From NCBI GenBank assembly GCA_021323735.1, contig JAJPKM010000048.1, positions 62,001-126,000 of the forward strand: 64,000 bases of DNA, read 5' to 3'. A model generated the notes under the pieces. The model searched no databases, was not told the DNA's origin, and was given only the letters and a program-made list of their open reading frames with translations. Source of the stretch: Gammaproteobacteria bacterium. GTDB taxonomy: Bacteria > Pseudomonadota > Gammaproteobacteria > Steroidobacterales > Steroidobacteraceae. This document shows positions 1-64,000 of the stretch, in pieces (the first letter of the stretch is position 1; each line of letters opens with the position of its first letter). The translations under genes were made by a program, and so were the position numbers.

Positions 1-236
1 GCAAGAGCAGCCGCTCCGACTGCATCGTGTTGCGACTTCACACTCGCAGCAAGCTCGGAGGCTTGCGTGAGCATCGTGACAATCTTCTCCCGGTCGGATT
101 TCGCATCTGCAAAGATTTCCTGGAGCTTAGACAGCTCGGCGCGCGCGGCAGCAATGCGTTCCTCAACAGCCAAAAGCTCCGCCGATTTCTCGCCGATATC
201 GCCCGCTGACTGTGCATCGGTGTTCCCGTCTGTCAT
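1..236 (-). CDS. Hypothetical coiled-coil protein, N-terminal part
   Basis: Partial gene that runs off the left edge of the window. The visible 78 residues begin MTDGNTDAQS and are rich in Ala, Glu and Lys, with a heptad-like pattern (EERIAAARAELSKLQEIF) that suggests a coiled coil. The ATG at 236 is preceded by GGGAG at good spacing, which supports the start. It follows the gene at 471-902 on the same strand, so the two may share a transcript. I recognise no family, and the function is unknown. Confidence 0.55.
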   Translation of the reverse strand, partial: MTDGNTDAQSAGDIGEKSAELLAVEERIAAARAELSKLQEIFADAKSDREKIVTMLTQASELAASVKSQHDAVGAAAL

Positions 237-470
237 TGCTACTCCCTACCCAAAGGTGCCCGCTTCCTGGCACTCACAGTTTCTCAAAAATGCTATCGAT
301 TGCTACAGCGGTTATCCCTGAGTGATCGCGGCCACGCTTTCCGCGAAACCCGTGGGGTCACGGAACAGCGAGATGCTGAGCGGGCGTTCGTTGCACGCCT
401 TGCCTCCCCTCGCGCGTGATCCCCGCTCCTCCATGCCCTCGCGGTGCCAAAGCTGCCGGCTGCAGCAGCC

Positions 471-902
471 TTAACTTCCAGGGAACGTGATCGCCTTGTG
501 CATGAGTTCGGCGATGAGCAAGCACGCTCCATCGTCTTCCGTCACAACCAGACAGTCCCCGTTCGCCTTTTTCCTTCCCGTATCGCCCACTCCATTGAAC
601 TCGAAACTCCCGGCCGCCGCCGCAACCGTGCCGGGGCGAAGTGGATCGAGTCGGTAGGCTCTTACGATTCCGCGAATCCCGTTATCTGTCGAATCCGTCA
701 TCGAGAACACGAACCGCGCCGTAGTTCCTGCGATCGATATGTCGAAGGAAGTTCCCTCCACGGTTAAAGCGCCGACCAGGACCCCTGGGATATCGCCGCC
801 CTTTATGAGCGGCCCTCCTTCTGCATGGAACGTTCGGAAGAGACTCAGCAGCTTCGTGTATCGCTCGGCGAGATGTTTCAGTTGGTGATAAACGTCGGCC
901 AT
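471..902 (-). CDS. Hypothetical protein, 143 aa
   Basis: The ATG at 902 has a near-perfect ribosome binding site (AGGAGG) about 9 bases upstream, so this is very probably a real gene. The product starts MADVYHQLKHLAERYTKLL (a helical segment) and continues into a Gly/Thr/Asp-rich region likely to be mostly beta strand. There is no signal peptide, membrane segment or recognised catalytic motif. It lies upstream of the coiled-coil gene on the same strand in an accessory region. I cannot assign a family. Confidence 0.6.
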   Translation of the reverse strand: MADVYHQLKHLAERYTKLLSLFRTFHAEGGPLIKGGDIPGVLVGALTVEGTSFDISIAGTTARFVFSMTDSTDNGIRGIVRAYRLDPLRPGTVAAAAGSFEFNGVGDTGRKKANGDCLVVTEDDGACLLIAELMHKAITFPGS

Positions 903-1059
903 TTCCGTAGCCCTCCTTTCACGGCCATCCGCGCATGAGCGTCAACCATCGTGTCGATCCGTTCTCGGCGACCTTAGACATGATGCCGCGCGACTACTTC
1001 AAATCTGACGCGCTTTCGCCAAATTTAACTCCGATCTGGATGGATGTACAGTCAGGCTT

Positions 1060-1170
1060 ATGAGCAACCTCGAGATCGAGCGGCTATCCGACGAATTCAG
1101 CCAGTACGAGATCCTGATCACCTGTCCTTGCGGCCATTACTTCATCAGGATCGAAGCCCAGGGCTTCTGA
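1060..1170 (+). CDS. Small ORF with CPCGH zinc-knuckle-like motif, possible remnant
   Basis: An ATG-to-TGA frame of 36 codons whose product contains TCPCGHYFIRIEAQGF. The Cys-Pro-Cys-Gly-His stretch resembles the first half of a small zinc-ribbon protein, with no second Cys pair before the stop. No clear ribosome binding site precedes it. It may be the truncated head of a longer zinc-binding protein, or chance. The rest of the 903-1299 gap shows no convincing gene. Confidence 0.2.
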   Translation: MSNLEIERLSDEFSQYEILITCPCGHYFIRIEAQGF

Positions 1171-1299
1171 CTGACGCACTTCCCATGCCTTGAGCTCGAC
1201 AACCGGCCTGCCCGTGCGCCCCCGGAGAACGACCGGCACCCTACCCTGAGACCAGATCCGTTGGAACTAGGGACCTCCTCGACATCCTTCGCGAACTCT

Positions 1300-2238
1300 T
1301 CACGCCGTCGGCGTTCCCTGAATCCACCCTGTGCCTGGCTTCCAGCGCCACTCCCCTTCCGCATCTTCGATCAGCGGCAGCAAGAACCGCTCCAGGTCAG
1401 CGACCACCGTCGCCAGTTGCTCGGGCGCTGCCGCCATCCGCTCGCGGGTCAGGAAGGTTCGCCATTGGTCGCCCCAGGTGTCCACATAGGCTTCACTGAA
1501 TCCGGTCGGCTTCTCGTGCGGCAGCTCCGTCTGACGCCGTGCGAAAGTTTGTCGGACGGCGGCAGCCAGGGGCGCCCTTTCCAGCGCGAACGTTTCGGCG
1601 ATCAACCACAGGTCGTAGTAGTCCTTCAGCCGGCTGTTGGTGATGCCGCGGGTGGCAAGGGCATGGAACTTCTCGGCGACCACCGTCTCGATCGGATAGG
1701 CCCGCAGGTGCGGCGCCGGCGCGTCGAGCAGCGCCGGATAGTCGATCTCGATGGGACCAGGGGTGATCGCATCGCCAAAGCCCACATCAACCTGGATCGG
1801 GATGCGGGCGCCAGCGATCGTGGCCTGGGTGCGTACCCGCACACCGCCATACTCAAGATCCTCGCGGATCGGCGCGGCTTCGAGTCCATCGATATCGAAG
1901 GCCACGCCATCGTCGTTGACCGGCTGGGTCAGGATCGCGCGAAAGGTATCGCCAATCGCCTCGGGACTGTTATCGCCATAGCCGAGCAGGTCCAGGTCGC
2001 GCGTCGGCCGAAACGGCGCCTCCACCCAGGTTACGAACAACATCGCGCCCTTGAGGATGAATCGGTTGCGATGCTCCGACCGGCTCAACCGATACAACAA
2101 CCTTTCCAGTGCATAGCGCGTCAGCAGGATCTGGAAATCCGTGCGCTCATCGCGCGATCGCTGCAGCAGTCGGGCACGCACCGAGGCGCCGACGTTCTTG
2201 AGGGGTTCACGCGCCATCGGCCGCCGTCGCTTCGACAT
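1300..2238 (-). CDS. AbiEii-family nucleotidyltransferase toxin
   Basis: A 312-residue protein of usual length for the AbiEii/AbiGii toxin family (type IV toxin-antitoxin). The nucleotidyltransferase signature is visible: KGAMLFVTWVEAPFRPTRDLDLLGYG gives the Gly-containing strand and the paired Asp residues of the active site. The later family motif EKFHALATRGITNSRLKDYYD is also intact. AbiEii toxins are NTP transferases that modify tRNA or other targets and stop growth. The gene overlaps the end of the antitoxin gene (2207-2821) by about 32 bases, or 11 if the second ATG at 2217 is used, which is typical of translationally coupled AbiE operons. No damage is seen. Confidence 0.88.
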   Translation of the reverse strand: MSKRRRPMAREPLKNVGASVRARLLQRSRDERTDFQILLTRYALERLLYRLSRSEHRNRFILKGAMLFVTWVEAPFRPTRDLDLLGYGDNSPEAIGDTFRAILTQPVNDDGVAFDIDGLEAAPIREDLEYGGVRVRTQATIAGARIPIQVDVGFGDAITPGPIEIDYPALLDAPAPHLRAYPIETVVAEKFHALATRGITNSRLKDYYDLWLIAETFALERAPLAAAVRQTFARRQTELPHEKPTGFSEAYVDTWGDQWRTFLTRERMAAAPEQLATVVADLERFLLPLIEDAEGEWRWKPGTGWIQGTPTA

Positions 2239-2821
2239 AGGGTTTCATGGTCGACCAGATCCGGGCTTTCGTGGCGTAGCGCCACAGTTGATCGCTCGTC
2301 GCCTTGCGCTGGCGCAGGCCCTCGCGCAGCCCTTCCATCGCCACGTCGATGCCGACCTTGGCGCGATACCGGAAGCAATCGACGATGGTCCGCGCCGGAT
2401 CGGTGATCGCCACCTCCACGCCCTCGATGCGGTGACGTTTGATACCCTCGCTCAGTGCCGAGCCGGTGAAGCGCACGAAGCGGATCGGCGGATAGTTAAT
2501 CCGCGGGCGCCAGGCGGTGCGCTCGATCGCCATCCAGACGCTCGACGGCATCTGCAGGGTCAGGCCGTGGAACTGCAGCGCTGACACCAGGCAGATGATT
2601 CCTTTGGGCACGAGCGAAGCCGCTTCAGCCAGGGTGCGGCGGGCATCGACCGCCCCATCGGCGAGCTGGTAGAGCCCGCGTGCGGGACGCACGACTGTCC
2701 CATCCCGAACCAGACGCGCGAGCGTTTCCGGGGCGATACCGCGGGCGGCAAAGTCTTTCAGCCGCATCATGGAACGGGCGCCCAGCAGCTTGAGGGCTTG
2801 GGCGCGCTGGGTGCTGGTCAT
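2207..2821 (-). CDS. AbiEi-family antitoxin and autorepressor
   Basis: A 204-residue protein starting MTSTQRAQALKLL. An N-terminal winged helix (RLKDFAARGIAPETLARLVRDG, then a short wing ending ARGLYQLAD) is followed by the AbiEi C-terminal domain with ALQFHGLT and ITDPARTIVDCFRYR. AbiEi proteins neutralise AbiEii indirectly and repress their own promoter. I chose the ATG at 2821 over upstream starts because the frame further upstream crosses an inverted repeat that looks like the operator. It is the first gene of a two-gene operon with the toxin at 1300-2238. Confidence 0.86.
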   Translation of the reverse strand: MTSTQRAQALKLLGARSMMRLKDFAARGIAPETLARLVRDGTVVRPARGLYQLADGAVDARRTLAEAASLVPKGIICLVSALQFHGLTLQMPSSVWMAIERTAWRPRINYPPIRFVRFTGSALSEGIKRHRIEGVEVAITDPARTIVDCFRYRAKVGIDVAMEGLREGLRQRKATSDQLWRYATKARIWSTMKPYVEATAADGA

Positions 2822-2837
2822 GGCCAATGTGAGGTTT

Positions 2838-2866
2838 CCTCTGCTGGGTGGACAATATAGCAGAGG
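2838..2866. promoter_or_regulatory. Inverted-repeat operator of the AbiE operon
   Basis: CCTCTGCT (2838-2845) and AGCAGAGG (2859-2866) form a perfect 8-bp inverted repeat with a 13-base spacer. An overlapping direct repeat GAGGTTTC occurs at 2831-2838 and 2863-2870. A TATATT-like -10 element on the minus strand lies between the arms. AbiEi proteins are known to bind inverted repeats over their promoter; assigning this site to that role is inference. Confidence 0.6.
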
Positions 2867-2960
2867 TTTCATCACATACGATAGGACCCAGGCCACTTGC
2901 CCTCTACCCTTACCCCCGGGCGGCCTTGGTGCCGCCGCCCCGGAAAACCAGACCGCACTG

Positions 2961-3115
2961 TCAGTGTAGTTTTGGGAACCAGAGCGCCACGAGCTGAGAA
3001 ACGAATCCCAGCCCGACCGCGCCGTAAGCTAAAGGCACACCCCAATTCTGCAAGCGCCGGATTCTGATATTGCGACTACGCCAGACGTCATTTGGTATGC
3101 CGTTCGGCCCCCAAG
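2961..3115 (-). pseudogene. C-terminal part of small membrane protein gene split by IS21
   Basis: This segment encodes GPNGIPNDVWRS and a hydrophobic helix (AYGAVGLGFVSQLVALW), ending FPKLH then stop. It joins in frame to the N-terminal part at 5867-6050 once the IS element and one copy of its CCCAAG target duplication are removed. The rebuilt gene has 110 codons with two membrane helices. The full-length product cannot be made in the present arrangement. I do not recognise the family. Confidence 0.7.
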
Positions 3116-3220
3116 TGCAGGATTTCGAGTGATTGGACCCACCTGATTTCGCCGGAATGGGACCACCCGATTTCGGGGTAATGGACCCACCCGATTTCGT
3201 CCCAATGGGACCACCGGCCG
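3116..3220 (+). repeat. Left end of IS21: terminal repeat and internal binding repeats
   Basis: After the terminal TGCAGGATTTCG there are three near-copies of an 18-bp unit TGG(G)ACC(C)ACCYGATTTCG starting near 3134, 3158 and 3182, plus a partial copy at about 3206. IS21 elements typically carry several such transposase-binding repeats inside each end. Related repeats lie at the right end (about 5813-5866) in inverted orientation. Confidence 0.8.
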
Positions 3221-3463
3221 GAGCCGCTTTTCGACCCTGAGCGGGCGCGTTGTTGCGTCGCCGGGGTCCCAGGAGCGGACGGCGATGACAGCGCAGAATG
3301 GTCAGTTTTCCAGGGTAGCTTTGATCCGGGTGCTTCCGGATCGTGAGCTCCTGGGCCGTCTGCGAGGGTCTGCTTTCCGGCATCACCTCCCCCAAAGCGG
3401 ACCTTGGTCCCGCTCACACCGCAATCCAGTACCGTCGTGGCACATCACGAAGGGGAGAGCTGG

Positions 3464-5023
3464 ATGGCGCGAAGGAAGCTGACGGTGGATAGACACGAGG
3501 AAATCAAGCGCCGCCTGGCCGACGGACGAAGCCTGCGGGAGATCGCCACCGCCTTGGGTTGCTCACGGCGCCTGGTGCGTCAGATCCGCGACGGCGAGCG
3601 TCTGACGCACGAGACGGCGACGAGCCCGGATCCGCTGTGGATGGCGCAGCTCGAATGGCCAGTGATCATTCACGAGCTCGGCCTCGGCCATCCGATGAAA
3701 TTCATCTGGGAGGAGCGCGCGAAGGCGCTCATCACCTATCCGAATTTCTGGAAACAGTTTTATCGCAAGTTCCCGCAGTACCGCGAGGCGACCATCACCG
3801 CTCGAGAGTTCGAGCCCGGCGAACGGGTTGAAGTCGATTATGCCGGTGATCCTATCGAGTGGTACGAGATCAAGACCGGACAGATCCACAAGGCCTACGT
3901 GTTCGTCTCAGGGCTCGGCTTTAGTCAATTACTGTTTGCCTGGGCGGCGGAGGACATGAAAAGCCATAACTGGCTCGGTTGTCACCGGCGGATGTATGAG
4001 TGGTACGGCGGCGTGCCTCACGTGACTGTCCCGGATTGCTTGAAGACCGGCGTCGTCAAATGCCATCTGTACGATCCCGATCTGAACGAAGACTACGCGT
4101 ACTTGGCCGCACATTTTTCCACGGCTGTCGTTCCTGCTCGTGTTAGGCGCCCCCGCGATAAGGCAATCGCGGAAGGACTGGTGAAAATCCTTTCCCGCTA
4201 CTTCCGGTTCCGCTTTCGTCGTTCTCGATTTACGTCGGTCGCCGAGATCAATCGCGCACTGATGGTGTGCGTCGAGCGCATCAACGACCAAACCCACCGA
4301 CGCTTTGGCGTCTCGCGCCGCGAACGGTTCGAGAAGATCGAGAAAGCTGCCCTCAAGGCGTTGCCCCGTGTGGAATACGACGGCGGCGAGTGGAAGACAG
4401 CGAAGCTGCACCCCGACTGTTACGTCGCCGTGGACGGCGATTACTACAGCGCTCCGCATATCCACCGCCACAAAAAGCTGCGAATCAAGCTCACCGAACA
4501 CCATGTCGAGATCTTCCTCAATCTTGAGCGCTTAGCGATCCATCCGCGATGCCGGCAGAAAGTGGGTCAGCGAATCAGGATCCTCGAGCACTTCCCGGCG
4601 AACTCGATCGCGTTCTACGAGGCGACGCCGCAGAAACTGCTGTCGCAATCTCGCTTTATCCATCCGGATCTGAACGCCTTGTTCCTCGAACTGTTCAATG
4701 CCGACGTCTACGCTCATTTGCGTCGCGCCTTGGGGTTGGTCTCGGCATGCACCAAAGAAATCAGTCTCTCCGGCCACGCTCTAGCCAACGAACACATCAG
4801 CGCCGCGATCGCCACCATGCGCCGCTACAACCGGATCCGCACGCCGTACTTCCAGGACTTGCTCAAGCAGGCGCGACGACAATCCATGAACCCGCAGCCG
4901 GTCCGCGACATCGTGCGCCGGCCCGGCAATCCTTTCCTCCGGTACGTTGGCGGCGCCGCGCTGCAGGTCACTGACGAACCCTCCATCCCACCGACTGCAG
5001 CGCAGGAGAAGTTACCGTTATGA
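3464..5023 (+). CDS. istA: IS21-family transposase IstA
   Basis: A 519-residue transposase. The ATG at 3464 follows GGGGAGA and gives the usual N-terminal HTH (EEIKRRLADGRSLREIATAL, then GCSRRLVRQI). The integrase core carries a DDE triad seen as VDYAGD (Asp125), PDCLKTG (Asp191) and DKAIAEGL (Glu237). The C-terminal Mu-like beta barrel is recognisable from DGDYYSAPH. The protein catalyses strand transfer of the element together with IstB. Its 3' end overlaps istB by 4 bases (ATGA). Confidence 0.95.
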   Translation: MARRKLTVDRHEEIKRRLADGRSLREIATALGCSRRLVRQIRDGERLTHETATSPDPLWMAQLEWPVIIHELGLGHPMKFIWEERAKALITYPNFWKQFYRKFPQYREATITAREFEPGERVEVDYAGDPIEWYEIKTGQIHKAYVFVSGLGFSQLLFAWAAEDMKSHNWLGCHRRMYEWYGGVPHVTVPDCLKTGVVKCHLYDPDLNEDYAYLAAHFSTAVVPARVRRPRDKAIAEGLVKILSRYFRFRFRRSRFTSVAEINRALMVCVERINDQTHRRFGVSRRERFEKIEKAALKALPRVEYDGGEWKTAKLHPDCYVAVDGDYYSAPHIHRHKKLRIKLTEHHVEIFLNLERLAIHPRCRQKVGQRIRILEHFPANSIAFYEATPQKLLSQSRFIHPDLNALFLELFNADVYAHLRRALGLVSACTKEISLSGHALANEHISAAIATMRRYNRIRTPYFQDLLKQARRQSMNPQPVRDIVRRPGNPFLRYVGGAALQVTDEPSIPPTAAQEKLPL

Positions 5024-5778
5024 GTATTGCCATTGCCAAGAACCACATGGCTGAGATGAACATGCTCGGCATGCTCGCTGTCTTAGACAAAACTCTCGCT
5101 GACGCCACTCGCGATAGAATCAGCTACTCCGAGTTCGTCGATATCTTGTTGCAGGCAGAAGCCGATTACCGTCAAGAACGGAAAACTGTCAATCGCATCA
5201 AAGCCGCCAAGTTTACCGTGCGCCCGGCGTTCGAAGACTTTGACTTCACCGCGAAACGCTCGATCACGAAGGCGGAAATCAAAGAAATCTACACTCTGGG
5301 GTGGCTCAACGATGCGCGTCCGCTGCTGCTCATTGGCGAAACCGGTGTCGGCAAAACGTTCATTGCCCAGGCGGTCGGCCTGCACGCCTGCGCAACTGGA
5401 AAATCGGTCCTGTATATGAGCATCACCGCGCTCCAGGAGAACCTGGCGATCGCGCGCTCCAGCGGGACCTACCTTCGATATCGCGGCAAACTCGCCAAGT
5501 TCGATCTCATTATTTTTGACGAAATGGGAATGCGGAAATTTACCGCGACCGAAGCCCAGGATCTGTGCGAAATTATCGAAGAGCGATCGATCAACAAGTC
5601 CATCGCATTTACGTCTCAGCTCCCCGTGGGTCACTGGAATGAGGTCATTCCCGACGCCGTTATCTTCGACGCCATCCGGGACCGACTCGAGCACTCCGCC
5701 CTCACCATCAACATCACCGGCGAGACGTATCGAGGCGTCAAAGCCAGAAAACTTGCCTCAAAGAAAAAGGACGCGTAG
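5020..5778 (+). CDS. istB: IS21-family ATP-binding helper IstB
   Basis: A 252-residue DnaC-like AAA+ ATPase. Walker A is visible as GETGVGKTF, Walker B as LIIFDEMGM, and sensor-like residues in AFTSQLPVGHWNEV. The C-terminal IRDRLEHSALTINITGETYR is typical of IstB. IstB organises target DNA and stimulates IstA. The gene overlaps istA by ATGA, consistent with coupled translation. No frameshift is seen. Confidence 0.95.
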   Translation: MSIAIAKNHMAEMNMLGMLAVLDKTLADATRDRISYSEFVDILLQAEADYRQERKTVNRIKAAKFTVRPAFEDFDFTAKRSITKAEIKEIYTLGWLNDARPLLLIGETGVGKTFIAQAVGLHACATGKSVLYMSITALQENLAIARSSGTYLRYRGKLAKFDLIIFDEMGMRKFTATEAQDLCEIIEERSINKSIAFTSQLPVGHWNEVIPDAVIFDAIRDRLEHSALTINITGETYRGVKARKLASKKKDA

Positions 5779-5866
5779 AACTCTCAAACCGCGGCTCCGC
5801 CGGTAACCCATGCAAGGTGGGACCATTTATCCGAAACCGGGCGGGTCCATTACGAGAAATCGTGCA

Positions 5867-6050
5867 CCCAAGTTTGAGAGCCGTCAGGATTTATGGTGAT
5901 AAATGTCTTGGTAAGTACCGCAAGGCCGATCGCACCCGCTATCCCCAAGCATAATCCAATGGTGCTGAGCCAAAGAATTAACACGCACGTCCATATATTA
6001 ACCCTCGCACGCAAGTGCCCTGTAACTGAATATGTACTACATCGTATCAT
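5867..6050 (-). pseudogene. N-terminal part of small membrane protein gene split by IS21
   Basis: Starts at an ATG (6050) and encodes a hydrophobic helix (CVLILWLSTIGLCLGIAGAI) followed by TKTFITINPDGSQTW, where the IS21 right end interrupts it. Without the IS, the frame continues as GPNGIPNDVW at 3109 downwards. In the current sequence it reads six further residues into the IS (VHDFS, then stop). The intact product would be a two-helix membrane protein of 110 residues and unknown function. Confidence 0.65.
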
Positions 6051-6154
6051 TCCAGCTTACCGAGAGCGCCGGCACGCTCCTCTCGTACATTCAATTGAGC
6101 GACGCCGAACAACGCGACTAACACCGGAAAGACACGCTCCGTGATGGGAATCGA

Positions 6155-6439
6155 TTAGGCGGTCGGCAATATCGACGCTGCCGCTAAGCGCGCACGGCCA
6201 CGCTGCTTTACCTCTGCAGCTAGGTCCCGCACGGATTCTTGCGTGATCACGCGGCCTTCACCACGCGCGAGAGCGGCTTCCGCCACCTCGACGGACGCCA
6301 AAATCTCCGCACGGGCACGCTCGCATCGCTCCCACAGTGTGAGCGCTTCGCGCATGGCGTCCTCTTCGCCGTGCAACCGTCCGCTCGCAATAGCATCGCG
6401 GACAAATGCTTCCTGGTCGGGGGTCAAATGTACGATCAT
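6155..6439 (-). CDS. ParD-like antitoxin, copy 1 (orphan)
   Basis: A 94-residue protein starting MIVHLTPDQEAFVRDAIASG, the ribbon-helix-helix N terminus of ParD/CopG antitoxins, with an acidic helical tail that normally wraps a ParE toxin. No ParE-like gene follows; downstream is the IS-interrupted membrane protein gene. It is a close copy of the gene at 6753-7040, about 600 bp away. I chose ATG 6439 because the longer frame adds residues unlike the family. It may be a decoy or residual antitoxin. Confidence 0.75.
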   Translation of the reverse strand: MIVHLTPDQEAFVRDAIASGRLHGEEDAMREALTLWERCERARAEILASVEVAEAALARGEGRVITQESVRDLAAEVKQRGRARLAAASILPTA

Positions 6440-6618
6440 GTGGTTCAACCTACTCAAGCGCGCAGGGCGAGACAAGGTAGAATATTCGGGCGTTTTGCCA
6501 GAAAATGCGCAGCGCCGAATTTTCCGGGCGCGAAGGGGTACATGTGCAACCATGAGATTTACACATATGAGAAATTGTCGAGATAATTTGTTGTAAAAAC
6601 AGATACTTATTCCACCTG

Positions 6619-6682
6619 GCGCCGGACTCAAAATCCGGTCACCTAAGACGTGGTGTGGGTTCGATTCCCTCTTCGGGCACCA
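6619..6682 (+). pseudogene. 3' fragment of a tRNA-Leu(CAA) gene, possible att site
   Basis: The sequence contains an anticodon arm (CCGGA-CTCAAAA-TCCGG, anticodon CAA), a long class-II variable arm (CACC...GGTG), a T-loop TTCGATT, the acceptor half TTCGGGC and an encoded CCA end. The 5' acceptor and D-arm are absent upstream, so no mature tRNA can be made. One T-stem pair is mismatched. Such 3' tRNA ends are left when integrative elements insert into tRNA genes; that origin is inference. A small AT-rich hairpin (CCCTTA/TAAGGG) follows near 6702. Confidence 0.7.
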
Positions 6683-6752
6683 AACCCTGAGACACTAGAA
6701 TCCCTTATTTTTAAGGGGCTATAAAGTCTCTATATTCCCGACTATCTCGCGT

Positions 6753-7040
6753 TTACAACAACGGCTTGATGTCGCCGGCAGCAGCGAGCCGCGCATGGCC
6801 GCGCTGCTTTACCTCTGCGGCCAGATCCCGCATAGATTCTTGCGTGATCACGCGGCCCTCGCCAAGCGCGAGAGCGGCTTCCGCCACATCGACGGACGCC
6901 AAAATCTCCGCGCGGGCACGCTCGCGGCGCTCCCACAGAGCAAGGGCTTCGCGCATGGCGTCCTCTTCGCCGTGCAACCGTCCGCTTGCAATGGCATCGC
7001 GGACAAATGCTTTCTGGTCGGGGGTCAAATTTACGATCAT
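6753..7040 (-). CDS. ParD-like antitoxin, copy 2 (orphan)
   Basis: A 95-residue paralogue of the 6155-6439 product, almost identical over MIVNLTPDQKAFVRDAIASG and the following helix. The two genes and their flanks form a direct repeat of about 265 bp offset by roughly 601 bp. Its ATG overlaps the stop of a short DUF5615-like remnant (ATGA), as if a new upstream partner had been joined. No ParE toxin gene lies downstream; the next feature is the tRNA-Leu fragment. Confidence 0.75.
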   Translation of the reverse strand: MIVNLTPDQKAFVRDAIASGRLHGEEDAMREALALWERRERARAEILASVDVAEAALALGEGRVITQESMRDLAAEVKQRGHARLAAAGDIKPLL

Positions 7041-7114
7041 GAGGTTCGACCCTCCGCGCCCAGCAACTCGACCGTGAAGCGCGGGAGCCTTTGATCGAGC
7101 AAGAACCCGATCAC
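7037..7114 (-). pseudogene. N-terminal remnant of DUF5615 (PIN-like) protein
   Basis: A 25-codon frame starting GTG encodes MIGFLLDQRLPRFTVELLG, which resembles the opening of DUF5615 Mut7-C/PIN-like proteins (typical pattern FLLDxxLPxxxxxLLxxxG). It stops at once, overlapping the start of parD copy 2. Full-length family members exceed 100 residues, so this is a fragment. A short upstream frame ending LPLEAA overlaps its start and could be the tail of a partner gene. The assignment rests on a short match. Confidence 0.4.
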
Positions 7115-7190
7115 GCAGCTTCCAATGGCAGGATCTGATCGTCCAAATTGCGGGCGGCGGGTCAAAGGGAATTTCGTCCAGAATGTGGGA

Positions 7191-7640
7191 CTATGCCAGC
7201 CGGCTCAGGAGCCTCGGAAAGATCTCCGAACCGTGCTGCGAGTTCGTGTCCCTGTGTACTGTATTGAGCGGGCGCTGCTGTATGGGCAGTACGGTGCCTC
7301 GAAACACGAAGTTAACCTCGACTTTCACCTGCTGCCCGTTTCCCTTGACGAACAGTTTGACGTCGTCACCGCTTTTCGTGGTCGGTAGCGTGGCGCGAAA
7401 ACCCATCGTCGAGATTTCGGACTTTGCTGCCTTGAGATTCGCTGCGATTGTCCGCAGTGCGTCCTCACGGTTGAGCGTGTAATCGGTGAATACGAAGTCG
7501 ATATCCACGGATAGCCGCGGCATGTCGTGAAGAAATAGATTAAGTGCCGTGCCGCCTTTCAATGCAAAGTGCGGCGATCGAAAGACCGCTGGGGCGATCG
7601 CGAGCAGGAGGCGGACGGTGTCGACATAGTCCTGATTCAT
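7191..7640 (-). pseudogene. Truncated AbiEii-family toxin
   Basis: The first ~125 residues are a good AbiEii nucleotidyltransferase N terminus: MNQDYVDTVRLLL, the motif FALKGGTALNLFLHDMPRLS then VDIDFVF. Family members are about 290 residues; this one loses similarity after RGTVLPIQQRPL and ends at 149 residues. The C-terminal half with the Lys/Asp-containing helices is gone, so it is probably inactive. It overlaps the AbiEi-like gene by ATGA, the remains of a coupled operon. Confidence 0.7.
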
Positions 7641-8302
7641 GATCTTCGCAGGTCAAGGCGCTCGCCGGTTTTCGCGACAGCTACCCAACGCTTTCCGCCG
7701 CCGATGCGCTGGCTGTGGCGCTTGGCCGTGGCTGCCCAGGGAAGGTCAAGGTCCCTTCCGAGCAGTTCGGTCAGGCGGACGACTTTGATTCTTGAAGTAT
7801 GCGCGAGCAGCTCATCTAAGGTCTTCTCGCGCAAGGTGCGCAGACTTTCGACGAGTTGCCGTGTCTCCTGAAGCGACTGAGTCTTGCCGACATCGCTGAG
7901 GAGCTCCAGAAGCGCGCGCTCGGGTACGGACACCAGGATTTCCGGACGACCGTTCGGGAGCGGCTGGAGTCCAAGCCCTTTCCGAATATCCGCATCGAAG
8001 AGCTGGGTTGCCTGGTAACGAGCAGGGAAGCGTTCCGTGAACCACGGGGGGATGCGCTTTGGCTGATTGCCCCAGAGGGACAAGACTTCTCGAAAACTAA
8101 CGTTCTGGCGGATGCCGCGCCACGAGAGCGCCGTCTTGCCGCCGACGTGAAGGCCAGGCATCTGGCGGGCGAGATAGGCCAAGCAGCCGTCGCGGGTGAG
8201 CGTGTCGCCGGGCAGCATGTAGACGCCGCGGCCAAGATGGGTGAGCCAACCACTGCGACCCAGCGCCGACGCTCTGAATTCGCTGACCCCGTGTCCTCGC
8301 AA
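7637..8302 (-). CDS. AbiEi-family antitoxin, N terminus possibly frameshifted
   Basis: The product matches AbiEi with the winged-helix wing SGWLTHLGRGVYMLPGD, then LHVGGKTALSWRGI and the C-terminal ERALLELLSDVG. The only usable start in this frame is a TTG at 8302, inside the recognition helix region; the open frame continues upstream to 8365 encoding GEPLSIAALRGHGVSEFR with no ATG or GTG. An ATG at 8397 opens a different frame (MHWHDYLQLIDVL), so one indel near 8345-8365 would restore a full N terminus. The partner toxin is also truncated. Confidence 0.6.
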   Translation of the reverse strand: MRGHGVSEFRASALGRSGWLTHLGRGVYMLPGDTLTRDGCLAYLARQMPGLHVGGKTALSWRGIRQNVSFREVLSLWGNQPKRIPPWFTERFPARYQATQLFDADIRKGLGLQPLPNGRPEILVSVPERALLELLSDVGKTQSLQETRQLVESLRTLREKTLDELLAHTSRIKVVRLTELLGRDLDLPWAATAKRHSQRIGGGKRWVAVAKTGERLDLRRS

Positions 8303-8470
8303 AGCGGCGATGCTGAGCGGCTCGCCACGAGCGGCGACACGCTCACCCGCGACGGGTCTAGAACGTCAATTAATTGCAAATAATCATGCCAATGCAAACT
8401 AAAGATTACCTTGCATCACTTTTTAGATTAAACCTGACGTCTTAGACATCCTGTGATACTTGCCAGCTAA

Positions 8471-8710
8471 GCTGCCCTCACCGCGCTCGGAGACCGGCTG
8501 AGACTCGCACGCCTGCGCCGAAAGCTCGCGCTCGACATCACCTGTCAGCGTGCGGGTATCTCACAGATGACACTTTTTCGAGCAGAAGCTAGAAGCCTGG
8601 CGCAAGCGTTTCCTATCGGACACCCGCCGTTGCTTACTGCCCGCCAGAAGTGGGACGCGGCCCAAGCCGCCGCGCTCGTCGCGGAACGACTGTTCCCGCC
8701 GTTACCGTAG
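8471..8710 (+). pseudogene. Remnant of XRE/HipB-like HTH antitoxin gene
   Basis: An open stretch without a proper start encodes LGDRLRLARLRRKLALDI then RAGISQMTLFRAE, the helix-turn-helix of HipB/XRE regulators with decayed positions. The remaining codons (HPPLLTARQKWDAAQAAALV) do not match that family and may come from a different fused fragment. There is no ATG before the HTH and no ribosome binding site. Its end overlaps the antisense 3' end of the peptidase gene at 8702. Confidence 0.4.
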
Positions 8711-10117
8711 AAGCCTCTGCCTTTTGTTGTGAGTAGCGCTCTTGTCGAGTTCTGCCAATACCGCATCCAACACTGGATCTTTTCCTGATACGTAATCGTG
8801 GAACGTCAAGGGCACCAAGATGTCCGGCTGGAGTGAGCCGGCTTTAACGCCGTGATACACCACCGGCCAATAACACTTCTTGAGATCGGTGCATCCATTC
8901 GCCCAATCGTGGTAGCCGTTGGTGTATCGGAGTGGCAGACCGGAGGCTGGCGCCGTCAACGAACCACCCTCGGACCAAAACCATTCGTGATCGGATATGC
9001 TTTCCCCGACGATCTTGGTGCGCCCGGGTACATTACCTTTCAGCAGGGCAGCGAAGGCAATGGCCGCGGAGTTGGTGGCCCGTCCGGTGATGATGTAGAT
9101 ATGTCCGGCTGGCTCGGTGAGCTTGGCGAGTTCGGTGCTAAGTGCCAAGACATTGATGAAATTACCACCTTCATTGTAACGCAGGTCCACCACCACATCG
9201 TTCGGCATGCTTGCGGATTTCACCAGCGTATCCATCATCAGGTAGCCCTTGAGGATGACCTCGAGGGGATTGTCTGTGTAAGGGTCGAGACTATTGCTGC
9301 GGATATAGAGTAGCGAGCCATTGCGCAGCGTGGCCCAGGCCAGCTCGTCGGGCTTCTGGACGTAGATCGGTAGGTCTTTGAGGTCATCGAGGACGTGGGG
9401 CCAGGGGTCCGGACCTTTGCCGGGTACCATGCTGGCCCGCCACGCGGGCGATACCGCGGCCGGATCCGGGGTGGGCGCGACGCCTAGGGATGCACGGACC
9501 CGTTCCCCGGAACGCAGCACGAACTCGAAATCGGCGGCGCTATCCTGTGTGACTCCCGCGACCTGCAAGGCCTCTATCCGAGTCATCAAGATCGGGGAGA
9601 TATAGCGCTTGTGGGTCTCGATCCCGGGGATATATCGCTCCATCCGTGTTGCTACCTCATCGACCGGCACTCCGCCTATCGAAACGATTCTGGCCCCTAG
9701 GAAGCGCCTATAGGCCGGATGCGCGCGAGTGACGATGGCACCTTCCGGGAACCACCAGAAGGAAATTGGTAGGGGATGGAAGACTTCCCGTGCGTTGTAT
9801 ATCTCGATGAGCGTGTGATCGTTTCCACTGAAGGCCGCGGCTTGGCCGAGGATCAAGGCCAATTCCGCCTTATGCATGGCATGTGCACTGGATATCTGCT
9901 GATCGATGAACTCGAGCATCTTAGCGCGCGCCGCTGGTGAAAATGATCTATCCAACGGAACCCAGCTATCTCGGAAGTAAGTGAGGTCCTGTGCAACTTG
10001 CGCACTGGTCAGGTCGTTGGACGTCCCCGATTGGGCGGCCGGCAACTCGGCGTTGACCGACATCGCCAAGAACAACGCTAAACCACAGAGAATCCACGCG
10101 AAGCTGCTAGGTTTCAC
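8702..10117 (-). CDS. Secreted S41-family peptidase-like protein
   Basis: A 471-residue protein with a signal peptide (MKPSSFAWILCGLALFLAMSVNA). A PDZ-like part (GARIVSIGGVPVDEV) precedes the S41 core: VVDLRYNEGGN and the nucleophile segment ITGRATNSAAIAFAALL. S41 enzymes are tail-specific or tricorn-like proteases; the Ser in NSAA is the likely nucleophile. The C terminus contains two Cys (NGCTDLKKCYW) that may form a disulfide in the periplasm. It stands alone between accessory debris and the chromosomal core. Substrate unknown. Confidence 0.75.
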   Translation of the reverse strand: MKPSSFAWILCGLALFLAMSVNAELPAAQSGTSNDLTSAQVAQDLTYFRDSWVPLDRSFSPAARAKMLEFIDQQISSAHAMHKAELALILGQAAAFSGNDHTLIEIYNAREVFHPLPISFWWFPEGAIVTRAHPAYRRFLGARIVSIGGVPVDEVATRMERYIPGIETHKRYISPILMTRIEALQVAGVTQDSAADFEFVLRSGERVRASLGVAPTPDPAAVSPAWRASMVPGKGPDPWPHVLDDLKDLPIYVQKPDELAWATLRNGSLLYIRSNSLDPYTDNPLEVILKGYLMMDTLVKSASMPNDVVVDLRYNEGGNFINVLALSTELAKLTEPAGHIYIITGRATNSAAIAFAALLKGNVPGRTKIVGESISDHEWFWSEGGSLTAPASGLPLRYTNGYHDWANGCTDLKKCYWPVVYHGVKAGSLQPDILVPLTFHDYVSGKDPVLDAVLAELDKSATHNKRQRLLR

Positions 10118-10628
10118 GAACCGCTCCTATACATTTATGCAGTGTTGGAAAAAATCAGTGACGCTCACTGTGGGCGGATGCAATCCCGCCCTCAACAGTC
10201 CAGAAGACAGAGGCAAAGGCGGTGCGTTATCCGCACCACCCAAATGGTCGAACACCAGCGAGTTGGATGACTCGGGCGTACAAAAGGTTTAGGGAGATTC
10301 CTTCCATATAAGGTGCGGCTTCCATTTCTCCATCTCCCCACACTTCTCGCATGGACAATCCGCTCAAGCGCTACGTCGCCTCGCAGAGGCGCCGAGTCCA
10401 GGCCGTCAACCTGCAGAAACGTCGAGATCTATCTTGCGTTTTGATACGTTTACTCATGGCCTCAAATCTCGCAAAGCAGTGCGTATACAACTACGCTCAT
10501 GGTTGAGATCGCGACCGTTTTCGCCTGCTAAAATCGGTGCGGAGGTCCCAAAAAGCGCCAAATCCCGTTAGAATGTGTAATTGCCTGCTGCCTCTCCGGC
10601 ACCAGACCTTATATTTATTGGATGTGCC
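10118..10628. other. Intergenic region, no confident gene
   Basis: About 510 bp. A 51-codon frame from ATG 10351 (MDNPLKRYVASQRRRVQAVN) is basic but lacks a ribosome binding site and any family match. A small hairpin GGTGCG/CGCACC lies at 10221-10237. The accessory-looking sequence on the left gives way to core genes on the right here. Confidence 0.4.
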
Positions 10629-11183
10629 TTGAATTTCTGCAGCAATTGCGGCTCACCTGTCGAATCCAAGATCCCCACCGGGGATCATTTGCCGCGCTTT
10701 GTTTGCACCGGCTGCCATATGGTGCACTACAAGAATCCGCTGCTGGTCCTGGGGTGCGTACCCGAGTGGCAGGGGAAAATCCTGCTCTGCCGCCGTGCCA
10801 TCGAGCCGCGGCGCGGGTTTTGGACCGTTCCGGCCGGCTTCATGGAGAACGGCGAAACCATGCAGCAGGCCGCGGCGCGTGAGTGTTACGAGGAGGCCAT
10901 GGCCACCGTTGAAGTGGGCACATTGCTCGCAGTGGTGAACGTGACCCGCGCCAACCAGGTCCATGTCATGTTTCGCGCCAAGATGCTCGAGCCGAAATTC
11001 GCGCCGGGACCGGAGAGCTTGGAGGTCGCCCTGTACGACGAAGCGGATGTGCCGTGGTCCGAACTGGCCTTTGCCAGCGGTGAATACGCGTTGCGGCAAT
11101 ATTTCGCCGACCGCAGCGCCTGCCGGGAAGAACATTACTTCCATGAACTGACCATCCGTGCGCATCGTGAGGTGGCCGGGTGA
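10629..11183 (+). CDS. NUDIX hydrolase with N-terminal zinc ribbon
   Basis: A 184-residue protein if started at TTG 10629 (MNFCSNCGSPV), the usual start position for this subfamily; an upstream TTG at 10581 would add 16 atypical residues. A zinc ribbon (Cys4, Cys7, Cys26, Cys29) precedes the NUDIX box GFMENGETMQQAAARECYEE. NUDIX enzymes cleave nucleoside diphosphate-X compounds; the zinc ribbon resembles NudC-like and ADP-ribose-type members, but the substrate cannot be read from sequence. Cytoplasmic. No operon partner is obvious; fdxA follows 163 bp downstream. Confidence 0.87.
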   Translation: MNFCSNCGSPVESKIPTGDHLPRFVCTGCHMVHYKNPLLVLGCVPEWQGKILLCRRAIEPRRGFWTVPAGFMENGETMQQAAARECYEEAMATVEVGTLLAVVNVTRANQVHVMFRAKMLEPKFAPGPESLEVALYDEADVPWSELAFASGEYALRQYFADRSACREEHYFHELTIRAHREVAG

Positions 11184-11346
11184 ACACAGCTGGCCGGCGC
11201 ACCCTGGCGTGCGCCGCGGACCCGTTATGCCGTGACCCGCGCCACCATGGCCGGGGCGCCGCGGTGCCGGTGCCGCGCCTGTCATCGGAATACAGCTGTG
11301 GCAGAATAGCGTTAACGATTCACTTAAGGTAAGAGAAGGCTTCAGT

Positions 11347-11670
11347 ATGGCGTTCGTGGTTACGGAAAGCTGCATCAAGTGCAAATATATGGACTGTGTC
11401 GAGGTCTGTCCCGTCGACTGTTTTCACGAGGGACCGAATTTTCTCGTCATCGATCCCGATGAATGCATCGACTGCACTTTGTGCGAGCCCGAATGCCCGG
11501 TTGAGGCCATCTATTCCGAAGAAGAGATTCCGGACGGCCAGGGAAACTTCAAGGAATTGAACGCCGAGCTGGCCAAGAAGTGGCCGGTCATCAGTGAGAA
11601 GAAAGCCGCGCCGGCTGACGCGAAACAATGGGAAGGCGTCAAGGACAAGGTCAAGCTGCTGGAGCGTTGA
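11347..11670 (+). CDS. fdxA: 7Fe ferredoxin FdxA
   Basis: A 107-residue seven-iron ferredoxin. The Cys pattern of the 3Fe-4S and 4Fe-4S clusters is seen in [20 protein letters not shown] and [19 protein letters not shown]. The acidic C-terminal extension ([20 protein letters not shown]) is typical of proteobacterial FdxA. It is a low-potential electron carrier in the cytoplasm. RBS AGAGAAGG precedes the ATG. It converges with dsbC, whose stop lies 9 bp away. Confidence 0.95.
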
Positions 11671-11679
11671 GTCCGGCGA

Positions 11680-12444
11680 TCAGCGCTTCGCCACCTGCAG
11701 TTCCTTCAGCTGAGCCAAGAGTTCGCGCGGTTCCATGTAGCCGGAAATATAGTCGCCGTTTTCCGTCACGATCGCAGGCGTGCCGCGAACGCCGATGCTC
11801 TCGCCCAACTCGTACTCCCGCTTCACCGGCGTCGGCGCGCAGACCTTGTTCATGTCGAGTGCGGCGCCGGCTTTCGCGCGCGTCATGGCTTCGTTTCGAT
11901 CGGCGGAACACCAGACGACTTCTGCCTTCCTCCAGCTCTCCGTTCCCGGTCCGGTACGGGGGAAGAACATGTAACGGACGCGGATGCCGAGGCGGTTGAG
12001 CTCGGCAATTTGGCTGTGCAATTTTCTGCAATAGGCACAATCGACGTCCGTGAATACAGTAATGGTGTATTTCGGATTCGCGGGCGAGTAAATCAGCATT
12101 TGCGATTCCGGTACCGAACCTATCAATGCCACTCGCGCATGTGTACGCAGCGCCTCGGTGAGGTTATCGCGCGATTTCATGTCATATAGGTTGCCGTCGA
12201 TGAAGTACTTGCCGTCGGCGGTCAGGTAGCTGATTTCAGCACCCTGCGTGTACTCATAGATGCCGGGAATCGGCGACGGACGCAGGTCTTCGATCTTGGC
12301 ACCGGCCGGCAACAGTTTGAGCAGGGCCGTGCGCGGATCCGCAGCCGGCTGCTCCGCGGCCGCACGCGCCCACGGGTGCACCGCGCAAAGAATCAAGGCC
12401 AAAACAGCGAGATATCGCGACATCAAGTGGCTCCGTCTGGTCAT
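11680..12444 (-). CDS. dsbC: Thiol:disulfide interchange protein DsbC
   Basis: A 254-residue periplasmic disulfide isomerase: signal peptide (YLAVLALILCAVHPWARA), N-terminal dimerisation domain, then a thioredoxin fold with active site CAYC (Cys136, Cys139; CGYC is more usual) and a cis-Pro loop RGTPAIV. A second Cys pair (VWCSADRNEA ... KVCAP) matches the structural disulfide of DsbC. Start ATG 12444 is chosen for GGGAGG upstream. It lies downstream of xerD on the same strand, the same order as in E. coli. Confidence 0.93.
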   Translation of the reverse strand: MTRRSHLMSRYLAVLALILCAVHPWARAAAEQPAADPRTALLKLLPAGAKIEDLRPSPIPGIYEYTQGAEISYLTADGKYFIDGNLYDMKSRDNLTEALRTHARVALIGSVPESQMLIYSPANPKYTITVFTDVDCAYCRKLHSQIAELNRLGIRVRYMFFPRTGPGTESWRKAEVVWCSADRNEAMTRAKAGAALDMNKVCAPTPVKREYELGESIGVRGTPAIVTENGDYISGYMEPRELLAQLKELQVAKR

Positions 12445-12574
12445 TTTGACCTCCCACGGCAAGGGAGGTTCACTGAATTCTAGCAGAGCGTACTGGAGCC
12501 GCTTCCTAGAAGCGTGTGTAAAAATCAAATCCGTCCCGCTCGTGGCCAGGGTGAATTTGAGACAGGCCCCAGAA

Positions 12575-13531
12575 TCAGCCGCGAGGATGATGCTGGGAAT
12601 GCAGATCCTTCAAGCGTTCGCGTGCCACATGCGTATATATCTGCGTCGTGGACAGATCGCTGTGGCCGAGTAGCATCTGCACGACGCGCAGATCCGCACC
12701 GTGGTTCAACAGATGGGTCGCAAAGGCGTGGCGCAGGGTATGTGGGGAGAGCTCCTTTTCCACACCGGCTTTCTTCGAATAGCGCTTGATGATGTGCCAA
12801 AAAGCCTGGCGCGTCATTCGGTCGCCGCGGCGAGTCGGGAACAGATAATCGGTCTGGCGTTCCAGGAGAATTTCCACGCGCGGGCCCTGCATGAACTGCT
12901 GCAGCCACCTCACGGCTTCCTCGCCGAGGGGAATCAAGCGTTCGCGATTGCCCTTGCCGATAACGCGCATCACGCCCTGATTCAGATTGACCTGATTGTG
13001 CTTCAGGCTGACGAGTTCGGAGACTCGCAGACCCGTCGCGTACAGAACCTCGAGCATGGTGCGGTCGCGGTGTCCCAGCGGCTCGGAGACGCTCGGTGCT
13101 TCCAGCAAGGAATCCACCTCGGCCTCGGTGAGAGATTTAGGCAGCGATCGGCCGATTTTCGGCATCGCAATCTGCGCCGTGGGATCTTGTGCGATCAAAC
13201 CCTCGCGCACCATGAACCTGAAGAATCGGCGGAAGCTCGAGAGCTGCCGCGCGGTCGATCGGGGGCGCGACCCTCCCTCCACGCGAGCGGCGATGAAGCC
13301 GAGCAATTCGATGCGCGTGGCCTTGAGCAAAGCACTGTCCCGCTCCTCCAACCAACGCGCCAAGGCAGTCAAATCGGCCCGGTAGGCTGCCAGCGTGTTC
13401 GCGGAAAGCCCGCGCTCCATCCATACAGCATCGAGGAAACGCTGTAGGGCGGGATCCGCCGCCTCGCGTGCTGCGGGTACCGCTGCGCCCGAGGTGCGTG
13501 TATAAACCGTCCGTTTGAGAGCCGTCGCCAT
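12575..13531 (-). CDS. xerD: Site-specific tyrosine recombinase XerD
   Basis: A 318-residue tyrosine recombinase of usual XerD length. The SAM-like N-terminal domain (FLDAVWMERGLSANTLAAYR) precedes a catalytic domain with ATGLRVSELV (Arg), GKGNRERLIPL (Lys), SPHTLRHAFATHLL (His, Arg), LLGHSDLSTTQIYTH (His, Tyr). XerD acts with XerC at dif to resolve chromosome dimers. The start at ATG 13531 omits 15 unlikely upstream residues. It is followed by dsbC, so housekeeping rather than island integrase is the best reading. Confidence 0.94.
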   Translation of the reverse strand: MATALKRTVYTRTSGAAVPAAREAADPALQRFLDAVWMERGLSANTLAAYRADLTALARWLEERDSALLKATRIELLGFIAARVEGGSRPRSTARQLSSFRRFFRFMVREGLIAQDPTAQIAMPKIGRSLPKSLTEAEVDSLLEAPSVSEPLGHRDRTMLEVLYATGLRVSELVSLKHNQVNLNQGVMRVIGKGNRERLIPLGEEAVRWLQQFMQGPRVEILLERQTDYLFPTRRGDRMTRQAFWHIIKRYSKKAGVEKELSPHTLRHAFATHLLNHGADLRVVQMLLGHSDLSTTQIYTHVARERLKDLHSQHHPRG

Positions 13532-13660
13532 AGTTTCTCGCGAGGGGTTACGCACGAAGTAGTGCTGTCCGCGCAATCAGTACTCAGTATGCGAGGGGTG
13601 CCTTGAGGTCGGCGTGACCAGAATCACAGTACTCTCAAGTATTAACATAAGGAGAACCAG

Positions 13661-14353
13661 ATCACAGAAGTTAAGCGTTTAGCGTATATCGCGTACTGTC
13701 TCGTGTGCTTTACGGTCTTGGGGTTGGCCGTGTTGGCCATCAACATGTTCCTGCCCGGGCTGCGTCAACGCCGCGTGGTGGCCGGCACCGTCGGGCGCTT
13801 GTTCCTGCGCGTGGCCGGTATCCCCTTCAAGGTGGAGGCTCTAGAGCGCCTGCCCACCACTCCGTGCGTGGTGGTGGCCAACCACGCGAGCTACATCGAC
13901 GCCATTGCCATCGCGGCGGCCTTGCCGCCCGATTTTGCCTTCGTCATCAAGAGGGAAATGGTGCGCGTGCCGCTTGCCGGCCTGTTGCTGCGGCGCCTGG
14001 GCTCCCAGTTCGTCGAGCGATTCAACCGGCACAAGGGCGCGACCGATGCACGCCGCGTCTTGAAACTGGCCGCCACCGGTCAGTCCTTGATGTTCTTCCC
14101 GGAAGGCACTTTCGACGAAACCCGGCAGATCGGCAAATTTCTCGGCGGAGCATTTACCACCGCGGCACGCGCGCAAATGCCGGTGGTGGCCGTGGCCATC
14201 CACGGCACCCGCGATGTCATGCCGCCGGGTAGCTTGACCATCCGGCGGCTGCCCATCCGCGTCGAGATTCTCGCCGTACTGCCCGCCGATGAGGCGCGTC
14301 AGAGGAGCCGTGAATTGATCGCCGCCGCGGTGGGGGACCCCTTGGCCCCATAA
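13661..14353 (+). CDS. plsC: 1-acyl-sn-glycerol-3-phosphate acyltransferase, unusual start
   Basis: An LPLAT-family acyltransferase making phosphatidic acid at the inner membrane. Motif I NHASYID and motif III FFPEGTF are clear. The first conventional start is GTG 13703, but the frame is open further upstream and AAGGAG at 13649-13654 sits 6 bases before ATC at 13661, giving ITEVKRLAYIAYCLV, the basic segment plus membrane helix this family usually has. Initiation at a rare ATC, or an ATG mutated or misread to ATC, is inferred. Otherwise use 13703 (216 aa). Confidence 0.8.
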   Translation: MTEVKRLAYIAYCLVCFTVLGLAVLAINMFLPGLRQRRVVAGTVGRLFLRVAGIPFKVEALERLPTTPCVVVANHASYIDAIAIAAALPPDFAFVIKREMVRVPLAGLLLRRLGSQFVERFNRHKGATDARRVLKLAATGQSLMFFPEGTFDETRQIGKFLGGAFTTAARAQMPVVAVAIHGTRDVMPPGSLTIRRLPIRVEILAVLPADEARQRSRELIAAAVGDPLAP

Positions 14354-14431
14354 TCCCCTCGGCCGCAATTCTCTGGCCGCAATTCCTTCGGCTGCAATCC
14401 CTTGGCGCCGTAATTCCTGCAGCGCGGTTAT
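14340..14431 (+). repeat. Degenerate 14-16 bp tandem repeat after plsC
   Basis: Six imperfect copies of a unit like CCTTGGCCGCAATT run from the last codons of plsC to about 14431 (copies start near 14340, 14356, 14371, 14385, 14400, 14416). The last copy merges with a TATAAT at 14429-14434 that may be the -10 of the thiolase promoter. The function is unknown. Confidence 0.6.
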
Positions 14432-14463
14432 AATACGTAGTTCAAATCCCCACGGAATGCATT

Positions 14464-15645
14464 ATGAATTCGGATCCTATCGTCATTCTGGGCGCCCGCC
14501 GAACTCCGGTCGGCGCCTTTCAAGGCGCTCTTGCCACGCTGACGGCCCCGCAACTCGGCGCCGCCGCCATCAAGGCTGCACTGGCTGACTCGGGATTGGC
14601 CGCATCCCAAGTGGACGACGTCATTTTGGGCTGCGTCTTGTCGGCCGGCATCGGCCAGGCTCCGGCCCGACAGGCGGCGTTGGGAGCCGGGTTGCCCACG
14701 GCAGTTCCCTGCACCACTCTCAACAAGATGTGCGGCTCGGGCATGCGCGCCGTCATGCTGGGCGCCGATCAGATCCTCGCCGGCAGCGCACGAGTCGTCG
14801 TGGCCGGCGGCATCGAATCCATGTCCGGGGCGCCATACCTGCTGCCCAAGGTGCGTGCGGGCTATCGCATGGGCCACCAGGAAGTGCTGGATCATATGTT
14901 TTACGATGGCCTGCAAAGCCCCTGGGACGGAAAGCTCATGGGATGTTTTGCGGACAACACGGCCGAGAAATACGGCTTTACCCGCCAAGCGCAGGATGAC
15001 TTCGCCGCGGAATCCGTGCGCCGGGCGCTTGCCGCGGTGAACACGGGCGGATTCGCTTCGGAAGTGGTGCCGGTGACCGCCAAAACTCGAAAAGGCGAGG
15101 TAGCCGTCGACAAGGATGAGACGCCCTTCACGCTCGACATCGCCAAGATTCCCACGCTGAAGCCGGCCTTCAAGAAGGACGGTACCGTGACTGCGGCGAG
15201 TTCTTCCGGAATCTCGGATGGGGCGGCAGCCCTGGTACTCACGCGCGAGTCTTTTGCATCGTCTGCAGGCTCGAAGCCCTTGGCGCGGATTCTCGGATAC
15301 ACCAGTTTCGCCCGCGAGCCCGAATGGTTCACCTTGGCGCCCGTGGGCGCCATACAGAAATTGCTCACGCAGCTTGGATGGCGCGCCTCGGACGTCGATC
15401 TCTACGAGATCAATGAAGCCTTTGCCGCCGTGCCCATGGCTGCGATGAAAGATCTTGCGCTGGATCACGCCAAGGTGAACGTCAACGGCGGGGCCTGCGC
15501 CTTGGGGCACCCGATCGGTGCCACGGGAGCGCGTATCTTGACCACGCTGCTGTACGCTCTGAAAGCCCGAGGCAAGAAGCGCGGTGTCGCCAGTTTGTGC
15601 ATCGGCGGAGGCGAAGCCACGGCCATCGCCATCGAACTGGTGTGA
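14464..15645 (+). CDS. Acetyl-CoA C-acetyltransferase (thiolase)
   Basis: A 393-residue thiolase of standard length. The acyl-accepting Cys90 is in LNKMCGSGMRAVM, the catalytic His in GGACALGHPIGATG and the second Cys in SLCIGGGEATAIA. It condenses or cleaves acetoacetyl-CoA-type substrates. Its stop overlaps the start of the enoyl-CoA hydratase gene (GTGA), so the two are translated together, pointing to fatty acid, branched-chain amino acid or ketone catabolism. Confidence 0.93.
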   Translation: MNSDPIVILGARRTPVGAFQGALATLTAPQLGAAAIKAALADSGLAASQVDDVILGCVLSAGIGQAPARQAALGAGLPTAVPCTTLNKMCGSGMRAVMLGADQILAGSARVVVAGGIESMSGAPYLLPKVRAGYRMGHQEVLDHMFYDGLQSPWDGKLMGCFADNTAEKYGFTRQAQDDFAAESVRRALAAVNTGGFASEVVPVTAKTRKGEVAVDKDETPFTLDIAKIPTLKPAFKKDGTVTAASSSGISDGAAALVLTRESFASSAGSKPLARILGYTSFAREPEWFTLAPVGAIQKLLTQLGWRASDVDLYEINEAFAAVPMAAMKDLALDHAKVNVNGGACALGHPIGATGARILTTLLYALKARGKKRGVASLCIGGGEATAIAIELV

Positions 15646-16439
15646 ACACCGACGCGCCGGTCAAAATCGAGATTCGCGGCGGCGCCGCGCACCTCACCCT
15701 CAATCGCCCGGACAAACGCAATGCCTTGGACGGTGCAACCATCGGCGCGTTGAGCGCCGCGCTGGAACGCTGCGCCAAAGATCCTGAGGTGCGCCTGCTG
15801 CAGCTCACCGGCGCCGGAAATGTCTTCTGCGCCGGTGCCGATCTCGGTGAAATGCAGGCGCAGGCCCAGGCTTCGGAGGCGGAGAATCTGGCCCATGCGG
15901 AAAAACTGGCAAGCCTGTTGGGGGCATTGGATGCCTGGCCGAAACCCACCTTAGCCCGCGTCAACGGCGATGGTTTCGGCGGCGCACTGGGGCTCATCGC
16001 CGCCTGCGACATCGTAGTGGCCGCCGAGGGGGCGAAATTTGCCTTCACGGAGGTGCGCTTAGGGCTAATTCCCGCGGTGGTATCCCCCTTCGTCTTGGCC
16101 AAGATCGGCGAGAGCGCGGCGCTGCGTTACTTTCTCACCGCTGAAACCATGAGCGCGGCCACCTTGCAGGATATGGGGCTGGCCCACGAAGTAGTATCCG
16201 TCGACACACTGGATGCCACCTGCGATCGCCTCTCGGAGGCGATCTTGAAAGGCGCGCCGGATGCCTTGATGGAAGCCAAGGCATTGATCCGCGATGTCCT
16301 CCGACGCTCGGCGGCAGACCGCACGGAGACCTCGATTCAAATGGCCGCGCGCTTGGCGCGACTTCGCGTACAGGAAGAAGCACAGGAGGGGTTCAGCGCA
16401 TTCTTTGCCAAACGCAAGGCCAACTGGCGCCGAGACTAG
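15642..16439 (+). CDS. Enoyl-CoA hydratase/isomerase family protein
   Basis: A 265-residue crotonase-fold protein starting at the GTG that overlaps the thiolase stop. Oxyanion-hole segments are NRPDKRNALDG and NVFCAGADLGEM, and the glycine-rich active-site region is NGDGFGGALGLIAACD, with FAFTEVRLGLIP following. The pattern recalls methylglutaconyl-CoA or enoyl-CoA hydratases of leucine and fatty acid breakdown. The exact substrate is not readable. Two-gene operon with thiolase. Confidence 0.9.
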   Translation: MNTDAPVKIEIRGGAAHLTLNRPDKRNALDGATIGALSAALERCAKDPEVRLLQLTGAGNVFCAGADLGEMQAQAQASEAENLAHAEKLASLLGALDAWPKPTLARVNGDGFGGALGLIAACDIVVAAEGAKFAFTEVRLGLIPAVVSPFVLAKIGESAALRYFLTAETMSAATLQDMGLAHEVVSVDTLDATCDRLSEAILKGAPDALMEAKALIRDVLRRSAADRTETSIQMAARLARLRVQEEAQEGFSAFFAKRKANWRRD

Positions 16440-16763
16440 TCAATTGGAAAAACAGGCCTGCGGCCGTCTTTGTGACCCTGTGGCCGCCCCCGCGACGGGG
16501 TGACCGGAGGCTGCGCCCTGGAAAGTTGGGAAGGCGCCTAAGGGGACGGGCGTCCTTGCCCAAGCCATGCCCAATCCATCGGCCATCCTGGCAGCCGGCA
16601 TCCGTGGCCTGTCAACATGGTAATCCCCAATGAGTAAAGCGACATCCGTTGGCAAATCCTGTCATGCGACGTCCACCTGTTGGACGTCTCCCCGAATTAC
16701 GGCACTTTGTGATCTACTAAGCAGCCATTTTTCAGTGCCTTACCGCTTTTAGGTGTCCCTTCG
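16440..16763. other. Intergenic region with inverted repeat
   Basis: No gene is seen in these 324 bp. GACGTCCA (16668-16675) and TGGACGTC (16681-16688) form a perfect 8-bp inverted repeat with a 5-base centre, about 76 bp before the ETF-QO start. It could be a regulator site or a small hairpin. CCCCG/CGGGG near 16490 could form a weak hairpin after the hydratase gene. Confidence 0.5.
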
Positions 16764-18377
16764 ATGAGCCAGGCCCAGCGCGATGTTATGGAATACGAGG
16801 TTGCCATCGTGGGTGCAGGCCCCGCAGGTTTAGCCTGCGCCATCCGGCTGAAGCAGCTAAACCCGGCTTTAAGCGTCTGTGTGCTGGAAAAGGCGGCGAG
16901 TTTGGGTGCCCACTCCCTGTCCGGTGCCGTCATGGAGCCCGCCGCCCTCACCGAGCTGCTGCCGAAGTGGCGCGAGAATCCACCCGAAATCTGCGTACCG
17001 GCCACCCGCGATGACTTCTTCTTCATGACCCGCACCAAGCGCTACCGCTCCCCGATGACACCGCCGCAGATGAACAATCACGGCAATGTCATCATTTCGC
17101 TCGGCCAGCTAGTCGCCATCCTCGGGGCCGAGGCCGAGAAATTGGGGGTCGATGTATTTCCGGGTTTCGCCGCGGCCGAAGCCCTATTCGACGCGGACGG
17201 CGCGGTGAAGGGCATCCGCATCGGCGATATGGGCGTCGAGAAGAATGGAGAACCGGGACCTAATTTTGCCCTGGGTCCTGAAATTCACGCCAAGATCACC
17301 ATGTTTGCCGAGGGCTGCCGCGGCAGCACGTCCAAACAACTGATCGCCCGCTACCAGCTCGATGCGGGCAAGTCGCCGCAAACTTATGGATTGGGACTCA
17401 AGGAACTGTGGCAGCTTCCTCCCGGACGCGTGCAACCTGGCCTCATCCAGCACAGCGCAGGCTGGCCGCTCGACAACAGTATCTATGGCGGCAGCTTCCT
17501 CTACCATCTGAGCAAGGATCGCGTATACGTCGGCTTCGTCGTCGGACTGGACTACGAGGATCCGCGCTTCAAACCCTTCGAGGCATTCCAACAATGGAAA
17601 AATCATCCTGACATCAAGCGCCTGCTGAAAGGCGGCGAGATCATCGCGGGCGGCGCCCGCACCGTCATCGAAGGTGGATATCAGTCCATGCCCACCCTGG
17701 AGATGCCCGGCGCGCTTTTGATCGGGGACGCCGGCGGTACGCTCAACATGCCCAAGATCAAGGGCATTCACCAAGCCATCCGCTCCGGCATGACCGCGGC
17801 TGCCCACTATGTAGAAACCGGCACGAGCGTCGGTTTCGACAAGCGCTGGCGCGCTTCGAGCGGAGGCCGCGAATTGCACAAGGTGCGCAACATCCGCCCG
17901 GGTTTTCGGCGTGGGCTCCTGTTCGGCACCGCCAACTTCGCCTTGGAAACCATCACCATGGGCAAGTTGCCATGGACCCTGGCAAATCACGCGGACCACA
18001 GCTCGCTCGAGCGGCTCGATGACTATGTCTCGCCCGACCGCGGGTGGGTGGACCGGGAGCTGCCGCCCCGCGATCGGCTGGCCTCGGTGTTCTTTGCCGC
18101 CACCACGCACGACGAGAACCAGCCGGTGCACCTGCATGTGGCCGACACCGCGCTGTGCGCGACCCGCTGCATCGCGGATTTCGGCAATCCCTGTACGAAT
18201 TTTTGCCCGGCAAATGTGTATGAAATGATTGCCGACGGCAAAGGCGGCCAGAAGTTGCAGATCAATGCCTCGAATTGCGTGCATTGCAAGGCCTGCGACA
18301 TCAAGGAGCCCTACCCTGGGCAGATCACCTGGGTTCCTCCGGAAGGGGCTTCCGGTCCGAACTACCAGAGCCTGTGA
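16764..18377 (+). CDS. Electron transfer flavoprotein-ubiquinone oxidoreductase
   Basis: A 537-residue ETF-QO that passes electrons from acyl-CoA dehydrogenases, via ETF, to ubiquinone at the inner membrane. The N-terminal FAD site is VAIVGAGPAGLACAIRL. The quinone-binding middle includes KGIHQAIRSGMTAA, and the C-terminal 4Fe-4S domain shows FCPANVYE and NCVHCKACDIKEP. Length and domain order are normal. It fits beside the thiolase and hydratase genes as part of beta-oxidation-type metabolism. Followed by a strong hairpin at 18413. Confidence 0.95.
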   Translation: MSQAQRDVMEYEVAIVGAGPAGLACAIRLKQLNPALSVCVLEKAASLGAHSLSGAVMEPAALTELLPKWRENPPEICVPATRDDFFFMTRTKRYRSPMTPPQMNNHGNVIISLGQLVAILGAEAEKLGVDVFPGFAAAEALFDADGAVKGIRIGDMGVEKNGEPGPNFALGPEIHAKITMFAEGCRGSTSKQLIARYQLDAGKSPQTYGLGLKELWQLPPGRVQPGLIQHSAGWPLDNSIYGGSFLYHLSKDRVYVGFVVGLDYEDPRFKPFEAFQQWKNHPDIKRLLKGGEIIAGGARTVIEGGYQSMPTLEMPGALLIGDAGGTLNMPKIKGIHQAIRSGMTAAAHYVETGTSVGFDKRWRASSGGRELHKVRNIRPGFRRGLLFGTANFALETITMGKLPWTLANHADHSSLERLDDYVSPDRGWVDRELPPRDRLASVFFAATTHDENQPVHLHVADTALCATRCIADFGNPCTNFCPANVYEMIADGKGGQKLQINASNCVHCKACDIKEPYPGQITWVPPEGASGPNYQSL

Positions 18378-18412
18378 CCGGTACCATTCATGAGTGATCG
18401 GCACATGCAGAT

Positions 18413-18445
18413 AGGAAGGCAGGATTGGTCCAATCCTGCCTTCCT
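18413..18445. terminator. Perfect 16-bp palindromic hairpin after ETF-QO
   Basis: AGGAAGGCAGGATTGG (18413-18428) is followed by its exact reverse complement at 18430-18445, with one central T. The hairpin would be very stable in RNA from either strand. No U-tract follows, so Rho-independent termination is not certain. It lies between the ETF-QO stop and zapE. Confidence 0.6.
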
Positions 18446-18480
18446 CGTCCTGATAAATTCAGGCTAAGAAATCGCGTCGG

Positions 18481-19596
18481 TTGGTCACCGAATCCCACTC
18501 GATCGCCACGCGCCTGCGGAAAGACACCGCGGCGCATCGGCTTGACTTCAACGCGGATCAACAAGATGCCGCCGCGCGGCTAGACGACTTGAGTGCCCGG
18601 CTGGCGCCAAAATCCCGCTCCTTAGGCGACATGCTGCTCGCGCGGTGGCACCGGCTCACGGCGCAGCCGCAAAAGATGCCACCGCGCGGTTTGTACCTGT
18701 GGGGTCCCGTCGGCCGCGGCAAGACCATGCTGATGGATTGGTTCTACGCCTCCCTGCCCTCGGGGTTGGCTGAGCGCATGCATTTCTATCATTTCATGCG
18801 CCGGGTGCATGGTGAGTTGCGCAGCGTCAAGCAGCGCACCGACCCCTTAGGTGTCGTCGCCGAGCGGCTGTCCGCCCGCATTTCGGTGTTGTGCCTGGAT
18901 GAGTTCTTCGTATCGGACATCGGCGATGCCATGATCCTGGCGGGGCTCCTCTCGAATCTGTTCCGCCACGGCGTCGTGCTGGTTGCCACCTCGAACATCC
19001 CGCCGCAAGACCTATACCGGGACGGCTTGCAGCGGCAGCGCTTTCTGCCGGCAATCGATCTGCTGACCAGCCATACGGATGTCGTGCACCTGGACGGCCC
19101 GGTCGACTATCGATTGCGCCGACTGGAACAAGCGCGCACCTACTTCGACTCGACGCTGCCGGAGACGCCCGCGCAGCTGCGTCAGTGTTTCGCGGCTCTC
19201 GCCGGCAGCAGCGCCTCGGGTCCCACGACGTTGCTGGTGGAGGATCGGCCCATCAGGGCCCAGGCCACCGGCGCAGGCCTGGTGTGGTTCGAGTTCAGCG
19301 ACATCTGCCAAGGACCGCGCAGTCAGAATGACTACATCGAACTCGCACGCCTATACCACACGGTGTTCATTTCCGACGTCCCGCTTTTCACGCCGGGCGA
19401 GGAAAACGCCGCGCGCCGTTTCGTCATGCTGATCGACGAATTCTACGATCGCAACGTGAACGTCGTGCTGTCGGCCGCGGCCGCACCCCGGTCGCTCTAT
19501 CAGGGCGAAATGCTGCACGCGGAATTTTTGCGCACGGCGAGCCGGCTCATCGAAATGCAGACGCAGGCGTACCTTGCGGGCCAACACCGTGCCTAG
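18481..19596 (+). CDS. zapE: Cell division protein ZapE (AFG1-like ATPase)
   Basis: A 371-residue AFG1/ZapE ATPase. Walker A is GPVGRGKTML, Walker B is ISVLCLDEFFV, and the family stretch LYLWGPVGRGKTMLMDWFY is present, as are C-terminal FISDVP and LIDEFYDRNV motifs. ZapE associates with FtsZ at the septum in E. coli. The start is TTG 18481; no better start fits and the ribosome binding site is weak. It stands alone, ending in a hairpin that overlaps its stop. Confidence 0.9.
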   Translation: MVTESHSIATRLRKDTAAHRLDFNADQQDAAARLDDLSARLAPKSRSLGDMLLARWHRLTAQPQKMPPRGLYLWGPVGRGKTMLMDWFYASLPSGLAERMHFYHFMRRVHGELRSVKQRTDPLGVVAERLSARISVLCLDEFFVSDIGDAMILAGLLSNLFRHGVVLVATSNIPPQDLYRDGLQRQRFLPAIDLLTSHTDVVHLDGPVDYRLRRLEQARTYFDSTLPETPAQLRQCFAALAGSSASGPTTLLVEDRPIRAQATGAGLVWFEFSDICQGPRSQNDYIELARLYHTVFISDVPLFTPGEENAARRFVMLIDEFYDRNVNVVLSAAAAPRSLYQGEMLHAEFLRTASRLIEMQTQAYLAGQHRA

Positions 19597-19620
19597 GAGC
19601 CTGTCTGCGGGCTCCTAGGC
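19591..19620 (+). terminator. Hairpin overlapping zapE stop
   Basis: GCCTAGGAGCC (19591-19601) and GGCTCCTAGGC (19610-19620) form a perfect 11-bp stem with an 8-base loop that includes the zapE stop codon. No clear U-tract follows. It probably separates zapE from gdhB. Confidence 0.5.
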
Positions 19621-19657
19621 CTGGCATAATTCGCGCCTCACACGCGAGAGACTCAAC

Positions 19658-22600
19658 ATGTATCAGGTTTTATCGGAACAACATCGCAGCATCGTCTCGG
19701 CGATTTTGCGAAGCCCCGTGCGTCCTCCCAAGTTCATGCGCGGACCGGCTTGGCGGCGCTTTCTCCAGACGTACATTGCCAACGTCGATTCGAGGGACCT
19801 TGCGGAGCGCGACCCGAAGGATCTCGCCGGCGCCGCGCTGTCGCATCTGATGTTTGCGATGCGCAGGCGCAGAACCGCGCTGGTGCGCGTATTCAACCCC
19901 ACCTTGCGAGAACACGGATTCGTCTCACCACATACCATCATCGATGTGGTCAACGACGACATGCCATTTCTGGTGGATTCCGTCAGCCTAGCACTGACCG
20001 AACGCTCGCTCACGCTGCATTTCCTGGCGCATCCGATATTTTCCGCCACCCGCGACGTCTCCGGCACGCTGACCGGTTTGCAGGCTCGCGCCGAGGCGAA
20101 GACCGGCAAGCAGCGCCTGGAATCCTTCCAACACGTCGAAGTGGACCGAATCGTCGACCCTAAGGCGCTGTCGGCGCTCGCCGCGCAGATCGAGCGCAGC
20201 ATGCGCGATGTTCGCGTAGCCTGCGCGGACTGGGCGCGCATGCGCAGTGCCGTGCGCAGCACCGCGCAGGAACTGGGCAGCATGAGCGCGCGGGTCGATG
20301 CAGAGGAATTGAGCGAGGCCTGCGCTCTCCTGGAGTGGATGGAAAACCGCCATTTCACGTTTCTGGGTTATCGCGAATACCGGCTACAGGGCAGCAAGGG
20401 CCGCGAGACGCTGCAGGCGGACAAGTCCACGGGACTCGGCATCTTGCGGCCGGGTCATCGCAAGAGCGAGAACACGACACGCGTGCTGCCGAGCGACATC
20501 AGGCGCCAGAGCCGATCCCGCAGCTTGACCCTGGTCACCAAGGCAAATTCTCTCTCGACCGTGCATCGGCCGGGCTATCTCGACTATGTCGGCATCAAGC
20601 AATTCGACGCCAAAGGCCGCTTGGTGGGCGAAAGGCGCTTCTTGGGACTGTGGACTTCCGCCGCCTACAACAGCAACCCCCGGGAAATCCCCGTGTTGCG
20701 TCAGAAGGTGGCGCAAGTGGCGGAACATTTTGCGCTTGCGCCCGACAGCCATGATGGCAAGGCGCTGCAGCATATTCTGGAATCGTTTCCGCGCGACGAA
20801 TTGTTCCAAGCCAGCGTTGCGGAACTCAACCGCATCGTCACCGGGATATTCGGGCTGCAGGAGCGGCCGCGGGTGCGCGTACTGCTCCGCCGCGATCCGT
20901 TCCACCGCTTTTACTCCTGCCTGGTATTCGTGCCGCGCGAGAAATACAACACGCAAGTGCGCCAGCGCATCGAGCGGGTGATCCGCGACGGCTTCTCCGC
21001 CTTCAGCATGGAGTCGCAGGTTCAGATCGCGGAATCCAATCTGGCGCGAATCCACATCGTTGCCCGGACGGCGCCGACCGAGAAGCCCCTGGTGGGCGTG
21101 GAAATACTGGAGCGCCGCGTCGCCGCCGCCGTGCGCTCGTGGCTGGACTCGTTCAAGTCCTCGTTGTTGGCGCGCTTCGACGAGGCGTACGCACTGCAGC
21201 TTTTCGACCGATACGCGCAGACTTTTCCGGCCGCCTATACCGAGGATTTTTCGGCGGACGCCGCCACGCTGGACATCTCCTTCCTCGAGGCCCTGGAGAA
21301 GGAGCCTGCGCGGCTGCATCTGGACATCTACCGTCCCGACCCTAAGCGCAAGGAGAAATTCTTTCTGAAAATTTTCCGTGCCCAGGACGCCATCCCGATT
21401 TCCGACTTCCTGCCCATGATCGAGAACATGGGATTGAAGGTGATCGCGGAGCGGCCTTACGCATTGGATTTCCCCGGCGGGCGCCGCGCATGGATTCAGG
21501 ATCTGGAACTGGAGATGCAGGCATCGCCTGCCATTGCCATCGAAGCATTGGATCGCGAGATCAAGAACGCCATTACCGCCGTATGGACCGGCCGCATGGA
21601 CAGCGACAGTTTCAATCAGCTCACCCTGTCCGCCGGAATTCCCTGGCGGATGGTCACGGTGCTGCGGGCGTATTGCCGCTACCTGCTGCAGACCGGGCTG
21701 CCCTTCAGCCAGGGTTACATGGCGCAAGTGCTACAGAACAACGCGCACATTTCTCGATTGCTCGCGGATCTGTTCACCGCGCGGTTCGACCCGCAGCAGG
21801 CCATGGCGACGCGGCCGAAATCCCAGACGCGCCTGGGCCGGGACATTCTCTCGGCACTCGAGGAAGTTACGCGGTCGGATGAGGATCGGATCCTGCGGGC
21901 TCTATGGAATGCACTGTCCGCCACGGTGCGCACCAATGTCTACCAGACCTATCCTTCCGGTCAGCTGAAGGAATACTTGTCCTTCAAAATCGAAAGCCAG
22001 CAGCTGCGGGAGCTACCGCTTCCCAAGCCGTTGTTCGAGATCTTCGTGTTCTCGCCGCGCATGGAAGGCGTGCACTTGCGCATGGGATATGTCGCCCGCG
22101 GCGGCATTCGGTGGTCGGATCGGCGTGAGGATTTCCGCACGGAAGTCCTAGGCCTGATGAAGGCGCAGCAGGTCAAAAACACCGTCATCGTACCGGTGGG
22201 CGCCAAGGGCGGCTTCATCGTCCGGCGCATGCCCGCGGAGCGTGAGGCGCAACAGGCCGAGGTGATTGCCTGCTATCAGACGCTGATCCGCGGTCTCTTG
22301 GACATCACCGACAACATCGTCGACGAGAAAATCAGTCCCCCTCCGCTGGTGGTGCGCCACGACAAGGACGATGCGTACCTGGTGGTTGCGGCGGACAAGG
22401 GCACGGCCACATTCTCGGACATCGCCAACGCCATTTCCCAGGAATACGGCTTCTGGCTCGGCGACGCGTTCGCCTCTGGCGGTTCCGCCGGGTACGACCA
22501 CAAGAAGATGGCCATTACCGCACGCGGCGCCTGGGAATGCGTCAAGCGCCATTTCCGAGAGATCGGCGTGAACATTCAGACTCAGAATTTCACGGTCTGC

Positions 22601-24478
22601 GGCATCGGCGACATGGCCGGAGACGTATTCGGCAACGGCATGCTGCAATCGCCCTGCATTCGTCTGGTCGCGGCATTCAACCACCAGCATATCTTCATCG
22701 ATCCGCAGCCCGATCCGAAGCGCTCCTTTGCCGAGCGTGAACGCCTGTTCAAGCTGCCCCGCTCTTCCTGGGAGGATTATTCGCGCGCGGCGATTTCCAA
22801 GGGCGGCGGCGTGTACTCTAGAGCCGCGAAGAGCGTGACGCTTTCCCGCGAGGCGCAGGCTCTGCTGGAACTTCCGGCGCAGGTCACGCCCAATGAGATC
22901 ATCAAGGCCATTTTGAAGGCACATGTCGACCTTTTGTGGAACGGCGGCATCGGCACCTACGTCAAGGCAGGCACCGAGAGCCACAGCGACGTCGGCGATC
23001 GCAGCAACGACGCGGTGCGCATCGACGCGCATGATTTGAACTGCAAGGTAATCGGCGAAGGCGGCAACTTGGGCCTTTCGCAGCTCGGCCGGATCGAGTT
23101 TGCACGCCGCGGCGGCCGGCTCAACACCGATTTCATCGACAACTCCGCCGGCGTCAATTGCTCGGACGTCGAAGTCAACTTGAAGATATTGCTGAACGGC
23201 GCGGTGCGCGCGAAGGAAATCACGCCGGCCGCGCGCAATCGACTACTGGTGCAAATGACCAGCGAGGTGGCGGGACTGGTGCTGCGCAACAACTATTTGC
23301 AGAGCCAGGCGATCAGCACCAGCGAATTCCACTCGAAGCAGCGCCTGAGCGAGAACGCCTATGTGATCCGGGCGCTGGAACGCTCCGGGGACTTGAATCG
23401 TAGCTTGGAGTTTCTGCCCAGCGATGAGGACCTCGCGGAGCGGCGCCAAGCCGGCGAGGGGCTCACCCGCCCGGAGCTCGCCATCACCTTGAGCTACGGC
23501 AAGATCTGGCTATATCGCGCACTGATCCAGTCCGACGTGCCGGAAGATCCGTATCTGTCCGCCGAGCTCAACCGCTACTTCCCGACGCCCGTGCAGAAAC
23601 GCTTCGCGAACCGGATCAAGCGCCATCGCCTGCGCCGCGAGATCATCGCGACCGCGATCACCAACAGTCTGATCAACCGAATGGGGCCGGTGTTTCCGGT
23701 TCGCGCGCAAGATGACACCGGGGCGAATCCGGCGGCGATTGCGCGCGCCTACAGCATCGCGCGGGAAGTGTTCGCGGTGCGCAATATTTGGGCGCAGATC
23801 GAGGCGCTGGACAATCATATTCCCGCCGCCGTCCAGTATACGACCATGTTTCAGACGACGCGGCTGCTGCGGCACATGACCTATTGGCTGCTGGAGAACC
23901 GGCGCAAGGATCTGGACATCGAGCGCGCGGTTTCCCGTTACGCCAGCAAGGTGAGCGAGTTGTTCCACGAATTGCCCTCCGTGCTCGGCGTAACGCAGAG
24001 GGCGCGTCTGGGCGCGCTGCGCTCGCAGCTGGTCGAGCAACATGTTCCCGAGCAGCTGGCCGCACGCATTGCCTCGCTCGAGGAGTTGCACAGCGCCTTG
24101 GACCTGGCCGAAGTCGCCATGGCCGCGCGCGTCAAGATCGGCTATGCCGCCATGGCCTATTTCGACCTGGGCGAGCGCATCGGGCTCACCTGGATCAAGG
24201 ATCAGGTCGAAGCCCTCACGGCCGACGGCCATTGGCAGGCGGTCGCGCGTGCCACGCTGCGCGACAACCTATACGCACTGCAGAGCCAAATCACCCTGGC
24301 GGTACTGCGCTGCAGGGGCAGGGACGCGCAATCGCGCGTCGAGCAGTGGCTATCCCGCCATTCCGTTGCCGTCGACGCCCTGAAACGGGTTGTCGTGGAT
24401 CTACGTACCGGCTCGCCGCCGGATTTCGCGACCATCTCCGTGGCGCTGCAGGCGGTCCGGCGCCTTGCCCAGGAATAA
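19658..24478 (+). CDS. gdhB: NAD-specific glutamate dehydrogenase, large (180 kDa) type
   Basis: A 1606-residue protein of the length typical of the large GDH class found in Pseudomonas and relatives. It converts glutamate to 2-oxoglutarate and ammonia with NAD. The long N-terminal regulatory region holds ACT-like segments. The catalytic core shows RGGIRWSDRREDFRTEV, VPVGAKGGF, GIGDMAGDVFGNGML and LLWNGGIGTYVKA. The C-terminal region is all-helical. The gene is uninterrupted, and the thioesterase-like gene starts 4 bases after its stop. Confidence 0.96.
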   Translation: MYQVLSEQHRSIVSAILRSPVRPPKFMRGPAWRRFLQTYIANVDSRDLAERDPKDLAGAALSHLMFAMRRRRTALVRVFNPTLREHGFVSPHTIIDVVNDDMPFLVDSVSLALTERSLTLHFLAHPIFSATRDVSGTLTGLQARAEAKTGKQRLESFQHVEVDRIVDPKALSALAAQIERSMRDVRVACADWARMRSAVRSTAQELGSMSARVDAEELSEACALLEWMENRHFTFLGYREYRLQGSKGRETLQADKSTGLGILRPGHRKSENTTRVLPSDIRRQSRSRSLTLVTKANSLSTVHRPGYLDYVGIKQFDAKGRLVGERRFLGLWTSAAYNSNPREIPVLRQKVAQVAEHFALAPDSHDGKALQHILESFPRDELFQASVAELNRIVTGIFGLQERPRVRVLLRRDPFHRFYSCLVFVPREKYNTQVRQRIERVIRDGFSAFSMESQVQIAESNLARIHIVARTAPTEKPLVGVEILERRVAAAVRSWLDSFKSSLLARFDEAYALQLFDRYAQTFPAAYTEDFSADAATLDISFLEALEKEPARLHLDIYRPDPKRKEKFFLKIFRAQDAIPISDFLPMIENMGLKVIAERPYALDFPGGRRAWIQDLELEMQASPAIAIEALDREIKNAITAVWTGRMDSDSFNQLTLSAGIPWRMVTVLRAYCRYLLQTGLPFSQGYMAQVLQNNAHISRLLADLFTARFDPQQAMATRPKSQTRLGRDILSALEEVTRSDEDRILRALWNALSATVRTNVYQTYPSGQLKEYLSFKIESQQLRELPLPKPLFEIFVFSPRMEGVHLRMGYVARGGIRWSDRREDFRTEVLGLMKAQQVKNTVIVPVGAKGGFIVRRMPAEREAQQAEVIACYQTLIRGLLDITDNIVDEKISPPPLVVRHDKDDAYLVVAADKGTATFSDIANAISQEYGFWLGDAFASGGSAGYDHKKMAITARGAWECVKRHFREIGVNIQTQNFTVCGIGDMAGDVFGNGMLQSPCIRLVAAFNHQHIFIDPQPDPKRSFAERERLFKLPRSSWEDYSRAAISKGGGVYSRAAKSVTLSREAQALLELPAQVTPNEIIKAILKAHVDLLWNGGIGTYVKAGTESHSDVGDRSNDAVRIDAHDLNCKVIGEGGNLGLSQLGRIEFARRGGRLNTDFIDNSAGVNCSDVEVNLKILLNGAVRAKEITPAARNRLLVQMTSEVAGLVLRNNYLQSQAISTSEFHSKQRLSENAYVIRALERSGDLNRSLEFLPSDEDLAERRQAGEGLTRPELAITLSYGKIWLYRALIQSDVPEDPYLSAELNRYFPTPVQKRFANRIKRHRLRREIIATAITNSLINRMGPVFPVRAQDDTGANPAAIARAYSIAREVFAVRNIWAQIEALDNHIPAAVQYTTMFQTTRLLRHMTYWLLENRRKDLDIERAVSRYASKVSELFHELPSVLGVTQRARLGALRSQLVEQHVPEQLAARIASLEELHSALDLAEVAMAARVKIGYAAMAYFDLGERIGLTWIKDQVEALTADGHWQAVARATLRDNLYALQSQITLAVLRCRGRDAQSRVEQWLSRHSVAVDALKRVVVDLRTGSPPDFATISVALQAVRRLAQE

Positions 24479-24482
24479 TCCG

Positions 24483-24947
24483 ATGCTGCAGCCCGTCAAA
24501 TACGGCACGGACTATTTGCAAACCCGCATCGACAGGGAAATCATGCTGGCAAAGCCCATGGGAATCGTGGTCGAATCCGCGGATGAAGCGACGCTGGTGC
24601 TGCGCGCGCCGCTGGCACCCAATTCGAATCACAAGGGCACCGCTTTCGGCGGCAGCCTCTATTCATTGTCCGTCCTGACCGGCTGGGCGTGGATCACGCG
24701 CTTCCTGGCCACCCGGCAGATCGATGCCGATGCCGTCATCCAGGAGTCGAGCATGCGTTTTCTGGCGCCGGTGCACGGCGAGATGCGCGCCTGCATCGAG
24801 ATTCCGTCCGACGCCGACGTCGAAAAATTTCAGAAGATGCTGCTGCGCGCGGACCGCGGGCGCATACGCCTGCAAGTGAACCTGTATCACGGCCTTGAGC
24901 TGGGCACGGTTTTCGACGGGTTGTTCGCGGCGGCGATGCGTCGTTAG
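24483..24947 (+). CDS. YiiD C-terminal-type thioesterase-fold protein
   Basis: A 154-residue hotdog-fold protein. The stretch SNHKGTAFGGSLYSLSVLTGW matches the putative thioesterase domain found at the C terminus of YiiD. Start ATG 24483 lies just after the gdhB stop, so it is probably co-transcribed. Such domains hydrolyse acyl-CoA-type thioesters; the substrate here is unknown. Cytoplasmic, no signal peptide. Confidence 0.8.
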   Translation: MLQPVKYGTDYLQTRIDREIMLAKPMGIVVESADEATLVLRAPLAPNSNHKGTAFGGSLYSLSVLTGWAWITRFLATRQIDADAVIQESSMRFLAPVHGEMRACIEIPSDADVEKFQKMLLRADRGRIRLQVNLYHGLELGTVFDGLFAAAMRR

Positions 24948-25036
24948 CCTGAACCATTGAACAACGGACCTCTAAGAAGGCGCGCTACCTTCGGGCATGA
25001 ATATGCCGATCGTCATGATTCAGACTAGGAGTCACA

Positions 25037-25786
25037 GTGACCGGAAAACTCATCTTGGTCCGCCACGGCCAAAGTACTTGGAATGTCGAGAATCTTTTTA
25101 CCGGCTGGCACGACGTCGACCTGAGCGATCAGGGACGCATCGAGGCGGTTCAGGCAGGACGCGAACTGCAAAGCGCGAAACTCGAGCCGCAGATCGCCTT
25201 CACCTCGGTATTGAAGCGCGCGATTCGCACGCTGTGGCTGATTTTGGATACCACCGATCGCATGTGGATTCCCATCGAGGGTAGCTGGCGGCTGAATGAG
25301 CGCCACTACGGCGCGCTGCAGGGACTCAACAAGGCGCAAACCGTGGAAAAGCATGGCGAAGCGCAGGTCAAGCTGTGGCGGCGCAGCTACGACATTCCGC
25401 CGCCTCCCTTAGGGCTGGATGACCCGCGCCATCCGCGCTTCGATCCGCGGTACGCCGATGTCGACCCGACCTGGCTGCCCGCGGCCGAATCGCTCAAAGA
25501 TACTCTGTCACGCGTTCTGCCCTATTGGGAGTCCCGAATAGTCCCGGAGCTGCGCGCCAACAAAACCGTCCTCATCGTCGCGCACGGCAATTCGCTGCGC
25601 TCACTGGTGAAGATGCTCGACATGATGTCCGAAGCCGGCATCGTCGAGTTCAATATCCCCACCGGCATTCCGATCCTGTACGAACTCGATGAGCAGCTGC
25701 AACCGGTTTCGCGGCGCTTCCTCGGGGACCCCGGCGCCGTGTCGGCGGCGCAGGAAGCGGTACGCCGGCAGACGGAGAAGAAGTAG
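25037..25786 (+). CDS. gpmA: 2,3-bisphosphoglycerate-dependent phosphoglycerate mutase
   Basis: A 249-residue glycolytic enzyme starting at GTG 25037. The phosphohistidine motif [10 protein letters not shown] is at residues 7-16, followed by [13 protein letters not shown]. The second His is in [12 protein letters not shown], and [12 protein letters not shown] is also typical. It interconverts 3- and 2-phosphoglycerate. Length is standard for dPGM. It converges with the 2Fe-2S ferredoxin gene (stop-to-stop 12 bp). Confidence 0.95.
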
Positions 25787-25798
25787 CCGGAGCCTAAG

Positions 25799-26116
25799 CT
25801 ATGAATCCGCCGCCACGGTCACTTTAATGCCGGACAGGGACTCGGTGAAGTCCACCTGACAGGAAAGCCGGGACGTGGCTGGACGGAAGTCCGGCAGCTC
25901 ATTGAGCAGATCGAGTTCGTCGCTTTGCCGTTTCGGCAGCAGCGGGACCCACTTCTCATCGACATAGATATGGCAGGTGGCGCAGGAGCAAAGACCTCCG
26001 CAAATCGCTGCGACGCCGTAGTCGAGCTCGCGCAGAATTTCCATGATCTTCAACCCGGTCTTTGCTTCGATCTCGTGTTCTTTTCCATCACGATCCACCA
26101 CGATCATCCGCGCCAT
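25799..26116 (-). CDS. 2Fe-2S ferredoxin
   Basis: A 105-residue plant/adrenodoxin-type ferredoxin starting MARMIVVDRDG. Cluster ligands are CGGLCSCATC and the distal Cys in SRLSCQVDF. The ATG at 26116 has GGAGG 5 bases upstream. It lies 21 bp downstream of the thiamine operon kinase on the same strand, so it may be read from the same transcript, though its role need not be linked to thiamine. The electron partner is unknown. Confidence 0.88.
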   Translation of the reverse strand: MARMIVVDRDGKEHEIEAKTGLKIMEILRELDYGVAAICGGLCSCATCHIYVDEKWVPLLPKRQSDELDLLNELPDFRPATSRLSCQVDFTESLSGIKVTVAADS

Positions 26117-26137
26117 CAAAACCTCCGCTGCAGCACT

Positions 26138-27022
26138 TTAAGGGACCGCGTAGTGTGCCGGAAGTCGCAGGCGCGCGTCGAGCTGTGTCGCGCGACGCGC
26201 AATCCCCTCACCACCGCCGCGGCACAGGCACAGGTAAAGGGCGCTCCAGAGCAAGCAGACATAGTCGTACAACCCCATCAAGAGCCTCAGGCGCCGCCAA
26301 TCGCTCGGAGCGGGTATGCCGCCCAAGTAGTGCGTCAGCAAAGCGCCTTGTGCCGGGGCCTCAAAATCATTGTTGGCGGCCCATCCGGCCAAGTCCCAGA
26401 ACGGATCGGATACATGGGCATACTCCCAGTCCAGCAAGACCAAACTCCCGTCCCGGGAGAGCAAATTCAGGCCGTGCAAGTCGCTATGGCACACGGCGCC
26501 TGCGGCGGCCGGCAGCCGGTTGAACTCGTCGAAACGCGACTCCGCCGCCGCGCGCAGGGTGGTGTCGAGAGCGGCGCCTCCGCGCCTCGACAGCGCAGCG
26601 CCGTAAACCTGCACCCAAGACAGGGGGTTCATGGAACGTGGCGGCTGCGGAATCTGCAGCGCATGCACACGGCGCAGAAGCGCGGCCATCTTGATGATAT
26701 TCACGGAACTTGTGGCCTCCTCCGGAGACCAGGGGCAGCCCTCGACCCAGCGCGAGACCATGAAGCCACGCGTGGCGTCGCAGTACACGAGCGCCGGTGA
26801 CAAACTCAAGCCGCCTGCATGCTCCAGCAGCCGCTCTTCCCAGGCCATATCCAAAGCGAATTCCGCGGCGTGCGGGCCTGCGGCCTTGAACGTGTACGCG
26901 GTACCGTCCCGCACCAGTCGGTAGGTTTCGCCGGTGAGTCCTTTCGCCAATGGATGGATCTCGATGGCGCCCGAGCCCGGCACCACGGCATCGCAGAGCC
27001 GCTCGATGTCACGCGGCGGCAT
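26138..27022 (-). CDS. APH/choline-kinase-family phosphotransferase, probable thiamine kinase
   Basis: A 294-residue kinase fold. The catalytic loop is VCHSDLHGLNLL (His-x-Asp with downstream Asn) and the metal-binding Asp is in VLLDWEYAHVSDPFWDLA. It is the third gene behind a TPP riboswitch and overlaps the PnuT-like gene by 14 bases. That context, and the relation of ThiK to this family, makes thiamine the likely substrate; choline or an aminoglycoside is possible from the fold alone. Cytoplasmic. Confidence 0.8.
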   Translation of the reverse strand: MPPRDIERLCDAVVPGSGAIEIHPLAKGLTGETYRLVRDGTAYTFKAAGPHAAEFALDMAWEERLLEHAGGLSLSPALVYCDATRGFMVSRWVEGCPWSPEEATSSVNIIKMAALLRRVHALQIPQPPRSMNPLSWVQVYGAALSRRGGAALDTTLRAAAESRFDEFNRLPAAAGAVCHSDLHGLNLLSRDGSLVLLDWEYAHVSDPFWDLAGWAANNDFEAPAQGALLTHYLGGIPAPSDWRRLRLLMGLYDYVCLLWSALYLCLCRGGGEGIARRATQLDARLRLPAHYAVP

Positions 27023-27626
27023 ACGTGAACGAGGGCAAGCTGCGGCGCCACTCGCGCATGCCGATCACGATCAAGGCAAGGTACATGGCAAAGAGCAGCA
27101 TCGTCACGTACAGGTGTCGGGTGAAATACAGGCATAGGCTGACCGAATCGATCATCAGCCACCAGTGCCAATTCTCGTACACCTTGCGTGCCACCAGAAA
27201 GGTCGCGAACGTACTGGACCACGTCACCATCGAATCGACGAAAGGCGACGCCGCCGGCGTGAAATGTCGCAAGAAGAAGGAGCTGATCAGCGACAGCACC
27301 ACCACACCCAACAGCGCACCGGCATGACGTGCCATGGGCCAGCGTGTTACTGCCAGCGCGGCGCCTCCCCTGCCCCGCCGCCACTGCCAAAACCCGTAAA
27401 CGGCCATGGCAGCATAGAACGCGTTCAGCGCCGACTCCATGTACAGGCGGGCCGTGAACAACACCCATACATACATGCATGAGCTCACAAACGACGGGAC
27501 CCAGCAGCTCAGGCGCTGGCGAATCGCCAGAAGCAGGTAGGCGACCGCGAGCGCAGCCGCCCACAGCTCGATCCCGCTCGTAGCCTGCCAGGCAGCGACG
27601 AGCCGGTCCGACAGTTCATGAATCAC
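27009..27626 (-). CDS. pnuT: PnuC-family transporter, probable thiamine transporter PnuT
   Basis: A 205-residue integral membrane protein with about seven hydrophobic helices. Typical PnuC features are seen in AFYAAMAVYGFWQW and ENWHWWLMIDSVSLCLYF. PnuC-family proteins are facilitated-diffusion vitamin transporters; members under TPP riboswitches are called PnuT and take up thiamine, which is then trapped by phosphorylation. It overlaps the upstream gene by ATGA and the downstream kinase by 14 bases, fitting uptake plus trapping. Confidence 0.88.
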   Translation of the reverse strand: MIHELSDRLVAAWQATSGIELWAAALAVAYLLLAIRQRLSCWVPSFVSSCMYVWVLFTARLYMESALNAFYAAMAVYGFWQWRRGRGGAALAVTRWPMARHAGALLGVVVLSLISSFFLRHFTPAASPFVDSMVTWSSTFATFLVARKVYENWHWWLMIDSVSLCLYFTRHLYVTMLLFAMYLALIVIGMREWRRSLPSFTYAAA

Positions 27627-27886
27627 GTTCCGCCGGTCTCCGGCGGCGCCAGGCCGGGCAGCACCTTCATGACGAAAATCAATTGCGGGGCCTGCGCCGC
27701 CGAGCGTGCCATCTCCTCGGTGAGAATGCGCATCACTTGATCGAGCGGACCCCAGATTTGCGTCGCCAATGCATTGGTCTTCACGATGAGGCCCGGATGC
27801 CCATTGAGGCGGTCGATGAAGGCCTGGATGGGCGGGCGATAATCGCCCGTCAAGGGATACATGCTGATATCGACGGCGGCGCGCAT
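27623..27886 (-). CDS. YkoF/MTH1187-like thiamine-binding protein
   Basis: An 87-residue protein, MRAAVDISMYPLTGDYRPPI and then VMRILTEEMARS, which resembles the ferredoxin-like-fold MTH1187/YkoF family known to bind thiamine or its HMP moiety. It is the first gene after a TPP riboswitch; its ATG lies about 7 bases from the riboswitch 3' strand. Probably a cytoplasmic thiamine or HMP binding protein working with the transporter and kinase. The family match is by pattern. Confidence 0.8.
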   Translation of the reverse strand: MRAAVDISMYPLTGDYRPPIQAFIDRLNGHPGLIVKTNALATQIWGPLDQVMRILTEEMARSAAQAPQLIFVMKVLPGLAPPETGGT

Positions 27887-27892
27887 AGGATT

Positions 27893-27996
27893 ACCTGCTC
27901 CCTACGCCGGTACTAACCGGGTCAGGTTCAACGGGTTCGCATGGCATCGGAGGATCCGATGTTTCGCATCTCAGGCCCTTTTGGGGCCACCCCAAG
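27893..27996 (-). promoter_or_regulatory. TPP riboswitch (THI element)
   Basis: Read on the minus strand it contains the conserved blocks GGGGTG, CCTGAGAT (pyrimidine sensor), GAACCTGACCCGGTTAGTAC and GCGTAGGGAGCAGG in the right order and spacing. The P3 stem is CATCGGATCCTCCGATG. The 3' P1 strand contains GGGAGCAGG just before the ATG at 27886, so ligand binding probably hides the ribosome binding site. Confidence 0.95.
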
Positions 27997-28059
27997 GTCA
28001 TTGAAGTGTAGCCTGCCGGCCGGATGCGTGCAAAACTCCCGGCAACGGCCGGAGAGACC

Positions 28060-28956
28060 ATGCGCATTTTTCAGGTAGATGCCTTTACGGCGACCCGCTT
28101 CACCGGCAATCCGGCGATCGTGGTGCTCGACGCCGACGGGCAAAGCGAGCCCACCTTGCGCGCGGTGGCACGCGAATTCCCACACGCCGAAGTGGCCTTC
28201 GTATTCGCCGCCGCCGGCACGGACCACGATGTCCGTCTGCGTTTCTTCAATGCGCGCAAGGAAGCCCCTTTTGTGGGACACGCCACCATCGCGGCGCATG
28301 CGGTCCTATTGACCTTGGGAAGGCGCACCACCGGCATCTGCCGCCAGCACTCGGGCACGGGGATCATCGACGTGAGCGCCCAGATCGAACAGCGCGCAAG
28401 CGGACCGGAGACGGTCATCGAATTCCGTCAGCACGTGGCAGAACTCGACGCGCCCCTGCCGTTCAAGACCACGCTCCGGGTGGCCGAAGCCGTCAAGCTG
28501 CCCGCCACTCAGCTGCACGACGTCTTGCCCGCGCGAATCGCGCGCAAAGGCAGCACCCGCCTGCTCATACCGATCGCCGACCCGCGTCATCTGGACGGTC
28601 TTTCGCCGAATTTCGACACTCTCGTGTCGCTTGGGCTGGAACTGGGCGCCGAGGGCTTCTTCCTATTTGCGCTGAATCGCGATTCCGATGAAATGTGGAC
28701 CGAATCTCGCATGTTCTGTCCCGCGTTGGGGATACCGGAGGACCCGGTGAGCGGCAATGCGCACGCCATGTTGGCCGCTTATCTCTGGGACTCGGGTCAA
28801 TTCGGCAAGAAGTCGCCGATTTTCATGGGGCGACAGGGATACCAGATGAAGCGGCCCGGCCAGGTCAGGGTACGCTTGGAGATCGACAAGAGTAGCCTGG
28901 CCGCGGTCCACGTGGCGGGCACCGCAATCATCGTCAGCGAGGGCACCCTCGCCTAG
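28060..28956 (+). CDS. PhzF-family isomerase
   Basis: A 298-residue PhzF/YddE-type protein. The start MRIFQVDAFTATRFTGNPA is characteristic, as are FNARKEAPFVGHATIAAHA and the C-terminal EDPVSGNAHAMLAAYL. The acid residue normally used for catalysis falls in FPHAEVAFVF. Fold family members isomerise or epimerise amino-acid-like compounds; the substrate is unknown outside phenazine clusters, and no phenazine genes are nearby. Divergent from the thiamine operon. Confidence 0.88.
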   Translation: MRIFQVDAFTATRFTGNPAIVVLDADGQSEPTLRAVAREFPHAEVAFVFAAAGTDHDVRLRFFNARKEAPFVGHATIAAHAVLLTLGRRTTGICRQHSGTGIIDVSAQIEQRASGPETVIEFRQHVAELDAPLPFKTTLRVAEAVKLPATQLHDVLPARIARKGSTRLLIPIADPRHLDGLSPNFDTLVSLGLELGAEGFFLFALNRDSDEMWTESRMFCPALGIPEDPVSGNAHAMLAAYLWDSGQFGKKSPIFMGRQGYQMKRPGQVRVRLEIDKSSLAAVHVAGTAIIVSEGTLA

Positions 28957-29050
28957 CAGCCGGCGGCCGGTCTCTGGGGCCTATTCGAAGAGCCTCGAGT
29001 TGCGCGTGAACCGCAGGGAAACTTTAGAGAGGCTCTTAGGATCTTGCGGC

Positions 29051-29671
29051 TTAAGACCTTGCGCCCGGAGTGGCAAGATCGAGCATCAGCGCAGCGGCGA
29101 TGGCGTCGACCTTGCTCTTCACCGCCTGAGCCGTCTTCACGGCCTCGTCGAGGCTACCGCCGGCAAAGGCCGCTTGCGCCTTCGACCACAGCGAACCGGC
29201 CTCATCGAGACTCGACTTCGCCGCATCGAGGTCTACGCCTGCCGCAGGCTTCCTGGCGGGTTTTTTCCTCAGCATGTCGATGCGGTTCCGGATCGCGATC
29301 ATGTCCTCCGGTACGGTACCGGCAAGGACGGTCCACTGATCGCTGAGTGTCTTCAGGATCTCGTCCTTCCTGGCGGCGGCAGCAGTCGCCAGCATCTGCG
29401 CGGCGCCGAGTACCGCCGGCGCCCTATCGAGTACCGTGGCGTAGTCCTGTTTGTCGAAGGCAGCTTTGAGTTCGCTGAGCCGGATTTGCACATCCTGAAG
29501 CTGGTCGGGCACGTATTTCGCAGCCTCGGCCGAGGCTGCGATCATGGTCGCATCGATGTCGGCAAGTAGCTTTTGCGCAGGCTGCTTCTGGCCGGCGCAC
29601 GCAGCCATCACCAGGACTACGCACAGGAATGCGAAGCGGACAGGGCGCGCGGCGGATTTCATGGTGAACAT
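29051..29671 (-). CDS. Hypothetical lipoprotein, helical
   Basis: A 206-residue lipoprotein: the signal peptide ends in a lipobox VMAAC. The mature part is Ala/Lys/Asp-rich and predicted helical (AKSSLDEAGSLWSKAQAAF), resembling small periplasmic helical lipoproteins of unknown role. A second ATG three codons in (29662) is an equally good start. It lies upstream of phzF in opposite orientation, and a GAAGAGCCTC / GAGGCTCTT inverted pair lies in between. Confidence 0.65.
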   Translation of the reverse strand: MFTMKSAARPVRFAFLCVVLVMAACAGQKQPAQKLLADIDATMIAASAEAAKYVPDQLQDVQIRLSELKAAFDKQDYATVLDRAPAVLGAAQMLATAAAARKDEILKTLSDQWTVLAGTVPEDMIAIRNRIDMLRKKPARKPAAGVDLDAAKSSLDEAGSLWSKAQAAFAGGSLDEAVKTAQAVKSKVDAIAAALMLDLATPGARS

Positions 29672-29739
29672 TCTAGCCGGAATTTTTCATGAACAACGAA
29701 AAGCTTGTCAGGGCGGTTGAATCGTTCATGATGCCCCGG

Positions 29740-30477
29740 CTAGCTCAATTCGCGACGCGCTCGATCCAGCCATTCGGCTTGCGCCTTGCGATAGTGCGCG
29801 GGCCCCAGTTTGGCGCCGTCCAGCAGGTCTTTGAGCACGCGCTGCGCTTCTCGCAGCTTGCCGCGCCGCTTCAGCAACAGCCCGTAGCGTAGCCGCGCTT
29901 CGGCGCCGGGAAATCCCGGCGCGAGCATGGCGTATTCGCTCTCGGCCTCATCCAAAGCACCTTGCGCATCCAGCGTGCGGGCATACAGCAGTTTGGCATC
30001 CGCGGACTTGAAGTCCGGATTTTCTCGCGCCAAAAGCTCCAGCGTTACCCGCGCAGCCGCATAGTCCTGCCTGCCGAATTGTGCACGGGCCAAACCCAAC
30101 AGCAGGGTCGGATCGTATTCAAAAATGCCCTTCAGGCCACCGCGGTACACGTCGATGGCTTCTTCGTACTGGCGCCGCTCATAGAGTTCCTCTCCCAGGC
30201 GGCGGCGGGCGTCGACATTGCCCGATATCTCCACCTCCGCGCTGGCGCGGCGCAATTCGCGATTCGGATCGATCATGCGCCGCACGCCGGCCTGGGCACG
30301 ACGCGCGGTTCTGCCGCCGAATAGTTCGGGAAGAATCTCTGCCACGACGTAGGCAATTGCGCCCAGCCCCGGAAGCAGAAAGATGGCCCATATCCAGAGC
30401 TGATTCCGCCCGGTCTTGATGACATGCACGATACAGGCCGCTTGAACGAGCAGTAAAAAGATGGATGCTGGAAACAA
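29740..30477 (-). CDS. Membrane-anchored tetratricopeptide repeat protein
   Basis: About 245 residues starting at TTG 30477: two hydrophobic helices (ASIFLLLVQAACIVHVI, WIWAIFLLPGLGAIAYVV) with a PLDc_N-like look, then TPR-type helical repeats (LGEELYERRQYEEAIDVYR; ARAQFGRQDYAAARVTLELL; LLYARTLDAQGALDEAE). The open frame extends upstream without family-like residues, so the TTG start is chosen by topology. Probably an inner-membrane scaffold protein. Partner unknown. Confidence 0.7.
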   Translation of the reverse strand: MFPASIFLLLVQAACIVHVIKTGRNQLWIWAIFLLPGLGAIAYVVAEILPELFGGRTARRAQAGVRRMIDPNRELRRASAEVEISGNVDARRRLGEELYERRQYEEAIDVYRGGLKGIFEYDPTLLLGLARAQFGRQDYAAARVTLELLARENPDFKSADAKLLYARTLDAQGALDEAESEYAMLAPGFPGAEARLRYGLLLKRRGKLREAQRVLKDLLDGAKLGPAHYRKAQAEWLDRARRELS

Positions 30478-30563
30478 CGGTGACGAACCCCAAGCGCGAA
30501 GACGCCTGGAAGCGCTCGCGTCATGCAACGATGGGCTATTGTAACTAGAAAAACTGCGTCGAG

Positions 30564-30926
30564 TCAGCGCTGAGCAATGCGCACGCTGCGCTGTACGTCG
30601 CGGCAGCTGGACCACCCGATGTTGGACAGCGAATAGCCCAAGATGCGCTGCGAGCGCGCATCCACGGTGACCTCCATTTCGCATCCCTGAAATCCGGAGG
30701 GCGAACCGTCCTTCGGCTTCTGCGGAAGGAACCAGACGTACACCAGTTTCGTCGCCGTCTTGTCGATCTTGCGCGGGTCACCGAAGGCTTCCTGCAGCAC
30801 GCTCACCGGTTGTCCGACATTGTCGGCGACAATCCGCGGCACCGGGCGAACCGCGTAGCCGGATCCGCTGCAACCGGCCAAGATGATGCTGCCTAAAATC
30901 CATGGCGCAGTGCCGAGACGCGACAT
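30564..30926 (-). CDS. BamE/SmpA-like small lipoprotein
   Basis: A 120-residue lipoprotein starting MSRLGTAPWILGSIILAGC, with a clear lipobox LAGC. The mature part VGQPVSVLQEAFGDPRKID and LVYVWFL resembles the SmpA/OmlA fold, in which a first helix precedes a beta sheet. Two further Cys (GCEMEV, SSCRDV) could form a disulfide. It is upstream of the TPR gene on the same strand. Outer-membrane location is inferred. Confidence 0.65.
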   Translation of the reverse strand: MSRLGTAPWILGSIILAGCSGSGYAVRPVPRIVADNVGQPVSVLQEAFGDPRKIDKTATKLVYVWFLPQKPKDGSPSGFQGCEMEVTVDARSQRILGYSLSNIGWSSCRDVQRSVRIAQR

Positions 30927-31191
30927 AATCCTATTCCCGTAAGGCCTTCGAGGGTACTCAGTCTCGCTCGCGCAACGAGGCTGCGCTGCCGCTTGCGTCG
31001 CAGAATGGCAATCGGCGAGCAATTGAACAATTGCGCAATGAGCAACCGCGTGCACCGCGGCCCATTCTTGCCGCGTAACGCCCCGCGCTCGCCCGGCCGC
31101 GGTTGTAAGTTGATATCGCGCGGCACCCAGCGATCACCGCTCGGCAGTGATCACCGCGCCACATTGAGCTAGCGCAGCGAAGGGCGGTTGG

Positions 31192-32046
31192 TCATGCCTC
31201 AGAGGGAGAACACAGCGACCAGCGTCCGCGCCGCTCTAGGACTCGACCTTCGTGGACCAGTTTGATCAGGTGGGCCTCCAAAGTGAGCCGCGCCCACGCA
31301 TGACGGTCGGGCGGCACATCGTCGTAGACCAAGGGAGTCAGCGAGTCGAGAGTGGCTTCATTCAGCTTGGGGATGCTGCGCAGTACCTTGGCCTCGCGGG
31401 CGAGCCGATGCGCACGCAACGCCTGCACCACCCCCTTGCCCCGATCCATCAGATCGCCGTGGCCCGGGGCGATGTATTCGAAATCGAAGGCCAGTAGTTT
31501 GTCGAGCGAGTTCAAATAATCGCTCATGTTGCCGTCGGGAGGCAGAATGACCGGGGACACACCCTCGAGCACATGATCGCCGGTGATCAGCAGCCGCTCC
31601 CGCTCTACGAAGTAGCACACGCAATTCGATGCATGCCCTGGCGTGTGGATGGCGAGCACTTCGACATCGCCCAATATCAAGCGTTCGGTATCGGCCGGCC
31701 GATGATGCGGCACGAAGGTTTCATCCTGGCGGCCGTCCTTGGGGGGACTTAAGCCAATGAGTTGCGCTCCGCTGCGCCGAGCGAGTTCCGCCGCCAGCGG
31801 CGAGTGATCGCGATGTGTGTGCGTCACCAGCACCCAGTGAATAGGACCGCCCGCGGCCGCCAATATGCTCGCCAGGTGGTGCGCATCGTCGGGACCCGGA
31901 TCGATCACCGCGATCGCTCCCTCGCCCAGCAAGTAAGTGTTGGTCCCCGGGCCGGTCATCATACCGGCGTTGCCGGCCACGATGCGCCGCACACCTCGGG
32001 CCAGGGAGTGGGCTTTGCCGGGAGCAAGTGAAGATCGGTCGCGCAA
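31192..32046 (-). CDS. Metallo-beta-lactamase-fold hydrolase, LACTB2-like
   Basis: A 284-residue protein with the metal motif VTHTHRDHSPLA, further ligands in HTPGHASNC and GDHVLEG, and a C-terminal winged-helix-like tail typical of LACTB2-type proteins (DRHAWARLTLEAHLIKLVHEG). LACTB2 relatives are metal-dependent nucleases or thioesterases. No signal peptide, so cytoplasmic. Neighbours give no further clue. The 265-bp gap on its downstream side has only short inverted and direct repeats (GTGATCACCGC). Confidence 0.85.
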   Translation of the reverse strand: MRDRSSLAPGKAHSLARGVRRIVAGNAGMMTGPGTNTYLLGEGAIAVIDPGPDDAHHLASILAAAGGPIHWVLVTHTHRDHSPLAAELARRSGAQLIGLSPPKDGRQDETFVPHHRPADTERLILGDVEVLAIHTPGHASNCVCYFVERERLLITGDHVLEGVSPVILPPDGNMSDYLNSLDKLLAFDFEYIAPGHGDLMDRGKGVVQALRAHRLAREAKVLRSIPKLNEATLDSLTPLVYDDVPPDRHAWARLTLEAHLIKLVHEGRVLERRGRWSLCSPSEA

Positions 32047-32172
32047 TCACGTGCATGATACATCTGCAATCATTAAATTTTCCTACCGTTCCGACGGACG
32101 GCCTCAAGGTGGGCGCATTTTCGTGCGGAATTCAGCTATCAGTGATGCTCGTCGCACTTTGAGATAGTTGCG

Positions 32173-32742
32173 ATGGGCGAAAGAGCCGCTACACTGGGAG
32201 TCATGTCGAAGTCGCCGAATGCCAGACGGATAGGAGGGCCGATCTCCTGGGATCAGCTTTCGCGCCCCGACACCGAGCAGAGTCAGCGATTCCTGGCAGA
32301 GTCGCTTTCGCTGCTCTTGGGTGATGTGCTGCGCTCCATTCTGTCCGACGCCAGCCCGGCCGCGGCAGCCGAAGAATCCTCCATCGAGCGCTACCGCAAT
32401 CTGGCCGATTCCCTGGCCGACGGCGAATCGCGGCGCCGCACGGGCGCGGGTCTGACGCGTGCCGGACTTGCCAAGCGCTGCGTCACCTGGCTGAAGCTGC
32501 TCCTGACGCCCTCGCCAAATGCGCCATCCACGGCCCCCATGCGCGAGTTCGTCGACGCCCTGGGCCTGTTTCCGGCTCTTTTCGACAGCGACCCGTCCGC
32601 CCGCTCACGCCGGGCGCGGCTGACCTGGCTGCTGACCCACGATAGGCGGCTCGATGCCAGCACCCGAGAAGCCGCGACGGCCCTCATCGAGGCCTGCGAG
32701 CACCTAGGGGTTTTGCTCTGGCCGGATGCGGAAACCGCATGA
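32173..32742 (+). CDS. Hypothetical protein, 189 aa
   Basis: A soluble, largely helical protein with central segments LAESLSLLLGDVLRSIL, AKRCVTWLKLLLTP and AATALIEACEHLGVLLW. No signal peptide, metal motif or known domain is recognised. Either ATG 32173 or ATG 32203 could be the start; neither has a strong ribosome binding site. It is co-directional with the desaturase gene 75 bp downstream. Function unknown. Confidence 0.55.
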   Translation: MGERAATLGVMSKSPNARRIGGPISWDQLSRPDTEQSQRFLAESLSLLLGDVLRSILSDASPAAAAEESSIERYRNLADSLADGESRRRTGAGLTRAGLAKRCVTWLKLLLTPSPNAPSTAPMREFVDALGLFPALFDSDPSARSRRARLTWLLTHDRRLDASTREAATALIEACEHLGVLLWPDAETA

Positions 32743-32817
32743 CGCAAGTCCGTGCGAATCGCTATTCTCAGCGTATAATGTTGCGTTCAGCTTCCCAGGT
32801 ACCCACGGGGTCTTTGA

Positions 32818-33942
32818 GTGCAAACACCGCTTCCCAAATCAGACGTTTCCGATCCAAAACCTGAAGTTGCCGCGCCGGCGCCGCTGCCGCCCGATAAGTC
32901 GCGCTTTAAATTTCAAAAGCTATTGCAGCCTTTCGCGGTAGACCCCGGTGTTGCAACGCCGGTCATCTGGTTTCTGCTCGACTGGCTGGTGCTGGGGGTA
33001 GCGATCGGCAGCCTGCTCGTCGTGGACTCTTTGTGGGTCAAAGTTTTTGCCTCGCTCGTGGCAGCTCTGTGGATCGCACGCCTGTTCGTCATCGGTCACG
33101 ACGCCTGCCATGGCTCCTACACGCCGAATAAGACACTGAACACATGGATCGGGCGAATCGCATTCCTGCCGTCGTTGACGCCGTACAGCCTGTGGGAAAT
33201 TGGGCATAACCTCGCGCATCACGGTTTTACCAATCTCAAGGGCCGCGACTACGTCTGGACGCCCTACTCCCCGGCGGAGTTTGCGAAACTGTCCGGCGTG
33301 CGCCGGCTGCTGGAGCGCGTCTACCGCAGCGGCTTTGGCCAAGGTGTGTACTACATGATCGAGATGTGGTGGAAGAAGCTGTTCTTCCCCGGGCGCAAGC
33401 ACGTGACGACGCGACGCAAGAGCTACACCTGGGACAGCCTGTTGGTTGCGGGCTTCGGCACTCTTTGGGTCGGCGGCTTGGTGGCATGGGGCCTGTACAG
33501 CGGCAAGTCGATCGGGTCGCTGCTGGTATTCGGATTTGCGGTTCCATTCTTCTTTTGGAACTGTCTCATGGGCTTCGTGATCTACGTGCAGCACACGCAT
33601 CCTCGCGTCGCCTGGTACGAGCGGCGCGATGAGTGGACCGCCAATGCCGGGTATGCAACGACGACCGTGCACATCAAACTCATGCGCCCGCTCGATGGAC
33701 TGATCCACTACATCCTCGAGCACGGTGCGCATCATGTGAACATGGGCATACCGCTGTATCGGCTGAAAGAGGCCCAGGCAAAACTCGCTGCCACGCTCGA
33801 TGAACGCCTGAACTCGGAAGTGTTCTCGTGGCGCTACTACTGGAACACCGTGCGCCGCTGCAAGCTGTACGATTTCGCCCAGCATGTATGGACGGACTTC
33901 GACGGACGCATCACCTCCGAACCGCAGGTTTTGGTACGCTGA
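32818..33942 (+). CDS. Membrane fatty acid desaturase
   Basis: A 374-residue di-iron membrane desaturase starting at GTG. The three histidine boxes are GHDACHGS, GHNLAHHGF and LEHGAHHVN, separated by hydrophobic helices in the usual order. It introduces a double bond into membrane acyl chains using O2. A TATAAT at 32774-32779 upstream may be its -10 element. The tail ITSEPQVLVR is followed by short repeats before the convergent esterase gene. Confidence 0.9.
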   Translation: MQTPLPKSDVSDPKPEVAAPAPLPPDKSRFKFQKLLQPFAVDPGVATPVIWFLLDWLVLGVAIGSLLVVDSLWVKVFASLVAALWIARLFVIGHDACHGSYTPNKTLNTWIGRIAFLPSLTPYSLWEIGHNLAHHGFTNLKGRDYVWTPYSPAEFAKLSGVRRLLERVYRSGFGQGVYYMIEMWWKKLFFPGRKHVTTRRKSYTWDSLLVAGFGTLWVGGLVAWGLYSGKSIGSLLVFGFAVPFFFWNCLMGFVIYVQHTHPRVAWYERRDEWTANAGYATTTVHIKLMRPLDGLIHYILEHGAHHVNMGIPLYRLKEAQAKLAATLDERLNSEVFSWRYYWNTVRRCKLYDFAQHVWTDFDGRITSEPQVLVR

Positions 33943-34020
33943 TCCGGTTCTAGCTGATCCAGTTCTGGGGCCGCGAGATTCTGCTACGGCCATGACACCG
34001 GCAACCTGATCCAGTCCTAC
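33939..34020 (+). repeat. Short CTGATCCAGTTCT repeats between desaturase and fghA
   Basis: Copies of CTGATCCRGTYCT occur at 33939, 33954 and 34006 in the gap between the two convergent stops. The first overlaps the desaturase stop codon. No hairpin with a T-run is obvious. Role unknown. Confidence 0.4.
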
Positions 34021-34844
34021 GGCAACAGCTGATCGGCGTGATGGCGTAAATGGTCTGCCATGAACGTCTGGATGAAGTAGTAGCCATGGTCGTAGCCCGG
34101 CTGCATCCGCAGGGTTAGTCGCTGGCCGGCCTTGGCGGCGGCGGCGGCAAATTTCTCCGTCAGCAATTCTTCGGCAAGGTATTGATCGGCAGTGCCCTGA
34201 TCGATGAGGATGGAAGCAGGATGGGTGCCGCGCGATACCAATTCGGTGGCATCGTAATGGCGCCAGAGTTCCCTGTCGGCGCCCAGATAGCGGCTAAAAG
34301 CCTTCTGGCCCCACGGAGATTGCATGGGTGCCGCGATCGGCGAAAATGCCGAAACCGACTTGTATAGCGAGGGATTGCGCAGCGCCAGAGTCAACGCACC
34401 ATGGCCGCCCATGGAATGGCCGAAAATGCCGCTGGCCTCGGGACGCGCCGGCAGATGGGCCGCCACGATCTCTCGCAGTTCGCGCGTGACGTAACTGTAC
34501 ATGCGGTAATGAGCCGACCAGGGTTCCTGCACGGCGTCCAGATAGAACCCCGCTGAATAGCCGAAATCCCAATGCTCGGCGTCGCCGGGAATGCGCGGTT
34601 CGCGAGGACTGGTATCCGGCGAGATCAGCATGAGCCCTAAGTCCGCGGCCGACTTCTGCGCGTGGGATTTGATGCAGAACGTCTCTTCGGTGCAAGTAAG
34701 CCCGGACAAAAAATAAAGCACGGGGACCTTGCCGCTGCGCGCCTGCGGCGGGAGATACGCGGAGAATTTCATCGGGCCGCGGGTTTCGTGCGAGGCGTGC
34801 CTATAGAAACGCTGCACACCTCCGCAGCAGGCGTGCTCCGACAT
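34017..34844 (-). CDS. fghA: S-formylglutathione hydrolase
   Basis: A 275-residue esterase-D-type alpha/beta hydrolase. The nucleophile elbow is GHSMGGHGAL; the family stretch FLSGLTCTEETFCIKS and the C-terminal DHGYYFIQTFMADH with the catalytic His are intact. It hydrolyses S-formylglutathione to formate and glutathione, the second step of formaldehyde detoxification. Start ATG 34844 fits the family; the longer frame upstream is antisense noise within adhC. It sits 14 bp after the class III alcohol dehydrogenase gene. Confidence 0.94.
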   Translation of the reverse strand: MSEHACCGGVQRFYRHASHETRGPMKFSAYLPPQARSGKVPVLYFLSGLTCTEETFCIKSHAQKSAADLGLMLISPDTSPREPRIPGDAEHWDFGYSAGFYLDAVQEPWSAHYRMYSYVTRELREIVAAHLPARPEASGIFGHSMGGHGALTLALRNPSLYKSVSAFSPIAAPMQSPWGQKAFSRYLGADRELWRHYDATELVSRGTHPASILIDQGTADQYLAEELLTEKFAAAAAKAGQRLTLRMQPGYDHGYYFIQTFMADHLRHHADQLLP

Positions 34845-34858
34845 CAAGGTAAGGCCGC

Positions 34859-35971
34859 TCACGGAAACTGCACCACACTGCGTATCGATTCGCCGGTGTG
34901 CATCAGGTCGAACGCCCGGTTGATATCCTCGAGCGGCAGTTTGTGGGTGATGAGATCGTCGATGTTGATCTTGCCTTCCATGTACCAATCGACGATTTTC
35001 GGCACGTCGGTGCGGCCCCGCGCGCCCCCAAAGGCAGTACCCTTCCATACCCGCCCGGTCACCAATTGGAACGGTCGAGTCGAGATCTCCTTGCCGGCGC
35101 CGGCGACACCGATGACCACCGAGACGCCCCAGCCGCGATGGCAGCATTCCAATGCCTGGCGCATCAGGTCCACATTGCCGACGCACTCGAAGCTGTAGTC
35201 AGCACCGCCATCGGTGAGCGCCACCAGGTGGGCCACCAGATCCGCACCGACCTCCTTCGGATTGACGAAGTGGGTCAATCCAAACTTCTCGGCCAGCGCC
35301 TTGCGTTCGGGATTCAAATCGACGCCGATGATCTTGTTGGCACCGACCATCCGCGCGCCCTGAACGACGTTGAGTCCGATGCCGCCGAGACCGAACACCA
35401 CGACATTCGCGCCCGCCTCCACTTTGGCGGTATTGATCACCGCGCCGATGCCGGTCGTGACGCCGCAGCCGATATAGCAAACCTTGTCGAAGGGCGCATC
35501 CTGGCGAATCTTGGCCAAGGCAATTTCCGGCAGCACGGTGAAATTGGAGAATGTGGAGCAGCCCATGTAGTGGTGCACGAGATCCTTGCCGATCGAAAAG
35601 CGGCTGGTGCCGTCGGGCATCATTCCCTTACCCTGGGTGGCGCGGATCGCGGTGCATAGATTGGTCTTGTGCGACGTACAGGACTTGCATTGCCGGCATT
35701 CCGGCGTGTAAAGCGGGATGACATGGTCGCCTTTGCGCAAGGTGGTCACGCCGGGACCTACGTCGACGACGATGCCGGCACCTTCGTGGCCGAGGATGGC
35801 CGGAAATAAGCCCTCTGGGTCCGCACCGGAGCGGGTAAACTCATCGGTGTGGCAAACGCCACTGGCCTTGATTTCCACCAGCACCTCTCCGGCTTTCGGC
35901 CCGTCCAGATCGACGGTGATGATCTCCAGGGGCTTGCGGGCGGCGGTCGCGACGGCGGCTTTGGTTTTCAT
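34859..35971 (-). CDS. frmA: S-(hydroxymethyl)glutathione dehydrogenase / class III alcohol dehydrogenase
   Basis: A 370-residue zinc-dependent alcohol dehydrogenase. The catalytic zinc region is SGVCHTDEFTRSGADPEG and GHEGAGIVVDVG, the structural zinc Cys cluster is PECRQCKSCTSHKTNLC, and the NAD-binding motif is VFGLGGIGLNV. It oxidises S-hydroxymethylglutathione made from formaldehyde. It forms an operon with fghA; no FrmR-type regulator is seen nearby. Divergent from yceH with a 73-bp gap. Confidence 0.96.
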   Translation of the reverse strand: MKTKAAVATAARKPLEIITVDLDGPKAGEVLVEIKASGVCHTDEFTRSGADPEGLFPAILGHEGAGIVVDVGPGVTTLRKGDHVIPLYTPECRQCKSCTSHKTNLCTAIRATQGKGMMPDGTSRFSIGKDLVHHYMGCSTFSNFTVLPEIALAKIRQDAPFDKVCYIGCGVTTGIGAVINTAKVEAGANVVVFGLGGIGLNVVQGARMVGANKIIGVDLNPERKALAEKFGLTHFVNPKEVGADLVAHLVALTDGGADYSFECVGNVDLMRQALECCHRGWGVSVVIGVAGAGKEISTRPFQLVTGRVWKGTAFGGARGRTDVPKIVDWYMEGKINIDDLITHKLPLEDINRAFDLMHTGESIRSVVQFP

Positions 35972-36044
35972 TTTCTAATATCCTGGATTTCTGTTGGGCT
36001 CGAGGCGCTACCCTAAAACAACGGCCATCGAGTTGGAAGCGGTT

Positions 36045-36740
36045 ATGAACATTGAATTTTCGTCGAATGAAGCTCGAGTGATCGGCTGCCTGATCGAGAA
36101 GGAAATCACCACACCCGATCAGTATCCCTTGTCGCTCAACGCCCTCACCAATGCCTGCAATCAGAAGACCAATCGCGATCCGGTGCTCGAGTTGAGCGAG
36201 GCCGAAGTCCAGCGGTCGGTCGACACGCTCATGAAGAAATACATGGTGAGCGACAAATCCGCCGGTTACGGCGGGCGCGTCACCAAGTACAAGCACCGCT
36301 TCTGCAATACCGAATTCGGCCCCCTGAAATTTTCCAAGCAGGAACTGGGCGTCATTTGCGTGATGTTGTTGCGCGGCCCGCAGACGCCGGGCGAGCTGCG
36401 CTCGCGCACCAACCGCCTGTGCGAGTTCACCGATGCCGAGCAGGTGGAAGCGACGTTGAAAGGTCTGATGACGCGCGAGGACGGCCCATTCATCGCACGT
36501 TTACCGCGTGCAGCCGGCGCGCGCGAATCGCGCTACGCGCACCTGTTTTCAGGATCCTTCGAATCGGCGCCGGAACCGAAGCCGGAGCCGGAGGCGGATG
36601 GCGCCCAGGACCGAACTCCCGCGGGCGCACCCACCCTGACCGAACGTGTGCGAGCGCTGGAAGAACTGGTAGAGCAACTGCGCCTCAAGATCGACGCGCT
36701 CGCGGTAGCAAAAACGCAGAGTCCCGACGCTGGGTCCTAG
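36045..36740 (+). CDS. yceH: YceH-family protein (DUF480)
   Basis: A 231-residue protein. The opening [20 protein letters not shown] and the next [12 protein letters not shown] are typical of DUF480/YceH, which forms tandem winged helices. The C-terminal tail is Pro/Glu-rich and ends in a coiled coil ([16 protein letters not shown]). ATG 36045 matches the family N terminus. Role unknown, possibly DNA binding. Its last bases overlap the convergent TPR gene by 4. Confidence 0.9.
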
Positions 36741-37444
36741 TTGGCGGAAGCCGTCGTCTTGGCGATGCCCTCGCGCTCTTGCACCCATTTGTCGAAGGCG
36801 TCGATATCCGCGACACGCATGCCATTGGGCGCGGCCCGGTGGCTCTGCACCCACGCCTGCATGCCGACCATCAGTTGGTCGGCCATCGGCCGGGCATGGA
36901 AAAATAAATCCATGTATACCGCTTTCGCCTCGTCCAGATGATCGATTCCAAGGTAAGCCTCACCGCGATGCTGAGTCGCCTCCAAGAGATCCGGCTTCAA
37001 CGCCAGCGCATGGTTGTAGTCGTCGATGGATTCGCGGAAGGCGCCGAAGCGCAGATGCACATAGCCAATCTGATTCCACGCATCGTACATGTCGTTCTTG
37101 TTGCGCAGGACCTCGGTGAATTGATCCAGCGCCCTCGCATACGTATCTTCCAGCTTCGACACCGCCTTGGCTTTCTTGTCCGGGTCCGAGGCCTTTGCAA
37201 TCACATCCTCGAGCTCATGGGCCTTCAGCATGCTCTTGGTGCCGGCGGCGTAGGCTTTGGCGGCGGCTCTGTCGGGCTTGACCTCAATCGGTACGGACGG
37301 TATTTCCGATTGAGGAGCTCTGCCGCCACCGCCACCCGTGACCGACGGGATGCCGCCCGGACCTTGGGGGTAACCTTGCGCCATGGCCGGCGCCATCAGG
37401 TCGGCTAGGCATAAAGCCAAACAGAAAATTAAAATCCGGCGCAT
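36737..37444 (-). CDS. Secreted TPR-like protein
   Basis: A 235-residue protein with a signal peptide ([21 protein letters not shown]) followed by a Gly/Pro-rich linker and helical repeats ([60 protein letters not shown]) that look like TPRs. Probably periplasmic. It is divergent from the cyclophilin gene. Partner and role unknown. Confidence 0.75.
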
Positions 37445-37501
37445 TTAGCCCCCTAGCCGGCCGTCGACCGGCCGCTGACCGATTTGTGCAATACTTCGAG
37501 C

Positions 37502-38398
37502 ATGAGTGCCAATTTTAAGTTTTTAATTCCCTGTGCGCTGGCTTTTTTGTCGAACGCCGCGCCGGCGGCCAAACCCTTGAGCATGCCCGAGGTCTTGGCC
37601 GCGTCGAGTCCCGCCGATTGGCGTCCGCTCGATCCGGAAAACACCCTGTATGTCGAGTTGCCGGGCGGGCGCGTGATCATCGAATTGGCACCGGCCTTTG
37701 CCCCCTTGCACGTGGTCAATATCAAGACCTTGGCACGTGCCGGCTACTTCGACGGGTTATCCGTCATCCGTGAACAAGACAACTACGTAGCGCAGTGGGG
37801 CGATCCGGACAATCGCCACCCTCTGCCCGCAGGGATCGGCAAGGTGGCGCCGGAATTCGACTCAGGCGAGCCCGCGCACATGGCTTTCACCCGCTTGCCG
37901 GACGGCGATGTCTATGCGCCGGAAGTCGGTTTTTCCAACGGTTTTCCGGTGGCGCGCTCCGCGAAGCTGCACAAGGTCTGGCTGGCGCACTGCTACGGCA
38001 TGGTCGGCGTCGGGCGCGATTTCGATGCCGAAAGCGGCAGCGGTGCGGAATTGTACGTGGTCATCGGCCATGCGCCGCGCCACCTGGATCGAAATGTCGC
38101 CCTGGTGGGACGTGTGCTGAAGGGCGTCGAACTGCTCTCCAGTCTGCCGCGCGGCAGCGCCGAGATGGGCTTCTACGCCAAGAACGAAAAGCCGCTGCCC
38201 ATCAAGTCGATTCGCGTGGCGGCCGACGTGCCCGTCGCGCAGCGATCCAACCTCGAGGTGATCCGCACCGACACCCCGACCTTCACCGCGCTGATCGAAT
38301 CGCGGCGCAATCGGCCCGAGGAGTTTTTCAAAGTCCCCGCCGGACGCATCGAGTTGTGCAATGTGCCCATCCCGGTGCGCGAACACGCCGCACACTAA
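37502..38398 (+). CDS. Periplasmic cyclophilin-type peptidyl-prolyl isomerase
   Basis: A 298-residue protein with a signal peptide ([16 protein letters not shown]) and a cyclophilin core: [40 protein letters not shown], then a diverged GMVGVGR region. It is longer than minimal cyclophilins (about 165 residues), with an insert and a C-terminal extension. The catalytic Arg and the QxxxGD-type motif are only partly conserved, so activity may differ. ATG 37502 is preferred over GTG 37484. Confidence 0.8.
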
Positions 38399-38424
38399 GC
38401 CCGATCACTGAGCACAAGGCGGCG

Positions 38425-38901
38425 TCAGACCGGCTCCTCGTCGTGCTGCGCGGCTTCGATACCGATGCGCAGCGTGGTAGTGGCGATGCGCACTTCGATG
38501 AGAAAGGCCGTCAATGCGCCGGCCAGCGCCAGCATCGACAGGATGAACATGATTGCGATGAACGCCGCAAGGTCCCAGTGTGCAAAGGCGTTGACGAACA
38601 GCATCACCACCACCAAGGCAATAAACAGCGCCGAGAGCGTGATCAGGGTAATTGCCGCATTGATGTAGCGGGCGCGCCGCGCCAACACACCCAGTGCCGC
38701 ATGTAGATCGCGGCGCCCATCGGGCCGGTAGTCCGGATGGCCCACCTCTTTCTCCATGATGCGTGCGCGATCCACGATCCTCGCGAGGCGGTTGGTCAAC
38801 ACGGTGAGCGTCACGCCGATCGCGGAAATCAGGAATATGGGTGTGAGCGCCACCTGGATCAGGTGCGCCACGTCGGTGGCTTGTACGGCCGCCCCGCTCA
38901 A
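38425..38901 (-). CDS. DUF2721-family membrane protein
   Basis: A 158-residue inner-membrane protein with three hydrophobic helices (IFLISAIGVTLTVLTNRLA, TLITLSALFIALVVVMLF, AIMFILSMLALAGALTAFLI). NRLARIVDRAR matches the DUF2721 pattern. Function unknown. It lies downstream of uppP on the same strand with an 85-bp gap. Confidence 0.85.
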   Translation of the reverse strand: MSGAAVQATDVAHLIQVALTPIFLISAIGVTLTVLTNRLARIVDRARIMEKEVGHPDYRPDGRRDLHAALGVLARRARYINAAITLITLSALFIALVVVMLFVNAFAHWDLAAFIAIMFILSMLALAGALTAFLIEVRIATTTLRIGIEAAQHDEEPV

Positions 38902-38986
38902 ACCGGTTCCTTCAGCGGCCTAGTGAAGTGATGCCATGCCGACATATACGTAAAACAGCTCCGCGGATAGGTTGAATACTCAGTTT

Positions 38987-39856
38987 CTAATATCCGTTGC
39001 GATACAGAACCATCACCGCAGCGGAGGCGACCAAACAGTAGATGCCGAATAAATACCAGCGGCCGCTCTCCAGCCAACGGCTCAGCCATTTCAACGCGAG
39101 AAGGCCGGCGAAATACGCAATCACCGCGCCGCACATAGTCAGAAGCGCAACCGAGCCGAGATCAGCCGCGCCGTTCTCATGAGCGGAGCGCATGAGCCGC
39201 AACACTTCACGGCCTACCACGGGCGGCGTGATGACTACCGCCAGCGCGAAGCTGAATGCTTCCGCTCGCGCCTTGGTAACTCCTAAGAACATTCCCGTGG
39301 AAATGGTGGCACCGGAACGCGACAACCCTCTGAACGGCAGGCACAGGCCTTGCACCATTCCGATGAGGCCGGCTTGGCGCAGGGTCATATCGTGGGTTGC
39401 TGCCTGACCTCGCGAGGACTTTCGTCTCTCGTAGAGGCCCGCGGCTAGAATGATGACGCCCGCCGCCGCCAGCGCCGGCGCGATGAATTCGAGATGACTG
39501 AACAGATCCTCGATCTCAGAATGCGGAACATTGCGCAACAAAGTCATTTCGATGATCTTGATGATGATCTCGCCGACCACGGCCGTGAGTACGGTCGCGA
39601 TGATCACCCTGACGGCAAACGCCTTGAACGCCGGACCGCTTCCGAGATAGATATCCAGCCACTGGCGCCAAAAGTACACGATGACCGCAAACATGGTGCC
39701 GGTATGCAGCATGACCAGCAGCAATGTCATCGGCGGCGAGGAAGGATCGAGGCCCAGAAGTTTCTCGGCGACGACCACATGGGCGGAACTAGATACCGGC
39801 AGCAGCTCGGCCAAGCCTTGAACGATCGCAAGAATGATGACGTTCACAAGTGACAT
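38987..39856 (-). CDS. uppP: Undecaprenyl-diphosphatase UppP
   Basis: A 289-residue BacA-type integral membrane phosphatase. The motif LAELLPVSSSAHVVVAEKLL and the second motif FRGLSRSGATIS hold the catalytic Glu, Ser, His and Arg. It recycles undecaprenyl pyrophosphate for cell wall synthesis and can give bacitracin resistance. About eight hydrophobic helices; length normal. Confidence 0.95.
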   Translation of the reverse strand: MSLVNVIILAIVQGLAELLPVSSSAHVVVAEKLLGLDPSSPPMTLLLVMLHTGTMFAVIVYFWRQWLDIYLGSGPAFKAFAVRVIIATVLTAVVGEIIIKIIEMTLLRNVPHSEIEDLFSHLEFIAPALAAAGVIILAAGLYERRKSSRGQAATHDMTLRQAGLIGMVQGLCLPFRGLSRSGATISTGMFLGVTKARAEAFSFALAVVITPPVVGREVLRLMRSAHENGAADLGSVALLTMCGAVIAYFAGLLALKWLSRWLESGRWYLFGIYCLVASAAVMVLYRNGY

Positions 39857-39884
39857 CGAGCCACCTTAAGTTGCCCGCAGAATG

Positions 39885-39920
39885 AAAAACGCCCCGGCCG
39901 CCGTAAAGCGGTCGGGGCGC
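39885..39920 (-). terminator. Rho-independent terminator
   Basis: On the minus strand a GC-rich stem (CGCCCCGACCGC / GCGGCCGGGGCG, loop TTTACG) is followed by TTTTT. It sits just after the stop of the small Lys/Ala-rich gene and is the clearest intrinsic terminator in the window. Confidence 0.88.
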
Positions 39921-39933
39921 CATACCAATAATA

Positions 39934-40134
39934 TTACTTGGTTGCCGGAGCGGCAGTGGTCGACTTCTTCGACTTCTTGGCGGTGCTGTGCTTCTTGGTC
40001 TTCGCCTTGGCGGCAGGCGCCGAGGTGGCGGAATCAGCGGTCGCGCCGGACTTCGGCGCATCGGCGGCCATGGAGGCGGCGGCGAGGCCAAAGGTCAGCA
40101 GTGCAGTGGTAATCAAGGTCGCGGACTTCTTCAT
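39934..40134 (-). CDS. Small secreted Lys/Ala-rich protein
   Basis: A 66-residue product: signal peptide (MKKSATLITTALLTFGLAAA, cleaved after SMA) then a low-complexity tail with KAKTKKHSTAKKSKKS. A strong terminator follows immediately, so it is a stand-alone transcript. Small basic periplasmic proteins of this type are common and uncharacterised. The clear signal peptide and terminator argue that it is real. Confidence 0.8.
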   Translation of the reverse strand: MKKSATLITTALLTFGLAAASMAADAPKSGATADSATSAPAAKAKTKKHSTAKKSKKSTTAAPATK

Positions 40135-40211
40135 GGGATCTCCAAACGGTGATTTAGGCTAGAGCGGAGCGAAGAATACGATGGATTGGCGCATTTCGGC
40201 CGAGATGAAGA

Positions 40212-40721
40212 TCATTTCACATTGAGTGAAGGGGCCGGTTGCAGCGGCCGATTCTTCGAGCGCACATGCCATACGAGGTAGGCAACCACGGCTCCGTTGG
40301 CGAGCAATATCAAGACTTTACCGATGGTCGGCCGCAAGATGATCTCCCAAGCCTCCAAGGGCATCAGCGACGCGGTAATGATGGTGGTCAACCATTCGGC
40401 CCAGCGCTTCTGCATCCACAAACCCACGCCCTCCACCGCAAAGACCCCGGCATAGGCCAGCGTGACGAGGCGCAGCGCATGGGCACGGGACACGCTCAGA
40501 CCGCTGAACCATTCCAACAACTGCGTGACGATGCGGTGTTCGAGTCCGTATGGGCGCGCCTGCGCCCAGGACAGCAGCTTGGCGGCGATGGAAGCGTCGC
40601 GCAGCCGCAATTCCCCATAGGCAACCGCCAGCAGCAGCAGCACCTTGATGAGCTTGTAAAGGGCGATGGTGCGCAGTATCCCAAAGCGCGGCTTTAGCGC
40701 CGTCTCGTCGGTGTCTGTCAC
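40212..40721 (-). CDS. DUF2127-family membrane protein
   Basis: A 169-residue membrane protein with LYKLIKVLLLLAVAYGE at the start and EGVGLWMQKRWAEWLTTIIT, both typical of DUF2127, and three to four hydrophobic helices. It is the last gene of a run of four on the minus strand (permease, ATPase, 126-aa protein, this gene) with gaps of 5 to 9 bp. Function unknown. Confidence 0.85.
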   Translation of the reverse strand: MTDTDETALKPRFGILRTIALYKLIKVLLLLAVAYGELRLRDASIAAKLLSWAQARPYGLEHRIVTQLLEWFSGLSVSRAHALRLVTLAYAGVFAVEGVGLWMQKRWAEWLTTIITASLMPLEAWEIILRPTIGKVLILLANGAVVAYLVWHVRSKNRPLQPAPSLNVK

Positions 40722-40726
40722 GGGAT

Positions 40727-41107
40727 CTAAGCCTGACCTGCCGGCGGCTGGAATTCCAGCGTGGCATCCAACAGCGCGGGAATGTCGAATACGGCGCGCT
40801 CATTGTCGATCATCAGGGGAGCAACGCCGGCGGCTGCCACCAGCGCCGCCGGAACCTGAATGCGATCGCGCTCGCGGGTGACGGTCCAGGTTTCGAGACG
40901 CTTGTCCTGAAAGGCGAGGTTGAGCGCACCCCAGCGCAGCAGCGCCGCGCGCGCCAGCGGCGTATCGCCGCCCCAGTGCCGCTGTGCCAACGCCATCGCC
41001 GTACCGGCGGCAATTTCGCCATGCGGCAGTTTCATCAGATCCTGGATGTATTTCACCATTTCATCCGGCGGAACATGCAGGGTCAGGTAGGGCGCCGTCT
41101 CGGTCAT
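40727..41107 (-). CDS. Hypothetical protein, 126 aa
   Basis: A soluble protein starting MTETAPYLTLHVPPDEMVKY, with central LARAALLRWGALNLAFQDKR. No motif I recognise. It is tightly packed between the ABC ATPase gene and the DUF2127 gene (gaps of 9 and 5 bp), so it is part of the same operon and may assist the transporter or be unrelated to it. Confidence 0.7.
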   Translation of the reverse strand: MTETAPYLTLHVPPDEMVKYIQDLMKLPHGEIAAGTAMALAQRHWGGDTPLARAALLRWGALNLAFQDKRLETWTVTRERDRIQVPAALVAAAGVAPLMIDNERAVFDIPALLDATLEFQPPAGQA

Positions 41108-41116
41108 TGCCGCAGT

Positions 41117-42418
41117 TTAAGTCGGATTCTCCAGACTGAACATGGCATTCTCGTCATCATAGGCGAAGGCCTCGGCATATCGACCCCAGCTCACCACCGC
41201 CCGCAGGCTCTGTTCCGCAGCCTCCTCCGACATGAAATCCTCCAATTCGTCGATAAAGCGGCTCTTGCGGGCGGAGTGCGAGGCCCGCTCGTCCAGAACC
41301 CGGCGGACATGGGCTGCCAGCGGCACATAGGTGAGCAAGTGGCGTAGGAAAATGCGCTTGCGCTCGTCGAGTGCCGCATGGGCAAAGGCCAATCCATCCT
41401 CGGTCAGCTTCAGATCTCCCCCCTCTACTTCCGCGAAACGCAGCATTTGCAGGGTTTCCGCGACCGGGAACAGCTCATCGATTTCCATGGTCAGATCGGA
41501 GGCGATTTCCGGCAGGTCAGCCTTGCCGTTGAATGGCGGCGCGGCCACCGCCTCCATGAGGCCGGCGAGCAAGTTGGAGGACACATGGGGCAACGCACTA
41601 CCTATCCCTAAACCCGGAAAGTTCTCCTTGCGCCCTGCCGTTCCGGCGGCTGGGCGCACGGTCATTTCGACATAAATGCGCTCCACCAGCTCGCGAAAGC
41701 TCGGATCCAGGCGGTTGCGTGGCTGCGGCAAGTTCACCTTTATTTCACTTAAGATCCGGCCCGGATTGCTGCCGAATACCAGTACCCGGTCGCACATCAA
41801 CACCGCCTCTTCGATGTTGTGCGTCACCAAAATGACGCCCTTGATGGGCATTCGACCCTCAGACCACAGGTCGAGAAAGTCGGTGCGAAGCGTTTCCGCG
41901 GTGAGCACGTCCAAAGCGGAAAAGGGCTCATCCATCAGCAATATGTTCGGATGCACCACCAGCGCGCGGGCGAAGCCGACGCGCTGACGCATGCCGCCGG
42001 ATAACTCGCGCGGGTAGGCGGACTCGAAGCCGTCCAAGCCGATGAGGTCGATGGCGGCCAGCGATCGCGTACGAATTTCCGGCCGCGACATTCTCTGCGC
42101 TTCAAGTCCCAGCGCGACATTCTCGAACACCGTGAGCCAGGGGAACAGCGCGAAACTCTGAAACACCATGGCGATACCCGGTGCGGGGCCCAGGATGGGC
42201 TTCCCCATGTAGCGCAAGTTTCCGGCGCTGGGCTCGGACAGGCCGGCGATGAGACGCAGCAACGTGGATTTGCCCGAACCGGATCTGCCCAACAAACCGA
42301 CGATTTGCCCTTCGCGCAGCTCCAGGTTCATGCCCTCGAGCACCAGGAGTTCCGCACCGTCCGGTTTGGGAAATGCCTTACGAACGTCGGTGCACTGCAG
42401 CAGCGGAGAGTTGTTCAT
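41117..42418 (-). CDS. ABC transporter ATP-binding protein with AAA-associated C-terminal domain
   Basis: A 433-residue protein. Residues 1 to about 255 form a nitrate/sulfonate/taurine-type ATPase with Walker A GRSGSGKSTLLRLIAG, signature LSGGMRQRVGFARAL and Walker B ILLMDEPFSAL. Residues from about 280 to 430 match the AAA-associated C-terminal domain (winged-helix-like, DELFPVAETLQMLRFAEVEG). It energises the double permease encoded 9 bp upstream. Substrate unknown; no binding protein gene is adjacent. Confidence 0.9.
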   Translation of the reverse strand: MNNSPLLQCTDVRKAFPKPDGAELLVLEGMNLELREGQIVGLLGRSGSGKSTLLRLIAGLSEPSAGNLRYMGKPILGPAPGIAMVFQSFALFPWLTVFENVALGLEAQRMSRPEIRTRSLAAIDLIGLDGFESAYPRELSGGMRQRVGFARALVVHPNILLMDEPFSALDVLTAETLRTDFLDLWSEGRMPIKGVILVTHNIEEAVLMCDRVLVFGSNPGRILSEIKVNLPQPRNRLDPSFRELVERIYVEMTVRPAAGTAGRKENFPGLGIGSALPHVSSNLLAGLMEAVAAPPFNGKADLPEIASDLTMEIDELFPVAETLQMLRFAEVEGGDLKLTEDGLAFAHAALDERKRIFLRHLLTYVPLAAHVRRVLDERASHSARKSRFIDELEDFMSEEAAEQSLRAVVSWGRYAEAFAYDDENAMFSLENPT

Positions 42419-42427
42419 CGCAAAATC

Positions 42428-44146
42428 CTAAGTAAGTCGATACTTGCGCTCGGCGTAGAAATACAGCGGGCGCCAGAACAGCCGATTGATGATCACCACG
42501 AACAAGCTCATCGTGCCGATCCCCAGTACGATGCGGTGGAAATCGCCTGCCGTGGTTGCCTCTGCGATGTAGCTGCCCAATCCCCGTGCCTGCACCTGGG
42601 TATCTCCCCAGGTGGCAAGCTCGGCGACGATGGCCGCGTTCCAAGATCCGCCCGATGCCGTGATGGCACCCGTCACATAGAACGGCAGTATTGCCGGCAA
42701 TGCGACCTTGCGCCACCACAGCCAGCCGGTGACGCGAAAATTAGCCGCCACGTACCGCATCTCCGCCGGAATGGCGGAGGCGCCGGCGATGACATTGAAT
42801 AGAATGTACCACTGCGTGCCCAAGATCATGAGCGGGCTCAGGTAAACATCGGGATTCAGCTTCCACCGCACGATGGCGAACACCGCGATGGGGAACAGCA
42901 GATTGGCCGGGAACGCCGCCATGAACTGCGCCACCGGCTGAACGATCTGTGCGGCCCGGGGGCGCATGCCCACCCAGACACCGATCGGCACCCATACCGC
43001 GCTGGCGAGCGCGATCAAGACGAAGACGCGCAGCATGGTGAGCGTCGCCAGGCCGCACACCTGCAGCGCCTCTTTCAACGGCGTGTTTTGAATGAGCACG
43101 ACCACGATATGCCACAGGCCCGCCACGACGGCGGCGACGATGAGCAGAACCCATAGCAGATCGGAGGAGCGTTTCGGCCGTTCCACAAGGGGTTTCAACG
43201 GCTCGTCGCGGCGTTTCACCGCGCGGCTGGTCAACATGACGGCTGCATGAAACGCGACGGTCGCCGCATGGATGAGCCGCGAACGGCGCATCATGGTCAG
43301 TGCCCAGGAGTCCGGCACGCGCACGCCGGGCTCTTGCTCCACGCGAAAGCGGTCCACCCACGCCACCAGGGGCCGGAACAGCAGCTGGTCGTAAAGAAGA
43401 ATTACGATCATCATGGTCGCGATCGCCCAACCGATGGCCACGAGATTCTTCTGTTCTATGGCGAGCGCGATATACGAACCCACCCCCGGCAGCGCCACGG
43501 TGGTGTGCCCGACGCTGATGGACTCGGAGGCCACCACGAAGAACCAGCCGCCGGACATGGACATCATCATGTTCCAGATGAGCGCGGGCATGCCGAAGGG
43601 AACCTCGAGCTGCCAGAAACGCATCCACGGGGACAGCCGGAATGATTCCGCTGCCTCGATAAGCTCGGTGGGGATGGTCCGCAAGGATTGATAAAAGCTG
43701 AATGCCATGTTCCAGGCCTGGCTGGTGAATATGGCGAAAATGGCGGCGAACTCGGCGCCCAGAACCCGTCCGGGTGCAAGCGACATGAAGAATACGACGG
43801 TGATGGAAATGAAGCCCAGAATGGGTACCGATTGCAGGATATCGAGAATGGGTACGAGCAGCCTGCCGGCCCGCTCGCTCTTGGCAGCCCATGTCGCATA
43901 CGTCAGCGTGAACAGCAGCGACAGTCCCAGTGCCGCAAACATCCGGAACGTGGTGCGCGCGGCGTATTCCGGCAAATGCGCAGGATCGAGCGACATGGGC
44001 ATCGTCTGAAGCGCGGTGAGCGGCGCAAACAGGCCGCGCGAGGTCTCCCCCAGGAACACCACCAAACCGATGACCACGATGAATGCCAGCACATCCCAGC
44101 GCGAGGCAATGTCGCTCAGAAAGACGAAGGGCTGGAAGCGTTTCAT
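42428..44146 (-). CDS. ABC transporter double permease
   Basis: A 572-residue protein made of two binding-protein-dependent permease domains in tandem. The first EAA-type loop is ELIEAAESFRLSPWMRFWQL and the second ANFRVTGWLWWRKVALPAIL. Each half has about six hydrophobic helices, so one polypeptide could form the whole membrane channel. It belongs to the nitrate/sulfonate-type group. No periplasmic binding protein lies in the operon. Divergent from the Fsr-like exporter gene (91-bp gap). Confidence 0.9.
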   Translation of the reverse strand: MKRFQPFVFLSDIASRWDVLAFIVVIGLVVFLGETSRGLFAPLTALQTMPMSLDPAHLPEYAARTTFRMFAALGLSLLFTLTYATWAAKSERAGRLLVPILDILQSVPILGFISITVVFFMSLAPGRVLGAEFAAIFAIFTSQAWNMAFSFYQSLRTIPTELIEAAESFRLSPWMRFWQLEVPFGMPALIWNMMMSMSGGWFFVVASESISVGHTTVALPGVGSYIALAIEQKNLVAIGWAIATMMIVILLYDQLLFRPLVAWVDRFRVEQEPGVRVPDSWALTMMRRSRLIHAATVAFHAAVMLTSRAVKRRDEPLKPLVERPKRSSDLLWVLLIVAAVVAGLWHIVVVLIQNTPLKEALQVCGLATLTMLRVFVLIALASAVWVPIGVWVGMRPRAAQIVQPVAQFMAAFPANLLFPIAVFAIVRWKLNPDVYLSPLMILGTQWYILFNVIAGASAIPAEMRYVAANFRVTGWLWWRKVALPAILPFYVTGAITASGGSWNAAIVAELATWGDTQVQARGLGSYIAEATTAGDFHRIVLGIGTMSLFVVIINRLFWRPLYFYAERKYRLT

Positions 44147-44237
44147 CGGTGCATTCTCTCAGGACAGACAACGAAGTTACTAGTAGGGTATGCAGTTGGT
44201 GGCGCGCTCATCGGCGCAACTTGGAAGAGTTCACGGC

Positions 44238-45449
44238 ATGGCAAAAAGTTTTGCAGCGGATTCGCCGGCAATCGTCCCGGTGGTACAAACACGCTTCAAT
44301 CTGCTGGGAGCACTGAGCTTCTCACATTTCCTCAACGACATGATGCAGTCGTTGATCGTCTCGATATACCCGCTGCTCAAGGGTGAGTTCCACTTGAGTT
44401 TCGTGCAGATCGGCGCGATCACGCTGACCTATCAGGCTTGCGCCTCCCTGTTGCAGCCGCTCATCGGCGTCTACACCGACAAGCACCCGAAGCCCTATTC
44501 CTTGAGCGTCGGCATGTGCTTCACGCTGATCGGCATGGTGACCCTGGCTTGGGCGCCGAACTACACCAGCGTTCTGGCGGCCGCGGCTTTGATCGGGGCA
44601 GGGTCCGCGATTTTTCATCCCGAATCCTCCCGCATCGCCCGGCTAGCATCCGGCGGCCGGCATGGTCTGGCGCAATCCATCTTTCAAGTGGGCGGAAATG
44701 CCGGAAGCGCCACGGGGCCGCTGCTGGCGGCCTGGGTCATCCTGCCCCACGGACAGGCGAGCCTGGCCTGGTTCGCGATCGCCGCGGTGCTGGCCATCGC
44801 GGTATTGGCGCGCGTCGGCGCCTGGTACAAAACCCACCATATCGACCGGCCGAAGGCGCTCCATCCGGTCACGCCGAGCCCGGTCTCGCCGGCGCGCGTG
44901 CGCTGGTCGATCATCGTGCTGGTGCTGTTGATCTTCTCCAAGTACTTCTACGTGGCCAGCATTACCAGCTATTTCAGCTTCTACCTGATCGAGAAGTTTC
45001 ATGTCTCGGTCCGCTCCGCGCAGGTCCATCTGTTCGTCTTCCTGCTCGCCATGGCGCTGGGCACCCTGTTCGGAGGGCCGTTGGGCGATCGCATCGGCCG
45101 CAAGCGGGTGATCTGGGTGTCGATCTTGGGGATCGCCCCCTTCACGCTCTTGCTGCCTCACGTCGATTTGATGTGGGTGGGCATTCTGACTTTCGTCATC
45201 GGCTTGATACTGTCCTCGGCGTTCTCGGCGATCGTGGTGTTTGCGCAGGAGCTGATGCCCGGCAACGTAGGTGCGGTATCGGGACTGTTTTTCGGATTTG
45301 CCTTTGGGATCGGCGGCATCGGAGCCGCAGTGCTGGGCGGTCTCGCCGACACCCGAGGGATCGAGTTCGTGTACCGAATCTGTGCCTATCTGCCGTTGCT
45401 CGGCATGGTGGCCGCATTTTTGCCCAATATCGAACACAGGAAATCTTGA
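44238..45449 (+). CDS. MFS exporter, fosmidomycin resistance (Fsr) type
   Basis: A 403-residue major facilitator protein with about 12 helices. ALSFSHFLNDMMQSLIVSIY and PLLKGEFHLSFVQIG are characteristic of Fsr-like members, and the loop motif DRIGRKRVIWVS joins the halves. It probably exports a small drug-like or metabolic compound. ATG 44238 fits the family start. Its stop overlaps the start of a DedA-rhodanese gene (TTGA). Confidence 0.9.
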   Translation: MAKSFAADSPAIVPVVQTRFNLLGALSFSHFLNDMMQSLIVSIYPLLKGEFHLSFVQIGAITLTYQACASLLQPLIGVYTDKHPKPYSLSVGMCFTLIGMVTLAWAPNYTSVLAAAALIGAGSAIFHPESSRIARLASGGRHGLAQSIFQVGGNAGSATGPLLAAWVILPHGQASLAWFAIAAVLAIAVLARVGAWYKTHHIDRPKALHPVTPSPVSPARVRWSIIVLVLLIFSKYFYVASITSYFSFYLIEKFHVSVRSAQVHLFVFLLAMALGTLFGGPLGDRIGRKRVIWVSILGIAPFTLLLPHVDLMWVGILTFVIGLILSSAFSAIVVFAQELMPGNVGAVSGLFFGFAFGIGGIGAAVLGGLADTRGIEFVYRICAYLPLLGMVAAFLPNIEHRKS

Positions 45450-46408
45450 TTCAACAATTCATCTCAGCTCTAGGCCAGTACGGCATCGCGGCCGTCGCCT
45501 GCAATGTCCTGCTCAATCAGCTGGGCCTGCCCATACCGGCCGTACCCACGCTGGTGCTCGCCGGTGCAATCGCCGCGAATGGTCAGCTCCCCTTAGGGTG
45601 GCTGTTTCTGGTCGCGGTAGGCGCCTGCGTGGCGGCGGATTGCGGTTGGTACGGCGTCGGCGAGAAATATGGCATCCGGGTATTGAAGACACTGTGCCGA
45701 ATTTCCTTGGAACCCGATTCCTGCGTCAATGAAACGCAGAGCCAATTTGACCGCTGGGGCGTCAATTCGCTGGTGATCGCCAAGTTCGTGCCAGGCTGGG
45801 CAACCATTGCGCCCCCGCTTGCCGGCGCGCTGCGTATCGGCCGGCTGCGATTCATCGGCTTGAGCACGCTCGCCGCCATGTTGTGGGCAGGCGCCGGGCT
45901 CTTGGCGGGCGTGCTGTTCAGATCCCAAATCGAACGTCTGTTGGTTCGCCTCGATCAGATCGGAAGCATTGCCCTGGCCGCTGCATCGGCCGCGCTCGCC
46001 GCCTATGTCGGGTACAAATGGTGGGAGCGCAGGCGCTTCTACAAGATGCTACGCATGGCGCGCATCAGCGTGGAGGAACTCCACCAGCTGATTCAAAGCG
46101 GCACGGAACCCCTCATCATCGATGTGCGTTCGGCGACGGCGCGAGCGCTCGAGCCACGCTGGATTCCCGGAGCCCTGCATATTTCATTGTCGGACGTGGG
46201 CGTGCACCTAGAAGGTCTGCCGCGCGATCGCGACATTATTCTGTACTGCACCTGCCCGAGCGAGGCCTCGGCGGCGCGCGTGGCCAAAATCCTGATGAAT
46301 CATGGCTTCAAGCGAGTTCGTCCACTGCATGGGGGACTGGATGCCTGGGTGGCCGCGGGCCACACCGTTGGGCAGCCCGACGGGGTGAGCCAAATCTCCG
46401 ACGCCTAA
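45446..46408 (+). CDS. DedA-family membrane protein fused to rhodanese domain
   Basis: A 320-residue fusion starting at TTG 45446, inside the exporter stop. Residues 1 to about 200 are DedA/SNARE-associated-like: LPIPAVPTLVLAGAIAANG and FDRWGVNSLVIAKFVPGWAT. A basic linker (WWERRRFYKMLRMARIS) leads to a cytoplasmic rhodanese domain with PLIIDVRS and the active-site loop ILYCTCPSEASAARVA, whose first Cys is the likely sulfur carrier. DedA proteins are linked to lipid transport and proton-dependent resistance. The role of the fused rhodanese is unknown. Confidence 0.88.
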   Translation: MIQQFISALGQYGIAAVACNVLLNQLGLPIPAVPTLVLAGAIAANGQLPLGWLFLVAVGACVAADCGWYGVGEKYGIRVLKTLCRISLEPDSCVNETQSQFDRWGVNSLVIAKFVPGWATIAPPLAGALRIGRLRFIGLSTLAAMLWAGAGLLAGVLFRSQIERLLVRLDQIGSIALAAASAALAAYVGYKWWERRRFYKMLRMARISVEELHQLIQSGTEPLIIDVRSATARALEPRWIPGALHISLSDVGVHLEGLPRDRDIILYCTCPSEASAARVAKILMNHGFKRVRPLHGGLDAWVAAGHTVGQPDGVSQISDA

Positions 46409-46587
46409 TGACCCTAAGCGGAACGCCCCCCTAACGCCGAACAGCCCGTTGCCACCCGTGGCGTCGACCGCCCCCCAGAGCTCACGACCATGGAGTGGCC
46501 TTTTGGCCGGCGCTCTCCCCCGCCGAGCGCCGCGCGATGCGACTTAGGTCATGCTTGGCCGTGGGGGCGGCATTGCATAATGTGGGA

Positions 46588-47496
46588 ATGCACTGTCAGG
46601 GGCCCAGGACGTTTCACAAGGCGACCCCCGCCTCGGCGGGGGCATTGCTCGTACTCTGCGTTGCCTGTCACACGGCACGCAGCGATTGGGTCGTGGCCAC
46701 CGCCGCCTCCTTGAGCCACGACGACAATGTCGGTGACGCCCACAACCACTCGGACATGGTGCCGGATTCCAGCACCTCGGCCACCCTGTCCGCCTTCGAT
46801 TTGCTCCCCGTCGGGCGCAGCTTGAGCCTGGTTGCCGGCAGCGAGCTGTCCGGGCAGGTGTACGATCGCTTGGACGGATTGCGAAATGCTTCCATCGATG
46901 GCTTGCTGTCCCTGAAGAAGAAGTGGGGCATTGGCGCGTTTGCCGCATGGTCCCGGGCGCAAGTGTCGGCAGCTCGATCCGATTACGAAGACGGCTACCG
47001 GAACGTCACCATCTATCGAGCGTCGCTGGAAATGGGGAAACGCCTCGATGAGCGCTGGAACTTGGCAGCGGGATACAACTTTGAGCGCCGCGCCGCCGCT
47101 CCCGGCGCTTCTGAGATCTACGGTGTATCGAACGATGCGTTCAGTCAGACCGGCCGCAGCTTCACGGCGAACGCACAATATGCGCTGAGCGATCGGATGT
47201 CGCTCAGCTTAGGATCCCTACTGCGCCATGGCGATGTCATCTCTACTGCGCTGACTGCGGGCCACTACTATCCTCTGACCGATCTCAAAGCGGCTGCGCC
47301 GGATCCGGCCTTTGGACCCACGGCCTATGCCTATCGGCTGGACGGCACGACCTACGGCATCAAGCTGGGCGCCAACTATTCGCTCACCGATCACAGCCTG
47401 ATCGGAGGCGCATTTCAGCGCTTCGACACGCATGCTCGAGGCGGCAACAACTACACCAATTCGGTGCCTCAACTCACCTGGAACTATCAGTTTTAA
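46588..47496 (+). CDS. Outer-membrane beta-barrel-like protein
   Basis: About 302 residues from ATG 46588. After an N-terminal segment (AGALLVLCVACHTARS) the sequence alternates polar and aromatic residues as in beta strands (NLAAGYNFERR, SFTANAQYALSDRMSLSL, TYGIKLGANYSL) and ends LTWNYQF, with the terminal Phe of outer-membrane barrels. ATG 46495 would add 31 residues without a better signal. It is followed after 1 bp by the cupredoxin-like gene, so they are likely co-expressed. Confidence 0.7.
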   Translation: MHCQGPRTFHKATPASAGALLVLCVACHTARSDWVVATAASLSHDDNVGDAHNHSDMVPDSSTSATLSAFDLLPVGRSLSLVAGSELSGQVYDRLDGLRNASIDGLLSLKKKWGIGAFAAWSRAQVSAARSDYEDGYRNVTIYRASLEMGKRLDERWNLAAGYNFERRAAAPGASEIYGVSNDAFSQTGRSFTANAQYALSDRMSLSLGSLLRHGDVISTALTAGHYYPLTDLKAAAPDPAFGPTAYAYRLDGTTYGIKLGANYSLTDHSLIGGAFQRFDTHARGGNNYTNSVPQLTWNYQF

Positions 47497-47497
47497 T

Positions 47498-48151
47498 ATG
47501 CTCAAGAATTTCATAGCTATCGTCTCATCCGTGTTCTTCTGCGCGGCCGCGCAGGCGGCGGAAATCCGCGCGCTCGTCAAGGATCAGAAGGGAAAAGCGG
47601 TGGCGGATGCCGTCATCCTGGTGGTTCCGGTCGACCCGCGCAACGCCCTGCACGCCCATGCCCCGGCCGCTGCCGTGGATCAAGTCGACAAGCAGTTCGT
47701 GCCCTACGTGAAGCCGATATTCGTGGGTTCAACCATCCGTTTCCCGAACAGCGACAACATCCGGCACCAGGTGTATTCCTTCTCCCCGGCGAAGAAATTC
47801 GAACTCCCGCTGTATTCAGGCACCGATGCACCGCCGGTGATGTTCGACAAGCCCGGCGTCGTGGTCTTGGGGTGCAACATCCACGACTGGATGATCGGCT
47901 ATATCTATGTATCGGAAACACCGTTCTTCGCAAAGACCGGGCCGCTCGGAACCGCCGTCATCAACGATCTCCCGGCGGGCGAATACACCGTGAGGACATG
48001 GCATCCCAACATGGACCGCACCGAAGAGAGCACCATTCAGCACATCGCTTTGAGCGCGGACACTCCCAGCGTCGCGGAGTGGCAAATCGGCCTCAAGCCG
48101 ACCATCCACGTGCCGCGCGTGTCCGGCGCGGCGTCGGCGGATTATCCATAG
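47498..48151 (+). CDS. Periplasmic cupredoxin-like protein
   Basis: A 217-residue protein with a signal peptide (FIAIVSSVFFCAAAQAA). Type-1 copper-like ligands can be seen: His in NIRHQVYSF, and Cys, His and Met in VVVLGCNIHDWMIGY. The N-terminal half is beta-rich (ALVKDQKGKAVADAVILVVP). It resembles plastocyanin-like proteins annotated as methylamine-utilisation-like. The gene follows the barrel gene with a single base between them. It is probably a copper-binding periplasmic protein; its redox partner is unknown. Confidence 0.75.
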   Translation: MLKNFIAIVSSVFFCAAAQAAEIRALVKDQKGKAVADAVILVVPVDPRNALHAHAPAAAVDQVDKQFVPYVKPIFVGSTIRFPNSDNIRHQVYSFSPAKKFELPLYSGTDAPPVMFDKPGVVVLGCNIHDWMIGYIYVSETPFFAKTGPLGTAVINDLPAGEYTVRTWHPNMDRTEESTIQHIALSADTPSVAEWQIGLKPTIHVPRVSGAASADYP

Positions 48152-48179
48152 GTCCGAAAGCCATGTAGGTCCGAAAGCC
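48149..48179 (+). repeat. TAGGTCCGAAAGCC direct repeat
   Basis: Two exact copies of a 14-base unit at 48149-48162 and 48166-48179, the first overlapping the cupredoxin gene stop. Function unknown. Confidence 0.4.
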
Positions 48180-48241
48180 TAGCCTCGAAGCGGACCCGAC
48201 CCCACCCAAAACCGCAGGGTCGCCATTGGCCGGAGAGGTTC

Positions 48242-49420
48242 CTAGCTGAACGCCTGAATCCCGGTTTGCGCGCGGCCGAGGATCAAGGCATGAATGTCGT
48301 GAGTACCTTCATAGGTATTCACCACCTCGAGATTCACGACGTGTCGAATGACGCCGTATTCATCCGAGATGCCGTTGCCCCCCAACATGTCGCGCGCCAG
48401 GCGCGCAACCTCCAACGCCTTGCCGCAGGAATTTCGCTTCATGATGGAAGTAATTTCCACCGAGGCGGTCCCATCGTCCTTCATGCGGCCTAGGCGCAGG
48501 CAACCCTGCAGGCCCAGTGTAATCTCGGTCTGCATGTCGACGAGTTTCTTCTGGATAAGTTGATTGGCAGCCAGCGGCCGGCCGAACTGCTTGCGATCCA
48601 GAACATACTGCCGGGCGGTGTGCCAACAGCTTTCGGCCGCACCAAGCGCGCCCCACGAAATTCCATAGCGCGCCGAGTCGAGGCAAGTAAAGGGGCCCTT
48701 GAGTCCGGTCACGCCGGGAAGCAGATTCTCTTCCGGCACGAAGACCTCGTCCATGAGAATCTGACCGGTGGTCGACGCACGCAGGCCCACCTTGCCGTGC
48801 AGAACCGGCGTGCTCAAACCTTTCCAGCCTTTTTCCAGAATGAAACCGCGGATGATATCGTCGTCGGTCTTTGCCCAGACGACGAATACGTCGGCGATCG
48901 GACTGTTGGTGATCCAAGTCTTGGCTCCCGAGAGCCGGTAGCCTCCGGCCGCGGCGCGCGCCCGCGTGACCATGCTGCCCGGATCGGACCCATGATCAGG
49001 TTCCGTGAGCCCGAAGCAGCCGATGGAGTCCCCACGTGCCAGAGGAGGCAGGTACTTCTGCTTCTGGGCCTCGGTACCGAACTTCGATATGGGCAGCATC
49101 ACCAAGGACGACTGCACGCTCATCATCGAACGGAACCCGGAATCGATGCGCTCGACCTCACGCGCAATCAGACCATAGCTGACATAGTTGAGCCCCCCGC
49201 CACCATAGGCATCGGAGATGGTCGCACCCAACAAACCCACCCCACCCATTTCCTTGAAGATGCCAGGATCGGTGTGCTCACGGCGAAATGCCTCGAGCAC
49301 CCGCGGTGCAAGCTGGCCCTGAGCATAGGCGCGTGCGGCATCGCGGATCATTTTCTCCTCGCCGCTCAACTGCGCATCCAGCAACAACGGATCGTCCCAG
49401 TGAAAATGTTCGCGAGCCAT
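48242..49420 (-). CDS. gcdH: Glutaryl-CoA dehydrogenase-like acyl-CoA dehydrogenase
   Basis: A 392-residue acyl-CoA dehydrogenase. [17 protein letters not shown], the catalytic-base region [19 protein letters not shown] and the N terminus [17 protein letters not shown] match glutaryl-CoA dehydrogenases, which turn glutaryl-CoA into crotonyl-CoA in lysine and tryptophan breakdown. The FAD electrons would go through ETF to the ETF-QO encoded at 16764. ATG 49420 matches the family start. Divergent from hmgA. Confidence 0.92.
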
Positions 49421-49494
49421 GCCTTGAAGCACCCTGTTTTTTGAACCCCGCGCAGGATCGCACATTTGACCTCCCGGTGACATAGAATGAGGCG

Positions 49495-50811
49495 GTGAGC
49501 GCAATCGTTCCCGGTTCCGATGGGTACATGAGCGGCTTCGGCAATGAATTTGCCACCGAGGCGCTGGCCGGCGCACTGCCACGAGGGCGCAATTCCCCGC
49601 AGCGCTGTCCTTTCGGGCTGTACGCGGAACAATTCTCGGGCACCGCGTTTACCGCGCCCCGCGCCGCCAACCGGCGTTCCTGGCTCTACCGCATTCGACC
49701 GGCGGTGACGCATAGACCTTTTCATCCATTCGAGCACCGTTATCTTCCCCAGCCCGCCGATGACCGGTCGGCCTCGCCGAACCAGCTGCGATGGGATCCT
49801 CTGCCCCTCCCCGGCGAACCGACCGACTTCGTAGAAGGCCTGATTCCCATGGCCGGTACCGGCGGCCCGGACACGCACTTAGGCTGTGCGCTCTACCTGT
49901 TCGGCGCCAACCGGTCGATGCGGCGGCGATTCTTCTATGATGCCGACGGCGAACTGCTCATCGTTCCGCAGCAGGGCACCCTCATCATCGACACGGAATT
50001 AGGCCGTCTGCGCGTAGGCCCCCAGGAGATCGCGGTCATTCCACGCGGGCTGCGATTTCGAGTCGACCTGCCCGACGCCGCGGCACGCGGCTATATCTGC
50101 GAGAACTTCGGTGCGCCGTTCAAATTGCCGGATTTGGGCCCCATCGGCGCCAACGGACTGGCCAACGCGCGCGATTTCCTCGTGCCGAGGGCGCGCTACG
50201 AAGACCTCGACGAGGACTGCGAGCTCGTGGCCAAGTTCGCCGGCAGCTTGTGGGTGGCGGGAATGGATCACTCGCCGCTCGACGTGGTGGCCTGGCACGG
50301 CAACAACGTACCCTATCAATACGATCTACGCCGATTCAACACGCTGGGGTCCGTTTCATTCGATCATCCGGACCCGTCGATTTTTCTGGTGCTGCATTCG
50401 CCGAGCGACACCGCGGGCACCAGCAACATCGATTTCGTGATCTTTCCTCCGCGCTGGCTGGTGATGCAGAACACTTTCAGGCCACCGTGGTTTCATCGCA
50501 ACGTCGCCAATGAATTCATGGGACTCATCTGCGGGGTGTATGACGCCAAGAGCAGCGGCTTCCTGCCCGGCGGCTGCTCGCTGCACAACTGCATGAGCGG
50601 CCATGGACCGGACGCGGCAACCTTCGCCAAGGCGGTGGCGGCGGACACATCCGTTCCGGTGCACATCACGGACACGATGGCGTTCATGTTCGAATCCCGG
50701 TCCGTGCTCAAACCCAGCCGCTGTGCCTTGCAAGGAATACCGCGGCTGCAAGAGGACTACATGAGTCATTGGCTGGGGCTCGAAAAACATTTCGATCCAA
50801 CCCGGCCGTGA
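49495..50811 (+). CDS. hmgA: Homogentisate 1,2-dioxygenase
   Basis: A 438-residue iron dioxygenase of standard length, starting at GTG 49495 ([19 protein letters not shown]). The iron-binding region [18 protein letters not shown] and [10 protein letters not shown] are clear, as is the C-terminal [16 protein letters not shown]. It opens the aromatic ring of homogentisate in tyrosine and phenylalanine breakdown. Its stop overlaps the fumarylacetoacetase start (GTGA). Confidence 0.96.
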
Positions 50812-52157
50812 CCGTCTTCGATCGACTGGATGCCACGCACGATCCGACGGTTCACAGCTGGCTTGCCGCCGCGAACGAAAGCGGTTGCGCCTTTCCGATC
50901 CAAAACCTTCCCTTCGGCATATTTCGACGCGCGCGCAGCGCCGAGGAATTCCGCGGCGGCGTAGCGATCGGCGATCAGATCGTCGATCTTGCGGCATTGG
51001 CACAGGCGGATCTTTTCAGCGGGGATGCAGCGACGGCGATTCGCGCCGGCAGCCGGTCGTCACTGAATGCCCTGATGCAATTGGGCCCGCAATTCTCGGG
51101 CGCGCTGCGCCATGCGCTGTTCGCAGCGCTGAAACGAGGCTCCGGCCACGAAAGCGCCTTGAAAGAATGCCTGGTGGCGCAAGCCGACGCCGCGTTTTCG
51201 TTGCCCGCGCAGATCGGCGACTACACCGATTTCTACATATCGATCCATCATGCGCGGGCCATTGGCCGGCAATTCAGGCCGGATAATCCCTTGCTTCCCA
51301 ATTACCAGTGGATACCCATCGGCTACCATGGCCGCAGCTCGTCCATCGGCGTGTCGGGTCAGCGCTTTGCCCGTCCGCAGGGGCAAAAAAAAGCCGCCGG
51401 CGCGGGAAATCCGACGGTAGGTCCTTCCGAACGCCTGGACTACGAATTGGAAATGGGGATTTTCATCGGCACCGGCAATCCGCAGGGCACGGCCATCCCG
51501 TTGGAGGACGCCGAGAATCATATCTTCGGCCTGTGCCTGCTCAACGACTGGTCGGCGCGGGATTTGCAGGCGTGGGAATACCAGCCCTTGGGTCCGTTCT
51601 TGGCGAAAAATTTCGCCACCACCATTTCACCGTGGGTGGTCACCCTGCAAGCCCTCGCGCCTTTTCGCGTGCCCTTCAGCCGGCCCGAACGCGATCCGCA
51701 GCCCCTGCCCTATTTGGAGTCGGCATCGAATCGCCGGGCGGGAGCCATCGATATCCGCCTCGAAGCGTACATTCGAACGGCGAAAATGCAGCAGCGCGAC
51801 GAGCCGGCACAGCGCCTGTCGCGGACCAGTTTACGCCATGCCTACTGGACAATTTCCCAACTAGTCGCCCACCACACGGTGAATGGCTGCAATCTTCGTC
51901 CGGGGGATTTGCTGGGCAGCGGCACACAGTCGGGCCCGACCGCCGCCGAGGCAGGCTCCCTGGTGGAACTCAGCCAAGGCGGCAGCGAGCCGCTGCAAGT
52001 CGGCAGCGACGAAACACGCACGTTCCTCGAAGACGGCGACACCGTGACCTTCCGTGCCTGGTGCCAGCGTCCGGGCGCCGTCACGATTGGGTTTGGCGAA
52101 GTCTCAGGCAGCGTACTGCCGGCGGCCAATCCGGGATCATCAACCGCCCCCGGCTGA
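50808..52157 (+). CDS. fahA: Fumarylacetoacetase
   Basis: A 449-residue FAA hydrolase starting at the GTG overlapping hmgA. Metal and active-site motifs include [33 protein letters not shown] and [20 protein letters not shown]. It cleaves fumarylacetoacetate into fumarate and acetoacetate, the end of the homogentisate pathway. No maleylacetoacetate isomerase gene is present in the window. Operon with hmgA. Confidence 0.95.
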
Positions 52158-52240
52158 CAGCCCTATCGGCGTTAGTCCTACAGCTGGCAAAAGCGGCAAA
52201 TCTTACAATCGGCGCTCAGGCTTTCACTTCGGGTGCGGCC

Positions 52241-52459
52241 ATGAATATCGCTATCGCCTTGCTGGTGCTTTTGTGTGTCGGTGCGATCCTGGCATCGGGC
52301 TTGCTAACCATCCTCAAGAATGTGACCGAGGACTGCACCCAAACCGAGCCCACATTTCGCGAACCCGGTCCCCTATTTCACTACCAGCACGTCGAACAAC
52401 CGCTGCCTAGATCGCAATTTGCCTGGCAATCTCGGTCGCATTTTCGGGCGCCGGACTAG
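52241..52459 (+). CDS. Small single-helix membrane protein
   Basis: A 72-residue frame from ATG 52241. The N terminus is one hydrophobic helix (IAIALLVLLCVGAILASGLL) followed by a polar tail with Glu/Pro/His (EPGPLFHYQHVEQPLPRSQF). No family recognised. It sits after fahA and opposite the peptidase gene. The clean helix and start make a real gene plausible, but the ribosome binding site is weak. Confidence 0.45.
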   Translation: MNIAIALLVLLCVGAILASGLLTILKNVTEDCTQTEPTFREPGPLFHYQHVEQPLPRSQFAWQSRSHFRAPD

Positions 52460-52614
52460 TGACCGGACGGACACGCCGGACACACAGCCGATCGACCCCA
52501 TTTACCCTGCACCTCCAAAGTTCGCGAGGCCGCGAGGGCTGCGATCTCGCCAGACCTTGAAGGCCGCGATTCTCGCTAGGACATGGAGCCGCGATATTCG
52601 CTACCGCGCCGCCA

Positions 52615-55077
52615 TCAAGCGGCGCGGCGCGCGATGCGCAAACGCCGCGCTCTTTCCGCGCACATTCCCAACAAACCTAGCAGCGTTACGAGGCCAACTG
52701 CCCCGCCGCCGCCGCCGGAGCTGGGCGCAGGCGTCGGAAGCGGCAAGCTCGCAGCCGTTACCGTGAGTGTCGTTGATGTTGGCGCTGATGGTCCGACGAC
52801 ATTGGTGCAGAACAGGATGTATGTGTCGGTGCCCACGGCGGTCGGCGTGACGGTTTCGCTGCCCGTGGCAGCCCGAGCACCGGTCCAACTCCCGGATGCG
52901 GTGCAGCCCTGATTATTGGCGGAGCTCCAGGTCAGGGTGGTCGAGCTGCCGACGGTGATGGAACTCGAGCCCAGCGTCAGCACCGGAGCGGCGGGAGCGA
53001 TGGCTGGAATCTTCGTGGCGGCCACATCCGCCTGGACGAAGCCATAGCCCGCGGCATAGTTGGGAGCGACGGTCGGCGAGACACCCATCGGCAGCGCGCT
53101 TTGCTGCAATACCGAGTAGATCTGCGCAGGAGTCAACGAGGGGTCCGCCTGCAGCAGCAGCGCAGCAATGCTGGCCACGTGCGGTGCCGCGGCCGAGGTG
53201 CCGAAGAAGTTCGGAAAGTTGGCGTTGTTGGCGCATGCAGTTACCGTGCTGGCATCTTCCCCGGTCTGCAATTTGAATCCGAGAAAGGTGTCATTGCCGC
53301 CGTCGGGACCCACAAGGTCGGGCTTTTGCCGCATGACAGGCGTGGTGAGGCGCGTACCCGTGGAGTCAAAGAGAATGGGATCGCCGCCGGCCGAGGAAAA
53401 GGCCTCCAGCGTGGGCGTAAACCCGCAAGATGGGGTGTTGGCAAAGAATGCCGCACCGACGGCCAATGCGCCCACCGCGCCCGGGTGACCCTGCAGGGTG
53501 CCGCTGTTCGTGGCGAACTGTGTGATGTGAATTCTCGCACCGTCGCCTTCGACCGCGATTTTGATGCGCCCCGGCGACGCGCTGCCGTTGGCCAAGCCGA
53601 CCACGATATTCAAGGTTGTCGCCGGGCTGTTGCAGCTGGCAGTGTTGGCGCAGGCATTGGCGGGGTTGTAAACAAACATGACCTGCACGGGATCCACGCC
53701 CTTTGCGTTCACGCCCGTGCACGTCGCCGTACCTAAATTGCCGCTCGGTTCCAGGTTGCTGACGATATCGCCCGCAGCCCCTTGGACACATAGGTCGATC
53801 TGGTTTTGCGCGCCGCCGCTGTGGGGTGCACCGGTCACGTAGGGTTGATCCCACTCAGCGACGATGGCGATGAATTGTCCGGGAATCAGCGCCGGAATGG
53901 ACACGGGCAGTGTCGTCGAGACCCCGCCGCTCTGATTGAAATTCAACAGCATCTCGTTCGCGTTTTGGCCCGTTCCCGGCGTGGTAAAGCTAGGCGCGTT
54001 GTTGTTATACGCCACCGTGCCGTTGTTGCCGGCCGAGGAAAAATAGGCAACGCCCTGGGCCACCACGGCATCGATCGCCTGCGCCACCAAGCCATCCTGA
54101 AAGAAGGGCTCATCGAAATAACCCACGTCATCGACGATGACTTTGGCTCCGGCGCCGCCGCTCGACACCGAAGCGGCGAGCTTGCCGATCCCGCCGGCGA
54201 AGGCCGCCTCACTGTTCTCCGCCGTATAGAAGGCCAAGCCGGCACCAGGCGCCACGTCGTGAATGATTTGCATGATGGCCCGGCCTTCATCACCGAAGGG
54301 CAACTGGAGCGGCGCGCCGTAGTTCATGCAAGTGGCTTCCGCCAGCACGCTGACCGAGGATGGCAAATCTCCCGTGCCCATATCACCTGCGGCCGTCACA
54401 TTGAATCCATTGTTGGCATAGCCTGCGTTACCGCTGGCCGGCACACCGTTGGAGGCGTACACCGGATAACAGTCGTAGCTGTCGGACAGCACGCCGACCG
54501 TAATGCCCGCGCCGGTCAGCGCATTGTTCGAGCGGACCAGATCGCTGTTCTGCGCGTAGTCGCCCTGCGAAGTCACGGCACCGGCGCGCGTGCGTGGCAT
54601 CGCGGCGCGGATGGCATGCAGTTCGCCCAAGGTCGTTGCGGCATCCAATTGATCGACCGGCAACCATCCGCCGACATCATTGGCGTACTGCGCCGCGCGC
54701 TGCAGTCCCAACCCTACCAGCGCGGATTTCAACTTCTGCGGATCGCCCGTGGTGACGGCATCGATCAACACCAGCGGCACCGCACTCTCGGCCGGGTGCG
54801 TTAATCGCACTGCCGGATTCACCGCATGCAGATCTTCCAGCGCGTGGCCGGGACGCATGCCATTCACATGGCGTGCAATTTCGGCGAGCGAGGCGTCGAA
54901 CTTCGACCCTGATGCGCTCTGGCTCTGTTGCGGGCTGCGGCTGCCTGCGACGTGCAGCAAGGCATTGCCTGGCGGATTCGGCCGCAAAAGCATGGGCTGA
55001 GTAGGGCCGACGGCCGAGACCGCCGTGATGGCCGTTAATGCACCCAAGGCACCTATTGCGAAGAAACGTGAAGACAT
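52615..55077 (-). CDS. S8 subtilase-like secreted peptidase with GlyGly-CTERM tail
   Basis: An 820-residue secreted protein: signal peptide (AIGALGALTAITAVSAVG), a long prodomain, then a subtilase-like catalytic region with Asp in VGVLSDSYD and the Ser motif FFGTSAAAPHVAS (Ser about 628). The usual HGTHVA motif is replaced by GDEGRAIMQIIHDVAPGA, so the catalytic acid/base pair may differ. The end carries SSGGGGG, a hydrophobic helix and ERARRLRIARR, a GlyGly-CTERM sorting signal. It is probably processed and surface-anchored or released. Confidence 0.88.
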   Translation of the reverse strand: MSSRFFAIGALGALTAITAVSAVGPTQPMLLRPNPPGNALLHVAGSRSPQQSQSASGSKFDASLAEIARHVNGMRPGHALEDLHAVNPAVRLTHPAESAVPLVLIDAVTTGDPQKLKSALVGLGLQRAAQYANDVGGWLPVDQLDAATTLGELHAIRAAMPRTRAGAVTSQGDYAQNSDLVRSNNALTGAGITVGVLSDSYDCYPVYASNGVPASGNAGYANNGFNVTAAGDMGTGDLPSSVSVLAEATCMNYGAPLQLPFGDEGRAIMQIIHDVAPGAGLAFYTAENSEAAFAGGIGKLAASVSSGGAGAKVIVDDVGYFDEPFFQDGLVAQAIDAVVAQGVAYFSSAGNNGTVAYNNNAPSFTTPGTGQNANEMLLNFNQSGGVSTTLPVSIPALIPGQFIAIVAEWDQPYVTGAPHSGGAQNQIDLCVQGAAGDIVSNLEPSGNLGTATCTGVNAKGVDPVQVMFVYNPANACANTASCNSPATTLNIVVGLANGSASPGRIKIAVEGDGARIHITQFATNSGTLQGHPGAVGALAVGAAFFANTPSCGFTPTLEAFSSAGGDPILFDSTGTRLTTPVMRQKPDLVGPDGGNDTFLGFKLQTGEDASTVTACANNANFPNFFGTSAAAPHVASIAALLLQADPSLTPAQIYSVLQQSALPMGVSPTVAPNYAAGYGFVQADVAATKIPAIAPAAPVLTLGSSSITVGSSTTLTWSSANNQGCTASGSWTGARAATGSETVTPTAVGTDTYILFCTNVVGPSAPTSTTLTVTAASLPLPTPAPSSGGGGGAVGLVTLLGLLGMCAERARRLRIARRAA

Positions 55078-55201
55078 CCGCGGTCTCCCTAAGTTGCCAC
55101 GATTCAATTGTCCCTGATGGTACCAGCAGATGCGAGTCCGCATGGATTAGTCGTGGCTTGGCGACGCGCGAATAGGTCAAATGCGACTTGGCCCGTTGAG
55201 A

Positions 55202-56767
55202 TCAATCTTCGAGCCACGTGGTGCCGAACGATCCGGCGTGCAGTTCGGCGCGATCCAATTCGTCCTCGAGCAAGTGGAAGGCATCGTCCTGAATCCGGCC
55301 CTGGGTGCGCCACTCGATGAGTAGAACGCGTTGGGCCGCGATGGCCTGCAGCCGTAAATCATCGTAGGCCGTCGTCGGCCGGGATCGATCGACGGACGCG
55401 GCGCGTGCCGCCCCATATTCCGCCCGCAGCGCGGTTGCGCCCTCGCCGGACCGATCCGCCAATGCGGCGAGCGCGGCATCCAGCATCGCCGTGCGCGCTC
55501 GTGACATCTCCACATCGAGGGAAGCATCCGCATCGATGCGCAGCAGTGTGATGAGCGGACGGATGGTGAATCCCTGAAGAATCAGTGTGCCGAGCACGAC
55601 GGTGAAGGCGCTGAGCACGATGAGATCGCGGCCCGGGAACTCCTGCGGCAACGCCAGCGCGGTAGCTACCGTGACGAGCCCGCGCATGCCGCACCACGAA
55701 ACCAATATCCCCACGCGCACGCTGGGCAGGCGTACCGCAGGTGTGGTTTCGGTCGGCGGGTGGCGTTTCTGAAAGAAATAATGAAACCGCCGCACCACGA
55801 AACCGTACAGCATCACCCAGACAAGGCGCACACCGATCACCAACGTCAGAACCGCGAGGGCAAAGCTCAGCGCATGCATCAATGCCTCCCCCTTCATCTG
55901 GGTCAGAATGACGCGCGCCTGCAGCCCCATCAACAAGAATGCCAGCACATTGAGGACGAAAACCACGGTCGCCCAAACGGCATTGGTGTTGAGCCGATCC
56001 CGGGCCGTCGTGCGGGATGGCGAATAATTCGCCGCCACCGCTGCGAGCGCCACCACGGCCATGATGGGCGAGAGACCCAATCGATCCGCCAGTATCCAGG
56101 CGCCATAGGTAATCAGGAACTGAACGATGATGGACGAGAGCGTGCCGCCCAGCGCCCGCACGATTCGCATTCCCGCCGCACCCACCAGCATCCCGAGCAC
56201 CGCGCCGCCCGGTACCGCGATCAGCAGCCGCGGCGCCAGGAACGCCCAGGCACGATCCGGCGATGTGACGGAACCCACCGCCAACCCGAATACCAACAAA
56301 GCGACGGCATCGTTCAGCAAACTCTCACCCTGCAATACCGCCATCGCACGACGCGGCAAGTTGAACTCGCGCAGTACGGCGGATGCCGCGGCAGCATCGG
56401 GAGGAGAGACGATGGCACCCAGGGCAATGGCTGCCGCCAACGGCAACCCCACCAGCGCGACGCCCGCCCAGGCCACGGCCGCCGTGGTCGCGAGTACGAG
56501 CAGGACGGCGAGCGAGACCAGCGGCAGCCAATTGCGCAGCATTTCGCGCGGAGGCATCTCGAACGCCGTGTCCACCACCGCAGGTGCAACGAACAGCGCC
56601 AGGACGAGCCGCGGCTCGATGCTCAGGTGCGGCGCAAACGGCAGAGCCGCAACGCAGCCGCCCGCCAGCGCCAATAACGAGGGATAGGGCACGCGCAGTC
56701 GGCGCGCGACCTGGAGGAATACGACGGCCACCGCCAACAACAGCAGCGTAATTTCGAATAACAGCAT
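55202..56767 (-). CDS. CPA1-family Na+/H+ antiporter
   Basis: A 521-residue cation/proton antiporter. Twelve or so hydrophobic helices begin with MLLFEITLLLLAVAVVFL. The core motif GAIVSPPDAAAASAVL carries the Asp expected at the ion site, followed by GESLLNDAVALLVFG. A cytoplasmic C-terminal region of roughly 120 residues is helical and charged. ATG 56767 is preferred over 56818. Divergent from the cytochrome c-dehydrogenase gene, 72 bp apart. Confidence 0.92.
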   Translation of the reverse strand: MLLFEITLLLLAVAVVFLQVARRLRVPYPSLLALAGGCVAALPFAPHLSIEPRLVLALFVAPAVVDTAFEMPPREMLRNWLPLVSLAVLLVLATTAAVAWAGVALVGLPLAAAIALGAIVSPPDAAAASAVLREFNLPRRAMAVLQGESLLNDAVALLVFGLAVGSVTSPDRAWAFLAPRLLIAVPGGAVLGMLVGAAGMRIVRALGGTLSSIIVQFLITYGAWILADRLGLSPIMAVVALAAVAANYSPSRTTARDRLNTNAVWATVVFVLNVLAFLLMGLQARVILTQMKGEALMHALSFALAVLTLVIGVRLVWVMLYGFVVRRFHYFFQKRHPPTETTPAVRLPSVRVGILVSWCGMRGLVTVATALALPQEFPGRDLIVLSAFTVVLGTLILQGFTIRPLITLLRIDADASLDVEMSRARTAMLDAALAALADRSGEGATALRAEYGAARAASVDRSRPTTAYDDLRLQAIAAQRVLLIEWRTQGRIQDDAFHLLEDELDRAELHAGSFGTTWLED

Positions 56768-56839
56768 GTGTGCCAAGATTGTACTGGGCTGAGGTATATT
56801 TCCAAATGCGGCCCCCATGAATCAACTAAGGATGCTGAA

Positions 56840-58522
56840 ATGAGCCGACTGTCACCCGCGATCTACTGTGCCGCCGCTTTTCTCGCCGCATCGTCGGCAT
56901 TCGCTGCCGACCCGAATGCCGGCAAGGATGTGTTTCGCCAGCGATGCACCGTCTGCCATACGGCGGAACCCGGCGATGCCGGCGGCGCGCAAGGTCCCTC
57001 GCTCGGCGGCGTGTTCGGCCGGCCGGCGGCCGGCGGGCCGCAGTTTTCCTATACCCAGGCGCTGCGGGATTCGAAGCTGACCTGGGATGCGGCGACCCTG
57101 CAGCGCTTCCTCGGCGCGCCCACGAGCGTCGTGCCCGGCACCTCGATGGTTCTGGCCGTACCGGACTCGATCGAGCGAGACAACCTGATCGCTTATTTCC
57201 AAAGCCTTTCGAGCGGGGCAAGGGCCGCGACTCAGGCGCTCGCCGTACCGGCCGCCACAGCGCAGTCGGCCAATTGGCGCCTGGATGCGCCGGGTGTCGC
57301 GCATCGCATCGACCTTAAGTCGCTCCCGCCGCCGTACGCCACCGCGTCCGCCCGCAATAGCTCCTCAGTTGTTCTCAAGCCCGCGAACGCCACCTTGGCG
57401 CTCCCTCCGGGCTTTCATATAGAGCCTTTCGTCACAGGTCTTACCGGCCCGCGCAAAATGCTGGCCGCACCGAACGGCGACATCTTGGTCACCGAGATGA
57501 CCGGCGGCCGCGTCACGATACTGCATCCCTCGCCGGACGGCCGCCGCGCCGCCGGCACGGATGTCTTTCTCAAGGGCCTGAAGCAACCTTTCGGTCTTGC
57601 CTTTTTCCCCAATGCGCAACATCCCGAGTGGCTGTACGTCGCCGAAACGAATCGCGTCACGCGCTACGCATACCAGAGCGGCGATGTGAAGCCGCGCGGC
57701 GAAGCGCAGATCGTCGTGCCTCAATTGCCGACCGGCGGCCATTCCACGCGCGACATCGCCTTCTCCAAGGATGGCGCGCAGCTGTTCGTCTCCGTGGGTT
57801 CAGCCTCGAATGTCGCCGAATCCATGCCTAAGAAAACCCCTGCGGAGATCAAATCCTGGGATGCGGCACATGGCCTAGGCGCCGCATGGGACTTCGAAAC
57901 GGATCGAGCCGCGGTGCTGGTATTCGACACAGCTTCCCCCGCGGCACCCGTCATTTTCGCCGCCGGCATTCGCAATTGCGTCAGCCTCACCGTGCAGCCG
58001 GACAACGGTGCACTGTGGTGCACAACCAATGAGCGCGACGCGCTGGGCGACGATCTAGTGCCCGACTATTCGACGCGCGTGAAGCGGGGCAGCTTCTACG
58101 GCTGGCCGTGGTACTACATGGGCTCCAACGAGGACCCACGTTGGAAAGGTGAGCGTCCTGACCTGGCGGGCAAGGTATCGGTGCCGGACGTGCCTTATCA
58201 GTCACACTCGGCCGCGCTCAGCATGACATTTTACGAAGCCGGCAGCGGCCAAGCGGCGTTCCCCGCAGCCTTTGCCGGAGATGCCATCGTCGCCTTCCAC
58301 GGCTCGTGGAATCGCAGTCTGCGCACGGGCTACAAACTCGTGCGCGTCCACATGCGCAACGGCGAACCCACGGGTGACTACGAGGACTTCTTGACCGGAT
58401 TCGTGGTCGATGACAGCCATGTGTGGGGGCGGCCCGTTGCAACCGTGGAACTCCGCGATGGCTCGCTGCTGATGAGCGAGGACGGCAACGATGTGATCTA
58501 CCGCATCTGGTACGCACACTGA
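56840..58522 (+). CDS. Cytochrome c fused to sorbosone-dehydrogenase-like beta propeller
   Basis: A 560-residue periplasmic protein: signal peptide (AAAFLAASSAFA), an N-terminal class I cytochrome c with heme site CTVCH and the distal Met near PGTSMVLAVP, then a six-bladed propeller typical of PQQ-dependent sorbosone/aldose dehydrogenases (ILVTEMTGGRVTIL, PTGGHSTRDIAF, VKRGSFYGWPWYYMG). It probably oxidises a sugar or aldehyde and passes electrons straight to the heme. PQQ use is inferred from the family; no pqq genes lie in the window. Confidence 0.88.
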   Translation: MSRLSPAIYCAAAFLAASSAFAADPNAGKDVFRQRCTVCHTAEPGDAGGAQGPSLGGVFGRPAAGGPQFSYTQALRDSKLTWDAATLQRFLGAPTSVVPGTSMVLAVPDSIERDNLIAYFQSLSSGARAATQALAVPAATAQSANWRLDAPGVAHRIDLKSLPPPYATASARNSSSVVLKPANATLALPPGFHIEPFVTGLTGPRKMLAAPNGDILVTEMTGGRVTILHPSPDGRRAAGTDVFLKGLKQPFGLAFFPNAQHPEWLYVAETNRVTRYAYQSGDVKPRGEAQIVVPQLPTGGHSTRDIAFSKDGAQLFVSVGSASNVAESMPKKTPAEIKSWDAAHGLGAAWDFETDRAAVLVFDTASPAAPVIFAAGIRNCVSLTVQPDNGALWCTTNERDALGDDLVPDYSTRVKRGSFYGWPWYYMGSNEDPRWKGERPDLAGKVSVPDVPYQSHSAALSMTFYEAGSGQAAFPAAFAGDAIVAFHGSWNRSLRTGYKLVRVHMRNGEPTGDYEDFLTGFVVDDSHVWGRPVATVELRDGSLLMSEDGNDVIYRIWYAH

Positions 58523-58546
58523 GCGGTTCAATCGAGCTGAGTATTC

Positions 58547-58600
58547 ATGGCTATCGAACTTGACCACATTATTCTTTCGGTCGGCGACCGCGCGTGTTGA
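58547..58600 (+). pseudogene. N-terminal remnant of a VOC-family gene
   Basis: The 17-residue frame MAIELDHIILSVGDRAC is the start of a glyoxalase/bleomycin-resistance (VOC) protein, including the metal-ligand His, but it stops at codon 18. The ggt gene starts inside its last codons. The rest of the VOC gene is not present downstream, so this is a deletion remnant. Confidence 0.5.
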
Positions 58601-60321
58601 ACCGCATCGCCATCATTCTCGTGTTCTTGGCCTCGACAGCTCGTGCCGCCGCGCCTCTGGAACTAGAATCGAACCAGGGCATGGTCGTGACCTCTCAGCA
58701 CCTCGCCTCCGATGTCGGCGCCGCCATCCTGCGCCAGGGCGGCAACGCGGTGGACCCCGCGGTGGCGGTGGGATACGCGCTCGCGGTAACTCATCCCTGC
58801 TGCGGTAACCTCGGCGGCGGTGGCTTCATGACCATTCATTTGGTGGATGGCAGGAACACCTTCATCAACTTTCGCGAGAAGGCGCCGCTGGCGGCGCGCG
58901 CCGATATGTTCCTGGATGCGCACGGCAACGTCGCCGGCAATAGAAGCGTGGATGGATATCTGGCAGCAGGTGTTCCCGGAACGGTCATGGGATTGGAAAC
59001 GGCTCGCCGGAGACTTGGAACCTTGCCGCGCGCCACGCTGATCGCGCCGGCCATCAAGCTGGCCGAAGAAGGGTTCGTCTTGACCCGCGGCGACGTGGAT
59101 GTCTTGGAAGACGCAACCAAGGCATTCCGCGACCAGGCCAACGTGGCCGCGATATTCCTCAAAAACCGCGAGCCCTTCGTGCCGGGCGACCGACTGATCC
59201 AGAAGGATTTGGCCGGCGCACTGCGGGCCATCAGCGACGGGGGCACCGATGCCTTTTATCACGGCGCGATACCGGAAGCCGTCAGTGCCGCGTCGCGCGC
59301 TCATGGCGGACTGCTGACGGTCGAGGATTTTGCCGCCTATACCGCGACCGAGTCGGCGCCGATCAGCTGCGCGTATCGGGGCTACACCATCGTTTCCGCA
59401 CCCCCGCCGAGTTCAGGGGGCGTGACCTTATGCGAAATGCTGCAAGTTCTTCAAGGCTACCCGCTCCACGCCATGGGCTTTCATTCGAGCGAGGCGGTTC
59501 ACGTCATGACCGAGGCCATGCGCCACGCCTACCGCGACCGCAATACCTATCTCGGCGATCCGGCATTCGTCGATAATCCCACCGCCCGCCTGTTGTCCAC
59601 GGGTCATGCTGCAAAGATTCGTGCACAGATCCACTCGAATCGCGCCACACCCTCGAGCGCGCTCGAAGGGCTGGCGGCGGCCGAGGAACATGCCACCACC
59701 ACGCACTACTCGGTAGTCGATCGGTGGGGCAACGCCGTGGCGGTCACCTACACCATCAACGACAGCTTCGGCGCGAAGGTCATCGCCGGCAGCACAGGCT
59801 TCTTCTTGAACGATGAAATGGATGATTTTACCGCCAAGCCCGGGGTTCCGAACATGTTCGGTTTGGTACAGGGCGAGGCCAATGCGGTCGCACCGGGCAA
59901 GCGGCCGTTGAGCTCCATGACCCCGACAATCGTGCTCAAGGATGGCAAGCCTGTCCTCGTCGTCGGCACACCGGGCGGATCGCGAATCATCACCACGGTG
60001 CTGGAAGTCATCGTCAATGTCATCGATCACGGCATGACGCTGCAGGAGGCGGTCGATGCGCCCCGCATCCATCATCAGTGGTGGCCCGACACCATCGCGG
60101 CAGAACCCTTTGCGCTGTCGGCCGACACGGTCAAGTCTTTGACGCGGATGGGCTACAAAGTCCTGACACTGGAACCCTGGGGTTCCGGCAACGCCGCCGA
60201 GTCCATCGGCATCGCGCCCGTGAATGTCGATGCCGCCCGAGCACTTGGCTTCCCGCGCCCCGCCGTGTTGTACGGCGCGCATGACTCACGTGCGCCTGCC
60301 GGCTCCGCGGCGGCGCCCTAA
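58594..60321 (+). CDS. ggt: Gamma-glutamyltransferase
   Basis: A 575-residue precursor starting GTG 58594 (or TTG 58597) with a signal peptide (IAIILVFLASTARAAAP). Self-cleavage would occur before the catalytic Thr in EEHATTTHYSVVDRWGN. The substrate loops GNLGGGGFMTIHL and PGKRPLSSMTPTIV are intact. It cleaves and transfers the gamma-glutamyl group of glutathione in the periplasm. Length is normal. Its start overlaps the VOC remnant. Confidence 0.95.
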   Translation: MLNRIAIILVFLASTARAAAPLELESNQGMVVTSQHLASDVGAAILRQGGNAVDPAVAVGYALAVTHPCCGNLGGGGFMTIHLVDGRNTFINFREKAPLAARADMFLDAHGNVAGNRSVDGYLAAGVPGTVMGLETARRRLGTLPRATLIAPAIKLAEEGFVLTRGDVDVLEDATKAFRDQANVAAIFLKNREPFVPGDRLIQKDLAGALRAISDGGTDAFYHGAIPEAVSAASRAHGGLLTVEDFAAYTATESAPISCAYRGYTIVSAPPPSSGGVTLCEMLQVLQGYPLHAMGFHSSEAVHVMTEAMRHAYRDRNTYLGDPAFVDNPTARLLSTGHAAKIRAQIHSNRATPSSALEGLAAAEEHATTTHYSVVDRWGNAVAVTYTINDSFGAKVIAGSTGFFLNDEMDDFTAKPGVPNMFGLVQGEANAVAPGKRPLSSMTPTIVLKDGKPVLVVGTPGGSRIITTVLEVIVNVIDHGMTLQEAVDAPRIHHQWWPDTIAAEPFALSADTVKSLTRMGYKVLTLEPWGSGNAAESIGIAPVNVDAARALGFPRPAVLYGAHDSRAPAGSAAAP

Positions 60322-60396
60322 TCGTTGCATCCGTTGTTGCATTCCTAGCTGCGTTTCATTCTTTACTTACCTTTCTGCATTCCATAAGGCACTGGC

Positions 60397-60738
60397 ATGA
60401 TCAAACTTTCGATCCTGTATCCGAACAAACCCGGTTCGCGCTTCGACATGAATTACTACGTGGCGACGCATATCCCGCTGGCGATACGCTTGCTCAAGAA
60501 GACCTTGCGCGGCACTGAAGTGGATGCCGGCCTGCAAGGCACAGCACCCGGGGAAGCGCCGGCCTTCCACGGGGGGTGTCAATTCTATTTCGACAATATC
60601 GAAGCCTTCCTCGATGTGTGGCCGGCCGCGGCGGCGGAGTTGCAAGCCGACATTCCGCGCTACACCGACGTGGCGCCGCTCATCCAGTTCAACGACATCA
60701 AGTTGTCGGAACTGCCGCGCCAGAAGACAGGCGCCTAA
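60397..60738 (+). CDS. EthD-family dimeric alpha-beta barrel protein
   Basis: A 113-residue protein: MIKLSILYPNKPGSRFDMNY and YYVATHIPLAIRLL give the EthD/ABM-like pattern with a conserved His. It probably acts as a small dimeric binding or degradation enzyme; EthD itself supports ether degradation but the role of most members is unknown. It is followed 20 bp later by the 2OG oxygenase gene. Confidence 0.85.
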   Translation: MIKLSILYPNKPGSRFDMNYYVATHIPLAIRLLKKTLRGTEVDAGLQGTAPGEAPAFHGGCQFYFDNIEAFLDVWPAAAAELQADIPRYTDVAPLIQFNDIKLSELPRQKTGA

Positions 60739-60757
60739 CCGGCGGCCTTTAGCTCGC

Positions 60758-61378
60758 ATGACGGTACATAGTCTATTCCCCACGCTGGTGTATGCGGCAC
60801 CGCTGCTGCAACGAGGCGATGCGCGGGAATTCAATCGGCAGCTGGTGCTGGAATGCCGGCAGCTGCGTTTGGACGATGCGGGAGGGCGCCGCTGGTCCCG
60901 GAAGAACTACCCCGGCGGTTACACTTCCTACGGCTCCGTTCATCGGCTACAGACCGTGTCGCCGACCTTTGAATCGTTGCGGCGCAAGCTCGAGCGCCAC
61001 ATCGCGGCGTTTGCCTCAGCAGTGGAATGGGACCTGACCGGACGTGAACTTGCGATGACCGACTGCTGGGTCAATATCATGCCGCGGCACACCGTGCATA
61101 GTTTGCATCTGCATCCCAACTCCACCTTGAGCGGCACCTACTATGTGCAGGTGCCGCCAGGATCGCCCGGCCTAAAGTTCGAGGACCCACGTCTGGATCG
61201 ATTCATGGCCGCGCCGCCGCGCAAGACGTCGGCGGGACGCGAAGCACGTCCATGGGTCACATTCCCCGCCGCCGCCGGCCAACTGCTGTTGTTCGAGAGT
61301 TGGCTGCGTCACGAGGTCGCGCCCAATCCGGTCAAGACCGAGCGCATCAGCATAAGCTTCAATTACCACTGGCTATAA
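60758..61378 (+). CDS. Putative 2OG-Fe(II) oxygenase (TIGR02466-like)
   Basis: A 206-residue protein. LFPTLVYAAPL at the start and the iron/2OG region SLHLHPNSTLSGTYYVQVP, with later LLLFESWLRHEVAPNP (His) and ERISISFNYHWL, match the small putative 2-oxoglutarate oxygenase family. His-x-His and the distal His and Arg are seen. The substrate is unknown. ATG 60758 is consistent with the family. Probably co-transcribed with the EthD-like gene. Confidence 0.85.
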   Translation: MTVHSLFPTLVYAAPLLQRGDAREFNRQLVLECRQLRLDDAGGRRWSRKNYPGGYTSYGSVHRLQTVSPTFESLRRKLERHIAAFASAVEWDLTGRELAMTDCWVNIMPRHTVHSLHLHPNSTLSGTYYVQVPPGSPGLKFEDPRLDRFMAAPPRKTSAGREARPWVTFPAAAGQLLLFESWLRHEVAPNPVKTERISISFNYHWL

Positions 61379-61463
61379 GAATACTTATGACCGCCAAAAC
61401 CTAAAAACCCTCATCCCCAACCCTGCGGGGTTTGCACCCAACGCCGATTCTACGGAGTGATTG

Positions 61464-61536
61464 GCGACAAATATCACGAGTTACGCATAAATGGGCGACA
61501 ATTTCACCCTGTTACGTGTAAAATAGCGACATCACA
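61464..61536 (+). promoter_or_regulatory. Three 31-bp-spaced repeats upstream of the fic gene
   Basis: GCGACA begins at 61464, 61495 and 61526, exactly 31 bp apart (about three helical turns). The first two units share GCGACAA, a TCAC core, GTTACG and TAAAT/AAAAT positions; the third is partial (GCGACATCAC). A TAAAAT at 61519-61524 may be the -10 element of the fic promoter. Likely operator sites for autoregulation by the downstream protein; this is inference. Confidence 0.6.
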
Positions 61537-61572
61537 GCTAATTCTGGCCAGCTTGTGCGGAGACTAGCGACC

Positions 61573-63045
61573 ATGCCGCTCGCAGTTGCAGGCAGTGACA
61601 AGACAGAGGCTCGACGCCTTCAACGGCTGACCGCGCAGGGTCAATTGCGCCGCATTCATCTCGGTGTATACACCGATGACCTGGTGCAGTCGCTGGAATC
61701 GATCGTTCGCCGCGAGCTTTACGCACTGTGCGCCCTGATCGCTCCCGGCAGCATCATCTCGCATCGCTCGGCGCTCGAGAGCAGGCGGCCGACCGCCGCA
61801 GGAAATGTTTTTCTGACCGGCCCCTATCGCAGGGACATCAATCTACCCGGTGTGAAACTTCGAATCGCACAGGGTCCTGGTCCACTCGATTCTGATATAC
61901 GGATTCCCACTTTCGGCGGAGATACATTCGTTTCAAGTCAGGCCCGCGCGCTGCTTGAAAATCTAACCGCCAGTCGCGGCGACCCTGCGGAACGACGCAC
62001 ATTGGGCGCCTCGGGCATCGAGGCATGGCTCGATCTTTTCATCAGCCGCGATATCAGCGGTGGGATCAACAAGCTACGCGACGCTGCGAGAGCGATCGCC
62101 GAGCCGCTTGAACTGCAACAAGAATTCGAGCAGCTGGACGCTACGATCGGCGCGCTGCTCGGCACACGAACAGTTCGTTTAAGCGCGGGCGCCGCGATCG
62201 CACGCGCAGCAGGCAAACCGTATGACGATGCACGGGTCACGTTGTTCCAGACGTTGGCCGGCGAGTTGCGGCGCGATTCTCTGCAGGTGCCGCCTGCCGA
62301 TCCGCATGCGGACAACCACCTGCAAGCATTCATCGAGACCTACTTTTCAAACTACATTGAGGGCACGGAGTTCGAACTCGAAGAGGCGCACGACATTGTA
62401 GTCCAGGGTCGCCCGCTGCAGTACCGCGAAGACGATTCGCACGACATCCTGGGCACCTATCACGCGATCCTCAAGTCCAAAGCAGATCCCGCTATCCCAC
62501 AGAACTTCGAGGCCTTTGCAGCGCAGACTCAGGACTGGAATCGACAGGTTATCGAATCACGAAGCGCCAAGAATCCGGGCGAATTCAAAACCGAGAGTAA
62601 TCGCGCCGGCAACACCGTGTTCGTTACGCCGGAACTCGTCGTGGGTACGCTTGAGAAAGGTTACGAAACCATCATGAGCGCAGCCACGCCTGAGAATCGT
62701 GCAGCACTGGCCATGTTTGTCATCGCCGAAGTTCATCCATTTACCGACGGCAACGGTCGCACCGCGCGCCTCGCGATGAATCTGTTTCTAACCCAGGCGG
62801 GGCTCACACGCATCATCATCCCGACGGTGTATCGTGATGACTACATCTCGGCATTGAAGGCGATGTCGAGCAACGCCTATCCGGTTCCTCTGATGCGCGT
62901 GCTCGCGCGCGCTGCGCGTTTCAGCCGATGGATCGACATGAGTTCCAAGTCAAATGCATTCGCAGCCTTGAGGCACTCCAACGCGCTCGAGCATCCCGAT
63001 GCAGCCAAACTCTCGTTTGCTGATTCGCCCATCGGCACTCGCTAA
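61573..63045 (+). CDS. Fic-domain AMPylase-like protein with AbiEi-like N-terminal domain
   Basis: A 490-residue protein starting at ATG 61573 (GGAG upstream; GTG 61555 would add 6 residues). Residues about 10-130 resemble an AbiEi winged-helix antitoxin domain: LTAQGQLRRIHLGVYTDD, SIISHRSALESRRPTAAGN. The Fic domain has an inhibitory-helix motif SNYIEG (Ser259, Glu263) and the full active-site motif HPFTDGNGRTAR (His388). Fic enzymes attach AMP or similar groups to proteins. Upstream phased repeats suggest self-regulation. No separate antitoxin gene is present. Confidence 0.9.
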   Translation: MPLAVAGSDKTEARRLQRLTAQGQLRRIHLGVYTDDLVQSLESIVRRELYALCALIAPGSIISHRSALESRRPTAAGNVFLTGPYRRDINLPGVKLRIAQGPGPLDSDIRIPTFGGDTFVSSQARALLENLTASRGDPAERRTLGASGIEAWLDLFISRDISGGINKLRDAARAIAEPLELQQEFEQLDATIGALLGTRTVRLSAGAAIARAAGKPYDDARVTLFQTLAGELRRDSLQVPPADPHADNHLQAFIETYFSNYIEGTEFELEEAHDIVVQGRPLQYREDDSHDILGTYHAILKSKADPAIPQNFEAFAAQTQDWNRQVIESRSAKNPGEFKTESNRAGNTVFVTPELVVGTLEKGYETIMSAATPENRAALAMFVIAEVHPFTDGNGRTARLAMNLFLTQAGLTRIIIPTVYRDDYISALKAMSSNAYPVPLMRVLARAARFSRWIDMSSKSNAFAALRHSNALEHPDAAKLSFADSPIGTR

Positions 63046-64000
63046 CCGCAGGTCACGATCACACCACCTGGCTCCAGCCGTACCTGCGGCGCCGCCGCGG
63101 CCGCCGCGCCCATGGAAAATATCGTCGCTGCGGATGGCATCGTCGCATAGGCGGCGTGCCGGCCGAAATGAGCGATCAGAGTCCAGCGCGCATCCTGGTT
63201 CAACTGCCATTCGGCGCGCAGCACGTCGCCGATGATTTCGAAGCGTCCGCCCTGGCGCATCGAGGATAGATGCGGCGCCAGATGACGCCGCCGCAGAGAC
63301 AATAGTTCTTGGATGAATTCCAACCGCGTTCGATGCGGTGCCAGCCGCCGCTCCTGCCAGTTGAGCTTGCAGGCATGAAATGTCGCTTCCGCATTGGGAT
63401 CCGGGATGCGCGCGGCCGCGGCGTCGTCCGCAAAGGCCGCGAAGCGCTTGAACTCGCGCCGCCGCCCTTCCGAGACCGACAACGCCAGCTCCGGGCCGAA
63501 ATCGCAGAAGAACATGAACGGTGTCGAGGCGGCGAATTCCTCGCCCATGAACAGCATCGGAACCTGGGGCGCGAGCAGCAGGCAGACGTAGGCCGCGGGC
63601 AGAAGCCCCGGGTCCGCAAAGGAGTGGATACGGTCGCCGAATGCACGATTGCCGACCATGTCGTGATTTTGAAGAAATCCGACGAACGCGGCCGACGGCA
63701 GGTGGCCGCTGGGTTCGCCGCGCACCTTGTCGCGGAATGCCGAGTACTCCCCCTGGTAGGCGAAGCCCTCCGTTAATGAACGCCCCAGCATGGGCAGCGC
63801 TTGGGCGCCATAGTCGGCGTAGTAGCCGTCCGCCTCGCCGCTGAGCAGGACGTGCAGGGCATGGTGCACATCGTCATCCCACTGCGCCGTCGCGAGCTTA
63901 GGCGCACCCCCGCCGTCGCGTTCAAGATAGCGCGCCTGATTCGCATTATTCTCCAGCACCAGGTGCACGTGGCGCTCGCGCCCGGGCCCCTCGCGCAAGG
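63042..64000 (-). CDS. treZ: Malto-oligosyltrehalose trehalohydrolase, C-terminal part
   Basis: Partial gene entering from the right edge; 318 residues are visible to the stop. GH13 features are FLQNHDMVGNRAFGDR (conserved Asp/His region) and VPMLFMGEEFAASTPFMFF, and GYYADYGAQALPMLG fits TreZ. TreZ releases trehalose from the maltooligosyltrehalose made by TreY. The stop overlaps the fic gene end by 4 bases in convergent orientation. The start lies outside the window. Confidence 0.93.
   Translation of the reverse strand, partial: LREGPGRERHVHLVLENNANQARYLERDGGGAPKLATAQWDDDVHHALHVLLSGEADGYYADYGAQALPMLGRSLTEGFAYQGEYSAFRDKVRGEPSGHLPSAAFVGFLQNHDMVGNRAFGDRIHSFADPGLLPAAYVCLLLAPQVPMLFMGEEFAASTPFMFFCDFGPELALSVSEGRRREFKRFAAFADDAAAARIPDPNAEATFHACKLNWQERRLAPHRTRLEFIQELLSLRRRHLAPHLSSMRQGGRFEIIGDVLRAEWQLNQDARWTLIAHFGRHAAYATMPSAATIFSMGAAAAAAPQVRLEPGGVIVTCG

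Follow-up and report, generated by a model that had tools for sequence, protein, structure and literature searches.

Organization of the locus

The window, i.e. the whole stretch of 64,000 nucleotides that was analysed, carries on its forward strand a gene whose product joins an AbiEi-like N-terminal head to a Fic domain. Four operator-like sites and a sigma-70-like promoter are located upstream or at its start (Table 1). The existence of this fusion gene and its end at 63045 had been reported in the initial annotation and were both confirmed. The start proposed there, 61464, is out of frame, since 61464 to 63045 spans 1582 nt, which is not a multiple of 3. Two start codons precede the conserved part in the open frame, GTG at 61555 and ATG at 61573. 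The latter is favored on sequence grounds because GGAG is found 10 nt upstream (read by eye) and because the start codons of five relatives, as picked by a script, align with it (three ATG and two GTG). Residue numbers E263 and H388, used in the initial annotation, agree with this start. Full-length homologues exist in several phyla, and the fusion is therefore neither an assembly nor a chance artefact.

Table 1. Coordinates of the features of the fusion gene and its upstream region (window positions), and of the related HipA fusion (positions in locus L146)
Feature	Coordinates	Strand	Basis or remark
Operator-like site 1, degenerate (15 of 21)	61449..61469	+	Motif scoring
Operator-like site 2, GTTACGCATAAATGGGCGACA	61480..61500	+	21-bp motif
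Sigma-70-like promoter, GCGACA (18) TAAAAT	61495..61524	+	Inside sites 2 and 3
Operator-like site 3, GTTACGTGTAAAATAGCGACA	61511..61531	+	21-bp motif, 31 bp after site 2
Operator-like site 4, degenerate (14 of 21)	61552..61572	+	41 bp after site 3
AbiEi-like/Fic fusion gene	61573..63045	+	490 aa, ATG start; alternative in-frame GTG at 61555
Reduced winged helix, residues 1-40	61573..61692	+	AlphaFold2 model; PADLOC AbiEi match at 11-69
AbiEi C-terminal (nucleotidyltransferase-like) domain, residues 41-185	61693..62127	+	Fold match to AbiEi 6y8q and to MenT/nucleotidyltransferase chains
Helical linker, residues 186-240	62128..62292	+	AlphaFold2 model
Fic domain, residues about 241-460	62293..62952	+	Pfam Fic E 1.1e-15; FICD Z about 23
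Inhibitory motif SNYIEG, residues 259-264	62347..62364	+	Sequence; class II position
Fic catalytic motif HPFTDGNGRTAR, residues 388-399	62734..62769	+	Sequence
AbiEi-like/HipA fusion	L146:106-1941	-	HipA_C kinase domain E 7e-40; plasmid relatives L152-L158

Fic domain

Fic is the only Pfam family found in the window protein at a meaningful score, next to one sub-threshold row. Residues about 222-488 of the model match Fic structures, with FICD ranking first and CbFic2 (8cil, Z 18.9) also present among the fold matches. The intact catalytic motif and the protein's own inhibitory motif described in the initial annotation were both recovered. SNYIEG fits the pattern (S/T)xxxE(G/N) and lies N-terminal to the Fic motif, E263 preceding H388 by 125 residues. 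The motif HPFx[D/E]GN[G/K]R and the Fic fold are those of class II Fic proteins, and the product can be regarded as a putative AMP-transferase of this class; the label 'toxin' attached to it previously is presumptive.

Among the 79 aligned members of the family, the columns HPFxDGNGRxxR are invariant (79/79) and the inhibitory motif reads SN[YF]IEG in all members except one, which displays SNFIDG. This conservation is partly built in because the 80 genome loci were picked using the patterns E[AST]YFSN[FY]I and [AS]EVHPFxDG, which overlap both motifs. Homologue L015, fetched without these patterns, has HPM in place of HPF.

AbiEi-like head

The AlphaFold2 models are confident, with a pLDDT of 93.7 and a pTM of 0.85 for the whole protein (79 sequences), and of 94.7 and 0.88 for residues 1-185 alone (42 sequences). 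The best PDB match of the modelled head is the Streptococcus agalactiae AbiEi (6y8q), with a Z of 9.3 and an rmsd of 4.9 over 160 aligned residues, extending from model residue 1 to 185; MenT-type nucleotidyltransferase toxins rank after it. Rv2827c (1zel), the other AbiEi-family structure compared, aligns over 158 residues with a Z of 6.1, a value which can reflect a common fold arrangement according to the note supplied with the tool. A Foldseek search of the head gave no match at E<=0.001, its best hit being the same 6y8q AbiEi at 6.9e-3 (prob 1.00).

Sequence comparisons point in the same direction. Against the PADLOC AbiEi models, the window protein has an E of 1.4e-4, and one of these models (PDLC02269) matches 52 of the 79 members at E<=0.1, with a best value of 1.3e-6, all these E-values being taken irrespective of PADLOC's own thresholds. 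The NCBIfam model TAA_AbiEi was matched by 13/79 members at E<=0.1 (best 0.0015). Pfam AbiEi_4 has no match in the window protein; eight of the 79 members reach E<=1 (best 2.6e-4, model positions 27-47 of 49) and none of the 79 attains the cut-off of 25 bits, the best score being 21.5 bits. Profile comparison by hhalign with eight AbiEi_4 proteins yielded a pairwise E of 1e-4 over 110 columns at a probability of 57, and a second AbiEi group (three proteins) an E of 0.0089 at a probability of 5. Searching the PDB sequences with the profile of the N-terminal alignment returned no AbiEi, just weak and unrelated rows.

The weak sequence match is accounted for by the shape of the modelled head, which consists of a strand (3-5), a single helix (10-21) and a wing (strands 26-29 and 32-34), whereas AbiEi has three helices. 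Since two of the three winged-helix helices are missing from the model, DNA contact by the head is not assured. Fold and sequence profiles nevertheless support an AbiEi-like assignment for residues 1-185. The likeness to AbiEi proposed in the initial annotation thus stands, as judged by the two AbiEi-family folds and the PADLOC models, but its extent (residues about 10-130) had to be replaced. Of the two verifications suggested there, the profile search succeeded with PADLOC and not with Pfam AbiEi_4, and the structure prediction yielded an AbiEi fold whose winged helix is reduced.

In the AbiEi C-terminal domain, the charged residues R125, E129, E150 and R169 are invariant in 79/79 sequences of the genome-locus alignment (A2). 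They perhaps contact the Fic domain or belong to a functional site.

Upstream repeats

The four operator-like sites are direct repeats at spacings of 31, 31 and 41 bp. The last one covers the GGAG and adjoins the ATG. A single sigma-70-like promoter was found in the region, for a mean of 0.2 in shuffled sequences. The register was detected by lag counting: the window's own repeat pair displays 17 of 24 matches at lag 31, a value reached by 0/100 shuffles. A search for direct repeat families between 61370 and 61600 with a seed of 6 reported none. Because sites 2 and 3 served to define the 21-bp motif, its perfect matches at these two sites and the associated chance expectation of 0.06 are partly circular. 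When up to three mismatches are allowed, the pattern occurs five times in its own genome, as does the reversed control pattern, i.e. without excess; the other matches carry 1, 3 and 3 mismatches, the one-mismatch copy residing inside an ORF that resembles an aminotransferase by eye.

Five aligned relatives display a similar arrangement. Sites are located at -92/-93, -61/-62 and -20 in four of them, and at -129, -98, -67 and -20 in the fifth (L033). The -20 site scores 14 to 19 of 21. Some sites in these relatives are weak, scoring 13 to 15 of 21, and alignment is lost farther upstream. Extra weak hits occur off register in L006, L033, L032 and L008. In the five relatives, the last site reaches the first base of the start codon. 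Binding at this position could therefore also hinder the start of translation, or the site could function in the transcript.

The spacing was then compared over a broader set. The best self-match lag within 150 nt upstream is 31 in 12 of the 23 homologues first collected, six of the 23 showing nothing singly, as their value is reached by at least 10 of 100 shuffles. It is also 31 in 39/75 genome loci, taken from the best 80 of at least 551 relatives, five of the 80 having less than 150 nt upstream. These two counts are not fully independent, since L007 and L032, whose contigs have equal lengths, are probably one locus. The other 36 loci have a different best lag, 21 of these falling at 30, 32, 41 or 61-66 (41 in seven loci, 32 in six and 30 in two). 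No peak at lag 31 was present in 225 random windows from the same loci; shuffled sequences gave lag 31 in 22/1500 cases and the upstream regions of other predicted genes in 1/159. Among cluster representatives, lag 31 was retained in 22/40 at 70% identity, 8/19 at 60% and 4/8 at 50%. Clustering made use of the 74 loci also present in alignment A2, from which L030 (truncated ORF) and L074 were left out. On viral contigs, 7/11 non-duplicate loci have lag 31, several of them being close kin of the genome loci already counted; 20 of 25 viral loci entered this set, which contained eight duplicates and one locus with too little upstream sequence.

The sequence of the repeat unit varies by clade, GGAAAATATTTT being found in many Bacteroidota and TTGACA-containing units in Polynucleobacter, and the spacing recurs. 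Phased upstream repeats are thus a family trait. The possibility of a chance or promoter artefact was considered and rejected on the basis of dinucleotide shuffles, random windows, upstream regions of other genes and identity clustering. As 31 bp corresponds to three helical turns, the sites are placed on one face of the DNA.

An inverted-repeat operator of the AbiEi kind was also considered for the Fic family and rejected, the 75 upstream regions having no preferred inverted spacing. Inverted repeats reaching 11 of 12 were found in 16/75 upstream regions vs 4/75 controls, an excess without fixed geometry. Operator similarity follows the head and the Fic domain to a comparable degree, base composition being uncontrolled in this comparison (all pairs: winged helix 0.709, Fic 0.717; pairs below 60% Fic identity: 0.41 and 0.38). 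Co-variation of operator and head is therefore not clearly above that of operator and Fic domain.

Related HipA fusion

The N-terminal profile also retrieved, at E 1.7e-8, a 612-aa protein in which a similar head precedes a HipA kinase instead of a Fic domain. At least 80% of this protein is contained in 72 plasmid records. Its head has a weak sequence resemblance to AbiEi (PADLOC E 0.0038). Like the Fic fusion, it has operator-like sites upstream, but these are palindromic and repeated at 62-64 bp. The repeat was seen in 8/8 loci read, each with at least one copy forming an inverted repeat (11 to 13 of 13); the eight loci are close kin, namely L146 and seven plasmid hits of 61-70% identity picked from the 20 best, and the start used for L157 is that of the match instead of a start codon. 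As the HipA fusion has operator-like sites of its own, the head seems to be a module that arrives with its own kind of operator.

Distribution and gene neighborhood

A total of 98 genomes were searched, including that of the window, and full-length copies were found in 5 of the 97 relatives (43-75% identity, N-terminal 298 residues). In the same set, a genome of the same genus contains a decayed copy with three stops (L011). A sample of the class gave matches in 9/369 genomes, including the window's own genome and one in which the copy is split into two frames (L019/L137). Among plasmid records, 79/72,556 match, 19 of them over at least 80% of the query, and most plasmid copies are annotated just as 'Fic family protein'.

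A scan of genome contigs with the single protein recovered no relative. The profile-guided scan with alignment A1 succeeded and returned at least 551 relatives among 590 candidates, in a collection holding one genome per species; in some of them the resemblance may be confined to the Fic part. As judged by titles, the best 80 originate from Proteobacteria, Bacteroidota, Acidobacteria, Verrucomicrobia, Chlamydiales and Victivallis. Relatives are encoded by 25 loci of IMG/VR, two of which match over only a small portion of the Fic domain, and 50,697 phage records contained no match.

No conserved partner was found: no neighboring ORF of at least 70 aa in the fetched flanks is common to more than 5/80 loci. 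The same applies to an adjacent AbiEii toxin gene. The window neighbors scanned are unrelated to AbiEii, two of them carrying a 2OG-Fe(II) oxygenase domain and DUF3459. A DUF6088 gene is located near the Fic fusion on a Bacteroides and on a Hymenobacter plasmid (L022, 2383-2985, minus strand; L023, 3088-3813, plus strand), and that of L022 is weakly AbiEi_4-like.

Proposed mechanism and alternatives

The reading favored here, to which a probability of roughly 0.7 is given, is that of a class II Fic protein that has no partner gene and regulates itself, its AbiEi-like head binding the promoter of its own gene. A solitary gene, a head of DNA-binding type and sites lying over the gene's own promoter make autorepression the simplest account. 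Evenly spaced sites precede the gene here and in many relatives, and the enzyme thus probably switches its own gene off. According to this model, which we infer from sequence and predicted structure, the head would bind the tandem, 31-bp-phased sites that span the promoter and reach the start codon, and copies bound along one helix face would shut transcription off once the protein is sufficient. The SNYIEG helix would meanwhile hold the enzyme off. Control would then be double, acting on the dose through the operator and on the activity through the helix; the tandem sites suggest the first layer and the intact motif the second. Release of the head from DNA, or displacement of the inhibitory helix, would allow the Fic domain to AMPylate a cellular target, with presumed toxicity.

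A bolder reading is suggested by the DNA-dependent switch of CbFic2, a class II Fic protein reported to be converted upon DNA binding from a monomeric AMPylase into a dimeric deAMPylase (partial text of PMC10628234). The operator would here gate the enzyme as well: beyond autorepression, DNA occupancy would be an allosteric switch, Fic domains bound to the array being deAMPylating or inactive and becoming AMPylases once off the DNA. CbFic2 is itself among the fold matches and the phasing places the sites on one face, as contacts between neighbors would need; the DNA-binding domain of CbFic2 is however a different one, at the opposite end of the protein. This extension is possible, with odds clearly below even. 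A further extension is put forward more tentatively still: a portable head with its self-operator, mounted on unrelated toxin-type enzymes (Fic, HipA), would generate one-gene systems in which binding to the array silences the gene and at the same time keeps the enzyme harmless, and active enzyme would be freed when the operator DNA is lost or titrated through plasmid loss, invading DNA or replication.

It is rather unlikely that the repeats serve another factor or the transcription machinery, the head being solely an in-cis antitoxin of the Fic domain. The promoter-like hexamers do lie in the repeats, the winged helix is reduced, and the AbiEi C-terminal domain is antitoxic by itself in the AbiE system (partial text of PMC7319586). 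Against this, the spacing is missing upstream of the other genes predicted at these loci (1/159) and stays with the Fic-fusion gene as the repeat sequence changes from clade to clade, and the HipA fusion has operator-like sites of its own. Both parts of the protein come from families known in toxin-antitoxin systems, but a pair with a separate, adjoining antitoxin gene is improbable in view of the flanks of the 80 loci and of the two window neighbors described above. A secreted effector resembling CccR, a T6SS-secreted protein combining a Fic and a DNA-binding domain (partial text of PMC9755527), is very improbable, as none of the three neighboring window proteins scanned is a secretion component.

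Comparison with known systems

Fic-HTH fusions were noted in 2009, with the suggestion that they regulate fic expression (partial text of PMC2686095). The closest parallel to autorepression is CccR of Yersinia pseudotuberculosis, a fusion of Fic and HTH domains acting as repressor of its own promoter (PMC9755527, same partial text). Both proteins unite a Fic and a DNA-binding-type domain, self-repression being described for CccR and probable here. According to the same text, the HTH of CccR is C-terminal and binds two inverted 10-bp boxes 26 bp apart, whereas the head is N-terminal here and the sites are tandem direct repeats 31 bp apart; secretion by the T6SS is listed as a further difference. 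CbFic2 of Coxiella burnetii and SoFic share the class II Fic domain, the N-terminal inhibitory helix and a winged helix with the window protein, and DNA affects the activity of CbFic2. The latter differs by a DUF4172 domain in front, a C-terminal HTH and histone H3 as a target, and the available part of the report describes no operator (PMC10628234). AbiEi antitoxins (S. agalactiae AbiEi, Rv2827c) resemble the head in fold and have sites over their own promoter. As described in part of PMC7319586, they are separate proteins paired with an AbiEii nucleotidyltransferase, with a three-helix winged helix and 23-bp inverted repeats, in contrast to the fused, one-helix head and direct repeats observed here.

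No description of a Fic/AbiEi fusion, a HipA/AbiEi fusion or a 31-bp Fic operator was found in the open-licence literature searched, judged mostly by title and start of abstract. As HTH-Fic autoregulators are already known (CccR), the AbiEi-headed Fic protein with 31-bp direct repeats is rated as a new variant. Its interest lies in an operator of regular spacing that accompanies the gene, whereby the DNA ligand of a family member may be predicted from its own upstream sequence, for relatives found in at least 551 places of a one-genome-per-species collection (with the reservation on the Fic part made above). It also offers a way to test whether, as reported for CbFic2, Fic enzymes are generally gated by DNA binding, and two different classes of enzyme would here reuse an antitoxin fold as their internal regulator. 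GyrB and ParE are targeted by other bacterial Fic proteins (gyrase and topoisomerase IV; PMC7479194), as is FtsZ in the case of CccR (partial text of PMC9755527).

The PADLOC models of SoFic and of the candidate defence system PDC-S04 both match the Fic part (window 62350-62900) of 79/79 members, with E-values of 5.4e-17 and 4.5e-12, respectively, for the window protein; these matches hint at a role in defence.
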